A stretch of DNA of 64,000 nucleotides from Parvibaculum sp. Its GTDB lineage: Bacteria > Pseudomonadota > Alphaproteobacteria > Parvibaculales > Parvibaculaceae. The notes below the pieces were generated by a model. The model made no database searches, was not told the origin of the DNA, and saw only the letters and a list, made by a program, of their open reading frames with translations. The stretch is from positions 930,001 to 994,000 of the forward strand of contig JAUSMV010000030.1 in NCBI GenBank assembly GCA_030645235.1, in the 5' to 3' direction. The position numbers were made by a program, and so were the translations under genes. The stretch's first letter is position 1, and every line of letters starts with the position of its first letter. Shown piece after piece: positions 1 through 64,000 of this stretch.

Positions 1-2824
1 GCGACAATTCTGCGCCTGCGCGCGCACGCATGGTGTCGGACGCGATGCCATCCAGCGCAAAAGCACCCGCGCCGCCGCCTGTTTCGCTAAAGCCGTCGCG
101 CTCCACATGCTGGTAGGTCACACCTGCCTGCGGAGTGAGCGTGAAAGCGCCGTTGAGCGGCAGATCATGGCCGATGCCGAGACCCGCGCCGCCTGACCAG
201 GCTTCCGGTGCGCCGCGCGCCGTGAGAAGAACGCCGCCCGCCAGCACATTGCGTGACACGGATTGGTCCTGATAGGCCGCTGTCAGTGCGCCCGTCGCCC
301 ATGTGCTGCCCGTCTTGTAAGAGCCATAGGCGGCTGCGTGATAGCCGTCGATGGTTGAGCGCGAGCCGCCGCCTGCGGTTGTCGCCTTGCCATCGAGATA
401 GCCGCCTGCGAGGCCGAACTTCATCTCGCCGCTTTGCCAGATGTCGCCGCCGAAGGCGCCGCCCGTATTGCGGCTCTCAAAGCCGCGCGATAAGCCATCG
501 CCCGCGCGGTCGGAGCGGTCCGAGAGGGTCGTTGCCCAAAGCGTTTGGCCCGTACCGGCGCTGCGGCTCGCCTGACCCAACACCGTGTCGAGAAAGAGGA
601 AGCCCTGCGATGCACCTGCCGACATTGCACCGTTGAGGCTTGAGGATGATGTTGAAACCAGTGTCAGAACATTGGGATTTGAATAATCAAGCACGCCTGC
701 ACCGGCGAAAGCGAACGCGCCTGTGATGCCGCCGGTTGCGGTGAGAATGTCACCGGCAAAGCCGTCCGTGCCGCCTGTAAATGTCGCCTGCAAGATCGCG
801 CCCGGATCAATCGTCACCGTGCCCGGTGCGCCCGACACATTAAGCTGGTCGGCCAGACCACCGGCGATTTCAACATCAAAGACCGAACCCGCCGCCATGG
901 TGACGGAACCCACGACATTCATCACACCGGGCGACTGGCCGGGCGCGAGCGTGCCGTAGTTGGTGATATCGCCTTCGATGAGTCCTGTGCCGCCCAGCGT
1001 CGCGCCTTGTTCAATCGTGATGCCTGACGACGCATAGAGATTGCCGATCGCGACAAGTTTGCCGGAATTGATTGTGACCGTATCAGCAAACGTGGAGGTC
1101 AGTGTCCCGAGCGTCCATGTGCCTGTGGCATTCACAGTCAGTTCGTCAAAGCCCAAGACATTGTCGATGAGCGTGCCTGCGCCTTGCAGCACCAGACTGT
1201 CGCCATTGCCGCTGCCGCCGCCTTCGATAGAGCCGATGATCGTTGCCGAATTGAGAATGACCGTGTTGCTAAAGCCGCCGTTCATATCAATCGCGGTGCC
1301 GCCCGTGCCGACGACTGTGCCGTTGATGGTGATCGTGTCGAAGGTGTCGCTCACATAGAGGCCGTTGTAGCCCGAGAGATAGGCGTTCTCACCGAGAAAA
1401 ACGGAATTATAGAACCCCCCCGCCATCACAATCGCAGGCGCATCGGCTGCCAATATTTGCGCCTGGCCATTGAGCGTGATGGTGCTGTCGATATTGCCGC
1501 CGAGCAGAAGGCCGACCATACCACGCGGCCCCATTTCGGCATTGGTCGTGTCAATCGTCGCATAGTCGTTGAGCGCAACTTCGTTCCCCAAACCATAAAC
1601 GGCAACGCCCGCACCGCCAGAATTTGCGTAGCCGTTCATCGTCACAGAAGAGTTGCCGTTCAGCGTCAGCTGTCCGTAAGCGCTGTTCATCACGACGCCG
1701 ATGGCGTCTTGCGCTTCGACGAAATTGAGCGTGACGTTCGCACTGTCATTGAGCGTGATGTTGACGTAATCGCCGCCCGCGCCGATGCCGGAAACATAGC
1801 TCGCTACGCCGCCATCGGCATTTACACGCACAAAGCTCGTGCCGTTGAGTATCACGGATGTGTAGTCACCGAACTGGCCGATGCCTGCATAGTCACTGGA
1901 GCCGCCGGTGCCATAGACCCGCACATTGGCCCCTCCGTTGAGCGTGATCGTACCGAAATCGCCGCGCTGCATCGTGCCGACAATCGTGCCGGTGGCTGCA
2001 TCCTGAGCCGTGACCAGGACGAAGCCGTCATTGAACTCAATGTCGGAGGCATAGGCGAGCGGACCCGGTCCGTCGCCTATTTCGAGAATGCCGTAGATAT
2101 TCGCATTGGTCGTCGCGGCGGCGACATTCACCGTCACGCTGGCGTGATCTTCAAACGTGATCGTGCCGCGTTCGTCCGTGTCTGTAGCATAGTTGATCAC
2201 GTCCATGCCGTTGTAGTCCGTGCCCAGACCGCCATAGCCGCTCACACTGATATGCGTGTCGGCGTTGAGCGTGATCGTATGATTGCGCGAGTGGACCACG
2301 AGACCGGCATAGGACTCTGCGTCGGTGCCTGCTGTTTCCAGCTCCACCGACGAACCGCCGGAAGCGGCGCTGAACGTGAATGTGACATTATCGCCGTCGA
2401 GCAAAATGGCGGGCGTTGACTCGCCCGTCGATGTCGCACGCACGTCGCCGCCATTGATGATGAGCGTTGCATCATCGCCATATGTATCAATCGTGCCGTA
2501 ATAGTCAGAGCCGGTGCTTGTGGCCAATGAGGTCGGGTTGAGCGTTATGGTGTTGCGGTCACCGACAAGCTGAACCGCCGGACCACCCGTGCCGGAAATA
2601 TCCGCGCCGGCCGCAATCGTCACACTCACATCATCGGCTGTGCCGGTGACGGGCGTATTGCCGGGCCCTGTACATGTGATGACCGCATTATTTGCGACCG
2701 GGCCGCCCGAACAGGCAGCATAGGCCGGACTTGCCCCGAGGATGCCCGCGCCGAACATGAATGCGCCTGCCGCCAGCGACGACGTGCCGAGCAGTTTCGT
2801 CCTCAAACTGAATGAAAATGACAT
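1..2824 (-). CDS. Autotransporter (type Va secreted), 3-prime truncated by window edge
   Basis: The gene reads leftwards from the ATG at 2824 and runs off the window at position 1, so the end of the beta-barrel is missing. It starts with a signal peptide (MSFSFSLRTKLLGTSS..., cleavage near SPAYA). A long passenger follows, rich in Ile-Thr-Leu-Asn-Gly and Asn-Ala-Ser motifs, as expected for a right-handed beta-helix. At about 350-650 the sequence matches the start of an autotransporter barrel (LDTVLGQASRSAG, GYLDGKATTAGGGSRS, AAYQDQ). The barrel and the linker before it closely resemble the next gene upstream (2995-6813), so the two are tandem paralogues. By family knowledge the barrel inserts in the outer membrane and exports the passenger. 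What the passenger binds is unknown. The same reading frame holds at both the start and the barrel, with no frameshift seen. Confidence 0.88.
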   Translation of the reverse strand, partial: MSFSFSLRTKLLGTSSLAAGAFMFGAGILGASPAYAACSGGPVANNAVITCTGPGNTPVTGTADDVSVTIAAGADISGTGGPAVQLVGDRNTITLNPTSLATSTGSDYYGTIDTYGDDATLIINGGDVRATSTGESTPAILLDGDNVTFTFSAASGGSSVELETAGTDAESYAGLVVHSRNHTITLNADTHISVSGYGGLGTDYNGMDVINYATDTDERGTITFEDHASVTVNVAAATTNANIYGILEIGDGPGPLAYASDIEFNDGFVLVTAQDAATGTIVGTMQRGDFGTITLNGGANVRVYGTGGSSDYAGIGQFGDYTSVILNGTSFVRVNADGGVASYVSGIGAGGDYVNITLNDSANVTLNFVEAQDAIGVVMNSAYGQLTLNGNSSVTMNGYANSGGAGVAVYGLGNEVALNDYATIDTTNAEMGPRGMVGLLLGGNIDSTITLNGQAQILAADAPAIVMAGGFYNSVFLGENAYLSGYNGLYVSDTFDTITINGTVVGTGGTAIDMNGGFSNTVILNSATIIGSIEGGGSGNGDSLVLQGAGTLIDNVLGFDELTVNATGTWTLGTLTSTFADTVTINSGKLVAIGNLYASSGITIEQGATLGGTGLIEGDITNYGTLAPGQSPGVMNVVGSVTMAAGSVFDVEIAGGLADQLNVSGAPGTVTIDPGAILQATFTGGTDGFAGDILTATGGITGAFAFAGAGVLDYSNPNVLTLVSTSSSSLNGAMSAGASQGFLFLDTVLGQASRSAGTGQTLWATTLSDRSDRAGDGLSRGFESRNTGGAFGGDIWQSGEMKFGLAGGYLDGKATTAGGGSRSTIDGYHAAAYGSYKTGSTWATGALTAAYQDQSVSRNVLAGGVLLTARGAPEAWSGGAGLGIGHDLPLNGAFTLTPQAGVTYQHVERDGFSETGGGAGAFALDGIASDTMRARAGAELS

Positions 2825-2905
2825 GTCCCGCGCCCCCGCTGTGACCAATCACCCGGGGCCGCACACCACACGCATGTGGCTTTCCTGTTTTTCACTGCCC
2901 CCCAA

Positions 2906-2942
2906 ACGAAAAACTTTCAGTGTCATTAAACACTGAAAGTTT
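2906..2942 (-). terminator. Hairpin terminator between the two autotransporter genes
   Basis: A perfect 13-bp inverted repeat (2911-2923 with 2930-2942, 6-nt loop) lies downstream of the autotransporter ending at 2995. Read on the minus strand the second arm runs directly into TTTTTCGTTT, giving a Rho-independent terminator layout. The stem is AT-rich for such a GC-rich genome. The site also lies just upstream of the next autotransporter start (2824), so it could double as an operator or attenuator. Confidence 0.6.
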
Positions 2943-2994
2943 GCCGTGATCCATAATGACGTCGGTTAATCCGCTCAAAGAACGGATCAGGCCG

Positions 2995-5900
2995 CTACCA
3001 TTCCATGCGGGCACCGAGGCGCCAGCCGCCGGAGCGCTCTGCATCGCCACCAAAACCGCCGTCATAATTGACGAAGGCCGTGACGCCGTAGCCGACTGTC
3101 ATATCGACGCCTGCACCGACCGCAAGATAGGTCTGGTCGCGGCTGTCGAGATCGCCGTTAAAGGCCGCGCCTGTTGTACGGAATGTACCGGTTGTTGACG
3201 TGTCGCCATTGCGCCATTCCTGCGCCAGGGCGGCATTGATCGACGGGCGCACCTTCCACAGAGCATTTTTATCGGCGACGTTGAGCGCCAGTTCTGCGCC
3301 GACGCGACCGCGGATCGTATCGGTGGCGATTTCGTCAAGCGCCAAAGCGCCGGTGCCGCCGCCTGTTTCGGTATAGCCGTCACGTGTCATGTGCTGGTAG
3401 CCGAGGCTTGCACGCGGCGTGAAGGTAAAAGCGCCGTCGAGCGGGAACTCGTGGCCGATGCCGAAGCCGACACCGCCGAGCCATGCTTCGGGCGAGCCTT
3501 GCGCGCCGACCAGAACACCGCTGGAGAAAACATTACGTTTCGCGTTCTGATCCTGATAGGCCGCTGTCACCGCTGAGGTGAAATACGTGCCGCCGAACGT
3601 GTAGGTGCTGTAAACAGCCGCGTGGTAGCCCTCAATCGAGGTCCGCGAGCCGCCGCCTGACGTCACCGCATCGCCGTCGAGATAACCGGCGGCGAGACCG
3701 AGCGTGAAATCACCCGCGCTCATCACGTCGCCACCAAAGGCACCGCCATTGCTATTTTGATCGAAGCCGCGCGACGAGGTTGTAGCGGCCGTGCGCGTGG
3801 ACTTGCTCCAGAGCGCCGTGCCCCAGAGTGTCCTGCCGACAGAGGCGCTCTTCTGCGCTTCGTTGAGAACCGTATCAAGGAAGGTAAAGCCCTGCGCGGC
3901 ACCGGCGGACATGCCGCCGTTCATGCTGGATGACGAAGCCGCCGTCAACGAGACCGAGCCCGGTGTGCTGTAATCAAGCGCCGCGCCGCTGCCGGGCGTG
4001 AACGTGCCGGTCACGCTTGCGCCCGTTACGATGTCGCCGACGAAGCCGTCCGCACCGGGGAAGAATGTCGGTTGAACAATCGCACCAGGATCAATCGTGA
4101 CGGCACCCGTCGCATTGAGAAGGTCGGCTGCCGTGTCACCGATTTCCACCTCAAAGATCGAACCGGCATTAAAGGTCACGGGGCCGACGACATTGAGGGT
4201 GCCGGGTGAGTTACCCGGCGAGACCGTACCGCCGGCAAGAACAGTGACCGTACCTGTGATCGTACCCGCGCCGCCGAGAACACCGCCTGAGTGAACCGTG
4301 AGATCGTCCGCGGTCAGCGTACCGTTAACCGCGAGGCGACCGGCGATGATATCGACTTCATCAGCTGTGTTGGTTGAACCGACGGCGAGGTTCCAGTAGT
4401 CGCCGTCCATCGTGACGAGGCCGAAATCCTCGAAACCTTCATTAAGGATACCTGTACCGGCGAGGGTCAACTCGTCGGAGCCGCCGCCAAGCACCGAGCC
4501 GATAAGCTGCGCACTGTCGAGGGTCACAGAGTTGTTGGTGCCGCCTGATACGTCGATGGCAGTCGTACTACCGGCATCAAAGTGACCGATAACGAGGCCC
4601 GCCACGTAAAGGTTGTTTTGATTGCCGGTCAGCAAGATGCCGACTTCGCCTATGACAGCCGTGCCTTTTCCGACATTGACGGTTGTGTTGTCGCCTACCG
4701 AGTCAATGCCCGCCGCGTAGAAGCCGCCGTAAATGACGGCGCTGTCGTTCAGGGTGATTGTGACGCCGTCGCCGCTAACCCGCACACCGTCCACATAGGG
4801 GGCATAATAGGCTTCGACCATCGAGTGGCCGTTCATGGTCAACGTGTCGCCGTCGCCGGCCAAATAGACACTCTGGCCGAATGCATCATCAGATGCAGCT
4901 ATACTGATCCGCGCATCATCGTTCAGCGTGATCTGGTTGCTGTAGCCCGATGAGAAGATGCCGGTGACGTAGTTGCTGTCGTCCTGAACGTAAATGTTCA
5001 CTCTTGAATCGCCGTTCAGCGTCACGGTCGCGCCGCTACCGGCAATAGCGATACCCAGATATTTGGTATCTGCGCCTTCGCCAGCGCCGGTGATGTTCAC
5101 AGACGATGTGCCGTTCAGGACAACGCTGGGCGCCGCATCGCCCGGTGTATTGAAGGCCAGGATGCCCACATAGCCTTTAGCATCCGTGCCGCCGACCCAT
5201 TCCTCCAGGTCTTCGTCATAATGCGCACCGACATTGATCCGGCTCGCACCGTTCAGCGTGATCGGATTGCCGCCACCGAGCGACATGATACCGGTATACT
5301 TATTATCCTCGCCGTTGCTGCCTCTGATATTGATGAAGCTGTCATTGAGGGTGAGGGGCCCCATAAATTTATCCACACCGCCATAGCCGGCATTCATAAT
5401 GCCGATATATTTTGAGTCTGACGCTCCGCTGCCCTGCACGGTCACATATGAACCCGCATTGAGCGTGATGTGGCCGGTCTCAGCCGCATATTCTGCAAAA
5501 TCGACAGAGGTGATGCCGATATACTTGCTGGTGATGCCTTCACCATGCGCGTTGAGTGTGACGCCTGAGCCGCCGTTCATTTCGACAACCGGCGCATAGC
5601 CTTTGGCGGCAATGCCGAACATGTTGCTTGATTCAACATCTGTGTTCAGCGTGACGGTCGAGCCACCGCCGAGCGTGATGTGCCCGAGCTTGAAATCTTC
5701 GTCCATGCCGATAATAGAAACGCCGTAGACTTCCGCACTGCCCCCGGAACCATACGCATTGACGGTGACCGACGAGCCATTCGCAAGAGCAATCCCGCCA
5801 ATGGCTGTGTCGGAGAGGTTCTGCTGAAAGACCGCGATACCGGCATATTTGTTGTCGTCGCCGGCGCTCTCACCCGTAACGGTGACCGATGAGGCATTGA

Positions 5901-6813
5901 GCGTGACATGGGCGTCCGCACCACCAACGCTGAAAATGCCGGCATATTTCTCTTCGTCTGAAGCGCCCGCGCCGGACACGTTGATCGAGGAATTGTTCAG
6001 CGTGATGTCAGCTGCATATTTGTCATCATCGACCGCATGGGAGAGAATGCCCATCATGCTACCGGCCGTATCGGTACCATTGCGCGAGACATTGATCGAC
6101 GAGCCGCCGTTCAGCGTGATCGTATTACGGTTGGCCGAGGTTAAGGCCGTGTTCTGAAAGACGACGCCGTAATAGTCGTTTTCGACGATCTCGCTCGGGG
6201 TCGCCTCATCGCCAAGGCCTGTCACATTGATCTGTGACTCGCCGTTCAGCGTGATGGAAATTTTCTCGCCGAAGGCCTCAATGCCACCGGCCTGATGATC
6301 GTCATATTTGTTGTCGTAGCTGCCGCCGATGAAATTAATCGACGAGCCGCCGTTCAGAACAATGTTTGAACCGTCAAAACCCTGAATAGAGAGTGCATAG
6401 GAATCCTGGTCCAGATTGTATTGCGTCAGCGTGATCGACGCGCCGCCATTGAGTGTCACGTCACCGCTGTTATGGGCCTGAACCGCATTGCGCGTGTCAC
6501 CAGTGGCAGTCGCGGTTGAATCCGCACCCATGACAAGGGCTGAATTGTCATCGTACACGCCAATCGCGACTTCACCGTCCGTATCGACATGCGCGTCGGA
6601 GTTCAATGTGATCGTCGTGTTGTCGTCTGTTGTGTAAACACTGTAGGGAATATTTCCGGTGCAGGTGATCGTGATGGTGCTCGTGCCTGCCGTGACGCAG
6701 GAGCCTGCCGGAGGGAGGGCGAGCGCGGGAGACGCACCGAGCCAGAATGTTCCGGCAACTGCCAGAGCCGATGTGCTCAGCAGTTTCGTGCGCAAGCTCA
6801 GATTTCTGGCCAT
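2995..6813 (-). CDS. Autotransporter with long repetitive beta-helix passenger
   Basis: This is a complete 1272-residue autotransporter. Residues 1 to about 33 form a signal peptide (MARNLSLRTKLLSTSALAVAG, cleavage near PALA). The passenger (about 35-950) is built from roughly a dozen imperfect units of 40-45 residues. Each has an ITLNG.S.INV.G.G strand segment and many have a KYxGI motif (for example DSKYIGIMNAG, DNKYTGIMSLG, DTKYLGIAIAG), as expected for a right-handed beta-helix stalk. A VLAGGTVSPGNSPGT segment typical of the passenger/barrel junction follows. The last 280 or so residues are the outer-membrane barrel, ending RLGARMEW. It is paralogous to the neighbouring gene at 1-2824, and a hairpin terminator follows it. 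By family knowledge the likely role is surface adhesion or aggregation; no catalytic motif was seen. Confidence 0.92.
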   Translation of the reverse strand: MARNLSLRTKLLSTSALAVAGTFWLGASPALALPPAGSCVTAGTSTITITCTGNIPYSVYTTDDNTTITLNSDAHVDTDGEVAIGVYDDNSALVMGADSTATATGDTRNAVQAHNSGDVTLNGGASITLTQYNLDQDSYALSIQGFDGSNIVLNGGSSINFIGGSYDNKYDDHQAGGIEAFGEKISITLNGESQINVTGLGDEATPSEIVENDYYGVVFQNTALTSANRNTITLNGGSSINVSRNGTDTAGSMMGILSHAVDDDKYAADITLNNSSINVSGAGASDEEKYAGIFSVGGADAHVTLNASSVTVTGESAGDDNKYAGIAVFQQNLSDTAIGGIALANGSSVTVNAYGSGGSAEVYGVSIIGMDEDFKLGHITLGGGSTVTLNTDVESSNMFGIAAKGYAPVVEMNGGSGVTLNAHGEGITSKYIGITSVDFAEYAAETGHITLNAGSYVTVQGSGASDSKYIGIMNAGYGGVDKFMGPLTLNDSFINIRGSNGEDNKYTGIMSLGGGNPITLNGASRINVGAHYDEDLEEWVGGTDAKGYVGILAFNTPGDAAPSVVLNGTSSVNITGAGEGADTKYLGIAIAGSGATVTLNGDSRVNIYVQDDSNYVTGIFSSGYSNQITLNDDARISIAASDDAFGQSVYLAGDGDTLTMNGHSMVEAYYAPYVDGVRVSGDGVTITLNDSAVIYGGFYAAGIDSVGDNTTVNVGKGTAVIGEVGILLTGNQNNLYVAGLVIGHFDAGSTTAIDVSGGTNNSVTLDSAQLIGSVLGGGSDELTLAGTGILNEGFEDFGLVTMDGDYWNLAVGSTNTADEVDIIAGRLAVNGTLTADDLTVHSGGVLGGAGTITGTVTVLAGGTVSPGNSPGTLNVVGPVTFNAGSIFEVEIGDTAADLLNATGAVTIDPGAIVQPTFFPGADGFVGDIVTGASVTGTFTPGSGAALDYSTPGSVSLTAASSSSMNGGMSAGAAQGFTFLDTVLNEAQKSASVGRTLWGTALWSKSTRTAATTSSRGFDQNSNGGAFGGDVMSAGDFTLGLAAGYLDGDAVTSGGGSRTSIEGYHAAVYSTYTFGGTYFTSAVTAAYQDQNAKRNVFSSGVLVGAQGSPEAWLGGVGFGIGHEFPLDGAFTFTPRASLGYQHMTRDGYTETGGGTGALALDEIATDTIRGRVGAELALNVADKNALWKVRPSINAALAQEWRNGDTSTTGTFRTTGAAFNGDLDSRDQTYLAVGAGVDMTVGYGVTAFVNYDGGFGGDAERSGGWRLGARMEW

Positions 6814-6980
6814 AGGTTCGCCCTCAGATCCGGCACCCGCGCGGCACCGCTCAATTCACAAGCGACGATCAATAGAGCAAAAAATGTGACTTATCCATTG
6901 GCAGCACGTCACGGCTGCAAAAAATACCAAAATAGAAATGACTTTTTTGGGGAGCATTTGCGGCGATGCAATATATCCCG

Positions 6981-7475
6981 CTAATCCGCCGCCAATTTGA
7001 AGTGATCCCACCAGCACACACGAATCTGACTGCCTTTGTCCGTATAGCCCACCAACGTCAGTCCCGCATTCAGCACGGGCCGGGCGCCATAGCCCTGATT
7101 GGCAATGACAGCGGCATAGCCCGCTACCTCGGCTTGCGGGTTGGCAAGCGACCATTGACGCAGCGACTCTCTGAACAAAAAAGTCAGTGGCACGACAAGA
7201 CCTGACTTTTCGGCTTCCGGCCGGACGAGAAGCCGCATGAAGGCAAAGCGCTGACGGAGCGGCTCATAGATATGGATCTGAGCGGTTGAAATGGCCACAA
7301 GCCGGTCGCCCGAATAGGCAACCGCTACCAGTTCCTTGGCGCGCGCCTCCGCCGAGACCCCAGGCATCAGGCGTCCCGTTTCTTTCCACATTTCAATGGC
7401 ATCGCGCTCGAATTTTGGATTTTCGAGCTTCCAGGCAGGCAAGAACTTCACATCGGGCAGCGTTGCAGCACTCAT
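6981..7475 (-). CDS. Small GNAT-like protein, copy A of three
   Basis: This 164-residue protein is the last of three consecutive paralogous genes on the minus strand. Shared blocks are FLPAWK near the N-terminus, RQRFAFMR followed by RPE...G..VPLT, a LRQWS..NPQ segment, and a C-terminal AGLTLVGY...G.Q.R..WWDH. The RPE...G..VP helix region resembles the acetyl-CoA pyrophosphate loop of GNAT acetyltransferases, but the match is weak and the substrate is unknown. The ATG at 7475 was chosen because it overlaps the upstream gene's stop in an ATGA arrangement and matches the N-termini of the other copies. A longer in-frame start exists but reads through the upstream gene. Confidence 0.7.
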   Translation of the reverse strand: MSAATLPDVKFLPAWKLENPKFERDAIEMWKETGRLMPGVSAEARAKELVAVAYSGDRLVAISTAQIHIYEPLRQRFAFMRLLVRPEAEKSGLVVPLTFLFRESLRQWSLANPQAEVAGYAAVIANQGYGARPVLNAGLTLVGYTDKGSQIRVCWWDHFKLAAD

Positions 7476-7966
7476 GACACAGGTATCCTGAAATGATCCC
7501 ACCAAAACACGCGGACCTGATGGCCGTCGGGCGTATAACCGACCAATGTGAGTCCCGCAGGCAGAATGGGCTGCGCCATATAGTGCTTGTCCGTGACGAC
7601 CGCACCATAGCCAGCCAGCAACTCCTGAGGGTGGTCGAATGACCATTGGCGCAAGGTCTCACGCAAATGCACTGTGAGCGGCACGGCCAGTCCCGCTGCT
7701 TGCGCCTCAGGCCGCATCAGCATGCGCATGAAGGCGAAACGCTGACGCAGCGGCGCATAGGGTCTGACCTCAGCCGAGGTGATGCCCACAAGCCGGGCGC
7801 CCTTATAGGCCAGCACGACCAGTTCCTTCAGTCGCTCTTCCGGCCTCACGCCCGCCGGCATGACCCCCATCTCACGCCACATCGCCATGGCGTCGCCCTC
7901 GAGTGCGGCGTCGCCCCGCTTCCAGGCGGACACATAGCGAATGTTTGAGAGAAAGTCTGCGCTCAT
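7472..7966 (-). CDS. Small GNAT-like protein, copy B of three
   Basis: This 164-residue protein is the middle member of the tandem triplet. It starts MSADFLSNIRYVSAWKRGD and keeps the family blocks RQRFAFMRMLMRPEA, LRETLRQWS, AGLTLVGYTPDGHQVR and WWDHF. It begins 5 bp after the stop of copy C and overlaps copy A by 4 bp, so the three are almost certainly one transcript. The alternative reading frames of copies A and B also resemble each other, which means the duplication is still visible at DNA level. The function is unknown; a GNAT-like fold is an inference from the RPE...G..VP helix segment. No signal peptide or membrane segment is present, so it is probably cytoplasmic. Confidence 0.7.
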   Translation of the reverse strand: MSADFLSNIRYVSAWKRGDAALEGDAMAMWREMGVMPAGVRPEERLKELVVLAYKGARLVGITSAEVRPYAPLRQRFAFMRMLMRPEAQAAGLAVPLTVHLRETLRQWSFDHPQELLAGYGAVVTDKHYMAQPILPAGLTLVGYTPDGHQVRVFWWDHFRIPVS

Positions 7967-7971
7967 GGCCG

Positions 7972-8454
7972 TCACGCGACCGGCAACCGGTAATGGTCCC
8001 ACCAATAGAGCCGCACCTGCTGGCCGTCCGCATTGTAACCGGCATGGACAAGGCCCGCCGCCGTTACCGGCGTTTTGCCATAGCCTTTGGCGGAAATGGC
8101 AATGGCAAAACCCGCCACCTTCTTCTGCGGATTGGCTTTCGACCATTCGCGCAGTTCTTCCCGCATCGCAATGGTCATGGGCACGACAATGCCCGCCTTT
8201 TCAACCTCAGGACGCAGGAGAATACGTCCGAAAGCGAAACGCTGACGCACGGGCGGATGGGTCTGAACCTCCGCCGTCGTCACGCCGACCAGCCGCGCAC
8301 CGATATAGGCTGAAACGACGAGCTGGGTTGCCCTCTGCACCAGGTCGATATCAGGCGGCAACATGCGGAGTTCCTGCCACAGCGCCAAGGCATCAGCCTG
8401 CAATTTAGGGTCATTCCGCTTCCATGCGGGCACAAAGCGCAGATTATCAGTCAT
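7972..8454 (-). CDS. Small GNAT-like protein, copy C of three (first in operon)
   Basis: This 160-residue protein is the promoter-proximal member of the triplet. It starts MTDNLRFVPAWKRNDPKLQ and contains VRQRFAFGRILLRPEVEKAG, MREELREWSKANPQ, and a C-terminal GYNADGQQVRLYWWDHYRLPV. It is the most diverged of the three by eye, for example MTIAMREEL where the others have LT..(L/F)RESL or RETL. Its start faces the amidohydrolase gene at 8589 across about 130 bp, so that interval must hold two divergent promoters. No catalytic residues can be assigned with confidence. A GNAT-like acyltransferase fold is the best guess. Confidence 0.7.
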   Translation of the reverse strand: MTDNLRFVPAWKRNDPKLQADALALWQELRMLPPDIDLVQRATQLVVSAYIGARLVGVTTAEVQTHPPVRQRFAFGRILLRPEVEKAGIVVPMTIAMREELREWSKANPQKKVAGFAIAISAKGYGKTPVTAAGLVHAGYNADGQQVRLYWWDHYRLPVA

Positions 8455-8588
8455 AACGGTCTCGTCTCATTAGCTTTGCGAATCCCCAATTCGTTATTTG
8501 CGCGACGCTAGCACCTGACACAAGCCCCGCAAAATCCGCTATGCTCCCTCCCAACAGCCATCAGAGCACTTTCGGGGAGTTTCAGACC

Positions 8589-10334
8589 ATGCACGATCTT
8601 GTCATTCGCGGCGGCACAGTATTTGACGGCACGGGCACCGCCCCGATCGAAGCCGACATCGCCATCGAAGGCCGCACCATTGTCGCTGTCGGCAAAGTTG
8701 CAGGCCAAGGCCGCGAGGAGATCGATGCCAAGGGTCAGATCGTGACGCCGGGCTTTATCGATGTGCATACGCATTACGATGGTCAGGTCACATGGGACCC
8801 CTATCTCCAGCCCTCCACCTTTCACGGCGTCACCACCGCCGTCATGGGCAATTGCGGCGTCGGCTTTGCACCCTGCAAACCGGAACAGCGCGATTGGCTG
8901 TTGAGCCTCATGGAAGGCGTCGAGGATATTCCGGGGTCTGCTCTTGTTGAAGGCATCAAATGGAATTGGGAGAGCTTTGCCGATTACATGGATGCGGTCG
9001 AAGCCTCGCCGCTGGCGCTCGATGTCGGCTTGCAAATCCCCCATGCTGCTGTCCGCGCTTACGTGATGGGTCAACGCGCGCCCGCGCTTGAACCCGCGAC
9101 AGAAGCTGACACTGCCGAAATGGCGCGTCTCGTTGTTGAAGCTTTGAATGCTGGTGCGCTCGGCTTTTCAACGTCGCGCACGGTGAAACATAAAGACAGC
9201 AAAGGCGGCTCCACGCCGACGCTGAAAGCCGAAGCTGCCGAACTTCACGGCATCGCGCGCGCCATGGGCAAAGCAGGCAAAGGCGTGCTGCAACTCATCG
9301 CTGACTTCAAAGACACTGACAATGAATTTGCGATGCTGCGCGGCATGGTCGAACTGTCAGGCCGTCCGATGTCGATCACCATTGAACAAGATGACCGCTG
9401 GCCCGATGTCTGGGCGCGCGTGTTGCACAATATTGCTGAAGCCAACAAAGCCGGTCTGCCGATCAAAGGTCAGGTACCGCCGCGCGCCACCGGCCTTCTG
9501 CTTGGCCTCACCGCCTCACTCAATCCTTTCATCATGCACCAGACCTTCCGCTCGATCTGGGGCGCACCGCTTGAACAACAGGTCAAGGCACTGCGCGATC
9601 CTGAATTCCGCGCGAAACTTCTCGCTGAAGAGCCTGTCTATCCCGCAGGCGAGATCATCGAGATGATCTGCGTTGCCTATCACAAAATGTTTGCGCTCGG
9701 TGACACGCCGAATTACGAGCCCGCGCCGGAAGAAAGCGTCAAAGCCATCGCTGCCGCCGCAGGCAAGAACCCGCGCGAGGTTGTGCTTGATCTGATGCTG
9801 GAACGCGACGGCAAGGCGCTGCTTTATTTTCCGCTGATGAATTATTCATCCGGCAGCCTCGACAATGTTGAGAAGATGCTGAAACACCCCAACACCGCTT
9901 TCGGTCTTTCCGATGGTGGCGCGCATTGCGGTGTCATCTGCGATGCAAGCTTCCCGACGACATTGCTCACCCATTGGGGCCGTGACCGCACACGCGGACC
10001 GAAGCTACCGCTTGAATGGCTCATCCACGGTCTTACGGGCCGCAATGCCGAACTCATCAATGTGCTTGACCGCGGCATCCTTGCGCCCGGCATGAAGGCC
10101 GACGTCAATGTCATCAACTTTGACGGCTTGAAGCTCTATTCGCCCCATATCGTCAACGACCTGCCCGCAGGCGGCAAGCGCCTGATCCAGCATGCTGATG
10201 GCTATACGGTGAGCATCGTGTCGGGGACTGTCGCCTTCCGCGAAGGCGTGCCCACGGGCGCGCTGAACGGCCGCCTTGTGCGCGGTGCGCAAAGCCGCCC
10301 CACAGGTGCCCGCATCGCGTCTGCCGCCGACTAA
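8589..10334 (+). CDS. N-acyl-D-amino-acid deacylase family amidohydrolase
   Basis: This 581-residue metal-dependent hydrolase belongs to the D-aminoacylase branch of the amidohydrolase superfamily. The N-terminal MHDLVIRGGTVFDGTG is the small beta domain. GFIDVHTHYDGQ carries the metal-binding HxH pair, and MGNCGVGFAPC supplies a cysteine corresponding to the metal-bridging Cys of D-aminoacylase. A C-terminal RGILAPGMKADVNVINFDGL segment returns to the beta domain. Enzymes of this group hydrolyse N-acyl-D-amino acids; many long members of about 580 residues have untested substrates. The ATG at 8589 follows a clear GGGGAG ribosome site (8574-8579); an upstream in-frame start at 8541 lacks one. 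A hairpin follows the stop. Confidence 0.85.
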   Translation: MHDLVIRGGTVFDGTGTAPIEADIAIEGRTIVAVGKVAGQGREEIDAKGQIVTPGFIDVHTHYDGQVTWDPYLQPSTFHGVTTAVMGNCGVGFAPCKPEQRDWLLSLMEGVEDIPGSALVEGIKWNWESFADYMDAVEASPLALDVGLQIPHAAVRAYVMGQRAPALEPATEADTAEMARLVVEALNAGALGFSTSRTVKHKDSKGGSTPTLKAEAAELHGIARAMGKAGKGVLQLIADFKDTDNEFAMLRGMVELSGRPMSITIEQDDRWPDVWARVLHNIAEANKAGLPIKGQVPPRATGLLLGLTASLNPFIMHQTFRSIWGAPLEQQVKALRDPEFRAKLLAEEPVYPAGEIIEMICVAYHKMFALGDTPNYEPAPEESVKAIAAAAGKNPREVVLDLMLERDGKALLYFPLMNYSSGSLDNVEKMLKHPNTAFGLSDGGAHCGVICDASFPTTLLTHWGRDRTRGPKLPLEWLIHGLTGRNAELINVLDRGILAPGMKADVNVINFDGLKLYSPHIVNDLPAGGKRLIQHADGYTVSIVSGTVAFREGVPTGALNGRLVRGAQSRPTGARIASAAD

Positions 10335-10346
10335 ATATGGCCCATA

Positions 10347-10378
10347 AACGGCGGGTGAAAGATCATTCATCCGCCGTT
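10347..10378 (+). terminator. Hairpin after the amidohydrolase gene
   Basis: Arms 10347-10359 and 10366-10378 pair over 13 bp with one G:T and a 6-nt loop, starting 12 bp after the amidohydrolase stop. No T-tract follows, so it may be a Rho-assisted terminator or an mRNA 3-prime stabiliser. The glucan synthase gene starts only 61 bp further on. Confidence 0.4.
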
Positions 10379-10439
10379 CATGCAGCTTGGCCTATGCCTC
10401 AATTTGAATATCGCACCCTCTTTGGATAGCTGACCCCAG

Positions 10440-13154
10440 ATGGACAACCCCGAACCGACCTCGCCCGATCCTGTACCGGCGCGCAAATTTTCCGCTGCCC
10501 GCGTCATCGCCTTTGCTCTCTTCGTGCTGCCCATCGTCATCATCGCCAATCTGGCGATCTGGGCAGCCTTCAATCAGCCACATGAAGCAGAAGCCTGGAC
10601 CGGTGAAATTGTCGGCTTCTCCTACAGCCCCTATCAGCGCGAGCAGGATCCGACCAAAAACACCCATCCGACGCATGATCAGATCGCAGCTGATCTCGAA
10701 CTTCTGTCGGGCACCGTGCAGGCGATCCGTACCTATTCGGTCATTCGCGGGCTTGAGGACATTCCCGATCTCGCCGCTGAAGACGGGCTTTCGGTTGCCG
10801 CAGGTGCATGGATCAGCGGCGACAAAGCGCGTAACGATGAAGAAATCAAAAACCTCGTCGCTCTGGCCAAGAAACGCAATGTCGTGCGCGTGCTTGTCGG
10901 CAATGAAAGCCTGCTGCGCAACGATCTCCCCATCTCCGAACTCATCGACTATATCCGTGCGACGCGCAAAGCCGGTGTCTGGAAACCGATCTCGACCGCC
11001 GAGCCGCCGCATATCTGGCTCACCAATCCTGAACTTGCCAAGGAAGTTGATTATATCGGCGTGCAGATCCTGCCCTATTGGGAAGGCATCCCTGTCGAGC
11101 GCGCTGTTGATGCGGTGTTTGAACGTCTCGACGAGCTTCACGCCAAATTTCCGGACAAGCCCATTGTCATTACGGAAGTGGGCTGGCCGTCGCGCGGCAA
11201 GATCATTCCGCGCAAACCTTATCCCGGCATTCCCGAAGCTGAACTGTCGGGCGAAGCCGTTGCCTCGCTCGTCAATCAGGCGACCTTCATGCGCGAGTTT
11301 CTCAACCGCGCCAAAGATGCCGACCTCACATACTATGTGATGGAAGCCTTCGACCAGCCGTGGAAAGTGTCTGAAGAAGGCGCTGCCGGTGCCTATTGGG
11401 GCATTTACAATGCCGATCGTCAGCCCAAATTCCCGATGAAGGGCACGATCTCGGAAGCGCCGGAATGGCGTCTCTGGGCCTCCATCGCCGCCGGTCTCGC
11501 ACTTGTGCTGGCTGTCGCTTTCATGATGATCCGCCAGCACGTCAAACCCGCAGGCGTCATCATTTTCACCATCGTCACACAGATCGCAGCCTCGGCCTTT
11601 GCCTGGGCCGGGCTGTCGGTCACGGGTCTCTATCTCAGTTCCGTTGATACGGTTGTGTGGACCTTCCTCTTTGCCGCGCAGGGCCTGCTCCTGATGGTGC
11701 TGCTTGCGGAAGCCATTGAGTTTGTCGAGGTCATCTGGACACGCCACGGCGAACGTCACTTCACGCCCTTTGCGCATCCCGATGGTTACTATCCGTCCAA
11801 CAAAGTCTCGATCCATGTGCCCATTCACAATGAGCCGCCGGAAATGGTGCGTGAGACGCTGATTGCTCTGAGCAAGCTCGACTACAAAAACTTTGAAGTC
11901 CTTGTACTCGACAACAACACGGTGGACCCCAAAGTCTGGCAGCCGGTGCGCGAAACCTGCGCCGAACTCGGACCGCATTTCCGTTTCTTCCATCTGGAAA
12001 ACTGGCCGGGCTTCAAAGCCGGTGCGCTCAACTTCGGTTTGAAGATGACCGCCGAAGATGCCGACATCATCGCCGTCATCGACAGCGATTATCAGGTTAA
12101 TCCTGATTGGCTGCGCACGATGGTTCCCTACTTTGTCAAAGAAGACATCGGTTTTGTTCAGTCGCCGCAGGATTATCGCGACGGTCACGAGAGCATGTTC
12201 AAGAACATGTGCAATTGGGAATATGCCGGTTTCTTCCATATCGGCATGGTTCAACGCAACTACTTCAACGCCGTCATTCAGCACGGCACGATGACGCTGG
12301 TGCGCAAATCCGCCCTCATCAAAGTCGGCGCATGGGCCGAGTGGTGCATCTGCGAAGACGCCGAGCTTGGTATCAAGCTTTACCGCGAAGGCTATGACAG
12401 CGTTTACATCAACCACTCGTTTGGTAAAGGCCTCACGCCTGACACGCTGGCAGGCTATATCGGCCAGCGCTTCCGCTGGGCTTATGGTGCCGTGCAGATT
12501 GTCAAACATCACTGGCGCTCGCTCGCCCCCTGGGCCCGCAAAGGCGGGCTGACATCGGCGCAGCGTTATTATTTCCTCGCCGGTTGGCTGCCTTGGTTTG
12601 CCGATGGTTTGGCACTTCTTTTCACCATCACCTCCATCGGGCTTTCCGTCTTCGCGCTCTATGCGCCGAAGATGGTGCAGCTTCCGGTCGCCGCCTTCCT
12701 CATTCCCACCATCGGCAGCTTCGTCTTCAAATTCGTGCGCTCGCTCTGGCTCTATGCCGTGCGCGTCAAAGATTGCAGCTTCATCGAAAGTCTGGGTGCC
12801 GGCGTCGCGGCGCTTGGTCTCACGCATACGGTTGCCAAAGCCATGCTCAACGGCATGGTGACATCGGGCAAACCTTTCTTCCGCACCCCCAAATGCGAAG
12901 ACAAGCCGCCGCTTGCCGCAGCACTCATTCAGGTCCGTGAAGAAGCGATCATGCTGGCCGTGCTCTGGGGACTGTCCGCGTCATTCCTGATGAACGAAAA
13001 CTTCCACGACAATCTCTCGCTCCTCTGGGTCGCGGTGTTGCTCGTGCAGTCGGTGCCTTACGCCGCAGCGGTTCTGCTCTCGTTCATCAACGTGCTGCCC
13101 GCTTTGTTCAAATCAAAGCCCGCTCCCACAGGGGCTTTGTCAGCGGCGGAGTAA
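10440..13154 (+). CDS. ndvB: NdvB-like beta-glucan synthase: GH17-like domain fused to GT2 glycosyltransferase
   Basis: This 904-residue inner-membrane protein has two catalytic-type modules. After a transmembrane segment (about 20-42), residues 55-330 form a GH17-like (beta-1,3-glucan) domain with the expected glutamates in VGNES (E156) and ITEVGWPS (E246). Two membrane segments follow, then a GT2 glycosyltransferase domain from about residue 455 with VPIHNEP, a DSD metal motif, the acidic pair of CEDAELG, and the QRFRW motif of processive synthases. Further membrane helices close the protein. This architecture matches NdvB of Pseudomonas and related beta-(1,3)-glucosyltransferases, which make periplasmic (often cyclic) glucans from UDP-glucose; the GH17-like part probably remodels or cyclises the chain. 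A bidirectional terminator follows. The Shine-Dalgarno is weak, so the start is moderately certain. Confidence 0.85.
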   Translation: MDNPEPTSPDPVPARKFSAARVIAFALFVLPIVIIANLAIWAAFNQPHEAEAWTGEIVGFSYSPYQREQDPTKNTHPTHDQIAADLELLSGTVQAIRTYSVIRGLEDIPDLAAEDGLSVAAGAWISGDKARNDEEIKNLVALAKKRNVVRVLVGNESLLRNDLPISELIDYIRATRKAGVWKPISTAEPPHIWLTNPELAKEVDYIGVQILPYWEGIPVERAVDAVFERLDELHAKFPDKPIVITEVGWPSRGKIIPRKPYPGIPEAELSGEAVASLVNQATFMREFLNRAKDADLTYYVMEAFDQPWKVSEEGAAGAYWGIYNADRQPKFPMKGTISEAPEWRLWASIAAGLALVLAVAFMMIRQHVKPAGVIIFTIVTQIAASAFAWAGLSVTGLYLSSVDTVVWTFLFAAQGLLLMVLLAEAIEFVEVIWTRHGERHFTPFAHPDGYYPSNKVSIHVPIHNEPPEMVRETLIALSKLDYKNFEVLVLDNNTVDPKVWQPVRETCAELGPHFRFFHLENWPGFKAGALNFGLKMTAEDADIIAVIDSDYQVNPDWLRTMVPYFVKEDIGFVQSPQDYRDGHESMFKNMCNWEYAGFFHIGMVQRNYFNAVIQHGTMTLVRKSALIKVGAWAEWCICEDAELGIKLYREGYDSVYINHSFGKGLTPDTLAGYIGQRFRWAYGAVQIVKHHWRSLAPWARKGGLTSAQRYYFLAGWLPWFADGLALLFTITSIGLSVFALYAPKMVQLPVAAFLIPTIGSFVFKFVRSLWLYAVRVKDCSFIESLGAGVAALGLTHTVAKAMLNGMVTSGKPFFRTPKCEDKPPLAAALIQVREEAIMLAVLWGLSASFLMNENFHDNLSLLWVAVLLVQSVPYAAAVLLSFINVLPALFKSKPAPTGALSAAE

Positions 13155-13173
13155 ATAGCCTGTTCAGAACAAG

Positions 13174-13203
13174 AAAAAGGCCGGTGGAAACACCGGCCTT
13201 TTT
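13174..13203. terminator. Bidirectional Rho-independent terminator
   Basis: A GC-rich hairpin (GGCCGGTG / CACCGGCC with a GAAA tetraloop) is flanked by AAAAA on the left and TTTTT on the right. It works in both directions between the convergent glucan synthase gene (stop 13154) and the SDR gene (stop 13223). Confidence 0.9.
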
Positions 13204-13222
13204 GCTTCGCTGCGCGGCGCTT

Positions 13223-13993
13223 TCAGTTGCCGCCGCCGTCAATGTTGATCTTCTGGCCATTGGCATAAGGGTTCGCGTCCGAGACGAGATAGACCACCGC
13301 TGCGGCCACTTCTTCCGGCCCGCAGACGTGACCAAACGGCATTGAGGCGTCCAGCTCGTGAATGTCCATGCCCTTCTTGCCCGCGCGTGCGGCGGCAAGA
13401 CGCGAACCCATATCGGTCGCGGTCAATCCGGGTGCCACGATATTGGTACGGATGCCGTGTTTGCGCTCTTCTTTGGCGAGTGTCAGCGCCAGCGCTTCGG
13501 CGGCCGCCTTGCCCATATTGTATGGCCCGCCATTGGCCGAATGGCTGAGCGTCGCCACTGACGAAATGATGATGATGTCGCCGCGTGTCTCTTTGCGCAT
13601 ATGCGGGATCACCAGCTTTGCCATGTAATGCGGCGCCATCGCATGCACGCGCAGCACGCGCTCAAGTTCGGCGGGGTCTGTGTCAGCCACCGTCTGCCCG
13701 CGTGAGGCAATGCCCGCATTGTTCACGAGAATACCGATGGAGCCAAAGTCCTTGAGAACATCGGCAACCATCAGCTGGTCTTCTTCATAGTTTTCAACAG
13801 ATGCCGAATAGGCCTTTGCCTTGCGGCCCATTTTGGTGATCTCGGCCACCACTTCGTCGGCCTCGTCTTTGCCCTTGCGATAGTTCACCGCGACGTCGGC
13901 GCCTGCTTCGGCCAGCGCCAAAGCGATTGAGCGGCCAATGCCGCGCGAGCCGCCGGTGACAAGCGCGACGCGCCCTTTCAAATTCATATCCAT
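13223..13993 (-). CDS. Short-chain dehydrogenase/reductase (FabG-like)
   Basis: This 256-residue classical SDR has the NAD(P)-binding TGGSRGIG motif near residue 14, NNAG near residue 90, and a catalytic Ser with YNMGK (YxxxK). The C-terminal VSDANPYANGQKINIDGG is typical of FabG-type members. It should reduce or oxidise a keto/hydroxy substrate, possibly an acyl-CoA or acyl-ACP. It lies 15 bp downstream of an acyl-CoA ligase on the same strand, so the two probably form an operon for activating and reducing a carboxylic acid. The ATG at 13993 has GGGAG about 10 nt upstream; a second ATG at 13987 is less well placed. Confidence 0.85.
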   Translation of the reverse strand: MDMNLKGRVALVTGGSRGIGRSIALALAEAGADVAVNYRKGKDEADEVVAEITKMGRKAKAYSASVENYEEDQLMVADVLKDFGSIGILVNNAGIASRGQTVADTDPAELERVLRVHAMAPHYMAKLVIPHMRKETRGDIIIISSVATLSHSANGGPYNMGKAAAEALALTLAKEERKHGIRTNIVAPGLTATDMGSRLAAARAGKKGMDIHELDASMPFGHVCGPEEVAAAVVYLVSDANPYANGQKINIDGGGN

Positions 13994-14008
13994 CGTTTTA
14001 TTACTCCC

Positions 14009-15769
14009 TCAGGCTGCGCCTGTTCCTGCATATTTTTTCATGTCATTACGCAATTCGGTTTTCAAAATCTTGCCATTGGCATTGCGCGGCAAAGGCTCGT
14101 TGCGGAGTTCAATCTTGATCGGCACCTTGAAGCCTGCCAGCAGCTTGCGCACATGGGCTTTCAATTCGTCTTCCGTCACCGACTTGCCGGGTGCGACCTG
14201 CACCACCGCGCCGACTTCTTCGCCAAGGACTTTGTGAGGGATTGCTACAACGGCTGCGTCCATCACAGCGGGGTGCGCATAAAGCGCGCCTTCAACTTCG
14301 ACGCAGTAAATGTTTTCACCGCCACGGATCAGCATGTCCTTGGCGCGGTCGAGGATGAAGACAAACCCTTCCTCGTCAATGCGCACCAGATCGCCTGAAT
14401 GGAGCCAACCATCGGTGATCGAGGCGGCCGTCGCTTCCGGCTTGTTCCAATAGCCTTTCACGACATTCGGCCCTTTGATCCACAATTCACCGATCGCGCC
14501 CTGCGGCAAAGTTTTGCCGTGTTCATCGACCACTTTCAGGTCGCAGACAGGCACGCAAGGTCCGGCACTTTCAGGCCGGTGCTGATAATCCTCCGCCGAG
14601 TTCGTCGTCGTGATCGACGATGTTTCGGTGAGGCCGTAACCGTTGCCCGGCTGCACTTTCGGAAACTGCTGCTTGATGCGCGTCACGAGATCAGGAGCCG
14701 ACGGTGCACCGCCATAGCTGATGCTCTCAACCGTCGATGTGTCGTAATTATAAAATTCAGGGCTTTCCAAAACCTGCCATGCCATCGCGGGCACGCCACC
14801 GAAAGCATGAATTTTTTCGCGCTCAATGAGACGCAACGCATCTTCGGGGTTCCACTTATGCATGATGACGAGCTTGCCGCCGCCTGCATACATCGGCACG
14901 AGGATCGAGTGACAGCCCGTCGCATGGAACAGCGGCACGGAAATCAGCATCGCGCGCTGCGGCGCATTGGGGTCCGGTTGCGGCAGCGGCTCGCCACGGC
15001 GCAGCATGGCGCGGGCACCCGCATAACCTGCACTCAGGAGATTGGTCATCATATTGCGATGCGTACCGAGCGCGCCCTTGGGCTTGCCCGTTGTGCCCGA
15101 TGTGTAAAAGATTGTGGCGTCATCATCGGTGGCAATATGGGGATCGTCAGGCAACACATCTGACAACGACGCATAGCCGTCCGGCTTGCCGATGATCGAT
15201 GCCATATCAACGGCGTGCCCGAGCGGCACCGATCCGGCACGCGCCACGATCACAGCGGCAACACCTGATGATTTCAAAACATCAAGATGCGGCGTGAGAC
15301 GTTCGAGCCGCTCACCGTCCACGATCACAACCTTGGAGCCTGAATCCGTGATGCCGTATTCAAGTTCCGCGCCTGTGCCCCAGGCATTCAACGGCACAAT
15401 GACACCACCGAGAATGGCAACAGCCCAGAAGGCAATCGACCATTCGGGATAGTTGCGCATGGCAAGCGTCACGCGGTCGCCTTTGCCCACGCCGTATTTG
15501 GAGGAGAGTTCGCGGGCAAATGTCGCCACCGCGCGATACTGATTTTCAAAGCTCAGGCGTTCGTTTTCATAAACGAGACAATCGCGATCACCAAAAGCGC
15601 GACCCGCTTCAAAGACAACGCGCAGATGCGGCGGCGCGTTTTTATAAACCCGCAGCGTCAGCCCGCGCACATTAGCCGTATCCATCTCGTAAGGCATGCC
15701 GGGCGCGGTCAGCGCCTTGTTCGCCTCGGCAATGCTCATCACCGGCCAGCTTTTTTGTGCATCCGTCAT
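14009..15769 (-). CDS. AMP-dependent acyl-CoA ligase (adenylate-forming)
   Basis: This 586-residue class I adenylate-forming enzyme activates a carboxylic acid to an acyl-AMP and then an acyl-CoA. Core motifs are the ATP-binding YTSGTTGKPKGALGTH, the GYGLTETS adenine motif, SGDLVRIDEEGFVFILDRAKD, and the C-terminal PRNANGKILKTEL with the catalytic lysine. The length fits medium- to long-chain fatty acid ligases, but the substrate cannot be read from sequence. It is followed at 15 bp by an SDR gene and probably co-transcribed with it. The gene starts with ATG at 15769 and has GGGGAGGACCACA just upstream. Confidence 0.87.
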   Translation of the reverse strand: MTDAQKSWPVMSIAEANKALTAPGMPYEMDTANVRGLTLRVYKNAPPHLRVVFEAGRAFGDRDCLVYENERLSFENQYRAVATFARELSSKYGVGKGDRVTLAMRNYPEWSIAFWAVAILGGVIVPLNAWGTGAELEYGITDSGSKVVIVDGERLERLTPHLDVLKSSGVAAVIVARAGSVPLGHAVDMASIIGKPDGYASLSDVLPDDPHIATDDDATIFYTSGTTGKPKGALGTHRNMMTNLLSAGYAGARAMLRRGEPLPQPDPNAPQRAMLISVPLFHATGCHSILVPMYAGGGKLVIMHKWNPEDALRLIEREKIHAFGGVPAMAWQVLESPEFYNYDTSTVESISYGGAPSAPDLVTRIKQQFPKVQPGNGYGLTETSSITTTNSAEDYQHRPESAGPCVPVCDLKVVDEHGKTLPQGAIGELWIKGPNVVKGYWNKPEATAASITDGWLHSGDLVRIDEEGFVFILDRAKDMLIRGGENIYCVEVEGALYAHPAVMDAAVVAIPHKVLGEEVGAVVQVAPGKSVTEDELKAHVRKLLAGFKVPIKIELRNEPLPRNANGKILKTELRNDMKKYAGTGAA

Positions 15770-15832
15770 TGTGGTCCTCCCCTTCGCACCTTTGTCGGCG
15801 CTTGGAGGGGAGGCTAACGCCTAAAGCGCCCT

Positions 15833-15873
15833 AATAAAAGGGTAAGGGCGCACTCAATTCCGGGTGCGCCCTT
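15833..15873 (-). terminator. Terminator of the glutathione transferase gene
   Basis: A perfect 10-bp GC-rich inverted repeat (15844-15853 with 15864-15873, 10-nt loop) lies 23 bp beyond the transferase stop. Read on the minus strand it is followed by ACCCTTTTATT, a weak T-tract. It also sits just upstream of the acyl-CoA ligase start. Confidence 0.6.
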
Positions 15874-15895
15874 GACCTTGCGTCATCGGTAAAAC

Positions 15896-16555
15896 TCAAA
15901 GACCGAGTTTCGAGATCATCTTGCTTTCTTCCGCAATGCAGGCGGCAAAGCTCGGCCGCGCATGTATCGCCTTCACATAGCGGTCAAGGTTCGGATAAGC
16001 CCCCGCGTCGAGCTTGAAACCTGTGTGATTGAAATTGGCAAATTGCGTCGCGACCGCAATGTCGGCAATCGAGAACGTGTCATCGACGAGATATTCTTTT
16101 GCGCCGATCTCCTTGTTCAGATAATCGAAATAGCGCGGCAGTTTTTCGGTGAGCGTTTTTTCTGCCGCCGCGCGGTCGCTTTCTTTGCCCATCAACTTGT
16201 TCACAACCACGGGCCGGAACATGCCCATGCCTATATTGCCGGCCAACTCACTGTCAGCATATTCTTCAAGCCAGAGAGCACGTGCATAAGACAAGGGCTT
16301 GGCAGGATAGAGCGCAGGTGTCGGATTTGTTTTTTCCAGATAGGCACAAATGACCGAGCTGTCGGGCAGCGTCGCGCCCGTCGCGTCGTCTTTCAGCACG
16401 GGGATGCGGCCCAGCGGCGAGATTTCCTTAAACCAATCCGGCGGCGGGAAAATATTGACCTGCTCCAGCGTATAGGCGAGCCCCTTTTCAGCAAGAAATA
16501 CCCGTGTCTTGCGCACAAATGGCGACAATGACGCCCCGTAAACAATCAAACCCAT
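15896..16555 (-). CDS. Glutathione S-transferase family protein
   Basis: This 219-residue protein has a two-domain GST layout. The N-terminal thioredoxin-like domain starts MGLIVYGASLSPFVRKTRVFL, with Ser in the SPFVRK position where catalytic Ser/Cys is found in theta/beta-like classes. GRIPVLKDD follows, then DSSVICAYLE, the conserved glutathione gamma-glutamyl-binding segment. The C-terminal helical domain has FSIADIAVATQF, the N-capping motif of GSTs. The protein conjugates glutathione to electrophiles or acts in related thiol chemistry. It is monocistronic, with its own terminator and a long upstream region. Confidence 0.85.
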   Translation of the reverse strand: MGLIVYGASLSPFVRKTRVFLAEKGLAYTLEQVNIFPPPDWFKEISPLGRIPVLKDDATGATLPDSSVICAYLEKTNPTPALYPAKPLSYARALWLEEYADSELAGNIGMGMFRPVVVNKLMGKESDRAAAEKTLTEKLPRYFDYLNKEIGAKEYLVDDTFSIADIAVATQFANFNHTGFKLDAGAYPNLDRYVKAIHARPSFAACIAEESKMISKLGL

Positions 16556-16912
16556 CTTCGCTTCTCCCGTTCGTTCTCGTTTTTATGTCGTCAGCTTCGC
16601 GATGGCCTATACATCGTGCTTTAATATCTGTCGGTTCGCATGCAACATTGTTGATAAAAGCAGCGCGCATTCAAACCCGCGCTATTCTGCCGTTGTAGAG
16701 ACGTAGCAAAACGTATTTTACTACTGCAGCTTGTATCAGCCCCATCTAATGCCATACATTAAGTGTTAACGACTCTGCTAAGTCCTATCAAGACGGACTT
16801 CATGGAATTTCTATACCTCTAAGTGTTCTATGTATTGGTGACGTCGCATTTCGCATGTTCTCAAAAACAATTTGCCGCCTCATGACGAGCCGGAACGGGT
16901 GAAGTTGGTCAA
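16556..16912. other. Intergenic region between divergent GST and receiver genes
   Basis: This 357-bp gene-free stretch is more AT-rich than its surroundings and must contain promoters for both divergent genes. No open frame, repeat or recognisable operator could be supported. The motif TTAAGTGTTAAC near 16760 is suggestive, but it does not fit the spacing of a CtrA site. Confidence 0.5.
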
Positions 16913-17281
16913 ATGGCTCTTGTATTGGTGATCGAGGACGAACCTCTGGTGCGCGACACCATCCGCCTCAGCCTTGAGACGGGCGGCTACGATGTCATCA
17001 TCGCATCAGACGGGCGCGAGGGTGTGTCGATGCTTAGCCTACACAAGGTCGATGTCGTTATTACTGATCTTATCATGCCGGAGCAGGAAGGCCTTGAGAC
17101 CATCCGCATCATCCGCCGCGACCATCCCAATACCAAAGTCATCGCCATTTCAGGCGGTGGTCGCCATGTCGGCACCGACTATCTGAAGGCCGCGAGCCTC
17201 TTAGGTGCAAACTTCGCCCTGCAAAAACCCTTCGCCATGGCTCACCTTCGCCAGTGTGTTGCTGATTGTCTGGCTGGCTAA
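16913..17281 (+). CDS. Stand-alone response regulator receiver (CheY-like)
   Basis: This 122-residue protein is a single receiver domain with no output domain. The acidic pair is in VIEDEP (E8, D9), the phosphoacceptor is D52 in VITDLIMPE, and the conserved lysine is K105 in LQKPF. It probably relays phosphate or acts by protein contact. It is convergent with a hybrid histidine kinase that ends 45 bp away, which makes a partnership plausible though unproven. The last nine codons are repeated imperfectly just after the stop (17256-17271 and 17296-17311 share 16 identical bases). The copy would encode GVADCLAD followed by its own stop, so a small tandem duplication seems to have given the gene a new end. 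Confidence 0.88.
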   Translation: MALVLVIEDEPLVRDTIRLSLETGGYDVIIASDGREGVSMLSLHKVDVVITDLIMPEQEGLETIRIIRRDHPNTKVIAISGGGRHVGTDYLKAASLLGANFALQKPFAMAHLRQCVADCLAG

Positions 17282-17325
17282 CGCCACCAGACGGGGTGTT
17301 GCTGATTGTCTTGCGGATTAAGGCG

Positions 17326-19626
17326 TTAAACCTTCTCGCCCGCTTCCAGAACCAACCGCACCTTGTCGGCCAGTTCGCGCCGTTTATAGGGCTTGCTCAG
17401 CAATTGCACGCCCTCGTCCAGCCGCCCGTCATGGATAATCGTATCTTCTGAATAACCCGACGTGAACAAAACCTTGATGTCGGCGCGGAGTTTACGTGCT
17501 TCTTCGGCGAGTTGACGCCCATTAAGCCCGCCGGGCATCACAACGTCCGTAAACAGAAGATCAATACCTTTTTCCTCGCGCAACACTGCAAGCGCCAGAT
17601 TGCCGTTTTCCACCGAGATCACACGGTAGCCCAGCGATTCAAGCTGATCCTCGACAAAGCTGCGGACAAGATCATTGTCCTCAACAAGCAGGATCAGTTC
17701 CTGACCGGTTTCGGCTTCCGGCTCTGTTACCACGTCCGGTTCCGCGATCTTTTCTGCCACGCTCACTGGCAAGAAAAGTTTGACGCAGGTTCCCCTGCCC
17801 GGCGCGGACTCAATAACAATGTGGCCGCCTGATTGCTTGATGAAGCCATAGACCATGCTGAGGCCAAGCCCCGACCCTTCGCCCACGGCTTTCGTTGTGA
17901 AAAAGGGTTCAAACGCGCGCGCCAATGTCGCTCCGTCCATGCCCGAGCCCGTGTCACTCAACGAGAGCAGCACAAAGTCACCTGACGTCACTTCAGGCGG
18001 CAGATCAGCATTGCCCGGATGCAAATGCGCGCCTGACGTCACGATGCTGAAGCGACCGCCATCGGGCATCGCGTCACGCGCATTGACGGCAATGTTCAAA
18101 ATCGCCGCTTCAAGCTGCGAGGCATCAACAAGGGCCGGAAGCAGGTTTCCGCCCGGCGTGAATTCGATCTCAATATCATCGTCGATCATACGCCGGATCA
18201 GCCCGTCCATTCTGGTGACAAGCTCGTTGATGTCAGACGGTTTGGGCTCCAGCGCCTGCTGGCGCGCGAAAGAGAGCAAACGGTTGGTCAGGTCCGCGCC
18301 ACGCTCCGCCGCCGTGCGCGTCATTTCCGCAAGCAGCTTTGAGCTTGCATCATGGCTTAAGCGGGAGGCCAGAGCTTCGGCATTGCCCAGGATGACGGTC
18401 AGCAGATTGTTGAAGTCATGCGCAACGCCGCCGGTGAGCTGACCGATGGCTTCCAGCCGCTGTGACTGACGCAGCCGCGCTTCCAACTCACGCTGTGCGG
18501 TCATATCGCGCAGGAACAGGAACATCAGTTGATGCTTGGGGTTCCATGAGACCGACGCTGCCATCTCAACAAAGCGGCCATCCTTGGCGCGGAAATCTAT
18601 ACGCACCGGTTCTTGCGGCGCATACCCGGCCTTAATGTCCTCGGAAAGTTTCAAACCGGATTCAAGCTGCTCCTCGCGCACAAATTCGCCGAAACGAATG
18701 CCGATAAGTTCATCAGGTTCATAGCCCCAGACCTGGCTGGCGCGCTTGCTCACTGAAACAAAACGTTCCGACTGATCGCAAACGCAAACGACGTCAAAGG
18801 CGGAATCAATAATGTTGCTGTTGACATCAAGCGCGGTTTCGAGCGCCGCCTGCTTGTTGCGCAGCGCATCCTCGACGCGCTTGCGCTCCGATATATCCAC
18901 CGTGACGCCCAGCAGCCCGATCAAATTGCCATCATCATCCAGGATTTGCGCAGAGCTGATATGGCACCAGAAAGAGCTGCCGTCCTTGCGTTTCATTGAA
19001 ATTTCGCGCGGACCCAATTTGCCGATCAGATGCGCTTCGACAATCTTGCGCGTCACCTCCGCTTCTTCCGGTGCAAAGGCGCTGTAAAAACTTGTACCGA
19101 TCAGCTTGCGACGTTCATAGCCCAGCATGTCCGCCATGGCCTGATTAACATAGGTGACCGCACCTTCCGCCCCCACCATCCAGATGCCTTCATTGGCCAT
19201 CTCGACCATCTGGCGGAACACATCATTGGGGGCAGCACTCGCCAAACGTGTGCGCAGTTGAGAAATGGCGAAAGCGGCGCTGTCGCCCAGCATGCCGGCG
19301 ACCTGCACCATCTTTTCATTCAGCGGCACTTGACCGGCTGTATAAATTTCGATCAGACCGTAACGGGCATTAAAATCATCCCGCAATTCAAAGCTGAAGA
19401 CAGGCGCATGTGTCGGCGTGATCTGCGCGTCAATCGGGTATTGCGCTACCGAGCGTATATCAACGCCCGTATCCTTCTGCGGCAAAAAAGTCGTCACCAC
19501 ACAGGCATAAGCTCCGGTGAGGCGCTGCATTTCTTCAGCCGTCAGAGCAAGTTTACCCGCGAGCGTGGCTTTGCGCTGCAAGCGCGCAGACGCGTCCCAA
19601 AGCTTCAGAAAGATATTCTCGTCCAC
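17326..19626 (-). CDS. Hybrid sensor histidine kinase (GAF-like, PAS-PAS-HisKA-HATPase-REC)
   Basis: This 766-residue soluble sensor kinase has no membrane segments. Residues 1-130 look like a GAF-type sensor. A first PAS domain (about 140-260, NEGIWMVGAEGAVTYVNQAM) and a second (about 275-390) follow. The HisKA dimerisation helix carries the phosphoacceptor in GGVAHDFNNLLT, then comes an HATPase with DTGSGMD and GEGSGLGLSMVYGF. A C-terminal receiver (LILLVEDND, LLFTDVVMPGG) completes a phosphorelay. The HDFNNLL form is typical of alphaproteobacterial PAS hybrid kinases. The start is GTG at 19626 with a strong GGGAGG site upstream. It is convergent with the stand-alone receiver gene, a candidate partner. 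Confidence 0.9.
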   Translation of the reverse strand: MDENIFLKLWDASARLQRKATLAGKLALTAEEMQRLTGAYACVVTTFLPQKDTGVDIRSVAQYPIDAQITPTHAPVFSFELRDDFNARYGLIEIYTAGQVPLNEKMVQVAGMLGDSAAFAISQLRTRLASAAPNDVFRQMVEMANEGIWMVGAEGAVTYVNQAMADMLGYERRKLIGTSFYSAFAPEEAEVTRKIVEAHLIGKLGPREISMKRKDGSSFWCHISSAQILDDDGNLIGLLGVTVDISERKRVEDALRNKQAALETALDVNSNIIDSAFDVVCVCDQSERFVSVSKRASQVWGYEPDELIGIRFGEFVREEQLESGLKLSEDIKAGYAPQEPVRIDFRAKDGRFVEMAASVSWNPKHQLMFLFLRDMTAQRELEARLRQSQRLEAIGQLTGGVAHDFNNLLTVILGNAEALASRLSHDASSKLLAEMTRTAAERGADLTNRLLSFARQQALEPKPSDINELVTRMDGLIRRMIDDDIEIEFTPGGNLLPALVDASQLEAAILNIAVNARDAMPDGGRFSIVTSGAHLHPGNADLPPEVTSGDFVLLSLSDTGSGMDGATLARAFEPFFTTKAVGEGSGLGLSMVYGFIKQSGGHIVIESAPGRGTCVKLFLPVSVAEKIAEPDVVTEPEAETGQELILLVEDNDLVRSFVEDQLESLGYRVISVENGNLALAVLREEKGIDLLFTDVVMPGGLNGRQLAEEARKLRADIKVLFTSGYSEDTIIHDGRLDEGVQLLSKPYKRRELADKVRLVLEAGEKV

Positions 19627-19797
19627 CCAACCGCCTCCCAGTGCCGCTCACGCGACTGAGCGTGTTTAGTCTAGTCCTCGAAGGTGCCCCCTCCCAAGTC
19701 TTTGCTTTGCGCTCTTTGGCCACAAAACACGAAGGGCCAAAACGCTGCCATGGCACGGGACCCCCGTTGAGGCACAAAGAAAAGGTGGGGAAAGTAA

Positions 19798-19874
19798 TGG
19801 TACAGCCACCCCGGTTCGAACGGGGGACCTCTAGATCCACAATCTAGCGCTCTAACCAGCTGAGCTATGGCTGC
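19798..19874 (-). tRNA. tRNA-His (GTG anticodon), A73 discriminator, no G-1
   Basis: The minus strand folds into a full cloverleaf. The 7-bp acceptor runs from G1 (19874), the D-arm is GCTCAG..., the anticodon stem CTAGA/TCTAG encloses TTGTGGA (anticodon GTG, His), the T-loop is TTCGAAC, and CCA is encoded at 19800-19798. The discriminator base is A73 and position -1 is T. Most bacterial tRNA-His have G-1 paired with C73. The exception seen here is known from part of the Alphaproteobacteria, where histidyl-tRNA synthetase has changed to match. Confidence 0.95.
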
Positions 19875-20132
19875 ACTTTCGAGGGGCCATAAAGCCCTGT
19901 CGAGGGCCGGAACTTAATTCGCCAATGGGCTTAAGGCAAGGCCTCCACAGTGACGCAGGGCAAATAGTCAAAAAGCTCTAAAAAGCCAAAGCCTGTAAGC
20001 GTTTAAAGACCAGCTCCTCCCCTCGCACACACCCCGTTCCGGCTTGAAAGAGCGCCACCCTTCCTCTAGTCATGTTGGCAACATGAAATAAGGGCCGCTT
20101 GCGAACCGGCCTGCAAATCTGAGGAACCCCCC

Positions 20133-21053
20133 ATGTATCCCATCGAAACAGCCTTCATCGAAGCCAATGGTCTGAGCTTTGAAGTCGATATGTGTGGCAA
20201 GGGCGAGAAACTGGCGCTCTTCCTTCATGGCTTTCCTGAAAGCAAATATTCATGGCGCGCACAACTGCCGCTCTTGGCCGAGCTTGGCTACACAGCCTGG
20301 GCGCCCAATCTGCGCGGCTATGGCAAGAGCTCACGCCCCGTCGGCATTCCGGCTTACGCGATGGAGCATCTGCTCGCCGATGTCGCGGGTCTCATCGACG
20401 CGGCGCGCGCACGCGGCATTACGGGTCCGACCACGCTTATTGCGCATGACTGGGGCGGAGCCATCGGCTGGGCCTTTGCGCTGTCCGGCATGCGTCCGCT
20501 TGAACGCTATATCGTGATGAACCTGCCCCACCCCGCCCTCTTCATGAAGGCGCTGAAGACATGGGCCCAGCTTAAAAAATCGTGGTACGTCTTTTTCTTC
20601 CAGATCCCGTGGCTGCCTGAAAAAGTCTTCACCATGCGCAATGCGCAGGTGGTCGCCGATGCGTTTCGTGGCATGGCGGTGAACAAAGACCGCTTCCCCG
20701 ATGAGGTGCTCGACGAATATCGCAAGAATGCTCTGATACCGGGCGCGATGACGGCGATGATCAACTATTACCGCGCCGCCATGCGCAACCGTCAGGCGCA
20801 GACCGATCTGTCGAACCCGCCGATCCTGATGACGCCGACACTGATGCTCTGGGGCGAAGAAGACGTGGCACTCGGTAAGGAACTCACCTATGGCACCGAA
20901 ACCCTCGTCAACGACTTCACGATCCGCTATCTGCCGCAGGTCTCCCATTGGGTGCAGCAGGAAGCGCCGGAAGCGGTCAACGCCATGATCCGCGCCTGGA
21001 TGACCGGCCAACACGTGCCGCAATCCGGCGTGCGCGGTCAGATGCTGCTTTAA
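20133..21053 (+). CDS. Alpha/beta hydrolase, epoxide hydrolase type
   Basis: This 306-residue alpha/beta-hydrolase has HGFPES (32-37, oxyanion segment), the nucleophile elbow AHDWGG with Asp (D106) rather than Ser, an acidic residue in LWGEEDVAL, and the catalytic His in SHWVQQE. An Asp nucleophile with HGFPE is the pattern of soluble epoxide hydrolases and haloacid/haloalkane-type dehalogenases, which work through a covalent ester. Epoxide hydrolase is the more likely role. Its stop codon overlaps that of the convergent SDR gene in the palindrome TTAA (21050-21053). Confidence 0.82.
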   Translation: MYPIETAFIEANGLSFEVDMCGKGEKLALFLHGFPESKYSWRAQLPLLAELGYTAWAPNLRGYGKSSRPVGIPAYAMEHLLADVAGLIDAARARGITGPTTLIAHDWGGAIGWAFALSGMRPLERYIVMNLPHPALFMKALKTWAQLKKSWYVFFFQIPWLPEKVFTMRNAQVVADAFRGMAVNKDRFPDEVLDEYRKNALIPGAMTAMINYYRAAMRNRQAQTDLSNPPILMTPTLMLWGEEDVALGKELTYGTETLVNDFTIRYLPQVSHWVQQEAPEAVNAMIRAWMTGQHVPQSGVRGQMLL

Positions 21054-21871
21054 GTTTTATCGAGAGCAAACCGGCCCGCCATGCTCCCCATCGCCCGCAT
21101 CATCCATTTGGGCGTGGCGCGCGCGGCAATTGTCGCCATGTAGTTCAATGCACCGGGCACGCGGATCACTTCGCCTGCCATACAGGCCGCATAGCCCTGC
21201 TCGGCCACATCTTCAACATCACCGATGAGAAACGGCGGCAGTTGCGAGGCCGCCGAATTGCTTTCACGCGCTGAGGCCACCATGTCGGTCTCGGTGAGAC
21301 CCGGACACAAAGCCGTCACGCTGATGCCCCTGGGTTTCAATTCCACCGCCAGGGCTTCCGTGAGCGACAGCACATAGGCCTTGGTCGCGGCGTAAGTCGC
21401 CAGCGACGGCACAGGCTGGAACGCCGCAATCGAGGCGACATTCAGAATGCGGCCTCGCCCGCGCTCGATCATCGGCTGCATAAAATAACTGAGCATATCG
21501 GTGAGCGTTGCCACATTGAGCGCGATCATCTGCTGATGCCGCTCAGGCGCGGTGACGGCAAAGCCCGCCATTTCCATCACACCGGCATTGTTGACGAGCA
21601 CGTCAACGTCCAGTTCTCTCTTTGCCACCGCATCAAATAGTTTCTTCGGCGCACCGACAACCGCGAGGTCCATCGCAATGACCGTCACGTCAACGGCATG
21701 CTCCGACCGCAAGGCCTTGGCGATCACGTCGAGCTTGTCGCCCGAGCGCGCCACAAGCACGAGATCAAATCCGCCTGCCGCAAATTGTTTCGCCAGGCTC
21801 GCACCGATCCCTGCCGACGCGCCGGTGATAAGCGCCCGCTCGCCTGACGCCGCTTTTTTCTTTGCCGCCAT
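21050..21871 (-). CDS. Short-chain dehydrogenase/reductase (DltE/YqjQ-like)
   Basis: This 273-residue SDR begins MAAKKKAASGERALITGASAGIG, with the TGASAGIG cofactor motif, NNAGV at about residue 95, and YAATKAY as the catalytic YxxxK. The cofactor pattern LVARSGDKLD after beta-2, with a basic residue, suggests NADP(H). The C-terminal region lacks the usual FabG ending and carries a hydrophobic tail (GALNYMATIAARATPKWMM), as in COG0300-type SDRs that act on lipophilic substrates. It lies 37 bp downstream of the acetoacetyl-CoA synthetase gene and may be co-transcribed. The ATG at 21871 was preferred over longer alternatives, which would overlap the upstream gene. Confidence 0.82.
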   Translation of the reverse strand: MAAKKKAASGERALITGASAGIGASLAKQFAAGGFDLVLVARSGDKLDVIAKALRSEHAVDVTVIAMDLAVVGAPKKLFDAVAKRELDVDVLVNNAGVMEMAGFAVTAPERHQQMIALNVATLTDMLSYFMQPMIERGRGRILNVASIAAFQPVPSLATYAATKAYVLSLTEALAVELKPRGISVTALCPGLTETDMVASARESNSAASQLPPFLIGDVEDVAEQGYAACMAGEVIRVPGALNYMATIAARATPKWMMRAMGSMAGRFALDKT

Positions 21872-21908
21872 GATGCTCTCCCCTGTTTCAAGGAAAAGCA
21901 TAGCGCCT

Positions 21909-23867
<1,959 letters not shown>

Positions 23868-24030
23868 GTCTCCGCCCGCTCCCGCCCAAGGTCTTTGGAT
23901 TGCTTTTCTTGGTCTCTCTTTTAGAAGCGCCGTCCCTCTTTGCAAAGCCACTCATTAAGGGTCACAATTCTGCCCAATCGGTTGTGCATAATAAACAACG
24001 CCCGCGCCCCCCACTTTGCCGGAGAAGCCT

Positions 24031-26049
24031 ATGTCCCGCCTCCTTGCCATTCTCGTTGGTATTATCGTCCTCCTCGTCGCGGTCATCGTCGCCGTGCCGT
24101 TGCTCATTCCAACGTCCGTGTACAAGCAGCAGGTCGTCAACCTCGTCAAAACGCAGACGGGACGCGATCTTGTGATCGGCGGCGATGTCGGTCTCTCCTT
24201 CTTCCCGCGCCTCGCCGTCAAGGTCGAAAATGTCGATCTGTCCAATGCCCCCTGGGCCAAAGACAAATCCATGGCCTCGATGAAAGAGCTGCGCGCCGCC
24301 ATCAAAATCCTCCCCCTCTTCACCGGCAATGTTGAGATCGACAGCTTTATCCTCGTGGACCCCATCATCCATCTTGAAGTCAAAGCCGACGGCACACCCA
24401 ACTGGCAGTTCAGCGAAGGCAAAGCCCCCGCCGCCACGCCCGCCGACGCCTCATCCGGTCCCGCGACTGTCAAAGACATCCGCCTCGGCGAAATCTCCGT
24501 CAAAAACGGCACAGGCACCTATCGCAATGCGCAGTCGGGTGCCGCGCTCGCTTTCGAAGCGGTCAATCTCGACATCTCACTGCCGGGTCTTGATGATCCT
24601 TTCGGCGCTGAAGGCTCCGTCACATGGAACAGCGAGCCGGTGACATTCTCGCTCGCCGCCGCAAAGCCCCGCGCCCTCACTGATGGCGGCCCGACGCCTG
24701 TTGAGTTCTCGCTCTCCTCTTCCAAAATCAACGTGACGTACAAAGGTTCGTTTCAGGCCTTCGACACGGTGAAATTCACCGGCGGTCTTGATCTCGATGT
24801 GCCCTCGATCCGCGATCTCGCGGCATGGGTCGGCTCGCCGATGCCCAGGGGCAACGGCTTTGGTCCCCTGAAAGTGCATGGCGAAGTCTTCGGCTCCGGC
24901 AACTCCTATAGTTTCAACAATGCCAGGGTCTCGATCGACGGCATGAACGCAACCGGCAAAGTCTCCGTCGTCACAGGTGGTGCGCGTCCTGTCGTCAAAG
25001 GCAATCTCGCGATTGATAAGATCGACGCCAATATCTATCTCGCCGCCGATGGCTCCGCCGCGCCTGCGCCGACGACATCCGCCGCGCCAGCGCCCGCGCC
25101 AGCCGGTCAGACCGGCTGGAGCAATGAGCCGATCAATTTCTCCGGCCTCAAGGCAGTCGATGCACAGATTGCTCTGTCCACGGAACAACTCCTTGTCAAG
25201 GAAATCAAAGTCGGCCCCAGCGCGCTCAATCTCTCGCTCACCAACGGCTTGCTCAATGTCAATCTCAACAAGCTGGCGCTTTATGACGGGGCAGGCTCCG
25301 GCACGCTGACATTGAACGGCGCATCATCGACACCGCAATTGCAGGCCGCCTTCAAGATCGCAGGCGTCAAGGCCGAACCGCTTCTCACCGACGCCGCAGA
25401 CTTCAAACGCCTCTCCGGTCTCACCGCCATGAACTTTTCGGTGAGTGCCACAGGCCGCAGCCAGCGCGAAATGGTCGGCACATTGGGCGGTCAGGGTGAC
25501 GTCAAATTCACCAACGGCTCGGTCAAGGGCATCAATCTCGGCGCGCTCCTGCGCAATGTGCTGAGCGCGCCCGCCACCGGCTGGACATCCGGCGGTTCGC
25601 AGGACACCGATTTTTCTGAAATGGGCGGCACATTCACCATCGCGCAGGGCATCCTCACCAATAAGGATCTGAAGCTCCTGAGCCCGCTCCTCCGCGTCGC
25701 GGGGTCCGGCACCGTGAATATCCCGCAGCAGACGCTCAACTACCGCATTGAACCGAAACTCGCCGCGACCTTGCAGGGTCAGGGCGGCTCGGATGCGCAG
25801 GGCATCGAAGTCCCCGTCATTGTCGAAGGCCCGTGGTCCAAACCGACATTCCGTCCTGATCTTGCCGCCATGCTGCGCGACAAGGACAAGACGATAGAGA
25901 CGATCAAATCCATCAAGGAAGACGGCGGCAAAGGCCTCCTCGACAGCCTGATGGGCAAACCCGCCACGCCTCCGGCCGATGGCTCAACCCCGCCGCCCGC
26001 CGAAAAGCAGAAACCCGAAGACCTGCTGAAAGGCCTGTTCGGGCAATAA
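24031..26049 (+). CDS. AsmA family envelope protein
   Basis: This 672-residue protein begins with one N-terminal membrane anchor (MSRLLAILVGIIVLLVAVIV). A long periplasmic region with the AsmA N-terminal pattern follows (LIPTSVYKQQVVNLVKTQTG, then GDVGLSFFPRLAVKVENVDLSN). The C-terminal AsmA_2-type domain contains GGQGDVKFTNGSVKGINLGALLRN and a late segment on base-state lipid-groove repeats. AsmA-like proteins are bridge-like lipid-transfer proteins that help phospholipids reach the outer membrane. The tail (residues about 640-672) is proline- and lysine-rich. The ATG at 24031 has GGAG 6-10 nt upstream. The gene is divergent from acetoacetyl-CoA synthetase and followed by a palindromic repeat. 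Confidence 0.88.
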   Translation: MSRLLAILVGIIVLLVAVIVAVPLLIPTSVYKQQVVNLVKTQTGRDLVIGGDVGLSFFPRLAVKVENVDLSNAPWAKDKSMASMKELRAAIKILPLFTGNVEIDSFILVDPIIHLEVKADGTPNWQFSEGKAPAATPADASSGPATVKDIRLGEISVKNGTGTYRNAQSGAALAFEAVNLDISLPGLDDPFGAEGSVTWNSEPVTFSLAAAKPRALTDGGPTPVEFSLSSSKINVTYKGSFQAFDTVKFTGGLDLDVPSIRDLAAWVGSPMPRGNGFGPLKVHGEVFGSGNSYSFNNARVSIDGMNATGKVSVVTGGARPVVKGNLAIDKIDANIYLAADGSAAPAPTTSAAPAPAPAGQTGWSNEPINFSGLKAVDAQIALSTEQLLVKEIKVGPSALNLSLTNGLLNVNLNKLALYDGAGSGTLTLNGASSTPQLQAAFKIAGVKAEPLLTDAADFKRLSGLTAMNFSVSATGRSQREMVGTLGGQGDVKFTNGSVKGINLGALLRNVLSAPATGWTSGGSQDTDFSEMGGTFTIAQGILTNKDLKLLSPLLRVAGSGTVNIPQQTLNYRIEPKLAATLQGQGGSDAQGIEVPVIVEGPWSKPTFRPDLAAMLRDKDKTIETIKSIKEDGGKGLLDSLMGKPATPPADGSTPPPAEKQKPEDLLKGLFGQ

Positions 26050-26082
26050 GCAGCAGTGAGGAAGTGAGAGAGCAATCTTTCT

Positions 26083-26203
26083 AGTCCCCTCCCCCCTTGA
26101 GGGGGAGGGTTAGGGAGGGGGGTAAGCGTCAAATTCTGGTCTGCAGTTTACCCCCCTCCCGGAACGCTTCGCGTTCCCTCCTCCCCCTCAAGGGGGGAGG
26201 GGA
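26083..26203. repeat. Palindromic intergenic repeat, family A copy 1
   Basis: This element of about 120 bp is bounded by perfect 22-bp inverted repeats (26087-26108 region against 26181-26202 region) of the form CCCCTCCCCCCTTGAGGG.... An inner inverted pair (AGGGAGGGGGGTAA against TTTACCCCCCTCCC) brackets a short variable core. Related copies are at 53482-53635 and 54852-54970. It lies between the AsmA gene and the small membrane-protein gene. It resembles a MITE- or REP-type element and encodes nothing. Confidence 0.85.
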
Positions 26204-26348
26204 AAGAAAAATCACCACAGCAACGCTCACAACAACAAATCACCGCACCCCTCAAGCCCTAGCCCCCGCCCGCAACGCGATATAGATTGGCAGTTGAAAG
26301 ATTCGCCAATCGGGCAGACAGGCGCCAACGGGGGCGCGAGGCAATCCC

Positions 26349-26600
26349 ATGTTCTTCAATGCGATGACCACGCTATTTAAGTTCATTGTCGTCGCGGTGT
26401 TCATCGGCGCCGTGCTTGACCGTCTGGATATTGACGCCAATGCGATCCTGATCGAAATCGGCCTCACGCCCGACCGGATCATGGGCGTCGCGCGCGAGGG
26501 CTTTGAATGGGCGCTGCCTCACCTCATTTTAGGGGCCATGGTGCTCGTTCCGATCTGGGTTATCTATTTTCTGTTCAGACCGCCCCGTTTGGGCAAATGA
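26349..26600 (+). CDS. Small membrane protein (DUF6460-like)
   Basis: This 83-residue protein has two hydrophobic segments, about residues 7-22 (LFKFIVVAVFIGAVLD) and 57-77 (LILGAMVLVPIWVIYFLF), separated by an amphipathic stretch GLTPDRIMGVAREGFEWA. The layout and the closing VPIWVIYFLFRPPR resemble the DUF6460 family of small alphaproteobacterial membrane proteins, whose function is unknown; this assignment is from memory of the pattern. It lies 24 bp upstream of the next small secreted protein gene and may share its transcript. Confidence 0.65.
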   Translation: MFFNAMTTLFKFIVVAVFIGAVLDRLDIDANAILIEIGLTPDRIMGVAREGFEWALPHLILGAMVLVPIWVIYFLFRPPRLGK

Positions 26601-26624
26601 CCGCCCTGGTCAGCTATTGAGTAC

Positions 26625-27050
26625 ATGACAAAAAATTCAAAACACATCCTCACCGCAACGCATCTGGTGTTTGGCCTCGCTCTTGGCCTCGCTCTTGGCC
26701 TTGCCCTTCTGCTCGCCTCGCCGCCCGCGCATGCCGCCAAAAAATCCGGCAATGTCGGCAGCGGCCTTATCGGCAACACGGTGATCCTCAACGGTCCCGC
26801 AGGCACGACGCAGATTTTTTACAAAAACCGCGACGACCTCATCATCAAAATGCCCGATGGCAAAACCAAACGCGGCTGGTGGCGCGTCAAAGGCCGCAGC
26901 ATCTGCACCAAAACCGGCGACGGGCCTGAAAGCTGCACCCCCGCCGTGGACGTACCCCCCGCTGCGGGCGATGCGGGCACCTATCCCGCGCCTGACGCCT
27001 CCGCGCCGCCCATCACATGGGAAATCCGCAAAGGCCGCGCCTTTAAGTAG
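26625..27050 (+). CDS. Small secreted hypothetical protein
   Basis: This 141-residue protein has a signal peptide whose hydrophobic core is a threefold repeat (FGLALGLALGLALLLAS), with cleavage near AHA. The repeat is direct at DNA level: three 12-bp units at 26671-26706. The mature part has GNTVILNGPAGTTQIFYKN, then DGKTKRGWWRVKGRSIC, and two cysteines (SICTKTGDGPESC) that could form a disulfide. This G.GNT...G.W....C pattern recurs in small periplasmic proteins of Alphaproteobacteria with no known role. The ATG is at 26625, 24 bp after the previous gene. Confidence 0.65.
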   Translation: MTKNSKHILTATHLVFGLALGLALGLALLLASPPAHAAKKSGNVGSGLIGNTVILNGPAGTTQIFYKNRDDLIIKMPDGKTKRGWWRVKGRSICTKTGDGPESCTPAVDVPPAAGDAGTYPAPDASAPPITWEIRKGRAFK

Positions 27051-27064
27051 TTCCCTTTTTCTTC

Positions 27065-27214
27065 AACCCTCCCCTTGAGGGAGGGTCAAACGGCGTCTTC
27101 GCCGTTTGGGGAGGGGGAACGAAGATCAATGTAAGGCCGTGCTTTGACGTCAGACCGCGACCCCGCCCCAAAAAATCAAAGATGATTTTTTGACCCTCCC
27201 TCAAGGGGAGGGTT
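27065..27214. repeat. 150-bp inverted-ended repeat, family B copy 1
   Basis: This element has near-perfect terminal inverted repeats of about 26 bp, starting AACCCTCCCCTTGAGGGAGG and ending in the reverse complement. Internal hairpins (CAAACGGCGTCTTCGCCGTTTG and AAAAAATCA...TGATTTTTT) are also present. It differs from the copy at 28247-28396 by only two bases over 150. The two copies are direct repeats flanking the SDR gene at 27324-28115. Confidence 0.9.
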
Positions 27215-27323
27215 AAGGATCTTTCTTCACTTTCCTTACGCACCTCGCCTCCCTTGCTCCCCCCTCCCAAGGTTCTACACTTTCCCCAACGCACAACATC
27301 GATTCGGGGATAAGGGGCACATC

Positions 27324-28115
27324 ATGGGCAGACTGTCGGGCAAGCGCGCCATCGTCACCGGAGCAGGCAGCGGCATCGGCCGCGCCAGCGCCATTCTCTT
27401 TGCACAGGAAGGCGCGAAAGTCGTCGCCGTTGACCGCGTTGAAGATGCGGTGGATGAAACCGCCGCCATGATCCGCGAATTGGGCGGCGCGGTGACGTCA
27501 GTCGCCGCCGACGCGGGCGACGAGATCGCCGTCAAAGGCACGATTGACCATTGCATCAAACAATTCGGCGGCGTCGATGTCGTCTATGCCAATGCCGGTA
27601 TCAGCGGCGGCTGGGTGCCGATGCAGGATCAGACGCCCGACTATTGGGCCGAAATCCTCCGCATCAATCTGATCGGCCCCTTCATGATGATCAAACATGT
27701 CAGCCCCCATATGATCAAACAGGGCGCGGGCTCCATCATCTGCACGGCCTCGGTTGCAGGCCTTCGCGCCAATGCCGGCGGTTTTCCCTATAGCGCGTCC
27801 AAAGCCGGCGTCATCAGTCTGGTGCAAACCACGGCAAATGCGTTCTACGGCACAGGCGTCCGCGTCAACGCCATCTGCCCCGGCCTCATTGAGACCGGCA
27901 TGACCAAACCCATTTTCGACGGCGCACGTGCCAAAGGCTCCATCGGCAAAGTCGGCCAGTTGAACCCGCTGAACCGCAACGGCGAACCGTCTGAAATCGC
28001 CCATATGGCTTTGTTCCTTGCCAGCGACGATGCGTCCTATGTCAACGGTCAGGCGATTGCAGTCGATGGCGGGCTTTCGAGCACGCATCCGTTCACGGGC
28101 AAGCAAAGATCGTGA
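27324..28115 (+). CDS. Short-chain dehydrogenase/reductase between two identical-family repeats
   Basis: This 263-residue classical SDR has TGAGSGIG (cofactor), a DRVEDAVDE segment after beta-2 with an acidic residue favouring NAD(H), ANAGI, and YSASKAG as the catalytic YxxxK with Ser13 residues earlier. The ending [15 protein letters not shown] is typical of FabG-like SDRs. The substrate is unknown; members of this group oxidise secondary alcohols or 3-hydroxyacyl compounds. The gene stands alone and is flanked by two 150-bp direct repeat elements, so recombination could delete or amplify it. Codon use looks like the host's, with no sign of recent transfer. Confidence 0.85.
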
Positions 28116-28198
28116 TTTAACCTAAAAGTCCTCTCCCGCTTGCGGGGTTGCCCTTGCGACGGTTGGGTGAGGGTCTTTCTTACTTCTTCTTTTTTCTT

Positions 28199-28230
28199 CG
28201 TCATGGCCGGACTTGATCCGGCCATCCACG
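28199..28230. repeat. Short palindromic repeat (REP-like), copy 1
   Basis: This 32-bp palindrome is centred on GGCCGGACTTGATCCGGCC within CGTCATGG...CCATCCACG. The copy at 61831-61862 is its reverse complement with one mismatch. It is preceded by a CTCTCCC...GGGTGAGGGT segment that also recurs near 61770-61800. Similar palindromes are common between genes in Hyphomicrobiales. Confidence 0.8.
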
Positions 28231-28246
28231 TCTTCTCTTTTCCTAG

Positions 28247-28396
28247 AACCCTCCCCTTGAGGGAGGGTCAAACGGCGTCTTCGCCGTTTGGGGAGGGGGA
28301 ACGAAGATCAATATAAGGCTGTGCTTTGACGTCAGACCGCGACCCCGCCCCAAAAAATCAAAGATGATTTTTTGACCCTCCCTCAAGGGGAGGGTT
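28247..28396. repeat. 150-bp inverted-ended repeat, family B copy 2
   Basis: This is the second copy of the element at 27065-27214, in the same orientation. It has the same length, and 148 of 150 bases match (differences in the AATATAAGGCT segment). Its near-identity implies recent movement, gene conversion or strong constraint. It marks the left edge of the AT-richer accessory patch. Confidence 0.9.
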
Positions 28397-28691
28397 GGGT
28401 GGGGGTGCAGAGGTAGATATTTTGCGAAGGTGTACCCCCCACCCTCCGCGCTCAAGCAGGCGCGTGCATTCAAGTGGGCAGAAAAAGTTATCCCCTCACA
28501 AACCATTCGTTGCAATTAGTTCGTGCAGCGACGATTCGGATTTCATCTATTCGTCATTAGAATTAGTGGCCGATTTGCGCCGTAACTAGCCAATTGTTTG
28601 ACTCCGTAATGACTAAATTCCAAACTCCTACCGCTTTTATTTCGGCGATTACCGCACACACTTCCCTTAACACCAGATCGAAAAGAAAATC
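28397..28691. other. Gene-free start of the accessory patch
   Basis: This 295-bp stretch falls in GC content from about 28450 onward relative to the flanking genes. It begins with a degenerate fragment of the CCCCCCACCCTCC-type repeat. No open frame with a ribosome site was found. It presumably holds the promoter for the small genes at 28692 and 28883. Confidence 0.5.
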
Positions 28692-28880
28692 ATGGCCAAA
28701 GGCAGCGGCGGAAATAGACCACCCGCAGGAAAATCTTCAGGGGTACGCCCCACAACAAGCCCACCTACAAGACAGGGGCCGAGGCAGTCCTCTACTGGCG
28801 CGGATAGTAGCGGCGGCCGAACCGTAAGCACCGCACCTACAAGCCAAGGACTTACGCCACCCACCCCAAAAAAGGGGTAG
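28692..28880 (+). CDS. Small low-complexity hypothetical protein
   Basis: This 62-residue basic, disordered protein is made almost wholly of Gly, Ser, Thr, Pro, Lys and Arg, starting MAKGSGGNRPPAGKSSG and ending LTPPTPKKG. No domain, signal peptide or membrane segment is visible. Its stop lies 2 bp before the GTG of the next gene, so the two look like a translationally coupled pair. Shine-Dalgarno complementarity is poor, and a spurious frame cannot be excluded. The tight junction with the next gene is the main support. Confidence 0.45.
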   Translation: MAKGSGGNRPPAGKSSGVRPTTSPPTRQGPRQSSTGADSSGGRTVSTAPTSQGLTPPTPKKG

Positions 28881-28882
28881 CT

Positions 28883-29377
28883 GTGGAGGTATCATTTCTC
28901 GGCATTGAGAGTAGTGCTTGGGCAGCAATAGCCGCAATTGCCAGCAGCATTAGCGCGTTTGCGGCCTACAGGTCAGCGTCCGCACATCGGAAGGTCGCTG
29001 ATGCTGACATAATTGAAAAGCTCAATTCTAGACACGACGAATTCGACCGAAGATTGAACGATGCACGCAACGCTGCTTGGGATGAGTCAGGTGGCGCACC
29101 GCATCCTTGGAATTTTGCAGTTATTGCTTGGTTTAATCACGTTGAATTTGCTGCGCATTTGTATAACGATAAATTGATCGGACGGAGCGCGCGAAAGTTT
29201 GTCGAACCCGTGCTCATCGAATGGCTCCGCACTATATCGAGCAATCAAGTGATCTTAGACATGATGCTAGGCGCGATAAGCGGCCCAACCACCTATGCCG
29301 AAATTCAAAAATTTACGAATAAACACAGAAGGCAACTTCAAAGACTGAAGAGCGGCATTCAGAGTAAATCGAGTTAG
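28883..29377 (+). CDS. Membrane-anchored hypothetical protein of the accessory patch
   Basis: This 164-residue protein has one N-terminal membrane segment (about 12-30, AWAAIAAIASSISAFAAY). A cytoplasmic alpha-helical region follows with HDEFDRRLNDARNAAWDESG and PWNFAVIAWFNHVEFAAHLY, ending in a basic tail KHRRQLQRLKSG. The layout (short membrane anchor, then a helical soluble domain) recalls small membrane proteins found in defence and accessory islands, but I do not recognise the family. It starts with GTG at 28883, with AAAGGGG just upstream inside the preceding gene's end. The sequence is more AT-rich than the housekeeping genes nearby, suggesting acquisition by transfer. Confidence 0.6.
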   Translation: MEVSFLGIESSAWAAIAAIASSISAFAAYRSASAHRKVADADIIEKLNSRHDEFDRRLNDARNAAWDESGGAPHPWNFAVIAWFNHVEFAAHLYNDKLIGRSARKFVEPVLIEWLRTISSNQVILDMMLGAISGPTTYAEIQKFTNKHRRQLQRLKSGIQSKSS

Positions 29378-29440
29378 ACACACAAAAGTGCGGCAAAAAA
29401 ACATTGAGTTGAACCAATTTTTTCTTCGTCACCAAACCCT

Positions 29441-29490
29441 CTAAAACTCCGCGACTAATTCTTCCATCTCTTCCGGCTCCGCCATCGCAC
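29441..29490 (-). pseudogene. Remnant copy of the 3-prime end of the GST gene
   Basis: These 50 bases match 30259-30308, the 3-prime end of the glutathione transferase gene, at about 44 of 50 positions, beginning exactly at the stop codon. Read on the minus strand the copy still encodes AEPEEMEELVAEF and a stop, against AEPEEMEELDAEF in the intact gene. It is either the last piece of a tandem GST duplicate, or an attachment-site-like duplication made when the segment 29491-30258 was inserted. Confidence 0.75.
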
Positions 29491-29528
29491 CACATACTCA
29501 TTGGCTGCATATAGAGTGGATTAAGCTG

Positions 29529-30134
29529 TCATTCGGCAGATTTTTTATTTCCTTGAACTTCTCGACGATAGCTACGCAAAAGCTCAAGCATCCAATCAGG
29601 TCGCTGCCCCGAAATTTGCGCCAACAATGGGCCAAACATATCAAAAGACAAAATGACTACATACTGAGCTAGAGCAGCACTCCACTTGCCAATGTCTTGC
29701 CCCAATTCCAACAACGAAGCAGGGGTAAAAGCTTGAGTTACATTTTTTTGATCGGCGGTTCTTGGACCCGAGAAATACACAAAGCCTTCAGGCATCGAAG
29801 TAGCACGTGATGCAGGCCAATGAGTTGCACGATCACGCAAATTTTTCAGTTCCTTCCCATGAACGGCGAGAAAAATCCCAATCTCTAGCATTTCCGACCC
29901 TTCATCACAAAAGAGCCGAACTGCCTTTTTCCAAACTTCATGTTTCCGTCGAAACTCCCGCGTGTTTTGGCTGGGGAGATCTGACGCTGCTACAGCAGGA
30001 AGCAAATAGAACTGCTCAAGTATATTTTGCATCAGCACTTCTGCTAAGGACCATTGCGCGACAACTAGGCCAAGCGCCTTTAAGTCGTCATCGGTCAAAG
30101 TTAAATGCACGCCGTTGCCATAAGTCGATTGCAC
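29529..30134 (-). CDS. Hypothetical protein with HEPN-like RxxxxH motif
   Basis: This 201-residue, mostly helical, soluble protein starts with GTG. An early LGLVVAQWSLAEVLMQNIL helix with a conserved-looking Trp and Glu is followed by LKNLRDRATHW. R100 and H105 there form the R-[polar]-x3-H motif seen in HEPN-superfamily RNases and related antiphage or toxin proteins. No other catalytic motif or membrane segment is visible. The gene is AT-richer than the housekeeping genes and sits between the GST gene and a diverged copy of that gene's tail, as an inserted cargo gene would. The HEPN link is an inference from one short motif; the protein might instead be a non-catalytic relative. Confidence 0.6.
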   Translation of the reverse strand: MQSTYGNGVHLTLTDDDLKALGLVVAQWSLAEVLMQNILEQFYLLPAVAASDLPSQNTREFRRKHEVWKKAVRLFCDEGSEMLEIGIFLAVHGKELKNLRDRATHWPASRATSMPEGFVYFSGPRTADQKNVTQAFTPASLLELGQDIGKWSAALAQYVVILSFDMFGPLLAQISGQRPDWMLELLRSYRREVQGNKKSAE

Positions 30135-30258
30135 TTTTATCTGCCCCGCCTCGGAATTGCATTACCAAATTTCCGCAACCATTCAGCATAGTACCTGCAA
30201 TCACATTGCGTGCGCTACGTTCACCTGTCACATCTCAAGTGCTTTCTCCCCTGAGACA

Positions 30259-30915
30259 CTAAAACTCCGCGTCGAGTTCTTCCATCTCTTCCGGCTCTGC
30301 CTTCGCGCCGTGGATCCATTCGGTCATTTCCGGCAGCGCCATGATGCGTTTGACGTAAGCGGCACATTCCGCGTTCATATCCACACCATAAGTCGTAAAG
30401 CGCGAGCAGACCGGCGCATACATGGCGTCCGCCACGGTCAGTGTCTTGCCGAAGAGATATGGTCCCTTGTATTTATGCAGCGCCTCTTTCCAGATCGTCA
30501 GCACACGGTCAATATCGGCCTGCGCGCCCGCCCATATTTTGAAGTTCGGATAATGTGCCTTGATGTTCATCGGCAGGGCCGCGCGTAAATTGGCAAAGCC
30601 TGAATGCATTTCGCCCGACACCGAGCGGCAATGGGCACGCGCAATCGCATCCTTGGGCCAGAGCCCCGCATCGGGATGTGTCTCATGCAGATATTCGGCA
30701 ATGGCCAGCGTGTCCCAGACTTTGGAGCCTGAATGTTTCAGACAGGGCACGAGGAAGGACGGCGACAGCAACAAGAGTTCGGCGCGCGCCGATGGATCAT
30801 TGGCAGGCAGCATCTCTTCGGTGAAGTCGAGACCGGCAAATTTACAGAGCAACCAGCCCCGCAGCGACCATGACGAATAATTTTTGCTGCTAATGCTTAA
30901 CGTGGCCTTGGCCAT
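30259..30915 (-). CDS. Glutathione S-transferase family protein
   Basis: This 218-residue GST starts MAKATLSISSKNYSSWSLRGWLL, with Ser residues in the active-site position (NYSSWSLR) typical of zeta/beta-like bacterial GSTs. FLVPCLKH and DTLAIAEYLHE form the glutathione-binding part, and LTVADAMYAPV is the C-domain N-capping motif. The tail is acidic (AEPEEMEELDAEF), and its coding end is duplicated at 29441-29490. The ATG at 30915 has GAAGGG upstream; an earlier in-frame start at 31017 has no support. The likely role is glutathione-dependent detoxification; the substrate is unknown. Confidence 0.85.
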   Translation of the reverse strand: MAKATLSISSKNYSSWSLRGWLLCKFAGLDFTEEMLPANDPSARAELLLLSPSFLVPCLKHSGSKVWDTLAIAEYLHETHPDAGLWPKDAIARAHCRSVSGEMHSGFANLRAALPMNIKAHYPNFKIWAGAQADIDRVLTIWKEALHKYKGPYLFGKTLTVADAMYAPVCSRFTTYGVDMNAECAAYVKRIMALPEMTEWIHGAKAEPEEMEELDAEF

Positions 30916-31139
30916 GGCGATCCCTTCGAGCTCCAAAAGGAAGGAATAAAAAGCCCTTTTGAGCCGTTTGTGACATTTCGATGTTATGAAACCACATTCT
31001 CGCCCCCGCAAAAACAATTATCTCGCAGTGCAGCATAAGTTAGATTAGCCTTTAATGAATTGGCCTAGTCTCTCACTGGTCAATAGGTAATAGCCCGAAG
31101 CCGCGTCTTCGGGTTCTAGTGGAGCAGGCCGGAGCACTC

Positions 31140-32357
31140 ATGCTGTATTACGCCTATCAGTTACAAGCCGACCTGATGAAACCGGTCCGGGCTATGGCGA
31201 ATGCCGCTGCAAACCTCATCAACGGGTCAGCGCTCCCCTTTTATGACAACCCCGCTTTGCGCCACTTGTCGGCCGCTTTCGAGATGGTCTCGCGCGCAGG
31301 ATTGAGCCATACGCGCCCGCCTTTCGGCATCGACAGTGTGCTGGTCGCGGGCGAAGAGCTCCCCGTCACCGAGGAAGCCGCCTTCGTCACGCCGTTCGGC
31401 ACCATGCTGCGCTTCAAAAAAGAAGGGGCGCCGATCCAGCCGCGCGTCCTTGTCGTCGCACCCCTGTCGGGTCATTTCGCGACGCTTTTGCGCAACACCG
31501 TTGAAGTATTGCTCCCCGAACATGACGTTTACATCACCGATTGGCACAATGCGCGCGACATCGGCACCGAGCATGGCCGTTTTGGTTTCGATGAATATGT
31601 CGATCACGTCATCCGCTTTTTGGAAGAGCTTGGACCCGGCGCGCATCTCGTGTCGGTCTGTCAGCCCTGCGCCCATGCCTTTGCCGCCGTCGCCGTCATG
31701 GCGCAAACGGATAATCCGTGTCAGCCCGCCTCCATGACCCTGATGGCCGGTCCCATCGACACGCGCATCAACCCGACCAGCGTCAATGAGTTGGCGACGA
31801 CACATTCGATCCAATGGTTTGAGAAAAATCTGATCTCCCGTGTGCCGGCCGGTTTTGACGGTGCGGGCCGCAAAGTCTATCCCGGCTTTGTTCAGCTCAA
31901 CGCTTTCATGTCCATGAACCCCAAGCGCCATATCGACACGCATATTGATTTGTTCGGCGCGCTCGCAACCGGGGATAAAGACAAGTCCGAATTTACGAAA
32001 AACTTTTACGACGAATATTTCGCGGTCCTCGATCTCACGGCGGAGTTTTATCTAGAAACCGTGAATATGGTTTTTCAGGAACACCTGCTTCCCAAGGGCG
32101 AATTGAAATGGCACGGGGATAAAGTCGAACCCGCCGCCATCCGCAAAACCGCCCTCCTCACCGTTGAAGGTGAGCGCGACGATATTTGCTCAGTCGGTCA
32201 GACCATGGCGGCCCATGATTTGTGCCCTTCTATTCGTCCGTATAAGAAGCGTCACCACCTGCAACCCGGCGTCGGTCATTATGGCGTCTTTTCAGGCTCC
32301 AAATGGGCCGGTCAGATTTATCCTCTCCTGAGGAATGTGATCTTGTCGAACGACTGA
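31140..32357 (+). CDS. phaZ: Intracellular polyhydroxyalkanoate depolymerase
   Basis: This 405-residue protein has the layout of intracellular PHA depolymerases: an N-terminal MLYYAYQLQADLMKPVRAMA, ITDWHNARD, and the nucleophile region LVSVCQPC. The nucleophile is Cys (C174), as in the Ralstonia PhaZ1 type whose active site is Cys-Asp-His. The matching Asp lies in EGERDDIC and the His in PGVGHYGVF. The enzyme breaks down stored poly-3-hydroxybutyrate granules. It lacks a signal peptide, as expected. The ATG at 31140 follows GGAG. Acetoacetyl-CoA synthetase and several SDRs nearby fit PHB turnover. A GTG 21 bp upstream is an unlikely alternative start. Confidence 0.92.
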   Translation: MLYYAYQLQADLMKPVRAMANAAANLINGSALPFYDNPALRHLSAAFEMVSRAGLSHTRPPFGIDSVLVAGEELPVTEEAAFVTPFGTMLRFKKEGAPIQPRVLVVAPLSGHFATLLRNTVEVLLPEHDVYITDWHNARDIGTEHGRFGFDEYVDHVIRFLEELGPGAHLVSVCQPCAHAFAAVAVMAQTDNPCQPASMTLMAGPIDTRINPTSVNELATTHSIQWFEKNLISRVPAGFDGAGRKVYPGFVQLNAFMSMNPKRHIDTHIDLFGALATGDKDKSEFTKNFYDEYFAVLDLTAEFYLETVNMVFQEHLLPKGELKWHGDKVEPAAIRKTALLTVEGERDDICSVGQTMAAHDLCPSIRPYKKRHHLQPGVGHYGVFSGSKWAGQIYPLLRNVILSND

Positions 32358-32394
32358 CGGCCTCGACGAACTGACCTATGATCTCTGCATGGAA

Positions 32395-32437
32395 ACACTC
32401 GATCTCTTGCAAGAAACACAAGTGTTTCGTCGAGTGT
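32395..32437. promoter_or_regulatory. Nested palindrome upstream of the desaturase gene
   Basis: An outer inverted repeat ACACTCGA (32395-32402) / TCGAGTGT (32430-32437) encloses an inner 6-2-6 palindrome AAACACAAGTGTTT (32414-32427). It lies 60-100 bp before the desaturase start and could be a repressor operator. It has no T-tract, so it is not a standard terminator for phaZ. Confidence 0.4.
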
Positions 32438-32498
32438 ACGCATTGCAATCACCCGCATTTTGACTCTATGTTGAGGCCTTGGAGGCGGGGACCAGACC

Positions 32499-33359
32499 AT
32501 GAACGATATGACAAACAGGGGATTAAGTGCGGCTGAAGTCGCGCGCACCTATGTCAAATCGGGCGTCGATTGGGTCATCATCGCCTGGACCGCCTTCGGC
32601 CTTTCGGTCATCGCGGCCTCGACTTATGCGGGATTAGTGGACGCCGTGCCGCTCTGGGCCGCGTTCCTCACCAATGTCTATTTCATGTTTTTTATTTTCG
32701 CGACCATGCACGAAGCCTCGCACGGCAATATCGGCCATGGCAAAAGCGCATGGCTTAATTCCGTCCTCGGATGGATTTGCGGGCATGTGAACATGGTCCC
32801 CTATCGCGGTTGGGGTGATCTCCATGTCTGGCATCACAGCCATGTGAACAATGGCGCGATGGATCCCGATGAATGGGTGAAGGGCTACAACCCGCTCAAT
32901 GTCGTCTTCCGCGCCGCCACGATCCCGCAGCATTATTTGTATTTCTACGCGAAATCCAGGGCTTACGCCAAAGTGCGCGGCGGATATTTTGCTTATTTCT
33001 GGATCGTGATGACCTGGGTGATCACGCTCAGCATCGGCGCTTATGTCTGGGCCACCACGGGCAATTACAAGCTTCTCGTTCTCTGGCCGCTCGCGGGCTA
33101 TATGAACATTTTCATCATGGGCATGATGTTTGTGTGGTTCCCGCATTTCCCGCGCGCGGGTCAGGGTCGCACAGATAACAGCACAACTTACGTCTTTCAC
33201 GGGCTCACAGGCGCGCTCATGCGCCCGTTTGATTTGTGGCAGTCCTACCACCTCGTCCATCACGCTTTCCCGCGTGTGCCCTTCTATCGTCAGGGAAAAC
33301 TGTTCTCTGACATCCGCCACCATATCGAAGCGGACGGCTCGGCCATCGTCGAAATCTAG
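32499..33359 (+). CDS. Fatty acid desaturase / carotenoid hydroxylase-type membrane diiron enzyme
   Basis: This 286-residue multi-pass protein carries the three histidine boxes of membrane desaturases: HEASH (71-75), HVWHH (109-113), and HLVHH near residue 245. Hydrophobic segments of about 20 residues lie near 24-45, 55-70, 160-180 and 190-210. Family members insert double bonds into fatty acids or hydroxylate carotenoid-type substrates using O2 and a diiron centre. A fatty acid desaturase-domain protein is certain; the substrate is not. SD GGCGGGG precedes the ATG. Its TAG stop overlaps the convergent small gene's stop in CTAG. Confidence 0.87.
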   Translation: MNDMTNRGLSAAEVARTYVKSGVDWVIIAWTAFGLSVIAASTYAGLVDAVPLWAAFLTNVYFMFFIFATMHEASHGNIGHGKSAWLNSVLGWICGHVNMVPYRGWGDLHVWHHSHVNNGAMDPDEWVKGYNPLNVVFRAATIPQHYLYFYAKSRAYAKVRGGYFAYFWIVMTWVITLSIGAYVWATTGNYKLLVLWPLAGYMNIFIMGMMFVWFPHFPRAGQGRTDNSTTYVFHGLTGALMRPFDLWQSYHLVHHAFPRVPFYRQGKLFSDIRHHIEADGSAIVEI

Positions 33360-33565
33360 TGTCGCGTCTCGCGCTCATCGCGCAGCATTTTGATCTCCGC
33401 GCTCAAAGTGTCCGCCCGTTTTTCAGCGGCAATGGCGCGCACATAAAGCACAAAAAACATCGCCGCCAGCACAATCGCACCAATCACAATCAGAACACCG
33501 CTCACCTGATCCCCCGCCGTATCGTTCAATAAATTCGCCGTATTTGGCCGGTTTTCATCGCACAT
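33356..33565 (-). CDS. Small membrane protein with coiled-coil tail
   Basis: This 69-residue protein (from ATG 33565) has one membrane segment, VSGVLIVIGAIVLAAMFFVLYV. A charged helix AEKRADTLSAEIKMLRDERE follows and probably forms a short coiled coil in the cytoplasm. No family was recognised. A TTG start 27 bp further upstream would add nine residues. It is convergent with the desaturase gene and shares the CTAG stop overlap (33356-33359). Confidence 0.55.
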   Translation of the reverse strand: MCDENRPNTANLLNDTAGDQVSGVLIVIGAIVLAAMFFVLYVRAIAAEKRADTLSAEIKMLRDERETRH

Positions 33566-33606
33566 AAGCGGCCAGGCGACAGCATCATACAATCAGAATT
33601 TGATTC

Positions 33607-33876
33607 TCAGGCAGACGCATTAACGTTGGTCGTCCCCGTTGCCCCGCTCACCGTCGCGCGCAATTTGCACGGCGACAATGCGAAAGCCCCGACACCGTTT
33701 TGCGCAAAGTTCACGCCCGATCCGATGGGAATCCATGTGGCGCCGTCAGGACTTGCCTCCAGCGCCACCGTCGCGCCGCCAAATGTGCCCCAGGCCCAAA
33801 ACGTCCCCGTGCCGCCCGTCCAGTCAATGACCGCCGATGAACCGTTCGTTGTCTTGCCGTTCAAAATCATCGCCAT
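33607..33876 (-). CDS. Small phage-like structural/adhesin-type hypothetical protein
   Basis: This 89-residue protein starts MAMILNGKTTNGSSAVIDWTG, and its core is VALEASPDGATWIPIGSG...FALSPCKLRATVSGATGTTNVNAS. The SPDG.TW....G...A.SP.KLRA.VSG.TG pattern is typical of small proteins in tailed-phage structural modules that form beta-sandwiches. Here it stands alone between a membrane-protein gene and a sulfatase gene with no other phage genes. The ATG at 33876 is backed by GGGAGAG 7 nt upstream. The phage link is an inference from pattern recognition. Confidence 0.6.
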   Translation of the reverse strand: MAMILNGKTTNGSSAVIDWTGGTGTFWAWGTFGGATVALEASPDGATWIPIGSGVNFAQNGVGAFALSPCKLRATVSGATGTTNVNASA

Positions 33877-33958
33877 GAGGTTTCTCTCCCGCGTCAAAAT
33901 CCGAAGTGGGAAAGCTAAACCACGATCATCAGGGTGAGGATAAGTTGGCGTAAAAAAT

Positions 33959-35497
33959 TTATGCAAAACCTAATCTTGTGAACTGACTGTCCGGCGCTTC
34001 CAGCTCTTTCAGCACAGCGCGCAGGCGCTCGGCATAGTCGGCTTCAAGGCCGGAACCCGCGAGATTTCGTTCTTCCGCACCGTCCTCTTGCAGATCAAAA
34101 AGATGGTTTCCTCTGAACTTCGTATGGGCCCAAAAAGGTTTCCCCTCACCCGCCTGCCAGTCCTGCCTTATCACCGGAACTTTGCTTCCGGGCATGTGTG
34201 AGAGATAGGCGCGCTCATCGGGCAGCGGCAATTCCTGTTCGCGTGACAGGAAATGTGTCGGCATGGTGGACCAGCGGTTTGAGAGCATGGTCAGCGGCGC
34301 ATTCACGTCTTTGGGCGCACGCACATATTTGTAACGCTTATCCACGTAATGCACTTCGCGGCCCCATACGCCGGTCAAAAGCCACTCGCGCACTTCCTTT
34401 TTCGTGCCCTTGATGAGGGGAACAAGCGAATGTCCATGTGTGCGCTGGCGCACATTCACACCGAAAATGTCAGCCAAAGTCGCGAAAATATCGACGCTGG
34501 TGGTCAGCGCATCGCAGGTCTGGGGGGCCACGCCCGGATAAGCAATCATCAGCGGAATATGGCCGAGCGCCTGATAAATCGGCACGCCGGGTTTGCCCCA
34601 AATATCCTTCTCGCCGAGGTAATGCCCATGGTCCGTGCAGAGGATCACGACCGTATCGTCCCACAGATTTTTCGCGTCCAGCGCATCCATCACCTTGCCG
34701 AACCAATGATCGATCATGGTGAGCTTGCCGCCATAAGAGGCGCGCAGTTGCTTGGCTTGCGCCTTTGTCAGCACACCTTTTTCGAGCGCGCCCTGCATGT
34801 AAGGCGGCCAGATCATGTGGGTGTCTTCGGTCCAGTCCTTGTCATACATGGAGGCATAAGGCTCGGGCGTATCAAAGGGTTCATGCGGATCGAACTCATC
34901 GACGAAGAGCATGAAGCGGTCGTGATGGTTCGCGTTATCGCTGATCCAATTCGCTGCCGCCGCCATCGTGCGCGGTCCGGGAAAATCCGGTTCGCCTTTG
35001 AAATAAGTGTGTGAATCATCGTAAGGCATGTGATGCCCCATACGTGATTGCAAAGGCGCGCCCATCCAGCTCGGATCGGGCCGCGTTTTCCACGCATCGC
35101 CCTCATGCCCGCGCTGATAATCCCAGGCGTTGAAGTCGATGTGAAAATTTTCGCCGCCGGATTCAAAGAGATGCGGATGGTCCGAGATGAGTTGTGTCAC
35201 CACGCCCGCTTTGCGCAGTTCATAGGTGATCGCGTCTTCCCAGATTTCGACAGAACCCCATGGCTTCCAAAGAAAATCCAGCGCCCCGCACAGAATGTCG
35301 TGACGCGCAGGCATGCAAGGCAGCGAGCCGGTATGGTGCTTGGTGAACCTAGTCGCGCGCTTGGCAAACCGGTCGAGGTTGGGGGTCTGAAACTCCTCGC
35401 CGCCATAAGCCCCCAGCATGTGCCGGTTGAGACTATCGAGCAGGATCACAACCGCATTCTTGGGGCCGGTTGCGGGCTTAGGGCTGACATCAGACAT
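33959..35497 (-). CDS. Sulfatase family hydrolase
   Basis: This 512-residue sulfatase-superfamily enzyme has the formylglycine signature CMPAR (C61, R65), in which Cys is matured to formylglycine. Metal and active-site motifs are VVILLDSLNRHMLGAYG, FVDEFDPHEPF, and CTDHGHYLGEKDIWGKPG. It hydrolyses sulfate esters or possibly phosphonate/phosphate monoesters. No signal peptide is seen, so it is likely cytoplasmic. The ATG at 35497 was chosen; a GTG 12 bp upstream is possible. No sulfatase-maturase gene is visible in this window. Confidence 0.87.
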   Translation of the reverse strand: MSDVSPKPATGPKNAVVILLDSLNRHMLGAYGGEEFQTPNLDRFAKRATRFTKHHTGSLPCMPARHDILCGALDFLWKPWGSVEIWEDAITYELRKAGVVTQLISDHPHLFESGGENFHIDFNAWDYQRGHEGDAWKTRPDPSWMGAPLQSRMGHHMPYDDSHTYFKGEPDFPGPRTMAAAANWISDNANHHDRFMLFVDEFDPHEPFDTPEPYASMYDKDWTEDTHMIWPPYMQGALEKGVLTKAQAKQLRASYGGKLTMIDHWFGKVMDALDAKNLWDDTVVILCTDHGHYLGEKDIWGKPGVPIYQALGHIPLMIAYPGVAPQTCDALTTSVDIFATLADIFGVNVRQRTHGHSLVPLIKGTKKEVREWLLTGVWGREVHYVDKRYKYVRAPKDVNAPLTMLSNRWSTMPTHFLSREQELPLPDERAYLSHMPGSKVPVIRQDWQAGEGKPFWAHTKFRGNHLFDLQEDGAEERNLAGSGLEADYAERLRAVLKELEAPDSQFTRLGFA

Positions 35498-35593
35498 GTT
35501 TTCTCGCACGTTTCTTGGAGTTTCGTTTCCTCAAGCCCCCAAGATAGCGGATGACTTCATGACAAGTCACCCCGGAGCCGCCCGACCGCTCTC

Positions 35594-36526
35594 TCAGGCG
35601 GCGGGACGGAAATGTCCGGGGGAATGTTTGGTGTCGCGCCGGATCAGCCGACGAAGGGTCGATGGTTCGGCATAGCCCACCTGCCGCGCGATTTCATCGA
35701 CCGAAAGGCGCGTCGTCTCCAGCAGATAGCGCGCCGTCTCGATCCTGATCCGTTGCACAAATTGGATAGGCGAGACGCCGCAGGTGAGTGCGGTCCGCCG
35801 CGCAAATGTACGCGGGGCCATCGCGACGGCATTGGCGAGTTCTTCCATGCCGAAATCACGCGCGATATTGTCCCGCACCCAGCGCTCGGCCTTGGCAATT
35901 TTGGGGTCCTGCCCCGCCAAATAGGTGATCGCCATGAAAGGCGCCTGGGAGCGGCGCTCATCCAGCAGCAGATAATTGGCGCAGGCCTGAGCCAATCCCG
36001 ATCCGGCGAAATGGCCCACCACCGCCAGCATCAGATCCATTTGGGCCATGGCTGCGCCGCCTGTGGCGATGGGCCAATCGGCCACAACCATTTGATCCGA
36101 CACCAATTCAACATGGGGATAACGGCGCTGAAAGACCGGCGCGAGCCACCATGTCGTCGTTGCGCGCCGACCATCAAGCAACCCGACCTCTGCGAGCAGA
36201 AACGTGCTCGCGCAGGAGGCGGCCAGCGTCGCGCCGTTGCTGAAAGCTTCAACGAGCATGTCGCCCGCGCGGCGGCAGGCGGGGCTTTTCAACTTATCAT
36301 CAAGCTCATCGGCGGATGCTGTGCCAAGGCCCGGGACAATGATGAGACCCGCGTCACCGATCTCATCTTTGCTCCGGCGCGGCCCGCAACGCACCGTTCT
36401 GACATCGAAAACCGGCGCGCGTTTGGATGCTTCGCTCACGCGGTTTGCCGTCGCCATGACGTCATGCGTGATGGCAGCGCTTGACGCCATGCAAGCCTCG
36501 ACCTCCAGAACCACCACTTTGACCAT
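35594..36526 (-). CDS. GlxA-type AraC family transcriptional regulator
   Basis: This 310-residue regulator joins an N-terminal DJ-1/PfpI-like domain (MVKVVVLEVEACMASSAAITHDV, IIVPGLGT, ASCASTFLLAEVGLLDGRRATTTWW) to a C-terminal AraC DNA-binding domain with two helix-turn-helix units (ELANAVAMAPRTFARRTALT and VDEIARQVGYAEPSTLRRLI). Such regulators sense small metabolites and usually activate an adjacent divergent operon. Here the divergent partners start at 36624 (dienelactone hydrolase and an ABM-like protein), and the 97-bp spacer is a likely operator. The ATG at 36526 gives the normal family length; a longer upstream start would cross the spacer. Confidence 0.87.
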   Translation of the reverse strand: MVKVVVLEVEACMASSAAITHDVMATANRVSEASKRAPVFDVRTVRCGPRRSKDEIGDAGLIIVPGLGTASADELDDKLKSPACRRAGDMLVEAFSNGATLAASCASTFLLAEVGLLDGRRATTTWWLAPVFQRRYPHVELVSDQMVVADWPIATGGAAMAQMDLMLAVVGHFAGSGLAQACANYLLLDERRSQAPFMAITYLAGQDPKIAKAERWVRDNIARDFGMEELANAVAMAPRTFARRTALTCGVSPIQFVQRIRIETARYLLETTRLSVDEIARQVGYAEPSTLRRLIRRDTKHSPGHFRPAA

Positions 36527-36623
36527 GTCAAAAAACCCTCGATTAATGTCATTCTTGACACTATCCAGAAGTCGCGCCGGACGCAATAAACGGTACGAGA
36601 CAAACCCCGCCGGAGCCGCATCA

Positions 36624-37442
36624 ATGACAAGCCGCAATATGAATGAAGACGATCCGCTCGATGATTTCACGGCGCGCCAGATCACGCTCAACGATGTTAC
36701 CAAGACCGTCTATGTGATGGGCAGCGGACCTGCGGTGATCGTGATGACGGAGATGCCGGGGATTAGTCCCCATGTCGCACGTTTTGCGCGCTGGGTACGC
36801 GATGCGGGGTTCACGGTCTTCATGCCATCACTCTTCGGCCGCGACGGCGCGGTGCCCGGCGCTGAAGAAGGTGCGGCGGTGTTTCGCAAAGCCTGTGTCA
36901 GTGCGGAGTTCCGCGCTTTCGGGGCCAATGCATCAAGCCCTGTGACGGTCTGGTTGCGCGCGCTGGCAAAACACGCGCATGAAGAGTGCGGCGGTCCCGG
37001 CGTCGGCGCGATCGGCATGTGCTTCACCGGCAATTTTGCGTTGAGCATGACGCTGGAGAAATCCGTGCTCGCGCCCGTGCTGTCGCAACCTTCTCTGCCG
37101 CTCGACAAACCCGACGGTCTCGACATTTCACCCGAAGATTTGACCGCTGTGCGCCAACGCCTCGTCAAAGACAACCTCACCGTGATGGGCTACCGCTTTG
37201 CAGGCGACCAGATCTGCCGCGCCGAACGGTTCGCGGCTCTTTCAACGGCATTAGGCGACCGCTTCATCGCGCGCACGTTGCCTGACAGTGCCGCAAGTAC
37301 AGAGCCACCGCCCTTTTTCAAACAACATGTCGCTTATCCCCATAGCGTCGTGACCGCCCACTTGATTGACGAGGCGGGCCAACCCACGATTGCCGCGCGC
37401 GACGAAATACTCGCTTTCTTCTCCATGCGGCTCCATGAATGA
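36624..37442 (+). CDS. Dienelactone hydrolase family protein
   Basis: This 272-residue alpha/beta hydrolase has the nucleophile motif GMCFTG with Cys (C133), as in dienelactone hydrolases. Earlier it has MTEMPGISPHVARFARWVRDAGF and PSLFGRDG, and a catalytic His near HLIDEAGQ or AYPHSVV. The family cleaves lactones in aromatic degradation, but many members act on other esters. Its 3-prime end overlaps the next gene by ATGA (37439-37442). It is divergent from the GlxA-type regulator, which likely controls it. The ATG at 36624 follows GGAG. The start of the frame extends much further upstream, but only opposite the regulator gene. Confidence 0.83.
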   Translation: MTSRNMNEDDPLDDFTARQITLNDVTKTVYVMGSGPAVIVMTEMPGISPHVARFARWVRDAGFTVFMPSLFGRDGAVPGAEEGAAVFRKACVSAEFRAFGANASSPVTVWLRALAKHAHEECGGPGVGAIGMCFTGNFALSMTLEKSVLAPVLSQPSLPLDKPDGLDISPEDLTAVRQRLVKDNLTVMGYRFAGDQICRAERFAALSTALGDRFIARTLPDSAASTEPPPFFKQHVAYPHSVVTAHLIDEAGQPTIAARDEILAFFSMRLHE

Positions 37443-37732
37443 AAACCCGAATGCCTTTCGTCCTCATCATTCACGAGGTTGCGGATTACGCCGCATGGCG
37501 GATGATCTTCGATGAGGCGGCAGGGATACGCCGCGAGGCAGGCGAAATCCGTTTTCAGTTGCTGAGGGCTGATACGGACGCCAATCGCATTGTGCATTTC
37601 TCGCATTGGCGGAACCTCGACGACGCACGGCGCTTTTTTGAATCACCCGCGCTTGTCGAAATCCGCCGAAAGGCTGGGGTAAAGACACCGGAGTTCATCT
37701 ATCTGAACGAGCTTGATCGCGGCGATCTCTGA
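37439..37732 (+). CDS. Small ABM-like (dimeric alpha-beta barrel) protein
   Basis: This 97-residue protein begins MKTRMPFVLIIHEVADYAAWRMIFDE and contains HFSHWRNLDDARRFFESP and KTPEFIYLNEL. It matches the ferredoxin-like alpha-beta barrel fold of ABM monooxygenases and stress-response dimers. The catalytic role is unclear. Translational coupling to the dienelactone hydrolase gene (ATGA overlap) suggests a shared pathway under the divergent GlxA-type regulator. Confidence 0.75.
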   Translation: MKTRMPFVLIIHEVADYAAWRMIFDEAAGIRREAGEIRFQLLRADTDANRIVHFSHWRNLDDARRFFESPALVEIRRKAGVKTPEFIYLNELDRGDL

Positions 37733-37789
37733 TATAGGGTCGGGCGGCGCTGCAACGACCTCTTTTATCCACGTCTATTTCGTTTAGTC

Positions 37790-38149
37790 TCACGCAGGCG
37801 CATAAGCCGCAATCGCCCGCACAACTTGTCCGTTCGCCGAGAAGATAAATGTCTCGGTGACGCGATTGCCGCGCTGATTGCGATAGAGGATCGTCAGCGC
37901 ATCGCTGCCGGTGAACACCGCATCATATTCAAAATGCAAATCCGGTGAGGCCTTGAGCGCACGCGCCCAATAATCCCGCAAAGCCGCTTTGCCGAAAACG
38001 GAAGCGCTATTGCCACCCATCACCTGAGCGATCCTTGGCGAGTGAAAGACAATATCCTCGCTGTAGTGACCAAGGATTGCTTCAAGATCACGGGCGTTCC
38101 AGTGCGCGACCCATGTCCGTGCAAATGCTTCTGCGGCGTCTCTGTCCAT
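37790..38149 (-). CDS. SnoaL/NTF2-like protein
   Basis: This 119-residue protein (from ATG 38149) has the NTF2-like cone fold pattern: an N-terminal AFARTWVAHWNARDLEAILGHY, then VFHSPRIAQVMGGNSASVFGKAALRDYWARAL, then TILYRNQRGNRVTETFIFSANGQVVRAIAAY. Members include polyketide cyclases, ketosteroid isomerases and many proteins of unknown role. It stands alone. A longer start at 38269 is unsupported; the chosen ATG has AGGTGAA upstream. Confidence 0.8.
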   Translation of the reverse strand: MDRDAAEAFARTWVAHWNARDLEAILGHYSEDIVFHSPRIAQVMGGNSASVFGKAALRDYWARALKASPDLHFEYDAVFTGSDALTILYRNQRGNRVTETFIFSANGQVVRAIAAYAPA

Positions 38150-38318
38150 TTCACCTGCCTCGGGTTTTTCTAACCGGCCCAGTATCAACATTACGGGCGG
38201 CGCGGCCAACCGTGAAGCCAAGGCGCTGACAATTATTGACGCAACGCGAACGCAGACGGGATTGCGCAAATGCGCAAGCCAAGTCTCTGAGAAAAATCAG
38301 AAAGTGGAATGAGTTGCT

Positions 38319-40439
38319 CTATAAACGCATCGCAAAGGTAATCATCGCCTGCTGTGCGGAGTATTTATTGCCCTGCCACTGATAGTCGTAAACACCTTCA
38401 ACCGACCATGGTCCCATATTGGCGAACGTGACACCCGTACCCACCTGGTATGTCTCCCGCCGGGGCTTCAACCCCGAAATTGTAAAATCCGGGCCACCAC
38501 CTGTGAAAGCGGCAGTGTTTTCCATCGTTTCATCGCCGAAGGAATGCCACCAATTGGCATGAATTTCCGGACGCAAAATACCTTTGCCAGAAAGAGGGAT
38601 ATCCCGCGAAACCTTCGCTCCCAGCCCTGACCGGAGGAAATCATAATCCTGGTCGCTGACCCTCAGATTGACAGCACCGGCACCCTCTTCGGTATAGGCA
38701 TTGACGTGCATCCGGGTGTATTGCAGCGACACTGTCGGCGTAATGACGGTTGCCCCGTCGCCGACATAGAGATTGTATCCTGTCGCACCGTAGGCGGTGA
38801 ATTGATGACCGCTGTAATCAGCCTCCGCGGTGGCATCGAAGCCGGGAAATGCGATGTGGCGCGATCCTGAATAGTCATCGAACCCGTATGTGAGAGCGCC
38901 ATTGACGAACCAGGGACCCGGCACGTATCCGAAAAAGGCGGTTGCCTGATAGGAATTTATATCGCCATCCCCGTCGTAAATTTTGCCATCGATCTCAGAG
39001 CGCGCATAGGTAAGAGCCAGACCCGCATGCGTCGTCTCGCTGAGCGGCTTATCAATGGCGACCATCAAACCCAGAATACGGGAGTCATATCCTTCGTAAC
39101 CATCAACATTGCCCTGTTCGCCGAAATAGCCTGAAGCAGTTGCCCACAAATGGGCACGCGTATCGTCTGGCTGGCAGGCTGATGTATCCTCAAGCCAAAC
39201 CTTCTTCCGCTCATCGGATTGGCTATTTTGATTACAAGCCGCTTGCGCCTCGAGACGAGAGAACAGCAAGCTTTGAAACCGTTGGGTGACCTGAAAGGCG
39301 GTTCGCGGGGCAGCCATATTGGCGGCACCGGGAGCGAGTTGAGCCAGCGCGTCAGCGACAGCCTCAGCCGTCGGCAGCAGCGTGATCGCGGTTATCACCG
39401 GTAATGTCTCCGGCGTCACCGGCAATGCGTCGATAACAGGTGCGATGGCGGGCGCTGCGGGATTGATGACCGGAGCCACCACGTCCGCCAGTGGTATTTG
39501 CGTGGCTGTAATTCTCACGAGGCCCGCCGTTGAGGGTAACGCTGAAAATGTATATCGCGTGGTGTTGCTCGTCGCGGTGACGGTGCTGCCGGTTGTGCCG
39601 CTTGTCGCATCGACAATGTCAAAATCGGTCCCGCTGGTGATTGGCCCCGTGACGGTCACATTGATCTGAAGCGCATTACCGATGGTTGCGGCACCAACCG
39701 GTATAATTTTGCCATAAGAGGCGGGACTGAAAATCGTCGTATTGATGGTTCCGGCCACCGGAATGGCGAAAGCCCCGGCAACATTCAGGATATTGGTGCC
39801 AAGAGTGTAACTCGCGGCATTGGCCTGACCCGTGATCAATGCATTGCCGCCAACCACATTGATCTGCTTCAGTCCGCTTGCAGCGCCGACTGCGCCATTC
39901 AGAATGCTGTTGCCAAATAACGTCAGCGTGCCGGTGCTCGCCCCTGCTGTATTCGTTATAGCAGCGGTGACTGTTTGACCCGGTCCGACGTTGATGAAGC
40001 CATCACCCGCAAAATCCATGGTCGAGCCGGTGTTGCTCGTGAAGTCACTGTTGAAATTGATCGTGCCGGTGCCGGACACGGTGAAGGTTGTCGAGAACAC
40101 GGGTCCTGTGAAGGTCACCGTGTTGCCATTGGCACCGGCCGTGATGTTGAGAAACGTGGAACCAACCTGACCGACGAATCCGTTCGCGACCGAGTTGCCG
40201 CTGAATACGATAGTCGCGGTATCGGCAGCGTCGGTCGTAATCGCACCACCTGCATCGTTTCCTGTATTGATATCCTGATTGCCGACACTGAGGGTTCCCG
40301 GTCCCTGAGTGTCAACACCGGTTGCAACACCGACCGGACTGACCACGCCAGGCAGGACAACGACCTCGCGTGCAAGGGCCATCGGCGAATTGGCCACCAG
40401 GGCTGACCCGGCAACGAGGACAAAAAATATTCTCTTCAT
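38319..40439 (-). CDS. Autotransporter, third in the window
   Basis: This 706-residue autotransporter has a signal peptide (MKRIFFVLVAGSALVANSPMALA). The passenger (about 25-420) is rich in short beta-strand repeats (TLTLFGNSILNGAVGAASG, NITAGANGNTVTFTG). A proline-rich linker with VVAPVINPAAPAIAPVIDALP follows, then a C-terminal outer-membrane barrel that ends KYSAQQAMITFAMRL with the expected final strand. It is shorter than and not closely related to the tandem autotransporters at 1-6813. ATG 40439 has GGAGGGG upstream. The passenger function is unknown. Confidence 0.88.
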   Translation of the reverse strand: MKRIFFVLVAGSALVANSPMALAREVVVLPGVVSPVGVATGVDTQGPGTLSVGNQDINTGNDAGGAITTDAADTATIVFSGNSVANGFVGQVGSTFLNITAGANGNTVTFTGPVFSTTFTVSGTGTINFNSDFTSNTGSTMDFAGDGFINVGPGQTVTAAITNTAGASTGTLTLFGNSILNGAVGAASGLKQINVVGGNALITGQANAASYTLGTNILNVAGAFAIPVAGTINTTIFSPASYGKIIPVGAATIGNALQINVTVTGPITSGTDFDIVDATSGTTGSTVTATSNTTRYTFSALPSTAGLVRITATQIPLADVVAPVINPAAPAIAPVIDALPVTPETLPVITAITLLPTAEAVADALAQLAPGAANMAAPRTAFQVTQRFQSLLFSRLEAQAACNQNSQSDERKKVWLEDTSACQPDDTRAHLWATASGYFGEQGNVDGYEGYDSRILGLMVAIDKPLSETTHAGLALTYARSEIDGKIYDGDGDINSYQATAFFGYVPGPWFVNGALTYGFDDYSGSRHIAFPGFDATAEADYSGHQFTAYGATGYNLYVGDGATVITPTVSLQYTRMHVNAYTEEGAGAVNLRVSDQDYDFLRSGLGAKVSRDIPLSGKGILRPEIHANWWHSFGDETMENTAAFTGGGPDFTISGLKPRRETYQVGTGVTFANMGPWSVEGVYDYQWQGNKYSAQQAMITFAMRL

Positions 40440-40649
40440 GGCGATCACCCCTCCGCTCTGCGCGCAAAAACATCGCGAGCTCAATCGAGCCTGTTCCGAA
40501 GCGGCATCGTTGATCGTTGGACAATCAGCCGCCGGTCAAATGGTCGAATAACCGGACCATAGTCACCGGACAGATGGGGAATGGTAGATACGGAAATTAC
40601 TCACGCCCGCATCGCGGCCAACGGCAACCATTGTGGCCGGAAGTGGGGA

Positions 40650-40725
40650 TGGTGCCCGGGGGCGGGATCGAACCACCGACACTGCGATTTTCAGTCGCAT
40701 GCTCTACCAACTGAGCTACCCGGGC
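40650..40725 (-). tRNA. tRNA-Phe (GAA anticodon)
   Basis: The minus strand folds as a cloverleaf: acceptor GCCCGGG/CCCGGGC, D-arm GCTCAGTTGGTAGAGC, anticodon stem TGCGA/TCGCA with loop CTGAAAA (GAA, Phe), T-loop TTCGATC, A73, and CCA encoded at 40652-40650. It lies downstream of yacG, an arrangement seen in other Alphaproteobacteria. Confidence 0.95.
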
Positions 40726-40870
40726 ATAACGTCAAGCGACCGCAGGCGGTGGCTCAAGGCTTCGCGCCTTATAAGAGATTGGGCTGGGCCTGTCCAGCGC
40801 CGGAAAGGGCTTAAATCGGCCCCAAAAGGCGAAATTCCGGCGCATCTTGGCGCAGGCTTAACAACCCTCA

Positions 40871-41098
40871 CTATTCGCGGTCAGAATCGCCAATTTCACC
40901 ATCCCAATCATCCGGCGGTTCGACAGCAGGGATCGCATATGAGCCTTTGAGCCAACGGTTCAAATCTACATCAGCGCAATGTTTGGAGCAGAAAGGATGG
41001 AAATCAGGCACCGCCTTCTTGCCGCAAATGGCGCAGGGGCGCGGTGCGCGCAGAGGCACGACATTTTCGGGACGTTTGTTTGGTTTGTCTGGTGCCAT
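40871..41098 (-). CDS. yacG: DNA gyrase inhibitor YacG
   Basis: This 75-residue zinc protein has CAICGKKAV...FCSKHCADVDLNRWLKGSYAIP, where C22, C25, C37 and C41 form the zinc site of YacG. YacG binds GyrB and inhibits gyrase supercoiling. The start ATG overlaps the TGA stop of the upstream RNase gene by one base, so the two are translationally coupled. This pairing is common in Alphaproteobacteria. Confidence 0.92.
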   Translation of the reverse strand: MAPDKPNKRPENVVPLRAPRPCAICGKKAVPDFHPFCSKHCADVDLNRWLKGSYAIPAVEPPDDWDGEIGDSDRE

Positions 41099-42618
41099 CA
41101 CTGCACGACGCTGACATCGATCCGGTCGCGGGGATAACCATGCTCACCGACGAAGGAAATCTCACCCGCAACGCGTGCGCGCAAACGATCAAGCAGATAA
41201 GCATTGCCGCGTTCGAGCCAATCAACGACATCGGGCGCGGCGCGCGCAACAAGTGCACGACCCGGAGAGGCTGCGGCTTCAGATACGATTTTGCGCATCA
41301 GATCATTGGCAACCGTCGCACAGGTTTTGCGGCGCGGGCGACCCTGAGGATAAGCGGGTTCGGTGAGAAGTTTGTTCAGCGGTTCACGCACGCGCTTACG
41401 TGTCATCTCGACGAGACCGAATTCCGACATGCCGGAAATCTGCGTCGGCACACGGTCATGGGCAAAGCCGATGTTCAGCGCGTCGACGACTTTGGCGTTG
41501 TTCTCAGGGTCGTTCATGTGAATGAAGTCGATGACGATGAGACCGCCCGTGCCGCGCAACCGCAGCTGGTAGATGATCTCGTCCACCGCTTCGAGGTTGA
41601 TGGAGGCGCTTGTGTCTTCAAGGCCCGTGGACGCCGTGTAGCGGCCTGAATTCACGTCTATGGCCGTGAGCGCCTCAGTGGTTTCGATCGTAATCCAGCC
41701 GCCGGATTTCAATTCAACGCGCGGCTCAAGCGCGGTTTCAATCTCACCGTCAATGTCATAGAGCGAAAACAGAGGTCCCGGGCCGTTGTAAAGTTGTACC
41801 CGGTCGAGGAGTTCCGGCATGGCGCGACGGCAATAACGCTGCGCTTCGCCAAAGGCTTCGGCATTGTCGATCAGCACGCGCGATGTGTCGGTGCTGACAT
41901 AGTCGCGCATGGTTTTGGCAACAGGGTCAAGATCGTGGAAGACGACACTCGGCGCAGACGAACGCTTTTCCGTGTCGCGCACTTTACGCCATTCCTCGGC
42001 GAGTGCGCGGGCGTCGGCGGCAATGTCATCAACGGTCGCGCCAATCGCGGCCGTGCGCACGATGAAGCCTGCGGGTTCGCCCGTGACGCCCATGGAGCCG
42101 AAGCGGGCGACCATTTCTTCAACCAGCGCGGTCAGGCGTTCGCGCTCGGCTTCGTCCTCGATGCGGCGCGAGAGTGCGACGCCGGATTGATTGGGGACAA
42201 GCACCAGAAGACGTCCGGGCAGCGTAACGTTTGCTGACAGGCGCGCACCTTTATCCCCGATGGGATCTTTGACGGCTTGAACGAGAATTGTCTGGCCTTC
42301 GGTGACACAGGCCGAGATGGGCGGAAGTACATGCTCATCGAGATGCGTCAGTTCGCAAAGGCAGCGGGCTTCGCGTGCGCCCAAGAACCCTGCGCGTTCC
42401 AAACCGATTTCAACGAAAGCAGCCTGCATGCCCGGCAATACACGCTGGACGCGACCCATGAAGATGTTGCCGAGCAATGAGTGTCCTGCGCGACCTGTTT
42501 TTTCTTTCAGATCGTCTTCCTGCGTGCGTTCTAAAATGAGTTCGACGGGGCGACCGTTTTCAACGACACAGACACGCGTCTCGCCCGGCCCGACATTGAT
42601 AAGCACTTCCTCGGACAT
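41098..42618 (-). CDS. rng: Ribonuclease G/E family protein lacking the zinc-link cysteines
   Basis: This 506-residue protein is of the RNase G class: an N-terminal S1-like domain (GNIFMGRVQRVLPGMQAAFVEIG), then the DNase I-like catalytic core with TAIDVNSGRY and GGLIVIDFIHM, which supply the two metal-binding Asp residues. RNase G/E cleaves AU-rich single-stranded RNA during rRNA maturation and mRNA decay. In E. coli RNase G the next segment contains CPTC, the zinc-link that joins subunits. Here the corresponding stretch reads TEPAYPQGRPRRKTCATVAND and has no CxxC. It may dimerise differently or be restricted to this lineage. The ATG at 42618 was preferred over an in-frame start 33 bp upstream. 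Confidence 0.85.
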   Translation of the reverse strand: MSEEVLINVGPGETRVCVVENGRPVELILERTQEDDLKEKTGRAGHSLLGNIFMGRVQRVLPGMQAAFVEIGLERAGFLGAREARCLCELTHLDEHVLPPISACVTEGQTILVQAVKDPIGDKGARLSANVTLPGRLLVLVPNQSGVALSRRIEDEAERERLTALVEEMVARFGSMGVTGEPAGFIVRTAAIGATVDDIAADARALAEEWRKVRDTEKRSSAPSVVFHDLDPVAKTMRDYVSTDTSRVLIDNAEAFGEAQRYCRRAMPELLDRVQLYNGPGPLFSLYDIDGEIETALEPRVELKSGGWITIETTEALTAIDVNSGRYTASTGLEDTSASINLEAVDEIIYQLRLRGTGGLIVIDFIHMNDPENNAKVVDALNIGFAHDRVPTQISGMSEFGLVEMTRKRVREPLNKLLTEPAYPQGRPRRKTCATVANDLMRKIVSEAAASPGRALVARAAPDVVDWLERGNAYLLDRLRARVAGEISFVGEHGYPRDRIDVSVVQ

Positions 42619-42727
42619 AAATTCCCTTGAGCCAACGCCGGATGTCCCCACATCTGACGCTCGCCGATCCTCTGCAATTCCCCGTTGGGGATAATCCTAA
42701 CATTCTTTCCGGTGATGGATAGTGCCC

Positions 42728-43312
42728 TTAGCGCGCAAAGCCCGCGCTTGTCAGAAGGGCATTAACTTCAAAAAGCGGCAGACCGACGACACCGGAATAG
42801 CTGCCGTTCAATGCGCGGATAAAAGTCGCGGCCTGCCCCTGAATGGCATAGCCACCCGCTTTGCCCTGCCATTCGCCGCCCGCGATATAGGCATTGAGTT
42901 CTGTGTCCGAGAGACGCTTGAAGGTGACGCGGGTTTCACTCACACGCTCGCGCAACGTTCCATCGGGCCTGATGAGCGCAACGGCGGTGTAAACGCGATG
43001 CGCACGACCTGAGAGAAGCGCGAGACATTCCCGCGCCTCGGTCTCCGTTTCGGCTTTGGGCAGGATGCGGCGACCACAAGCCACCACCGTATCAGCAGCG
43101 AGGATAAAGGCACCCTGTTCAAGAGCCGCAATGCTCGAAGCCTTTTCGCGCGCGAGGCGGATCGCATGGGCGCGCGGCAGTTCGTTCTTTAACGGGGTTT
43201 CATCGAGACCGGAGGCGCGCACAGCGGCAGGCACAATGCCGATTTGGGCAAGCAGGGCCAGACGACGCGGGCTGGCACTGGCGAGGATGAGTTTGGAAAT
43301 TTCAGACGTCAT
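42728..43312 (-). CDS. maf: Maf-like nucleoside triphosphate pyrophosphatase
   Basis: This 194-residue Maf/YhdE-type pyrophosphatase has the N-terminal [18 protein letters not shown], the catalytic [14 protein letters not shown], and [28 protein letters not shown] near the end. Maf proteins hydrolyse non-canonical or canonical NTPs to NMPs and are linked to septum formation and cell-division control. It lies between infA and rng on the same strand, a conserved arrangement in Alphaproteobacteria. ATG 43312. Confidence 0.92.
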
Positions 43313-43389
43313 GTGCGGGAGGCCAATGAAATGGATCGGGGCAACTCAACCGCAACCGCCCCCATGTGCGTTGAGGGCGCGAAGCGAGA

Positions 43390-43608
43390 TCACTTGAAAC
43401 GATAAGTGATCCGGCCTTTGGTGAGATCATAAGGCGTCATTTCGACCAGCACCTTGTCGCCTGCAAGCACGCGGATGCGGTTCTTGCGCATCTTGCCGGC
43501 CGTATGGGCGATGATTTCGTGCTCGTTCTCAAGTTTGACGCGGAACGTCGCGTTCGGAAGCAATTCCGACACGGTACCAGGAAACTCAAGCAGTTCTTCT
43601 TTAGACAT
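43390..43608 (-). CDS. infA: Translation initiation factor IF-1
   Basis: This 72-residue S1/OB-fold protein matches IF-1 throughout: [20 protein letters not shown], then [30 protein letters not shown] and [19 protein letters not shown]-1 occupies the ribosomal A site during initiation and supports IF-2 and IF-3. The length is exactly that of the family. It sits in the conserved infA-maf-rng-yacG run. Confidence 0.97.
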
Positions 43609-43758
43609 TCAAATTCCTTTGAGATTTGGCGGGAGAATGGTCACAAAGCGGGTCAAAATCAAGGGTGATGGGGAGGGAAAGGCGGCATATCCCCAGCGTT
43701 GCAAAGGTCACGCCCCACAAACCCTTGAATTTACATAAAGAAACGGTTTTTCAGACAG

Positions 43759-44235
43759 TCAGGCCGCAGCGTCGCAGGGACCGAAGCGGCGCTCGATCAG
43801 AGCGCGCAAATCATCCCGCAGACGGCGGTAAGCCATAAGGCGCTGTTCGCGTGTGCCGCCCTCGCCCGCTGCGAAAGGATCGAGCGTTGGCCAGAACTCA
43901 ATATCAACGGCCTGAGCATGCGCGAGTTCAGTCACGCGGGCACAACTTTCGGGTGTCATACAGATCACAAGATCAAACGAGCCGATATCGACTGCGTCAA
44001 TCGCAAGCGGCCTGTCCTCTGACATATCGACACCGATTTCTTCCATCACCGAGACGACAAAGGGATCGCGCTCGGCGGGCTCGAGCCCCGCGCTATCCAC
44101 GTAAAAGCGTTTGCCGAACAGGTGCTTCGTCAGCGCTTCTGCCATGGGCGAGCGCACGGAGTTGAGGTTGCAGGTGAAGAGAACCGAACCGGGGAGTTTT
44201 TTGGTCTGGGCGTTATCTGTTTCTGCGGGGCTCAT
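43759..44235 (-). CDS. Low-molecular-weight protein tyrosine phosphatase family protein
   Basis: This 158-residue protein has the LMW-PTPase/arsenate-reductase fold. The active site is C22-x5-R28 (TCNLNSVRSP), near the N-terminus as expected, and the general acid is probably in LDPFAAGEG. The CNxxSxRS loop is intermediate between tyrosine phosphatases and ArsC-type reductases, so the substrate is uncertain. The gene is in the conserved block between a UPF0262 gene and infA. It starts at ATG 44235, 7 bp after the UPF0262 stop. Confidence 0.82.
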   Translation of the reverse strand: MSPAETDNAQTKKLPGSVLFTCNLNSVRSPMAEALTKHLFGKRFYVDSAGLEPAERDPFVVSVMEEIGVDMSEDRPLAIDAVDIGSFDLVICMTPESCARVTELAHAQAVDIEFWPTLDPFAAGEGGTREQRLMAYRRLRDDLRALIERRFGPCDAAA

Positions 44236-44242
44236 ATCAGGA

Positions 44243-44731
44243 TCAGCCTTTGATATGCAGCACGCAAATGAGCGTGAAGAGACGCCGCGCCGTGCCGAAA
44301 TCAAGTTCCACTTTGCCGTTGAGGCGCTCTTTCAGGAGTTCCGAGCCTTCATTGTGCAATCCCCGCCGTCCCATATCGATAGCTTCGATCTGGGCAGGGG
44401 CCGCCGTCTTGATGGCGTCGTAATAGCTCTCACAAATCATAAAATAGTCTTTGATGATTTTGCGAAAGGGCGAGAGCGACAGCATGATCTTGCCATGCGG
44501 CTCGCTGTTTTCGAGGCGGATGTCGAAAACGAGACGGTTTTCTTCAATGGCCAGATGCAAAAGATAAGGCCCGCCGTCGCTGCCTTGCGGCGTGAAGCTG
44601 TTTTCTTCGAGCAGATCAAAGATCGCGACCTTACGCTCATGCTCAACATCCGGACTGCGGCGCATGACGGTGCGCTCATCGAGCACGAGCCCGGCGATGC
44701 GGTAGCGCGAGTTGCCGTCCAGTGTGTCCAA
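44243..44731 (-). CDS. UPF0262 family protein
   Basis: This 162-residue protein carries the UPF0262 signature: [38 protein letters not shown], then [28 protein letters not shown]. The family is nearly confined to Alphaproteobacteria, and its function is unknown. The frame has an upstream stop only four codons before the only start candidate, a TTG at 44731, which also gives the usual N-terminus. It lies between hisD and the phosphatase gene, a common arrangement. Confidence 0.88.
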
Positions 44732-44814
44732 AACAAATGCTCAATGAGGGGCCATATCCAACGCGAGCCGACACTTTAAGCCGATTTGCGGGGATGAGGC
44801 GAGGTGCTAACGCC

Positions 44815-46107
44815 TTATTTATTCAAACGGATCGAGACCGAGCGGCCATGGGCTTCGAGACCTTCAGCAGTGGCGAGCGCCACGGCAGCGGGACCAATGG
44901 CGGCAAGGGAGGCCGCATCGCAACGCACAATCGAGGTGCGTTTCATAAAGTCGAGCACATTGAGACCCGACGAGAAGCGCGCGCTGCGTGCGGTGGGAAG
45001 CACGTGGTTCGAGCCCGCCACATAATCCCCTACAGCTTCCGGTGTATAGCGCCCCAAGAAGATCGCACCGGCATTGGAGATTTTGACGGCCATCGGTTCC
45101 GGATCATCAAGCGCGATTTCAAGATGCTCCGGTGCCAAGCGATCAACAAGCGCTACGGCATCGTCGAGTTTTGCGACGACAATGACCGCGCCGAAATCGG
45201 CCCAGCTTTTTGTCGCCGTCGTCTCGCGCGGAAGTTGCGTGAGCTGACGCTTCACAGCTTCTTCGACGCGGTCTGCGAAAGCGGCGTCATCAGTGATGAG
45301 GATCGACTGCGAGCTTTCATCATGCTCGGCCTGCGAGAGAAGATCAGCGGCGATCCAATCTGGATCATTATCACCGTCGGCGACGACAAGAATTTCGGAC
45401 GGGCCTGCAATCATGTCGATGCCGACCGTGCCGAAAACCTGACGTTTGGCGGCGGCGACGAACGCGTTGCCGGGGCCGACGATCTTATCCACGGGCGCAA
45501 TCGTCGCTGTGCCGTAAGCAAGCGCGGCCACGGCCTGCGCGCCACCGACGCGATAGACTTCATCGACACCGGCAAGGCGCGCAGCGGCAAGCACAAGGGG
45601 GTTCACTTTATCGTCCGGTGTCGGCACGACCATGACGACGCGTTTGACGCCTGCGACTTTGGCAGGCACCGCATTCATCAACACGGATGAGGGATAATTC
45701 GCCGTGCCGCCCGGCACATAGAGGCCGACCGCGCCGACTGCCGTCCAGCGGTGACCGAGTTCGACACCGGCGCTGTCGGTGAAGCGCGCATCGGACGGCT
45801 TCTGGCGCGCGTGGTAAGCCTCGATACGGGATTTGGCGAGCTTCAGCGCGTCCAATGTTGCCGGATCACACTCTTTGAGCGCGGCGTCCAATTGCGCATC
45901 GGGGATACGCAATGTTTCCGCCGTCAGTGACACGCGATCAAACTTGTTGGTGAGTTCGACAAGAGCAACGTCGCCGCGCGCGCGCACATCGGCGATGATT
46001 TTGGTCACGACATCGTTCACGTCAACGGATGCTTCGCGTTTCGCGCCGAGCAACTCTTTGAACGCGGCTTCAAAGCCTTTGTCTTTTGCGTCTAAACGGA
46101 TGGCCAT
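44815..46107 (-). CDS. hisD: Histidinol dehydrogenase
   Basis: This 430-residue enzyme catalyses the last two steps of histidine synthesis, the NAD+- and zinc-dependent oxidation of L-histidinol to histidine. Typical motifs are VGLYVPGGTANYPSSVLMNAVPAKVAGV, GGAQAVAALAYGT, KIVGPGNAFVAAAKR, IAGPSEILV, LLSQAEHDESSQ (zinc ligands), LAPEHLEIA, and SGLNVLDFMKR. It is preceded by a DUF2948 gene whose stop lies 5 bp upstream. The ATG at 46107 gives the normal start MAIRLDAKDKG. Confidence 0.97.
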   Translation of the reverse strand: MAIRLDAKDKGFEAAFKELLGAKREASVDVNDVVTKIIADVRARGDVALVELTNKFDRVSLTAETLRIPDAQLDAALKECDPATLDALKLAKSRIEAYHARQKPSDARFTDSAGVELGHRWTAVGAVGLYVPGGTANYPSSVLMNAVPAKVAGVKRVVMVVPTPDDKVNPLVLAAARLAGVDEVYRVGGAQAVAALAYGTATIAPVDKIVGPGNAFVAAAKRQVFGTVGIDMIAGPSEILVVADGDNDPDWIAADLLSQAEHDESSQSILITDDAAFADRVEEAVKRQLTQLPRETTATKSWADFGAVIVVAKLDDAVALVDRLAPEHLEIALDDPEPMAVKISNAGAIFLGRYTPEAVGDYVAGSNHVLPTARSARFSSGLNVLDFMKRTSIVRCDAASLAAIGPAAVALATAEGLEAHGRSVSIRLNK

Positions 46108-46112
46108 GATTG

Positions 46113-46547
46113 TTACTTGTCTAAATCGTGTTGCGGCAGGTTCTGTGTTTCCCACACGAGACCCAAATCGGAAAGGCTTGCCTCAAGCGCTTCCACTTCG
46201 AGGCGGATTTCGCCGCCGCCGGAGAAGGTCAAAGTCACTATCCCCGATGGCGCATTCAGTTCTTCAAAACGGATCGCCAAAAGATTGAGCACACCATCGG
46301 AACGGTCTTTGGCAATGCCGCGCACGCGGGCGGCTTCGACATTTTCAAAATGAAGACCGGCGCGGGCGCGTTCATGTTTGCCGGTGCGACCCTCGCCTTC
46401 CCAACGGAAGCGATTAAGAACACAGGCAAAGCGGCGCGTATGGGGCAGATAGACGAGGTCGCGCACCTGTGTCACCGCGTCCTGCAAGCAGGTCGAGATC
46501 ACATCAAGATCGGCCGCATCTTCCGCACTGAGGCGCAAATCGCTCAT
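46113..46547 (-). CDS. DUF2948 family protein
   Basis: This 144-residue protein has the DUF2948 pattern: LRLSAEDAADLDVISTCLQDAV, FACVLNRFRWE, and LNLLAIRFE...IVTLTFSGGGEIRLEVEALE. It is an alphaproteobacterial family of unknown function almost always beside hisD. Here it sits between murA and hisD with short gaps (16 and 5 bp) and is surely in the same transcript. No catalytic motif is seen. Confidence 0.85.
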   Translation of the reverse strand: MSDLRLSAEDAADLDVISTCLQDAVTQVRDLVYLPHTRRFACVLNRFRWEGEGRTGKHERARAGLHFENVEAARVRGIAKDRSDGVLNLLAIRFEELNAPSGIVTLTFSGGGEIRLEVEALEASLSDLGLVWETQNLPQHDLDK

Positions 46548-46563
46548 TGTCTTTTCCCGGACC

Positions 46564-47850
46564 TCAAGCCTTCACGCGCCAGATTTCAGCGCCGCAAGCC
46601 GAGAGTTTTTCTTCCATACGATCAAAGCCGCGATCCAGATGATAGACGCGGTTGATCGTTGTTTCACCTTCTGCCGCGAGCGCCGCAATGACAAGGGCGG
46701 CGGACGCACGCAGATCGGACGCCATGACGGGTGCGCCGGTGAGGCGCTCGACGCCGTGAACGAGCGCTTTATCCCCGTGCAACGAAATGTTGGCACCAAA
46801 GCGGGCGAGTTCCTGCACATGCATGAAGCGGTTTTCGAAAATCGTCTCCGTGATTTCGCTTTCGCCTGTCGCCACCGTCATCAGCGCCATGAATTGCGCC
46901 TGAAGGTCGGTCGGGAAGCCGGGGAAAACCTGCGTCACCACATTGGTTGCCTGCAAAGGCTCGCCATTGCGCGTGATGCGGATGCGGCCCGGCGATGTTT
47001 CGACATTCGCTCCGGCGGCGCGAAGCACTGAGAGCGCGGCGTCGAGCGTTTCGGCCTCCGCACCTTCGAGTGTCACGTCACCGCCTGCCATGGCAGCGGC
47101 AATGGCATAGGTGCCCGCCTCAATGCGGTCGGCGACAACGCGATGCCTGGCCCCGTGAAGGCGCTTCACGCCCTGAATACGAAGCGTGGAGGTGCCGATG
47201 CCTTCGATCTTGGCGCCCATGGCGACGAGGCAATTGGCGAGGTCGGTGATTTCGGGTTCGCGGGCGGCATTTTCGAGCACGGTTTCGCCTTCTGCGAGCG
47301 TTGCCGCCATCAGAAGCGTGTGGGTTGCACCGACCGAGACGATGGGTGAGCGAATGATGCAACCTTTGAGACCGTCGGGCGCTTTGGCGAGCACATAGCC
47401 CTCTTCAAGCTCAATCTCGGCGCCCATTTTCTGCAAGCCCTTGAGATAGAGATCGACGGGGCGGGCACCGATGGCGCAACCGCCTGGGAGCGAAACTTTG
47501 GCTGTGCGGCAGCGTGCGAGCAGCGGCCCGAGCACCCAGAAAGTCGCGCGGATCTGCGAGACGATCTCGTAGGGCGCGAGCGTCGAGAGGATTTCAGGTG
47601 TGGTGAGTTTGAGCGTGTCGCCGCTCAGGCCATGGCCGCTATTGTCTTCGGAGCGCTCGACTTTGGAGCCCAGCACGCCCAGCAATTTGGCGAGCGTGCG
47701 CACGTCCGTGAGGCGCGGAATGTTGGTCAGTTCCAGCGTCTCGTCGGTGAGAAGGGCCGCAATCATCAAAGGCAGGGCCGCGTTTTTCGCGCCGCTGACC
47801 GGAATGGTGCCGTTCAGCCGACGGTTCCCGCGAATGTGTATCGTGTCCAT
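46564..47850 (-). CDS. murA: UDP-N-acetylglucosamine 1-carboxyvinyltransferase
   Basis: This 428-residue enzyme makes the first committed step in peptidoglycan synthesis, moving enolpyruvate from PEP to UDP-GlcNAc. The active-site cysteine is C125 in [13 protein letters not shown], the site attacked by fosfomycin. N-terminal [17 protein letters not shown], middle [15 protein letters not shown], and [14 protein letters not shown] all match. It is the first gene of the conserved minus-strand block, which then continues with DUF2948 and hisD. Confidence 0.97.
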
Positions 47851-47986
47851 GAGACCGTCCGGTGGTGGCCCTTAAAGGCGGAAGGCCAGTCGGGGCAGAT
47901 GTCGGGGATATATAGGCTTTCGGCGGCGCGAAATGGAGGGGCAAACCGTCACGAGGTCAGCCCGCCCTATACGCCGCATGACACCA

Positions 47987-48193
47987 CTATTGACCGGCTT
48001 TTGGGCCTTTTTCGGGCGCTTTTCCGGCGGCAGCCTGTTCTTTTGCCTGAGTCTTGCGTTTGCGCAGATTGGCGCGCAGCGCCTCGGCCTCACGGGCCTT
48101 GCGGGCCTGATCGGCACGGGCCGGACCCTGTCCGTGGGGACGGCGCGTGGCGTTATCGTCTGCACTGTTCTTAATACGGTCTGGACCGGCCAT
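47987..48193 (-). CDS. Small basic conserved protein upstream of murA
   Basis: This 68-residue basic, helical protein has the core ARKAREAEALRANLRKRKTQAK. Many Alphaproteobacteria have a small gene with this REAEALRANLRKRKxQAR-type core next to murA, so it appears real. It has no membrane segment, and its N- and C-termini are disordered. The function is unknown; the charge suggests nucleic acid or ribosome contact, which is speculative. It is in the same orientation as murA, about 136 bp upstream. Confidence 0.7.
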   Translation of the reverse strand: MAGPDRIKNSADDNATRRPHGQGPARADQARKAREAEALRANLRKRKTQAKEQAAAGKAPEKGPKAGQ

Positions 48194-48374
48194 CTTTATT
48201 CCACCAAGTCTGAAGGGTTCTCAATTGCCGCATATGGACTATCACCATGCGGGCGTCAACATAGCGCTATATTAGACCAAAAAGGACCGCCATTCCCAGT
48301 TGCACCAAATCAACCCCTGTGGCACTTTCCGCTCGCTTTCGCCGCCCCCGCCTTCAAGGGCCAGCGTTTCAGCC

Positions 48375-48449
48375 GCCCACGTAGCTCAGTGGTAGAGCAC
48401 ACCATTGGTAATGGTGAGGTCGAGTGTTCAATCCACTCCGTGGGCACCA
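48375..48449 (+). tRNA. tRNA-Thr (GGT anticodon)
   Basis: A cloverleaf with acceptor GCCCACG/CGTGGGC, D-arm GCTCAGTGGTAGAGC, anticodon stem CACCA/TGGTG and loop TTGGTAA (GGT, Thr). The T-loop is TTCAATC, position 73 is A, and CCA is encoded at 48447-48449. Confidence 0.95.
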
Positions 48450-48466
48450 GCTCCCTAAAGACAAGC

Positions 48467-49624
48467 CTATGATTTCAATGACGAAAACGTCGCGTCCATG
48501 AGCGCGGCATTGCGCGGGTTCTGCCAGCGCGGGCCCATGTCATTGGTTACATAGGCAAAGCTTATTCCCGTGTCGGGATCGCAGAACCCCAAGGAACCGC
48601 CCGCACCGAAATGGCCGAAGGCTCCCGCATTGGGACCCAAGGGGCGCTCGGGGCGCGGCAACTGAAAACCGAGACCGAAACGGGTGTCGCGCTCGAGGAT
48701 CATATCCATGCCTGCGGATTGCTCGGTAATTGCCTCGGTTAACATCCGTGTACCAATGATTTCAATGCCTTCGAGCGTGCCACCCCTGGCGAGTGCCGCA
48801 TAGAGACGCGCCACAGAGCGGGCTGTGCCGTGGCCGTTGGTGGACGGGATTTCCGCCGAGCGCCAGCGCGCCGCGTTCACATATCCGGCACCGGACACAC
48901 CGGCCGGATTCCAATAGGTGTTCCAGCGCATGGACTGGCTTCGCGTGAGACCTGCAGGCTCCGCGCCCGGCATGGCATTGTCCGGCCAGAGAAAGTCGGC
49001 GATGCGGTTGTGCTCCGACACGGGCACACCAAAGAAGATGTCGAGGCCGAGAGGGAGCGAAATTTCGTCGTGAAAATAACGGCCTATGGATTTGCCGGTG
49101 AGGCGGCGCACGACCTCGCCGACGAGAAATCCGAACGTATTGACGTGATAACCATGCGCTTTGCCCGGCTCCCACCACGGCACCTGCGCTTCGATGGCGG
49201 CGATCATTTGCGGCCAATTGAGCATGGCATCGGGCGGCAGAGGCGCGGCGATGGCGGGGAGGCCCGCCTGATGGGAAAGGATGTGGCGGAGCGTGATTTT
49301 GTCTTTGCCATGGGCCGCAAATTCCGGCCAAAAGCGCGCGACGGGATCGTCAAGTGACGCAAGCCCGCGCTCGACGAGACGCAAAAGACATAAGGCGGCC
49401 AAGGGTTTACCGACGGAGAAGAAATTGACCAGCGTGGTCTCCGCCCACGGGACCTCGCGCGCCGCATCGCGCCAGCCGCCCCAAATATCGACCATGGTTT
49501 CGCCATGCAGCATCACGGTGACGGCGGCACCGGGCTCATTATGCGTCTTGAAATTGTCGATGAAGGCCGCGCGGACGGGGGCGAAACGCGGGTCGCAAAA
49601 ACCGTCAATGGGCAATGAAGTCAC
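48467..49624 (-). CDS. Serine hydrolase, class C beta-lactamase/esterase-like
   Basis: This 385-residue protein has the serine beta-lactamase fold: SxxK as SVGK (S70, K73), the Tyr motif YHVN near 156, and an HxG-type segment HFGAGGS near the end. This is the pattern of the EstB-like esterase group and of DD-peptidase relatives, rather than of beta-lactamases proper. No signal peptide is visible, which argues for a cytoplasmic esterase. It stands alone, convergent with tRNA-Thr. Confidence 0.85.
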   Translation of the reverse strand: MTSLPIDGFCDPRFAPVRAAFIDNFKTHNEPGAAVTVMLHGETMVDIWGGWRDAAREVPWAETTLVNFFSVGKPLAALCLLRLVERGLASLDDPVARFWPEFAAHGKDKITLRHILSHQAGLPAIAAPLPPDAMLNWPQMIAAIEAQVPWWEPGKAHGYHVNTFGFLVGEVVRRLTGKSIGRYFHDEISLPLGLDIFFGVPVSEHNRIADFLWPDNAMPGAEPAGLTRSQSMRWNTYWNPAGVSGAGYVNAARWRSAEIPSTNGHGTARSVARLYAALARGGTLEGIEIIGTRMLTEAITEQSAGMDMILERDTRFGLGFQLPRPERPLGPNAGAFGHFGAGGSLGFCDPDTGISFAYVTNDMGPRWQNPRNAALMDATFSSLKS

Positions 49625-49737
49625 AAGGCTTTCTCCCGTTTTTTAACTGAAGTATCTCATAAAACGTGAGGCTCGCCAGCGGCATCAAAGCGGCCTAGTT
49701 TCACTTATACCCATTGAGCGAAAGATCCCCTGACAGC

Positions 49738-50547
49738 ATGAGCGTCCCCTTCTGGCGGCTGATAGAAAGCCAACAAAACCCTCAGTTTAAAATCTGGAAT
49801 GACCTTGCCGACGGGCGCGGGATCAAAAAACACGGGCTCTATATCCTGTCGGGACGCAAGCTCGTGCCTGAAGCGCTTGCATTGATCAGTCAACAATTCT
49901 TGCAAGAGATTCGAGGTTTCCATGCAGAGATCGTTGCCTTGCTCGTAGCTGACCCGCGCGAGGCGGACGGGCTCCCTATCCCCGCAAATGTGGAGCTTTA
50001 CCGTCTGACGCGCAATTTGATGGATAAGCTCGATACGTCCGGAACAAATTATCCCCTGCTCGTCGGGCGTGTACCCGAGATCGAAAAAGCCGATTTGAGT
50101 GTAGGCCCGCAAGGGTTGGAACTCATCGTTGCACTCGGCGATCCGAACAACCTTGGCGCGCTGATGCGGAGCGCTGCCGCCTTTGGCGCAAAAAAACTTA
50201 TCCTCATGGACGGGGCGGCGCATCCGTTTCACCCCAAGACCTTACGCGCAGCGGCGAATGCGGTTTACGGGCTCACACTCGCACGCGGACCGTCATGGGA
50301 GGAGCTGAACCAGGCGGCGGGTCCCATCGTGGCGCTGGACAGCAAGGGCGCGGACTTATCCTCGTATAAGTGGCCCAAGGATGTGCGGATTGTGCTGGGC
50401 GAAGAAGGAATGGGCATTCCCGAGACGCTCAACGTGACGCGACTTGCGATCCCAACGACGGGGGCGGTTGAAAGCCTCAATGCGACAGTGGCGGCGAGCG
50501 TGGCGCTTTACGCGCATTACACGTCTTCTAATTCATCCGTTGACTGA
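49738..50547 (+). CDS. TrmH/SpoU family RNA methyltransferase
   Basis: This 269-residue SPOUT-class enzyme binds AdoMet in a knot. Motif I is LGDPNNLGALMRSAAAFGA, motif II is LGEEGMGIPE, and motif III is IPTTGAVESLNATVAASVALY. Such enzymes 2-O-methylate tRNA or rRNA riboses. The target cannot be told from sequence. The last 31 bp overlap the end of the convergent photolyase gene. The ATG at 49738 was preferred to a TTG 24 bp upstream. Confidence 0.87.
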   Translation: MSVPFWRLIESQQNPQFKIWNDLADGRGIKKHGLYILSGRKLVPEALALISQQFLQEIRGFHAEIVALLVADPREADGLPIPANVELYRLTRNLMDKLDTSGTNYPLLVGRVPEIEKADLSVGPQGLELIVALGDPNNLGALMRSAAAFGAKKLILMDGAAHPFHPKTLRAAANAVYGLTLARGPSWEELNQAAGPIVALDSKGADLSSYKWPKDVRIVLGEEGMGIPETLNVTRLAIPTTGAVESLNATVAASVALYAHYTSSNSSVD

Positions 50548-51968
50548 TTTTTCTTCATGGACGCAAGGGCTCCCAGCGCACGGGCGCGGGCGGCGTCGTG
50601 ATCTGTGAGGGGCATCGGATAGGTTTCGCCGAGCCTGATTCCGGCCTCACTCAGCGCGCGGGCAGGGGCACACCACGGCTTATGGAGGAAGCGGTCGTCG
50701 AGCCCGGCGAGCTCGGGGACCCAGCGGCGCGTGAAAGTGCCTGCGGGATCAAACTTCTCGCCTTGCAGTACAGGATTGAAAATACGGAAATAGGGGGACG
50801 CGTCAGCGCCGGAACCTGCGACCCATTGCCAGCCCGCGCGGTTGTTGGCGACATCGGCATCGACCAACGTGTCTTCAAACCATTCAGCCCCGCGCCGCCA
50901 ATCGATCAGCAGGTGCTTGATGAGAAAAGACGCGACCAACATGCGGGCGCGATTGTGCATGGTGCCTGTTTCCCAGAGGCAGCGCATGGCGGCGTCGATC
51001 ACGGGGTAGCCTGTCTCGCCTTTTGTCCAACGCCGGAAATGCGTTTCGTTGTTCTGCCACGGGAAGTTTTCATATTCTTCTTTCCATGCGCGTGTCGCCA
51101 TATGCGGCCAATGGAAGAGCAAATAGGCAGAAAAATCGCGCCAGCCCAGTTGACGCTGAAAGGCCGCGACACCCTGCGCGGCGGCAGGATCGGCATCCGC
51201 TTTCATTGAAGCGGCCTGCCAGATTTGGCGCGGGGAAATCTCACCCCAATGCAAATGCGGCGCGAGGCGCGAGGTTGCGTCCTTGTCCATGCGGTCGCGG
51301 GCGGTCGGGTAGTCCGCGACATCGGTGTCGAGAAAATCGGCAAGACGCAAAGCGGCCGCGCCCTCGCCCGCCACCCATGTCGCACGGAGGCCTTGTGCCC
51401 AATCGGGGGACGCGGGCTCAAGGGCCCAGGCGGCGAGCATGTCAGACGGTAGCGGAGAGGGCGCGGGGGGGAGTGATGCGGGCGCGGGCACGGGCGCGGC
51501 AAAAGGTGCGTGGCCCAAAAGCGTGCGCCAATAGGGCGTGAACACTTTGTAGTGATTGCCGGTCATGGTGGTGACGGTCCATGGCTCGGCGAGCAGCGCG
51601 CCGTTGAAGCTTTGCACGTCGATATGGCGGCTTACGAGATTTGTTTTGATGGCGCTGTCACGGGCGATGCGTAAGGGCTCGTAGCAACGGTTCCAATAGA
51701 CGGCATCGGCCTTTGTTTCGGCGATTACCTGATCCAGCACGTCAGTGGGCGCGCCACGGCGTAAAATCAACGGCGCGCCGAGACGGGCACAATCGCGACC
51801 AAGGCTTTCGAGGCTTTGATGGAGCCACCAGCGCGCGGCACCGCCCAAAGGTTCCACGGCGTCGAGAATGAACAAGGGAATGACGGCACCGCCGCGGCGG
51901 CAAGCCGCCAGAAGCGCCGGATTGTCAGCGAGGCGAAGATCATGGCGGAACCAGACGATGGTGGTCAT
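50517..51968 (-). CDS. phrB: Deoxyribodipyrimidine photolyase
   Basis: This 483-residue photolyase of the cryptochrome/photolyase family repairs cyclobutane dimers with blue light and FADH-. The N-terminal antenna domain starts MTTIVWFRHDLRLADNPAL. The FAD domain has SRLAPHLHWGEISPRQIW, WRDFSAYLLFHWPH, GYPVIDAAMRCLWETGTMHNRARM, and DWRRGAEWFEDTLVDADVANNRAGWQWVAGSGADASPYFRIFNP, the strongest family signature. It overlaps the convergent methyltransferase gene by 31 bp. Confidence 0.95.
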   Translation of the reverse strand: MTTIVWFRHDLRLADNPALLAACRRGGAVIPLFILDAVEPLGGAARWWLHQSLESLGRDCARLGAPLILRRGAPTDVLDQVIAETKADAVYWNRCYEPLRIARDSAIKTNLVSRHIDVQSFNGALLAEPWTVTTMTGNHYKVFTPYWRTLLGHAPFAAPVPAPASLPPAPSPLPSDMLAAWALEPASPDWAQGLRATWVAGEGAAALRLADFLDTDVADYPTARDRMDKDATSRLAPHLHWGEISPRQIWQAASMKADADPAAAQGVAAFQRQLGWRDFSAYLLFHWPHMATRAWKEEYENFPWQNNETHFRRWTKGETGYPVIDAAMRCLWETGTMHNRARMLVASFLIKHLLIDWRRGAEWFEDTLVDADVANNRAGWQWVAGSGADASPYFRIFNPVLQGEKFDPAGTFTRRWVPELAGLDDRFLHKPWCAPARALSEAGIRLGETYPMPLTDHDAARARALGALASMKKNQSTDELEDV

Positions 51969-52054
51969 TTTTTCCCTGAAACGCTGCTTTTTCAGAGTTT
52001 ACGCAAGGAGAGAATGACCGGATCACTTCACCTGTGAAACTTAAGACGGGACCC

Positions 52055-53353
52055 TCAAGACGGGCGGCGGCGATCCAGAATCCGCACGATCACTATTCTG
52101 ACCATGCGGGAGGACCAACTGAGCACCACGAAAGTATGGGGATAGATCGCTTCAAAGGTCGGCTTGATCCCCTCAAACGGCTTCTGTCCAAGCTCGTGGA
52201 AGCGCCGCGCGGTGGCGAGCCAGAAGGGCGAGAGGATGAGCGAGAGCGCAATGACCGACAGAGCAAGCTGGTAGGCCTCGCGGTCAAGCACGCCGGAGCC
52301 GAGACCGGCTTTCGCCAATGCAAAAGAAAACTCGCCGATCTGGGCCATGACGAGGCCGGAGATAAAAGCGTTTTCCCATTTCTGACCCAGAATGTTCAGG
52401 ATCGAAATATTGGTCGCGGTTTTTGCGATGAGCACGACGAGGACGAGGAGCGTCACGGTTATCAAATGCTCCCAGACGAATTGCAGATTGAGCAGCAAGC
52501 CGATCGAGAGAAAGAAGACCATGAGCATGATCGACTGGATGGGCGCGACCATGAGAAAGGCCGGGCGACGGTCGGTCGATGAGCCGAGAATCAGTCCTGC
52601 AACGAAAGCACCGTAAGACGGTGAAAGGCCCATGGCGCCGGATGCGGCGGCGAGCACAAAGCAAAAGCCGATATTGGCAAGCGGGGCCATTTCAGCATTG
52701 GCCCGCAGATAGTCTGACCATGGCAGATGCACACGGCCATAGCGCGTCAGCGTGATGACGATGGCGGCCAAAACGCCGATCGCGCCGATGAGCTTGAAAG
52801 CCAGCGTGATGTCGAGACCTGAGCCTGCACTCTCACCGCCGCCCATGGACTGGGCCACAACGAGCATCGGCACGATGAGCAGATCCTGTGCGATGAGCAC
52901 GCCCATGGTGACGCGGCCTGCCTGGGTGTCGAATTCGCCGATGTCCTGCAGCATTTTGATGCCTACCGCCGTTGAGGACAGCGAGAGGACGAAACCCAGA
53001 ATGAGCGAAGTCTCGAAGCTCCAGTCAAAGAGCGAGCCTATGAGCCAGGTGAGGCCTATCGCTACCGCTGACTGAAGGACGGCGCAGATGAGCGCAATTT
53101 TGTAAACGGCGCGGAAGGACTGAAGGCTCAGTTCCAGCCCGACGATGAACAAGAGGAGCAACAGGCCAAGCTCGGCAAAGAAGTCGATGCCCTCGGCGCT
53201 TTTGATGAGGCCGAAACCATAGGGGCCGAGCACGACGCCCGCGAGGATGTAGCCCACGATGGCGGGTTGTTTGAGCCGCACCATGATGAAGCCACAGGCC
53301 AGCGCGATGACGATGAGAAGTGTGACGGAATCGAGGCTCAGGGTTTCATGCAT
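52055..53353 (-). CDS. Cation/proton antiporter (CPA2/KefB-type, no TrkA domain)
   Basis: This 432-residue inner-membrane protein has about 12 hydrophobic segments. It starts with LLIVIALACGFIMVRLKQPAIVGYILAGVVLGPYGFGL and has LGLLLLLFIVGLELSL and LSLSSTAVGIKML, family motifs of CPA2 exchangers. It lacks the C-terminal TrkA-N nucleotide-binding domain of KefB/KefC, so it is probably not glutathione-gated. It exchanges K+ or Na+ for H+. The gene is isolated, and its upstream region carries a palindromic repeat. Confidence 0.87.
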   Translation of the reverse strand: MHETLSLDSVTLLIVIALACGFIMVRLKQPAIVGYILAGVVLGPYGFGLIKSAEGIDFFAELGLLLLLFIVGLELSLQSFRAVYKIALICAVLQSAVAIGLTWLIGSLFDWSFETSLILGFVLSLSSTAVGIKMLQDIGEFDTQAGRVTMGVLIAQDLLIVPMLVVAQSMGGGESAGSGLDITLAFKLIGAIGVLAAIVITLTRYGRVHLPWSDYLRANAEMAPLANIGFCFVLAAASGAMGLSPSYGAFVAGLILGSSTDRRPAFLMVAPIQSIMLMVFFLSIGLLLNLQFVWEHLITVTLLVLVVLIAKTATNISILNILGQKWENAFISGLVMAQIGEFSFALAKAGLGSGVLDREAYQLALSVIALSLILSPFWLATARRFHELGQKPFEGIKPTFEAIYPHTFVVLSWSSRMVRIVIVRILDRRRPS

Positions 53354-53481
53354 GGAACGGGCGGGACTTTGCTATGGGGTTGGGTGTGGATTGGGCGGGG
53401 AATGGCGACGGAAGTTTGGCGGAAAGTTCGGGCGGGGGGAAGGGGCGTACAGAGAAGAAAAACTTAGATAGATGAATGAAA

Positions 53482-53635
53482 AGTCCCCTCCCCCCTTGAG
53501 GGGGAAGGTGGAGCGCATTCTTGTGCGCGGAGGGAGGGGGGTAAACCACGGACTCAGAATTTGCCGCTCACCCCCCTCCCTAGCCCTCCCCCTCACCCGC
53601 GCGTAGGCGCGAACAGGAAGGAGGGGGGGAGGGGA
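53482..53635. repeat. Palindromic intergenic repeat, family A copy 2
   Basis: It begins like the copies at 26083 and 54852 (AGTCCCCTCCCCCCTTGAGG) and has the same inner AGGGAGGGGGGTAAAC / CACCCCCCTCCCT pair. The right half is longer and carries an insertion of CACCCGCGCGTAGGCGCGAAC, so the terminal repeats are less perfect. It lies between the divergent antiporter and diiron-protein genes, in a 365-bp gap that holds no gene. Confidence 0.8.
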
Positions 53636-53718
53636 TTAAGAGCCATCCCTACTTTTTTGGATTGTCCTTTCGCATTTCCGGTCGCAGAGTCATCGGCAGG
53701 GAACGAGGAGAGACAGAC

Positions 53719-54828
53719 ATGAGCGATATTACCAAGGATGCGGCCTATGACGCCGTCGCGCCGGATGATTTTCCGGCCATGATGGAGGTGGAGCGCTACA
53801 ACAACCGCTCGACCGCTTTCGACAAGATCATTTCCGCAACGCATGATCATTTCTGGGACCCGCTCGACAAGCGCTATATCGATTTTGATACGCCGTTTGA
53901 TATGACGAAGGCGTCTGTGCTGCCGCTTGATCAGATCATCGAGTTGCGCCTGCCGGTCGCAGACAATATGAGCGAAGAGCAGAAGATCGCTTTTGCCAAT
54001 GAAAGCTCGCGCTGGTTTCTGTCCTCCATCCTGCATGGCGAAGCCGGTGCGCTCGCGCTGTCCGCCTCGCTCTGCCATATCCTCAAAGATCCGGGCGCGC
54101 AGGAATATGCGGCGAACCAGACGCGCGAAGAGGCCCGCCACGTCACCGGGTTTTCCAAATATATCGAGACGCGCTGGGGCAAGCCCTCGCCGGTCGGCAC
54201 GACGCTCGGCAATCTGCTGACCGAGATGGTGCTGGCGCCGGAGGTTTATAAAAAGATTGTCGGGATGCAGATGCTGGTCGAAGGCCTCGCCATGGGTGCC
54301 TTCGCCTCGCTCTATCGCTATTCCAATGATCCGCTGTTGCGCCATCTCTGCCAGCTTGTGATGACGGATGAAGCGTTTCATCACAAGTTCGGGAAAATCT
54401 GGGCGGACCGGACGATCCCCAAGCTCAATGATGAAGAGCGCAACCGGATTGAGGATTGGGCCGTCACGTGTTTTCAGACGCTCTTGTTCAACCTCGCCGT
54501 GCCGGAACAGAAAAAGCATATGTATGCGCAGTTCGGGCTCGACTGGCAGGTGGTGCAGGAACAACTCATCGCGTCGCGCACCGACGAGAAGCGGCGCAAT
54601 GCGATGCGCTCAAGCACCAGTATTTTCCGCGTGCTGATCAAGACGCTTGTGAAAGGCGGGATCATCACGGAGCGCACCAAGGCTTTCTACGCAGTTTACG
54701 TCGATATGGACGAACTGAAAAACGAGAGTGATGAAATGGTGGGCGACGCGATTGCCGAGGACGGGATCGAGTTTCTGAAGACGATTAATTTCGGTCAGAA
54801 GGTCGGGAGTTACGTGGCGGCGGAGTGA
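53719..54828 (+). CDS. Ferritin-like diiron protein, probable oxygenase of unknown substrate
   Basis: This 369-residue helical protein has the ligand pattern of a diiron carboxylate centre: E108 (LHGEAG), E138 and H141 (REEARH), E189 (LVEGLAM), and E218 with H221 (DEAFHH). This is the E...ExxH...E...ExxH layout of ribonucleotide reductase R2, AurF and other ferritin-like oxidases. It is longer than plain ferritins, and no known family could be assigned with confidence. It has no signal peptide. The ATG at 53719 follows GAGGAGAG. The gene has its own transcript, bounded by family A repeats. Confidence 0.78.
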   Translation: MSDITKDAAYDAVAPDDFPAMMEVERYNNRSTAFDKIISATHDHFWDPLDKRYIDFDTPFDMTKASVLPLDQIIELRLPVADNMSEEQKIAFANESSRWFLSSILHGEAGALALSASLCHILKDPGAQEYAANQTREEARHVTGFSKYIETRWGKPSPVGTTLGNLLTEMVLAPEVYKKIVGMQMLVEGLAMGAFASLYRYSNDPLLRHLCQLVMTDEAFHHKFGKIWADRTIPKLNDEERNRIEDWAVTCFQTLLFNLAVPEQKKHMYAQFGLDWQVVQEQLIASRTDEKRRNAMRSSTSIFRVLIKTLVKGGIITERTKAFYAVYVDMDELKNESDEMVGDAIAEDGIEFLKTINFGQKVGSYVAAE

Positions 54829-54851
54829 GGGTTTGAGATGTGCCGGTCTCC

Positions 54852-54970
54852 AGTCCCCTCCCCCCTTGAGGGGGAGGGCTAGGGAGGGGGGGTAAACGGC
54901 AAGTACAGAATTTGCGGCTTACCCCCCTCCCAGCCCCTTCGGGGCTTGCCTCCCCCTCAAGGGGGGAGGA
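54852..54970. repeat. Palindromic intergenic repeat, family A copy 3
   Basis: This element of about 119 bp has the CCCCTCCCCCCTTGAGGGGG start and the reverse complement at the end, plus the inner AGGGAGGGGGGGTAAAC / TTACCCCCCTCCC pair and a small inner hairpin (GCCCCTTCGGGGC). It lies between the convergent diiron-protein and ABC ATPase genes and could also end both transcripts. Confidence 0.85.
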
Positions 54971-54979
54971 GATTTTAGA

Positions 54980-55744
54980 TTAGAGCTGCGCTTTCGGAAT
55001 AACCGTCACGGCCCTGCCCTCGACTTTTATGTCCGCGTGGACGCGGTAAACATCAGCCATGTTTTCGCGGGTCAGTACCTCTGCCGGTGCGCCTTGGGCG
55101 TGGACGCGGCCGTCATTGAGCAAGACAAGTTCATCGCAATAGCGTGCGGCGAGTGACAGATCGTGCAGCACGGCGATGACGGTGCGGCCTGAGGCGGCGT
55201 AAGAGACCAGACCTTCCATGACGCCCAACTGATGGAACGGGTCGAGCGCGGCGACGGGTTCGTCCACCAGCAGCAAGGGCGCTTCGACGGCGAGCGCACG
55301 GGCGAGAAGCACGCGGGCACGTTCGCCGCCTGAGAGTGTCAGCACATCACGGTGGCGCATGGTTTCCACATCGGCAAGTTTCATGGCGCTGGTGATCGCG
55401 GCTGCGTCTGCCGCTTGCGGCGCGGTGAAGGCGGCGAGATGCGGCAGGCGGCCAAGGGCGACGAGGCGCTCAACCGAGAGCGGCCAATAGCTTTCAGACG
55501 CCTGCGCGAGATAGCTCATTTTTTGCGCGCGGAGGCGGGGCGCGAGGTCTATCACCTCCACATCATCAAGCATGATGCGGCCTTCATAGGGAATGAGACC
55601 GGCGACGGCGCGGATCAATGTTGTTTTGCCAACGCCGTTGGGGCCGATAAGGCCGATGAATTTTTTGGTGCCAAGCGTCAGCGAGACATCGCGCAAGACG
55701 CGCGTGCTGCTCAATGAGGCGCTGAGATTTTTGATGGTGAGCAT
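54980..55744 (-). CDS. ABC importer ATPase, iron/cobalamin type
   Basis: This 254-residue ATPase has a Walker A (GPNGVGKTT), the LSGGE signature (LTLSGGERARV), Walker B (LLLVDEPVAALD) and switch His (VLHDL). It is of the FecE/BtuD/FhuC class that imports siderophores, heme or cobalamin. It is the last gene of a four-gene operon. The start is ATG 55744, overlapping the permease stop by one base (TGATG). Confidence 0.9.
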   Translation of the reverse strand: MLTIKNLSASLSSTRVLRDVSLTLGTKKFIGLIGPNGVGKTTLIRAVAGLIPYEGRIMLDDVEVIDLAPRLRAQKMSYLAQASESYWPLSVERLVALGRLPHLAAFTAPQAADAAAITSAMKLADVETMRHRDVLTLSGGERARVLLARALAVEAPLLLVDEPVAALDPFHQLGVMEGLVSYAASGRTVIAVLHDLSLAARYCDELVLLNDGRVHAQGAPAEVLTRENMADVYRVHADIKVEGRAVTVIPKAQL

Positions 55745-56745
55745 CACGGCGTCTCCCGCCTTGTGCGGAGGATGAGCCAGAGGAAGAAGGGCGCACCGAT
55801 GAGCGAGGTGACGACGCCGAGTTTTGGTTCGGGCCCGTTGACCGGCAGGCGCACAAGAAGATCGGCGGCAAGAAGGAGCGCCGAACCGGCAAGGGCAGAA
55901 GGCAAAAGAAGACGACCCGGCTGGTGGCCGACCAAGGGCCGCACGAGATGGGGCACGACGAGGCCGACAAAGCCGATGACGCCTGCAACGGCGACGGTGG
56001 CACCGACCGCAAGGCCTGTGCCGGTGATCGCCAAGAGTTTCACGCGGGTTTGATTGAAGCCGAGGCTCGTTGCAGTGTCCTCGCCCAGGGTCAGCGCATC
56101 AAGCGCGCGCGACGTGGAGGCGACAAGGACCAAGCCCACAACAACGAAGGGCAGCGCGAAGAGAAGCTGGTCCATACTGCGATCGGTGAAAGAGCCCAAG
56201 AGCCAGAAAATGATTTCGTAAACCGCGTAAGGGGAGGCGGCGAGCGAGAGCGCCAATGAGGTGAAGGCGGACGCAAAAGCGGAGATGGCGACGCCTGCCA
56301 GGATGATCGTGGTGATCGACGGGTTGCGGCCTGCAAGGAGATAGAGAAGACCGAGGCTGCCCAAGGCGCCTGCGACGCCGCCCAATGCCACGAACAAAGT
56401 GCTGCCTGCGGCGAGGCCGAAATAGAAGACCAGCACCGCGCCGAGCGCCGCGCCGGATGAGGCGCCGATGAGACCGGGTTCGGCGAGCGGGTTGCGCAGG
56501 AGACCTTGCAGGCCCGCGCCGGTGAGACCCAATGTTGCGCCGACAACAAGGCCCAAAAGTGCGCGCGGCAGGCGGACTTCGGTGAGAATGAGCCAAGCAA
56601 GCGAGCGGTCGATCTCGTCAAGCGCGTGGAGTTTGGCGAACAGAAGTTCACCGCCGCGACCGACATAGACTGAGGCGGCAAAGAAAAGGGCCGCAAGCGC
56701 CGCGAGCGCGAGATTGACGACGAGATAAGACGGCTGCTGTTTCAT
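55744..56745 (-). CDS. ABC importer permease, FecCD/BtuC family
   Basis: This 333-residue permease has about ten hydrophobic segments and the family motifs EVRLPRALLGLVVGATLGLTGAGLQGLLRNPLAEPGLIG, AGVAISAFASAFTSL, and GVIGFVGLVVPHLVRPLVGHQPGRLL. It forms the membrane channel for siderophore, heme or cobalamin uptake together with the neighbouring ATPase and binding protein. It overlaps both neighbours by one to four bases, so the genes are strongly coupled. Confidence 0.92.
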   Translation of the reverse strand: MKQQPSYLVVNLALAALAALFFAASVYVGRGGELLFAKLHALDEIDRSLAWLILTEVRLPRALLGLVVGATLGLTGAGLQGLLRNPLAEPGLIGASSGAALGAVLVFYFGLAAGSTLFVALGGVAGALGSLGLLYLLAGRNPSITTIILAGVAISAFASAFTSLALSLAASPYAVYEIIFWLLGSFTDRSMDQLLFALPFVVVGLVLVASTSRALDALTLGEDTATSLGFNQTRVKLLAITGTGLAVGATVAVAGVIGFVGLVVPHLVRPLVGHQPGRLLLPSALAGSALLLAADLLVRLPVNGPEPKLGVVTSLIGAPFFLWLILRTRRETP

Positions 56746-57584
56746 TGCGTGGCCTTCTCGTCAAAGCCGTCGCGCGCTGTGGCGAGGCGGGTTGCAATCT
56801 CGGCAACATAGGGCGAGCCGCAGGTCCAGAGTTTAGCGGGGAGGTCCGTCGAGCGGGCATGGGCCGCGATATAGGCTTTGAGCGCGGGATGCGTGAGCAC
56901 TTCATGCGCCAGCGACGGTTCCAGCGGGCGGTAGATGCCGACGGCGACGAAATCGGGCCGCGTATTGATCAGGTCTTCAATCGTGAGATTGACAAAGCCG
57001 CCGCTGGACGAGGCCTGCACAACATTTTCAAAGCCGGTATGGATCAGCATCGCGCCGAGGATGGTGTTGGCGGCGGCGGCACCGCCGAGATCCTGATAGA
57101 TGACGGCGCGCGGCGCGTGGGCTGTCATGGGGCGGGCCGAGGCGGCGAGGCTCGCATCAAAGCGGGCGATCATGGCCTCGCCTTTGGCCTCTTGCCCCAG
57201 TGCCGCGGCGATCACGCGGACATTGGCGCGGACGTCGGCGAAACTTTCGGCATCTTTCACCTGCACCACGGGGATTTTGGCCTGACGCAGCAGCGACAAA
57301 GTGAAGGGCGAGGAAAAAGCATGGGCCAGCACGAGGTCGGGCTTGAAGGAGAGGATTTCTTCCGCCGTCGCATTGTTGAGAGGAAGTCCGCGCGCCTTGT
57401 CAACCACGGGGCTGTCGCCTGCATCGGCGGCGACGCGGAAGACGGATTTCAATGTGCCGGGCCGCGCGAGGTCGAGCGCCAATATATCCGTACAAAGATT
57501 AATCGAGACGATGCGTTGAGGCGCGGCCTCTGCGCGCGCGAGGCCTGCCATGAGCGTGAGGAGGATGAGCGCGAGCGTCCGCAT
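56742..57584 (-). CDS. Periplasmic substrate-binding protein of the ABC importer
   Basis: This 280-residue protein has a signal peptide (MRTLALILLTLMAGLARAEA) and a FecB/BtuF-type binding fold: RIVSINLCTDILALDLA, EEILSFKPDLVLAHAFS, then a long connecting helix and DLINTRPDFVAVGIYRP. The INLCTD opening is common among BtuF-like proteins, but the ligand (iron chelate, heme or cobalamin) cannot be fixed. No TonB receptor or cobalamin riboswitch was seen nearby. ATG 57584 follows the MFS stop by 1 bp. Confidence 0.85.
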   Translation of the reverse strand: MRTLALILLTLMAGLARAEAAPQRIVSINLCTDILALDLARPGTLKSVFRVAADAGDSPVVDKARGLPLNNATAEEILSFKPDLVLAHAFSSPFTLSLLRQAKIPVVQVKDAESFADVRANVRVIAAALGQEAKGEAMIARFDASLAASARPMTAHAPRAVIYQDLGGAAAANTILGAMLIHTGFENVVQASSSGGFVNLTIEDLINTRPDFVAVGIYRPLEPSLAHEVLTHPALKAYIAAHARSTDLPAKLWTCGSPYVAEIATRLATARDGFDEKATQ

Positions 57585-57585
57585 G

Positions 57586-58905
57586 TCAGGCTTTGGCTGT
57601 GAGCGCCGCACGGCGCGCCAGAAGCGCGCGCATGGCGAGGATGAGAGCGGCGGCGATAATGAGCGAGACGGAGAGCGCATAGATGCCGGCCGTGTAGCTC
57701 TGCGTCAGGTCTTTGACATAGCCCACGAGATAAGGCCCGACAAAGCCGCCGAGGTTGCCCACTGAATTGATGAGCGCGATGCCGCCTGCAGCCGCTGTGC
57801 CCGACAGGAAGACCGGCGGGATCGCCCAGAAGGGGACGATGGAGACATAGGTGCCGATGGCGGCGAGGCCCAATGACATGATGATGAGCGGCGTTGCGTC
57901 GAAATAAGCGCCGCCTGCAAAACCGGCAGCGGCGAGGAGGCAAGGCGCGACCGTGTGCCAGATGCGTTCCTGATGACGGTCGGATGAACGGCCCCAAAGC
58001 GGCATGGCGAGGGCGGCCACAACATAGACGGCGGCGACGAGCCAGCCGGTTTCGATATTGGTAAAGCCCTTGCCCTTCACCATCTGCGGCAACCAGAAGG
58101 AAATGCCATAGAGGCCGATGACGATGGCGAAATAGATGAGGCACATCAGCAATACGCGGCTGTCTTTCAAGGCGGGCCAGAGCGTGTGCTGCGCGTCGAT
58201 ATGGGTGGCGGCGCGGTCACGCGCTAAACAATCAGCGATGGTTTTTTTCTCGTCCGGCGTCAGCCATTTTGCTTTGGTCGGGCCGTCGGGGAGGAGCCAC
58301 AGAACCGCGACACCCATAATGAGCGCGGGCGCGGCTTCGATCAGGAACATCCATTGCCAGCCCTGCAGGCCCATATGGCCGTCAAAGCCCAAGAGCCATG
58401 ACGAGAAAGGTGCGCCGATGACGGAGGCGAGCGGTATCGCGATAAAATAGGTGCCGTAGAGACGCGCGCGCTGGTCGGCGGGAAACCAATAGGTGAGATA
58501 GAGGATCATGCCGGGGGCAAAGCCTGCTTCGGCGGCACCGAGCAGAAAGCGCAGAATGTAGAAGCTTGTGGGCGTCGTCACAAAAGCCATGGCGCCGGAA
58601 ATGAGGCCCCATGTCAGCATGATGCGGCAGATCCAGAGGCGCGCGCCGAGCTTTTCGATGACGACGTTCGAGGGCACCTCGAAGATGAAATAGCCGATGA
58701 AGAAAATGCCGACGCCGAAGCCGAAAACTTCGGAGGAGAAGCCCAAATCGGCATTCATGGTCAGCGCCGCAAAGCCGACATTGACGCGATCAAGGAAGGA
58801 GATCGTATAGAGCACGATCATCACGGGGATGATGCGGCGCGCCGCACGCGAAAAGAGGCGGCGTTCAGTGTCTGAGAGATTGTCGGTGCGTGCGGCGGCG
58901 GCCAT
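57586..58905 (-). CDS. MFS transporter, anion:cation symporter type
   Basis: This 439-residue protein has 12 predicted membrane segments. The N-terminal IIPVMIVLYTISFLDRVNVGFAALTM matches the ACS family (phthalate, tartrate and other carboxylates), and the loop WGRSSDRHQER holds an MFS motif A-like pattern. The gene immediately precedes the binding-protein gene on the same strand (1-bp gap) and probably shares its transcript, although their substrates need not match. The start is ATG 58905. Confidence 0.87.
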   Translation of the reverse strand: MAAAARTDNLSDTERRLFSRAARRIIPVMIVLYTISFLDRVNVGFAALTMNADLGFSSEVFGFGVGIFFIGYFIFEVPSNVVIEKLGARLWICRIMLTWGLISGAMAFVTTPTSFYILRFLLGAAEAGFAPGMILYLTYWFPADQRARLYGTYFIAIPLASVIGAPFSSWLLGFDGHMGLQGWQWMFLIEAAPALIMGVAVLWLLPDGPTKAKWLTPDEKKTIADCLARDRAATHIDAQHTLWPALKDSRVLLMCLIYFAIVIGLYGISFWLPQMVKGKGFTNIETGWLVAAVYVVAALAMPLWGRSSDRHQERIWHTVAPCLLAAAGFAGGAYFDATPLIIMSLGLAAIGTYVSIVPFWAIPPVFLSGTAAAGGIALINSVGNLGGFVGPYLVGYVKDLTQSYTAGIYALSVSLIIAAALILAMRALLARRAALTAKA

Positions 58906-58970
58906 GATTTTTTTGTTCCCCGGTTGTGGGGGGACCATAAGGGAGGCGGACGCGGGAGGCAAAGGGGGGA

Positions 58971-59936
58971 TTAAGGGCGTTTCGGCAGTCCCATCAACGC
59001 GGGCTTTGCTTCGCGTTTGTCCGTCATAAAGCCCCAATGGGCTTCCTCGGGATTGTGGCCATCGCCCATGGGGTCAAAATCGGAGACGCGCCACGGGGCA
59101 TCGAAGGCTGCGAAATAGGCGAAGGCGCGGGCGCGTGTCGGCGGCATTTGTTTTTCAAGTTCGCGCCAGAAGGAGGCCTGCATCTCAGGCGTAAAGCCGC
59201 GCTCTGCCGGACCCGACGGTGTGCCGGTTTCTTTGACAAGAATGGGGCCGCAAAAATCGGATGCGAGATTGTCCGAGACTTTCACGACGAAATTCGCCCA
59301 GTTTTGCGCGGGCGCGGTGGCGAACCATTTTTCGAATATCGGGTGGATGTTTACCAGCATGAAGTCGAGCGAGGGCAAGACTTCCTCGGCGTCGCTGAGC
59401 TGGAACTGCGCGAAAGGCTCGGTGACGGTCAAGGGCACATCGGGCAGGCGCGCGCGCATCAGCGCGACGTAAGCACCCATGTTTTTCCATTTGCCGCGAT
59501 TGGCGAGCACGATTTCATTGCCGAGTGAAATGCCGGTAACGAGTTTCGGATGCGCTTTCGCCATGCGGATGGCGTTGCGTATTTCGTCCATGTCGGCAGG
59601 CGTCCAGAGGCCGATGATGAGCGCCTTGAAGCCAAGCTCGGCGGCGATGTCGGCGACATGCTCGTTGCCGTCGCGGGCTGAATAAGTGATGAGCGCGTCG
59701 AAATGCGGGCGCAGCGCTTTGAGGTCGGCGCGGATGCTGTCGGCGCTGGCAACGGTGATATTGCCGTCAATGACTTTCAACTCGGTCGGGTTGTAGGCGA
59801 TGAAGCGGTTCGTCGCCATGGCCGCCTCAAGACGGGCCAGCGCGGGCGCGACGGCTTTGCGCGGGGCGCATGGCTCGGCGGCGAAGGCCGTGGCGGGGAA
59901 GATGAGGGCGAGTAGGACGAGGATGATTTTGCGCAT
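58971..59936 (-). CDS. Secreted GH17-like beta-glucanase-related protein
   Basis: This 321-residue protein has a signal peptide (MRKIILVLLALIFPATAFAAEP). The following TIM-barrel-like region resembles the GH17 domain at the start of the NdvB-like gene. The matching acidic residues are E141 in GISLGNEIV and E236 in ILVKETGTPS. The C-terminal YFAAFDAPWRVSDFD...EAHWGFMTDK matches the GH17 end found in NdvB (AFDQPWKVSEEG...YWGIYN). It is a probable periplasmic beta-1,3-glucan hydrolase or transglycosylase, possibly acting on the glucan made by the ndvB gene 48 kb away. Confidence 0.8.
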   Translation of the reverse strand: MRKIILVLLALIFPATAFAAEPCAPRKAVAPALARLEAAMATNRFIAYNPTELKVIDGNITVASADSIRADLKALRPHFDALITYSARDGNEHVADIAAELGFKALIIGLWTPADMDEIRNAIRMAKAHPKLVTGISLGNEIVLANRGKWKNMGAYVALMRARLPDVPLTVTEPFAQFQLSDAEEVLPSLDFMLVNIHPIFEKWFATAPAQNWANFVVKVSDNLASDFCGPILVKETGTPSGPAERGFTPEMQASFWRELEKQMPPTRARAFAYFAAFDAPWRVSDFDPMGDGHNPEEAHWGFMTDKREAKPALMGLPKRP

Positions 59937-59987
59937 GGGGGGAGCTTAGGGGGTTTGGAGGATGGCGGCTAGTTACAAGGAAGGGGG

Positions 59988-60512
59988 CTAGAAAGGTTTC
60001 ACAATCGCCAGGTAATAGGTGAGCGGGATGAAAATGATGATGAAGGGGGTGGAGATTTTGAAGAAGAGCCAGTGGATTTGCATGTAGCGCTCGTAGCGCG
60101 CCATGTCGCCCGTGCGGCGGATGCGAAGCTTCTGGCCGCCGAAATGGGAGATGTAATAATCCACCACTTCCATCGGCACGAAAACCAGCACGACGATCCA
60201 GAGTTTCAGCGTCAGCCACGTGAAGCCTTCAAAGCTCCAGCCGCCCGCGATGAGCATTATCAGACCGGTGATGACGATGAGCGGAAAGGCGACATGTTCT
60301 AGCACCACGCCGCTGTCGAAGCGTTCCATGAAGTCATTGCGCCGCGCGATGCGGGTTTCATCGTTGGGGTTGTGCTCGACGCTTTTGAAGGCGGGCACGA
60401 TGTAGTCGCGATAGGCGACGGCTGTTGAGAAGGACCACATGGCGACCGAGATGACGTGCAGGAACTTGATCTGCATGTACCAGGGCGCAAGTATTTGGGT
60501 GAGCGTTTCCAT
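59988..60512 (-). CDS. Four-helix integral membrane protein, possibly heme-binding
   Basis: This 174-residue protein has four hydrophobic segments: IKFLHVISVAMWSFSTAVAYR, FPLIVITGLIMLIAGGW, LKLWIVVLVFVPMEVVDYYI, and FFKISTPFIIIFIPLTYYLAI. Histidines in FLHVIS, LEHVAFP and QIHWLFF could be heme ligands, as in CopD/HemJ-like four-helix families. No specific family was recognised. The gene is monocistronic. Confidence 0.6.
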   Translation of the reverse strand: METLTQILAPWYMQIKFLHVISVAMWSFSTAVAYRDYIVPAFKSVEHNPNDETRIARRNDFMERFDSGVVLEHVAFPLIVITGLIMLIAGGWSFEGFTWLTLKLWIVVLVFVPMEVVDYYISHFGGQKLRIRRTGDMARYERYMQIHWLFFKISTPFIIIFIPLTYYLAIVKPF

Positions 60513-60611
60513 CCGTGTTCCCCTCTTTTTTCAAAGAGAGTGGAGGGGTTTGCAAGAAAGGACAACGAGGTTCTTTAGCCGCCCTGTTGAGCGAAGGTGA
60601 AGATACATCTT

Positions 60612-60753
60612 GCCTCCCCCTCGTGGGGAGGCTCGGATCGTTCTTACGATCCGGGTGGGGGGCTGTACCTAACGCGAGGGATGCGTTCGCGGAGAAAATA
60701 CCCCCACCCAAAAAATCTCAGTAGATTTTTTGACCTCCCCACAAGGGGGAGGT
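60612..60753. repeat. Intergenic inverted-ended repeat, family C
   Basis: This element of about 140 bp starts CCTCCCCCTCGTGGGGAGG and ends CCTCCCCACAAGGGGGAGG, with inner hairpins (CTCGGATCG...CGATCCGGG and AAAAAATCT...AGATTTTTT). It shares the AAAAAATC/GATTTTTT arm with family B but has a different core. It lies just downstream of nrdB and could help end its transcript. Confidence 0.8.
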
Positions 60754-60764
60754 GGATTATCGAA

Positions 60765-61724
60765 TCAATCGAAAGCCTCGTCCCATGTGCCTTTGGTGGA
60801 GGCTTTGGAATATTCGGTGGCGCGGTTTTCGAAGAAGTTGGCGTGTTCGATGCCGTTGAGCATTTCGTCCATCCAGGGCAGCGGGTTTTTGTCCGTGCGG
60901 TAGATGGGCTGAAGGCTCAGCTGCGTCAGGCGGCGATCCGCGATGTAGCGGATGTAGTCTTTGACTTCCTGGCCGGTGAGACCTTCGATGTCGCCCATTT
61001 CGAAGGCGAGATCGATGAACGCATCTTCGTGATGGATGATGGTTTCGCAGGCCTTGTAAATGTCGCGCTGCAATTCTTCGTCCCAGATTTCGCGATTTTC
61101 GTCGATGAAGGTGCGGAAGAGTTTGACGATGGAATTGGTGTGCAGCGTCTCGTCGCGGACCGACCATGTGATGATCTGGCCCATGCCCTTCATTTTGTTG
61201 AAGCGCGGGAAGTTCATCAGGATCGCAAAGGAGGCAAAGAGCTGCACGCCTTCAGTGAAGGCACCGAAGACCGCGAGCGTTTTGGCAATGTCTCTTTTCG
61301 TCGTCATGCCCCATTCGCGCATGTAGTCGAACTTGTCCTTCATTTCCTTGTATTTCATGAAGGCTTCGTATTCGGCTTCGGGGATGCCGATTGTGTCGAG
61401 CAGATGCGAATAGGCCGAGATGTGGACCGTCTCCATGTTGGAGAAGGCCGAGAGCATCATTGCGACTTCGGTGGGTTTGAAGACGGCGGAATAATGCTTC
61501 ATGTAGCAATTATTCACTTCGACGTCGGCCTGCACGAAGAAGCGGAAAATCTGCGTCAGCAGATTGCGCTCGCCGGGCGTCAGTTTCTTCGCCCAGTCTT
61601 TCACGTCATCGGCCAGCGGCACTTCTTCGGGCAGCCAGTGAATGCGCTGCTGCGTCAGCCAAGCGTCATAGGCCCAGGGATAGCGGAAGGGCTTGTAAAC
61701 GAGGCGTTCTTCGAGAAGTGACAT
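60765..61724 (-). CDS. nrdB: Ribonucleotide reductase class I beta subunit
   Basis: This 319-residue radical-generating subunit is of the R2 family. Diiron ligands are D67 (FVQADVEVNN), E98 and H101 (METVHISAY), a Glu in FTEGVQLFASF, and Glu/His in WSVRDETLH. The radical tyrosine is Y105, seven residues after E98, as in E. coli Y122. The C-terminal tail STKGTWDEAFD is the part that binds the alpha subunit. nrdA lies upstream on the same strand, separated by a 149-bp spacer holding a palindromic repeat. Confidence 0.95.
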   Translation of the reverse strand: MSLLEERLVYKPFRYPWAYDAWLTQQRIHWLPEEVPLADDVKDWAKKLTPGERNLLTQIFRFFVQADVEVNNCYMKHYSAVFKPTEVAMMLSAFSNMETVHISAYSHLLDTIGIPEAEYEAFMKYKEMKDKFDYMREWGMTTKRDIAKTLAVFGAFTEGVQLFASFAILMNFPRFNKMKGMGQIITWSVRDETLHTNSIVKLFRTFIDENREIWDEELQRDIYKACETIIHHEDAFIDLAFEMGDIEGLTGQEVKDYIRYIADRRLTQLSLQPIYRTDKNPLPWMDEMLNGIEHANFFENRATEYSKASTKGTWDEAFD

Positions 61725-61830
61725 GGGCGTTGTCCGGTGGTTGTTACTTCGTCATTAGGTTGAGGAAGACCCTCACCCAACCCTCTCCCAGAGGGAGAGG
61801 ACTATTTCATGAAGACGGATTTTAGGAAGG

Positions 61831-61862
61831 CGTGGATGGCCGGAGCAAGTCCGGCCATGACG
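61831..61862. repeat. Short palindromic repeat (REP-like), copy 2
   Basis: This 32-bp palindrome is the reverse complement of the copy at 28199-28230 with one mismatch. It sits between nrdA and nrdB, next to a CTCTCCCAGAGGGAGAG hairpin (about 61784-61800). Such palindromes in a polycistronic spacer may set the ratio of the two subunits by stabilising or ending part of the transcript. Confidence 0.8.
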
Positions 61863-61873
61863 TTATCAACATG

Positions 61874-63892
61874 TTATTGGCAGGCGAGGCACTCGTCATA
61901 TTCGATTGTTTCGCGGCGGCCTTCTGCGGCGACCTGATCCAATGTTTTGACGTCGAGTGTTTTCGCGGCGACGAGAGACACGACTTCGGCTTTTTCGGCG
62001 CGCTGGATCGAAAGCGAGCGGCAATAGTAGAGGCTTTTGACGCCCTGCTTCCATGCCTGAATGTGCAGCTTATTCAAGTCGCGCTTGTGGACGTCGGCGG
62101 CGAGGAACAAGTTGACGGACTGCGCCTGATCGATCATCGGGGCGCGGTCGCCGGCGTGTTCGATGACCCAGCGCTGGTCGAGTTCGAACGCGGTTTTGAA
62201 CACGTCTTTTTCAACTTCGTCGAGGAAATCCAAATGCTGCACAGAGCCGCCGTTGGTCACGATGGATGACCATGTGTCATCGTCGTTGCGGCCTTTCTCC
62301 TCAAGCAATTTCGTCAGGTGACGGTTGCGGACGTTGAAGGAGCCCGACAGCGTTTTATGCGTGAAGGAGTTGGCCGCAATCGGTTCGATGCCCGGCGAGG
62401 TGCCGCCGGTGATGATCGAGATCGAGGCTGTCGGCGCGATTGCTGTTTTGTTGGAGAAGCGTTCGTGGAAGCCAAACATTTTGGCGTCGGGGCAAGCGCC
62501 GCGCTCGGTGGCGAGTTTCTTTGAGGCCGCATTGACGCCCTCCTGAATCGCTTTGAACATGCGCTTGTTCCAGACCTTGGCCATGACGCCTTCAAACGGG
62601 ATCATGTTGGCTTGCAGGAACGAATGATAGCCCATGACGCCGAGACCAACGGAGCGCTCTTGCGCGGCGGCATATTTGGCGCGGCTCATTTCGGCAGGTG
62701 CACGGTCGATAAAGTCCTGCAGCACATTGTCGAGGAAGCGCATGCAATCTTCGATGATGGTTTCGTTGTTCTGCCACTCGAAATAGTTTTCGAGATTGAG
62801 CGATGACAGGCAGCAAACGGCTGTGCGCTGTTCGCCATGCTGGTCGATGCCGGTGGGCAATGTGATTTCGGCGCAAAGGTTTGAGGTTTTCACTTCAAGG
62901 CCCGCGAGCTTGTGATGCTCAGGGCGCGCGTTGTTCACGGTGTCTTTGTAGATGATGTAAGGCTCGCCGGTTTCGATGCGCGAGGTGAGCAAGCGAATCC
63001 AGAGCGAACGGGCTGAAATCGTCTTTTGGACGGTCTTGTCCTTCGGCGACAGCAAAGCCCAGTCAGCGTCAGCCTCGACGGCGCGCATGAAGGCGTCCGA
63101 CACGAGGATGCCGTGATGGAGGTTCAGCGCTTTGCGGTTCGGATCGCCACCTGTGGGGCGGCGCATTTCCATGAACTCTTCGACTTCGGGGTGATCGACC
63201 GGCAGGTAAACCGCCGCCGAGCCGCGACGGAGCGAGCCCTGCGAAATCGCCAGTGTCAGCGAATCCATGACGCGGATGAAGGGGATGATGCCTGACGTCT
63301 TGCCATTGCCGCCGACTGTTTCGCCGATGGAGCGCAGATTGCCCCAATAGGAACCGATGCCGCCGCCCTTGGCTGCGAGCCAGACGTTTTCGTTCCAGAG
63401 GCCCAAAATGCCTTCAAGGCTGTCGGTCGCTTCATTGAGGAAGCAGGAAATGGGCAGGCCGCGCTGGGTGCCGCCGTTCGACAAAACCGGCGTCGCGGGC
63501 ATGAACCAGAGCTTGGAAATATATTCGTAAAGACGCTGTGCATGGTCTTCGTCGTCGGCATAAAAGGACGCGACGCGGGCAAAAAGGTCCTGAAAGCTTT
63601 CGCCGGGCAGCAGATAGCGGTCGCGCAATGTCGCCTTGCCGAATTCGGTCAGCAGCGCATCGCGGCCATGATCGACATGGACGGCAAAGCTCTTCTTGCC
63701 CATGACGGACGGCACCATCTGGACAACCTGATCATTCTCGCCAAAGGGCATTTCAGGTTCGGCGGTCGCAACCATGTCCGCCCGGGGGCGATGCGCCCCT
63801 GAACGTGACGGTGCGCGCTCGCCTGTAATGATCGCGGAAACTGTGGCCTCTACTTCCGTCATATCGAGTACTTTCGACGTATTATTGAGCAT
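61874..63892 (-). CDS. nrdA: Ribonucleotide reductase class I alpha subunit
   Basis: This 672-residue catalytic subunit reduces ribonucleotides to deoxyribonucleotides. Active-site cysteines are in LPISCFLNE and SNLCAEITLPTG, with radical-transfer tyrosines in SLYYCRSLS, and the C-terminal CLACQ pair passes electrons from thioredoxin or glutaredoxin. The finger loop is GGTSPGIEPIAANSF. The N-terminus lacks a visible ATP-cone domain, so the allosteric on/off control of E. coli NrdA may be absent. ATG 63892 has an AGGGGAT site upstream. It is the first gene of the nrdA-nrdB pair; no NrdR box could be firmly identified in the 108 bp upstream. Confidence 0.95.
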   Translation of the reverse strand: MLNNTSKVLDMTEVEATVSAIITGERAPSRSGAHRPRADMVATAEPEMPFGENDQVVQMVPSVMGKKSFAVHVDHGRDALLTEFGKATLRDRYLLPGESFQDLFARVASFYADDEDHAQRLYEYISKLWFMPATPVLSNGGTQRGLPISCFLNEATDSLEGILGLWNENVWLAAKGGGIGSYWGNLRSIGETVGGNGKTSGIIPFIRVMDSLTLAISQGSLRRGSAAVYLPVDHPEVEEFMEMRRPTGGDPNRKALNLHHGILVSDAFMRAVEADADWALLSPKDKTVQKTISARSLWIRLLTSRIETGEPYIIYKDTVNNARPEHHKLAGLEVKTSNLCAEITLPTGIDQHGEQRTAVCCLSSLNLENYFEWQNNETIIEDCMRFLDNVLQDFIDRAPAEMSRAKYAAAQERSVGLGVMGYHSFLQANMIPFEGVMAKVWNKRMFKAIQEGVNAASKKLATERGACPDAKMFGFHERFSNKTAIAPTASISIITGGTSPGIEPIAANSFTHKTLSGSFNVRNRHLTKLLEEKGRNDDDTWSSIVTNGGSVQHLDFLDEVEKDVFKTAFELDQRWVIEHAGDRAPMIDQAQSVNLFLAADVHKRDLNKLHIQAWKQGVKSLYYCRSLSIQRAEKAEVVSLVAAKTLDVKTLDQVAAEGRRETIEYDECLACQ

Positions 63893-64000
63893 AAAAATCC
63901 CCTATTGGCCCCTTTGTGCCCGCTCCGCCGCCGCGAAAGACACAAAAATCCCCGTGCGGCGCATATAGGTTCGCCGCTAATCCACCCGGCATGGGCAGAA

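Follow-up and report, generated by a model that had tools for sequence, protein, structure and literature searches.

Dedicated enzymes that modify internal lysines of exported proteins are known from the RTX toxins. HlyC transfers acyl groups from acyl-ACP onto internal lysines of an exported protein, and ApxIC is GNAT-like in fold but lacks the usual CoA-binding elements, as described in the consulted sections of PMC8339906. For type V secretion, the consulted sections of PMC8151025 describe TibC and Aah as dedicated cytoplasmic modifiers of autotransporter passengers, place the sugars of TibA mostly in the loops connecting the beta-helix strands, and attribute cytoplasmic glycosylation of the passengers of autotransporters and related adhesins to two unrelated enzyme families. 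In P. lavamentivorans DS-1T, growth on most surfactants at high concentration needs a solid surface, which is believed to support biofilm formation (PMC3368416, sections consulted). Our search of the open-access literature, covering titles and the beginnings of abstracts, found no work that links autotransporter passengers with GNAT proteins or with lysine acylation. The combination of a GNAT-fold gene with an autotransporter passenger appears to be new, each half having a known parallel. Here, we describe three such genes, designated A, B and C, which we propose, with a probability of about 0.58, to encode dedicated cytoplasmic lysine acyl/acetyltransferases of autotransporter passengers.

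The window analysed, a stretch of 64,000 nucleotides from a genome of the genus Parvibaculum (labelled G000), carries at 6981-8454 three consecutive small paralogues, as originally predicted; all lie on the minus strand and overlap or nearly abut. GNAT-fold gene A (160 aa; 7972..8454) and gene C (164 aa; 6981..7475) were each recognised by an ORF and a family profile match, and gene B (164 aa; 7472..7966) by an ORF and an AlphaFold2 model. The stop of A and the start of B are 5 bp apart and B overlaps C by 4 bp (ATGA); longer ORFs are taken to be upstream extensions. The view of the trio as one operon is supported in that the genes form a single co-directional set. No obvious signal sequence was seen by eye at the N-termini of the three proteins, which share 49%, 49% and 54% identity. 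A search of the host genome with A matched B at 1.6e-53 and C at 2.8e-52, values at which the likeness is not due to chance. Of the motifs given in the original prediction as common to the trio, RQRFAF, RPE...G..VP (read here as RPE....G..VP) and WWDH are present in A, B and C, whereas LR.WS..NPQ is matched exactly by A and C but ends in HPQ in B. WWDH is, however, a feature of a clade rather than a family signature: of 49 members, 6 have tryptophan as the second aromatic residue, and the C-terminal end across these 49 is Q-x-R-x-x-W-F-x-H.

The trio had also been thought to derive from a DNA duplication that was not very old, a view contradicted by both third codon positions, at which identity among A, B and C is 0.42-0.49, and a tree of 49 family domains. 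The closest partner of C in this tree belongs to another species, G003 (99/96), whereas A groups first with a G018 gene and next with a second gene of G003 (97/92 and 99/94); the tree does not settle the position of B. The divergence of A and C thus took place before those species separated, and the duplication is old rather than recent.

The family had been called unrecognised, and this stands: profile searches of Pfam and NCBIfam with A, B and C gave no match near any cut-off, and no Pfam GNAT model matched them at E ≤ 10. Among 42 family members, Acetyltransf_1 of Pfam matches 15 weakly, and the best GNAT E-value is 1.1e-4 (Acetyltransf_7; single-member cut-offs are not given with this value). 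The GNAT-like nature that had been suggested, with structure prediction of all three proteins as the means to check it, was borne out for B, the one protein that the model covers. AlphaFold2 modelled B together with 24 relatives at a pLDDT of 94.1 and a pTM of 0.87, and the model follows the GNAT order b1-a1-a2-b2-b3-b4-a3-b5-(a4)-b6-b7 with helix a4 missing. The 50 PDB matches listed by Foldseek are all GNATs (best E 8.5e-5), as are the 50 listed by VIA (Z 12.5, 135 aligned residues, 3.1 A). The canonical CoA pyrophosphate loop [QR]xxGx[GA] is found in a single member out of 49, gene B itself (QAAGLA, residues 89-94), and the central loop position (92) is glycine in 10 of the 49. The GNAT order of the model and the rarity of this loop together point to a GNAT fold whose donor loop is altered, and the latter makes the use of acetyl-CoA doubtful.

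The chief rival to our reading draws on the same features. It holds that these proteins are GNAT-fold pseudo-enzymes which bind KY (Lys-Tyr) motifs as dedicated secretion chaperones of the passengers and perform no chemistry. It agrees with the conservation pattern of the 49 members: 48 lack the canonical CoA motif, yet W30, G119 and W155 are present in every member and R152 (48/49) and H158 (47/49) in nearly all. The linkage and KY correlation described below would suit a binding partner equally well. We nevertheless consider it unlikely, since the predicted fold of B has kept the GNAT core with its strand 4-helix 3 unit, and the PaiA acetyltransferase, a weak PDB profile match (E 0.089) which we take to bind CoA, likewise has no central glycine in its CoA motif.

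Our surveys found the family almost exclusively in Parvibaculum, with members in 21 of 27 genomes of the genus. A wide distribution was ruled out by the remaining counts: 0 of 71 other genomes in the same survey, two non-genus genomes added by a class survey of 385 genomes (both of one other genus, in an order with members in 2 of 4 genomes), and one weak fragment besides the host genome in a phylum survey of 398 genomes. A contig scan added two further records, labelled Proteobacteria and Actinomycetota as deposited; an earlier scan of contigs, in which gene C was the sole query, had given no relative. Second tandem arrays are present in the host genome (four paralogues on another contig, C36:231747-233762, L009) and in G003 (six members, C33:26750-29946, L081). 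The array of the host genome lies among genes for CtaA, a Cys/Met PLP enzyme, MerR, HU and a FabH-like protein.

The original prediction had missed this array of four paralogues and also the autotransporters downstream of the trio, which are the best clue to function. Gene C is followed after 167 bp by autotransporter 1 (1272 aa; 2995..6813, minus strand), which is composed of a beta-helix passenger and a PF03797 beta-domain (1.5e-44) and is read in the same direction; two more autotransporters come after it in tandem. Autotransporter 2 (1..2848, minus strand) reaches past the window edge and corresponds to a frame of 1045 aa in L155. Between autotransporters 1 and 2, a 14-pair inverted repeat with a T-rich tail (2911-2942) is terminator-like on the minus strand; a promoter and terminator scan gave counts not above those of shuffled sequences (4 vs 2.8; 6 vs 5.2).

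The linkage extends to other genomes. An autotransporter gene lies within 1 kb at 16 of 30 family loci, against an expectation of 0.23 that is slightly low because 94 of the 111 autotransporter rows of these genomes were used. The autotransporters concerned belong to two separate clades. Two family genes precede four tandem autotransporters in G003 and one autotransporter in G015. The G003 array also holds a family-gene remnant behind its first autotransporter (L065, about 12474-12751), a single stretch interrupted by two internal TGA, as would be left by an earlier alternation of gene-autotransporter cassettes. In 13 genomes, one family gene, fused in two of them, stands beside an autotransporter of the other clade, which measures 1.9-2.2 thousand residues where complete. 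In G013, the one family gene found is next to an autotransporter of 1912 aa. At 11 of the 13 loci of this larger clade, gene and autotransporter are convergent and hence not one transcript; the two co-directional cases are those with fused genes (G019 and G014), in which the fused member is directly downstream of the giant autotransporter. The two-domain fused members (L078:6077-7252, L078:12373-13398 and L080:4859-6040) come from two species, one with a frame of 391 aa and a further one of 341 aa, the other with a frame of 393 aa. Strict co-occurrence of the family with autotransporters was rejected, since five of the six member-less Parvibaculum genomes have autotransporters and the sixth is 57% complete.

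The other 14 loci, including the four-gene array of the host genome, have no autotransporter within 1 kb. Five are at curli genes (Curlin_rpt, CsgH) and represent a curli-linked family clade in five Parvibaculum genomes (L082, L083, L138, L137 and L141), two are beside related outer-membrane proteins (G018:C12 and G004), one is at a contig end (G021), and no such neighbour was found at six (G002, G000:C36, G003:C33, G018:C7, G019:C3:135k and G023:C319); the gene kept in G002 belongs to the autotransporter-linked clade, but no autotransporter adjoins it. Outer-membrane barrels beside members were recognised by Pfam in G018:C12 and G345, and by sequence cluster in their respective relatives in G004 and G257. 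The outer-membrane-type proteins at L084:7975-8946 and L135:5976-7082, beside related members, carry one KY each, apparently in the same place. Curlins were rejected as substrates with a gene-dependent lysine motif, their lysines being similar beside family genes and in genomes lacking one (by eye and lysine count). As the curli-linked members are without a matching lysine signal, either the clients of the family may differ in kind, or five species may have inherited a curli linkage that arose once by chance. The members beside curli genes and outer-membrane barrels would also suit a family that tunes surface display in general, i.e. autotransporters, curli and outer-membrane proteins alike, by modifying a shared factor such as a chaperone; this leaves the passenger-specific KY signal unexplained and we hold it to be very improbable.

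KY, the basis of that signal, was first spotted by eye in the adjacent passengers and counted afterwards, in 97 autotransporter frames (20 adjacent and 77 not adjacent to a family gene in the assembly) as compared with 133 beta-domain matches. The adjacent set includes every tandem-array member in G000 (3) and G003 (4); a frame of 738 aa in L077 was dropped, not being the adjacent autotransporter, and the partner in G022, cut by a contig end and outside the 97, has 3 KY. The passenger was defined as the frame minus its 60 first and 290 last residues in the adjacent set, and as extending to the beta-domain in the set of 77. The 20 adjacent passengers contain 104 Lys-Tyr against 13.3 expected from composition, a ratio of 7.8 that is the highest among dipeptides occurring at least 30 times in them. 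In 18 of the 20, no more than 6 of 2000 shuffles attained the KY count. At least 3 KY are likewise present in 18 of the 20, the exceptions being L155:7215 (0) and L065:9064 (1). The first of these is autotransporter 2, whose passenger has a single Lys.

The first 20 control autotransporters, fetched from the same genus to test KY, have 0 KY against 1.7 expected. After 57 more had been added, 75 of the 77 non-adjacent passengers were without KY, and the total was 9 against 13.2 expected. The two that have KY, L229 (8) and L213 (1), are orthologues of the adjacent class, with 86% and 93% identity to its autotransporters, and both lie where a contig ends. With these two left out, at least 3 KY were found in 18 of 20 adjacent and 0 of 73 non-adjacent passengers (Fisher 2.6e-17, a value uncorrected for kinship). 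Four autotransporter passengers of 782-918 residues (L209, L226, L167 and L171) are free of lysine altogether. Within 17 kb around the four-gene array of G000 and the six-gene array of G003, a crude gene caller called no gene with at least 2 KY. A DNA-level motif behind KY was ruled out by codon choice and by restriction to the reading frame. AAA precedes Tyr in 80 of 104 cases in the passengers vs 48 of 63 in other genes of the loci, and the pattern occurs 106 times in frame vs 30 times across the five other frames. Since the codon choice for KY resembles that of other genes, selection acts on the protein.

Shared ancestry is a rival explanation of this pattern. In the reading to which it leads, the proteins are ordinary small-molecule or N-terminal GNATs whose genes lie near autotransporters through inherited synteny, and two passenger lineages inherited KY without a causal link. 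Twelve of the 20 adjacent autotransporters are indeed orthologues in one clade. A beta-domain tree was built from 95 sequences, two of the 77 with short beta-domains being left out, and on it the KY state changes 8 times, with KY in two separate clades. Phylogenetically independent contrasts in adjacency, drawn without L213 and L229, number 4, of which on average 3.8 agree and 0 are opposite (p 0.125); p stays above 0.05, and with only four contrasts available it cannot drop below 0.125. Of 6 contrasts led by KY, 4 agree and 2 are without a difference in adjacency. We rank this reading just behind the pseudo-enzyme one and find it improbable, because each of the two clades also holds non-adjacent relatives without KY (L206, L209, L226 and L196 in one and L174 in the other) and no passenger of the 73 non-adjacent ones reaches 3 KY.

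Two of the relatives lacking KY belong to genomes in which the family is absent: L174 to G024 and L187, which is a partial relative, to G007. Passenger alignments gave ten overlapping pairings of a KY passenger with one lacking KY; in nine of them the latter is a non-adjacent relative, and in the tenth it is the window neighbour that has no KY. The 32 alignable K positions are occupied by D (8), T (4), V (4), N (3), S, G, Y, E and K (2 each) and F, R and A (1 each); the tyrosine is sometimes kept, and the remaining K positions fall in gaps. By these alignments, the KY lysines have mostly been replaced or lost in related autotransporters that have no family gene.

The passenger of autotransporter 1 has 8 KY against 0.54 expected. 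Its residues 40-660, modelled by single-sequence AlphaFold2 with a pTM of 0.80 and a moderate mean pLDDT of 71, form many short regular strands in a beta-solenoid-like arrangement. A Foldseek comparison of this model with solved structures gave weak matches, many of them beta-helices and none at E ≤ 0.001. Four of the sites, all on the minus strand, are at a turn/strand boundary, where K ends the turn and Y begins the strand (residues 289, 5944..5949; 322, 5845..5850; 468, 5407..5412; 505, 5296..5301). At residue 584 (5059..5064) a strand starts with K, at 430 (5521..5526) KY is within a predicted strand, and at 265 (6016..6021) and, with low confidence, 169 (6304..6309) it is in a loop.

From the above, we suggest the following mechanism for the proposed acyl/acetyltransferases. 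The family protein would be made with or beside a type Va autotransporter and would target the lysine in the KY motifs that recur close to the corners at which the turns of the passenger beta-helix rungs pass into strands. Modification would take place in the cytoplasm before or during Sec export, and the mature adhesin would display rows of neutralised or acylated lysines. A wider claim, to which we give somewhat less than even odds, is that GNAT-fold lysine acyltransferases constitute a new class of type V secretion accessory enzyme, each co-evolving with its autotransporter, and write a periodic acyl-lysine "KY code" on beta-helix adhesins. On this claim the donor, given the degenerate CoA loop, may be acyl-ACP, in which case the adhesins would be studded with fatty acyl chains, in surfactant-degrading bacteria. 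A lysine-directed third modification route with a readable two-residue motif, in an environmental host with a complete genome, would make the choice of passenger by modification enzymes and the roles of the mark in adhesion and biofilm directly testable. A motif that is nearly present or absent is, moreover, a rare handle for assigning substrates to GNAT-fold proteins.

In fold, RimI, Ard1, Naa50 and Naa60 are among the closest solved structures to B in the matches listed; these enzymes have N-terminal acceptors and a canonical CoA motif, and they share 8-16% sequence identity with B in the listed alignments. In setting, the HMW1C-type N-glycosyltransferases resemble the family, in its proposed role, in being co-transcribed cytoplasmic modifiers of type V adhesins, as far as the consulted sections of PMC8151025 describe them, but they are glycosyltransferases and belong to another enzyme family. 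TibC and Aah modify autotransporter passengers, as is proposed for the present family, and the sugar-bearing loops of TibA recall the KY sites near turns. They differ in transferring heptose to Ser/Thr through an enzyme of GT-B type (PMC4358343, sections consulted), while the present family has a GNAT fold and its acceptor would be lysine. By analogy, the RTX toxin-activating lysine acyltransferases may be regarded as the nearest precedent for the proposed mechanism. HlyC and ApxIC resemble the family in the GNAT-like fold of ApxIC, in the absence from ApxIC of the usual CoA-binding elements and, putatively, in being dedicated to an exported protein and using its internal lysines, on the strength of the sections cited above. 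They differ from it in that PF02794, the HlyC family, is not among the 11 Pfam families matched by the 42 members at E ≤ 1, in that the partner here is a type V autotransporter and not an RTX protein, and in that one or two lysines are modified there, as opposed to the many short KY motifs found here.
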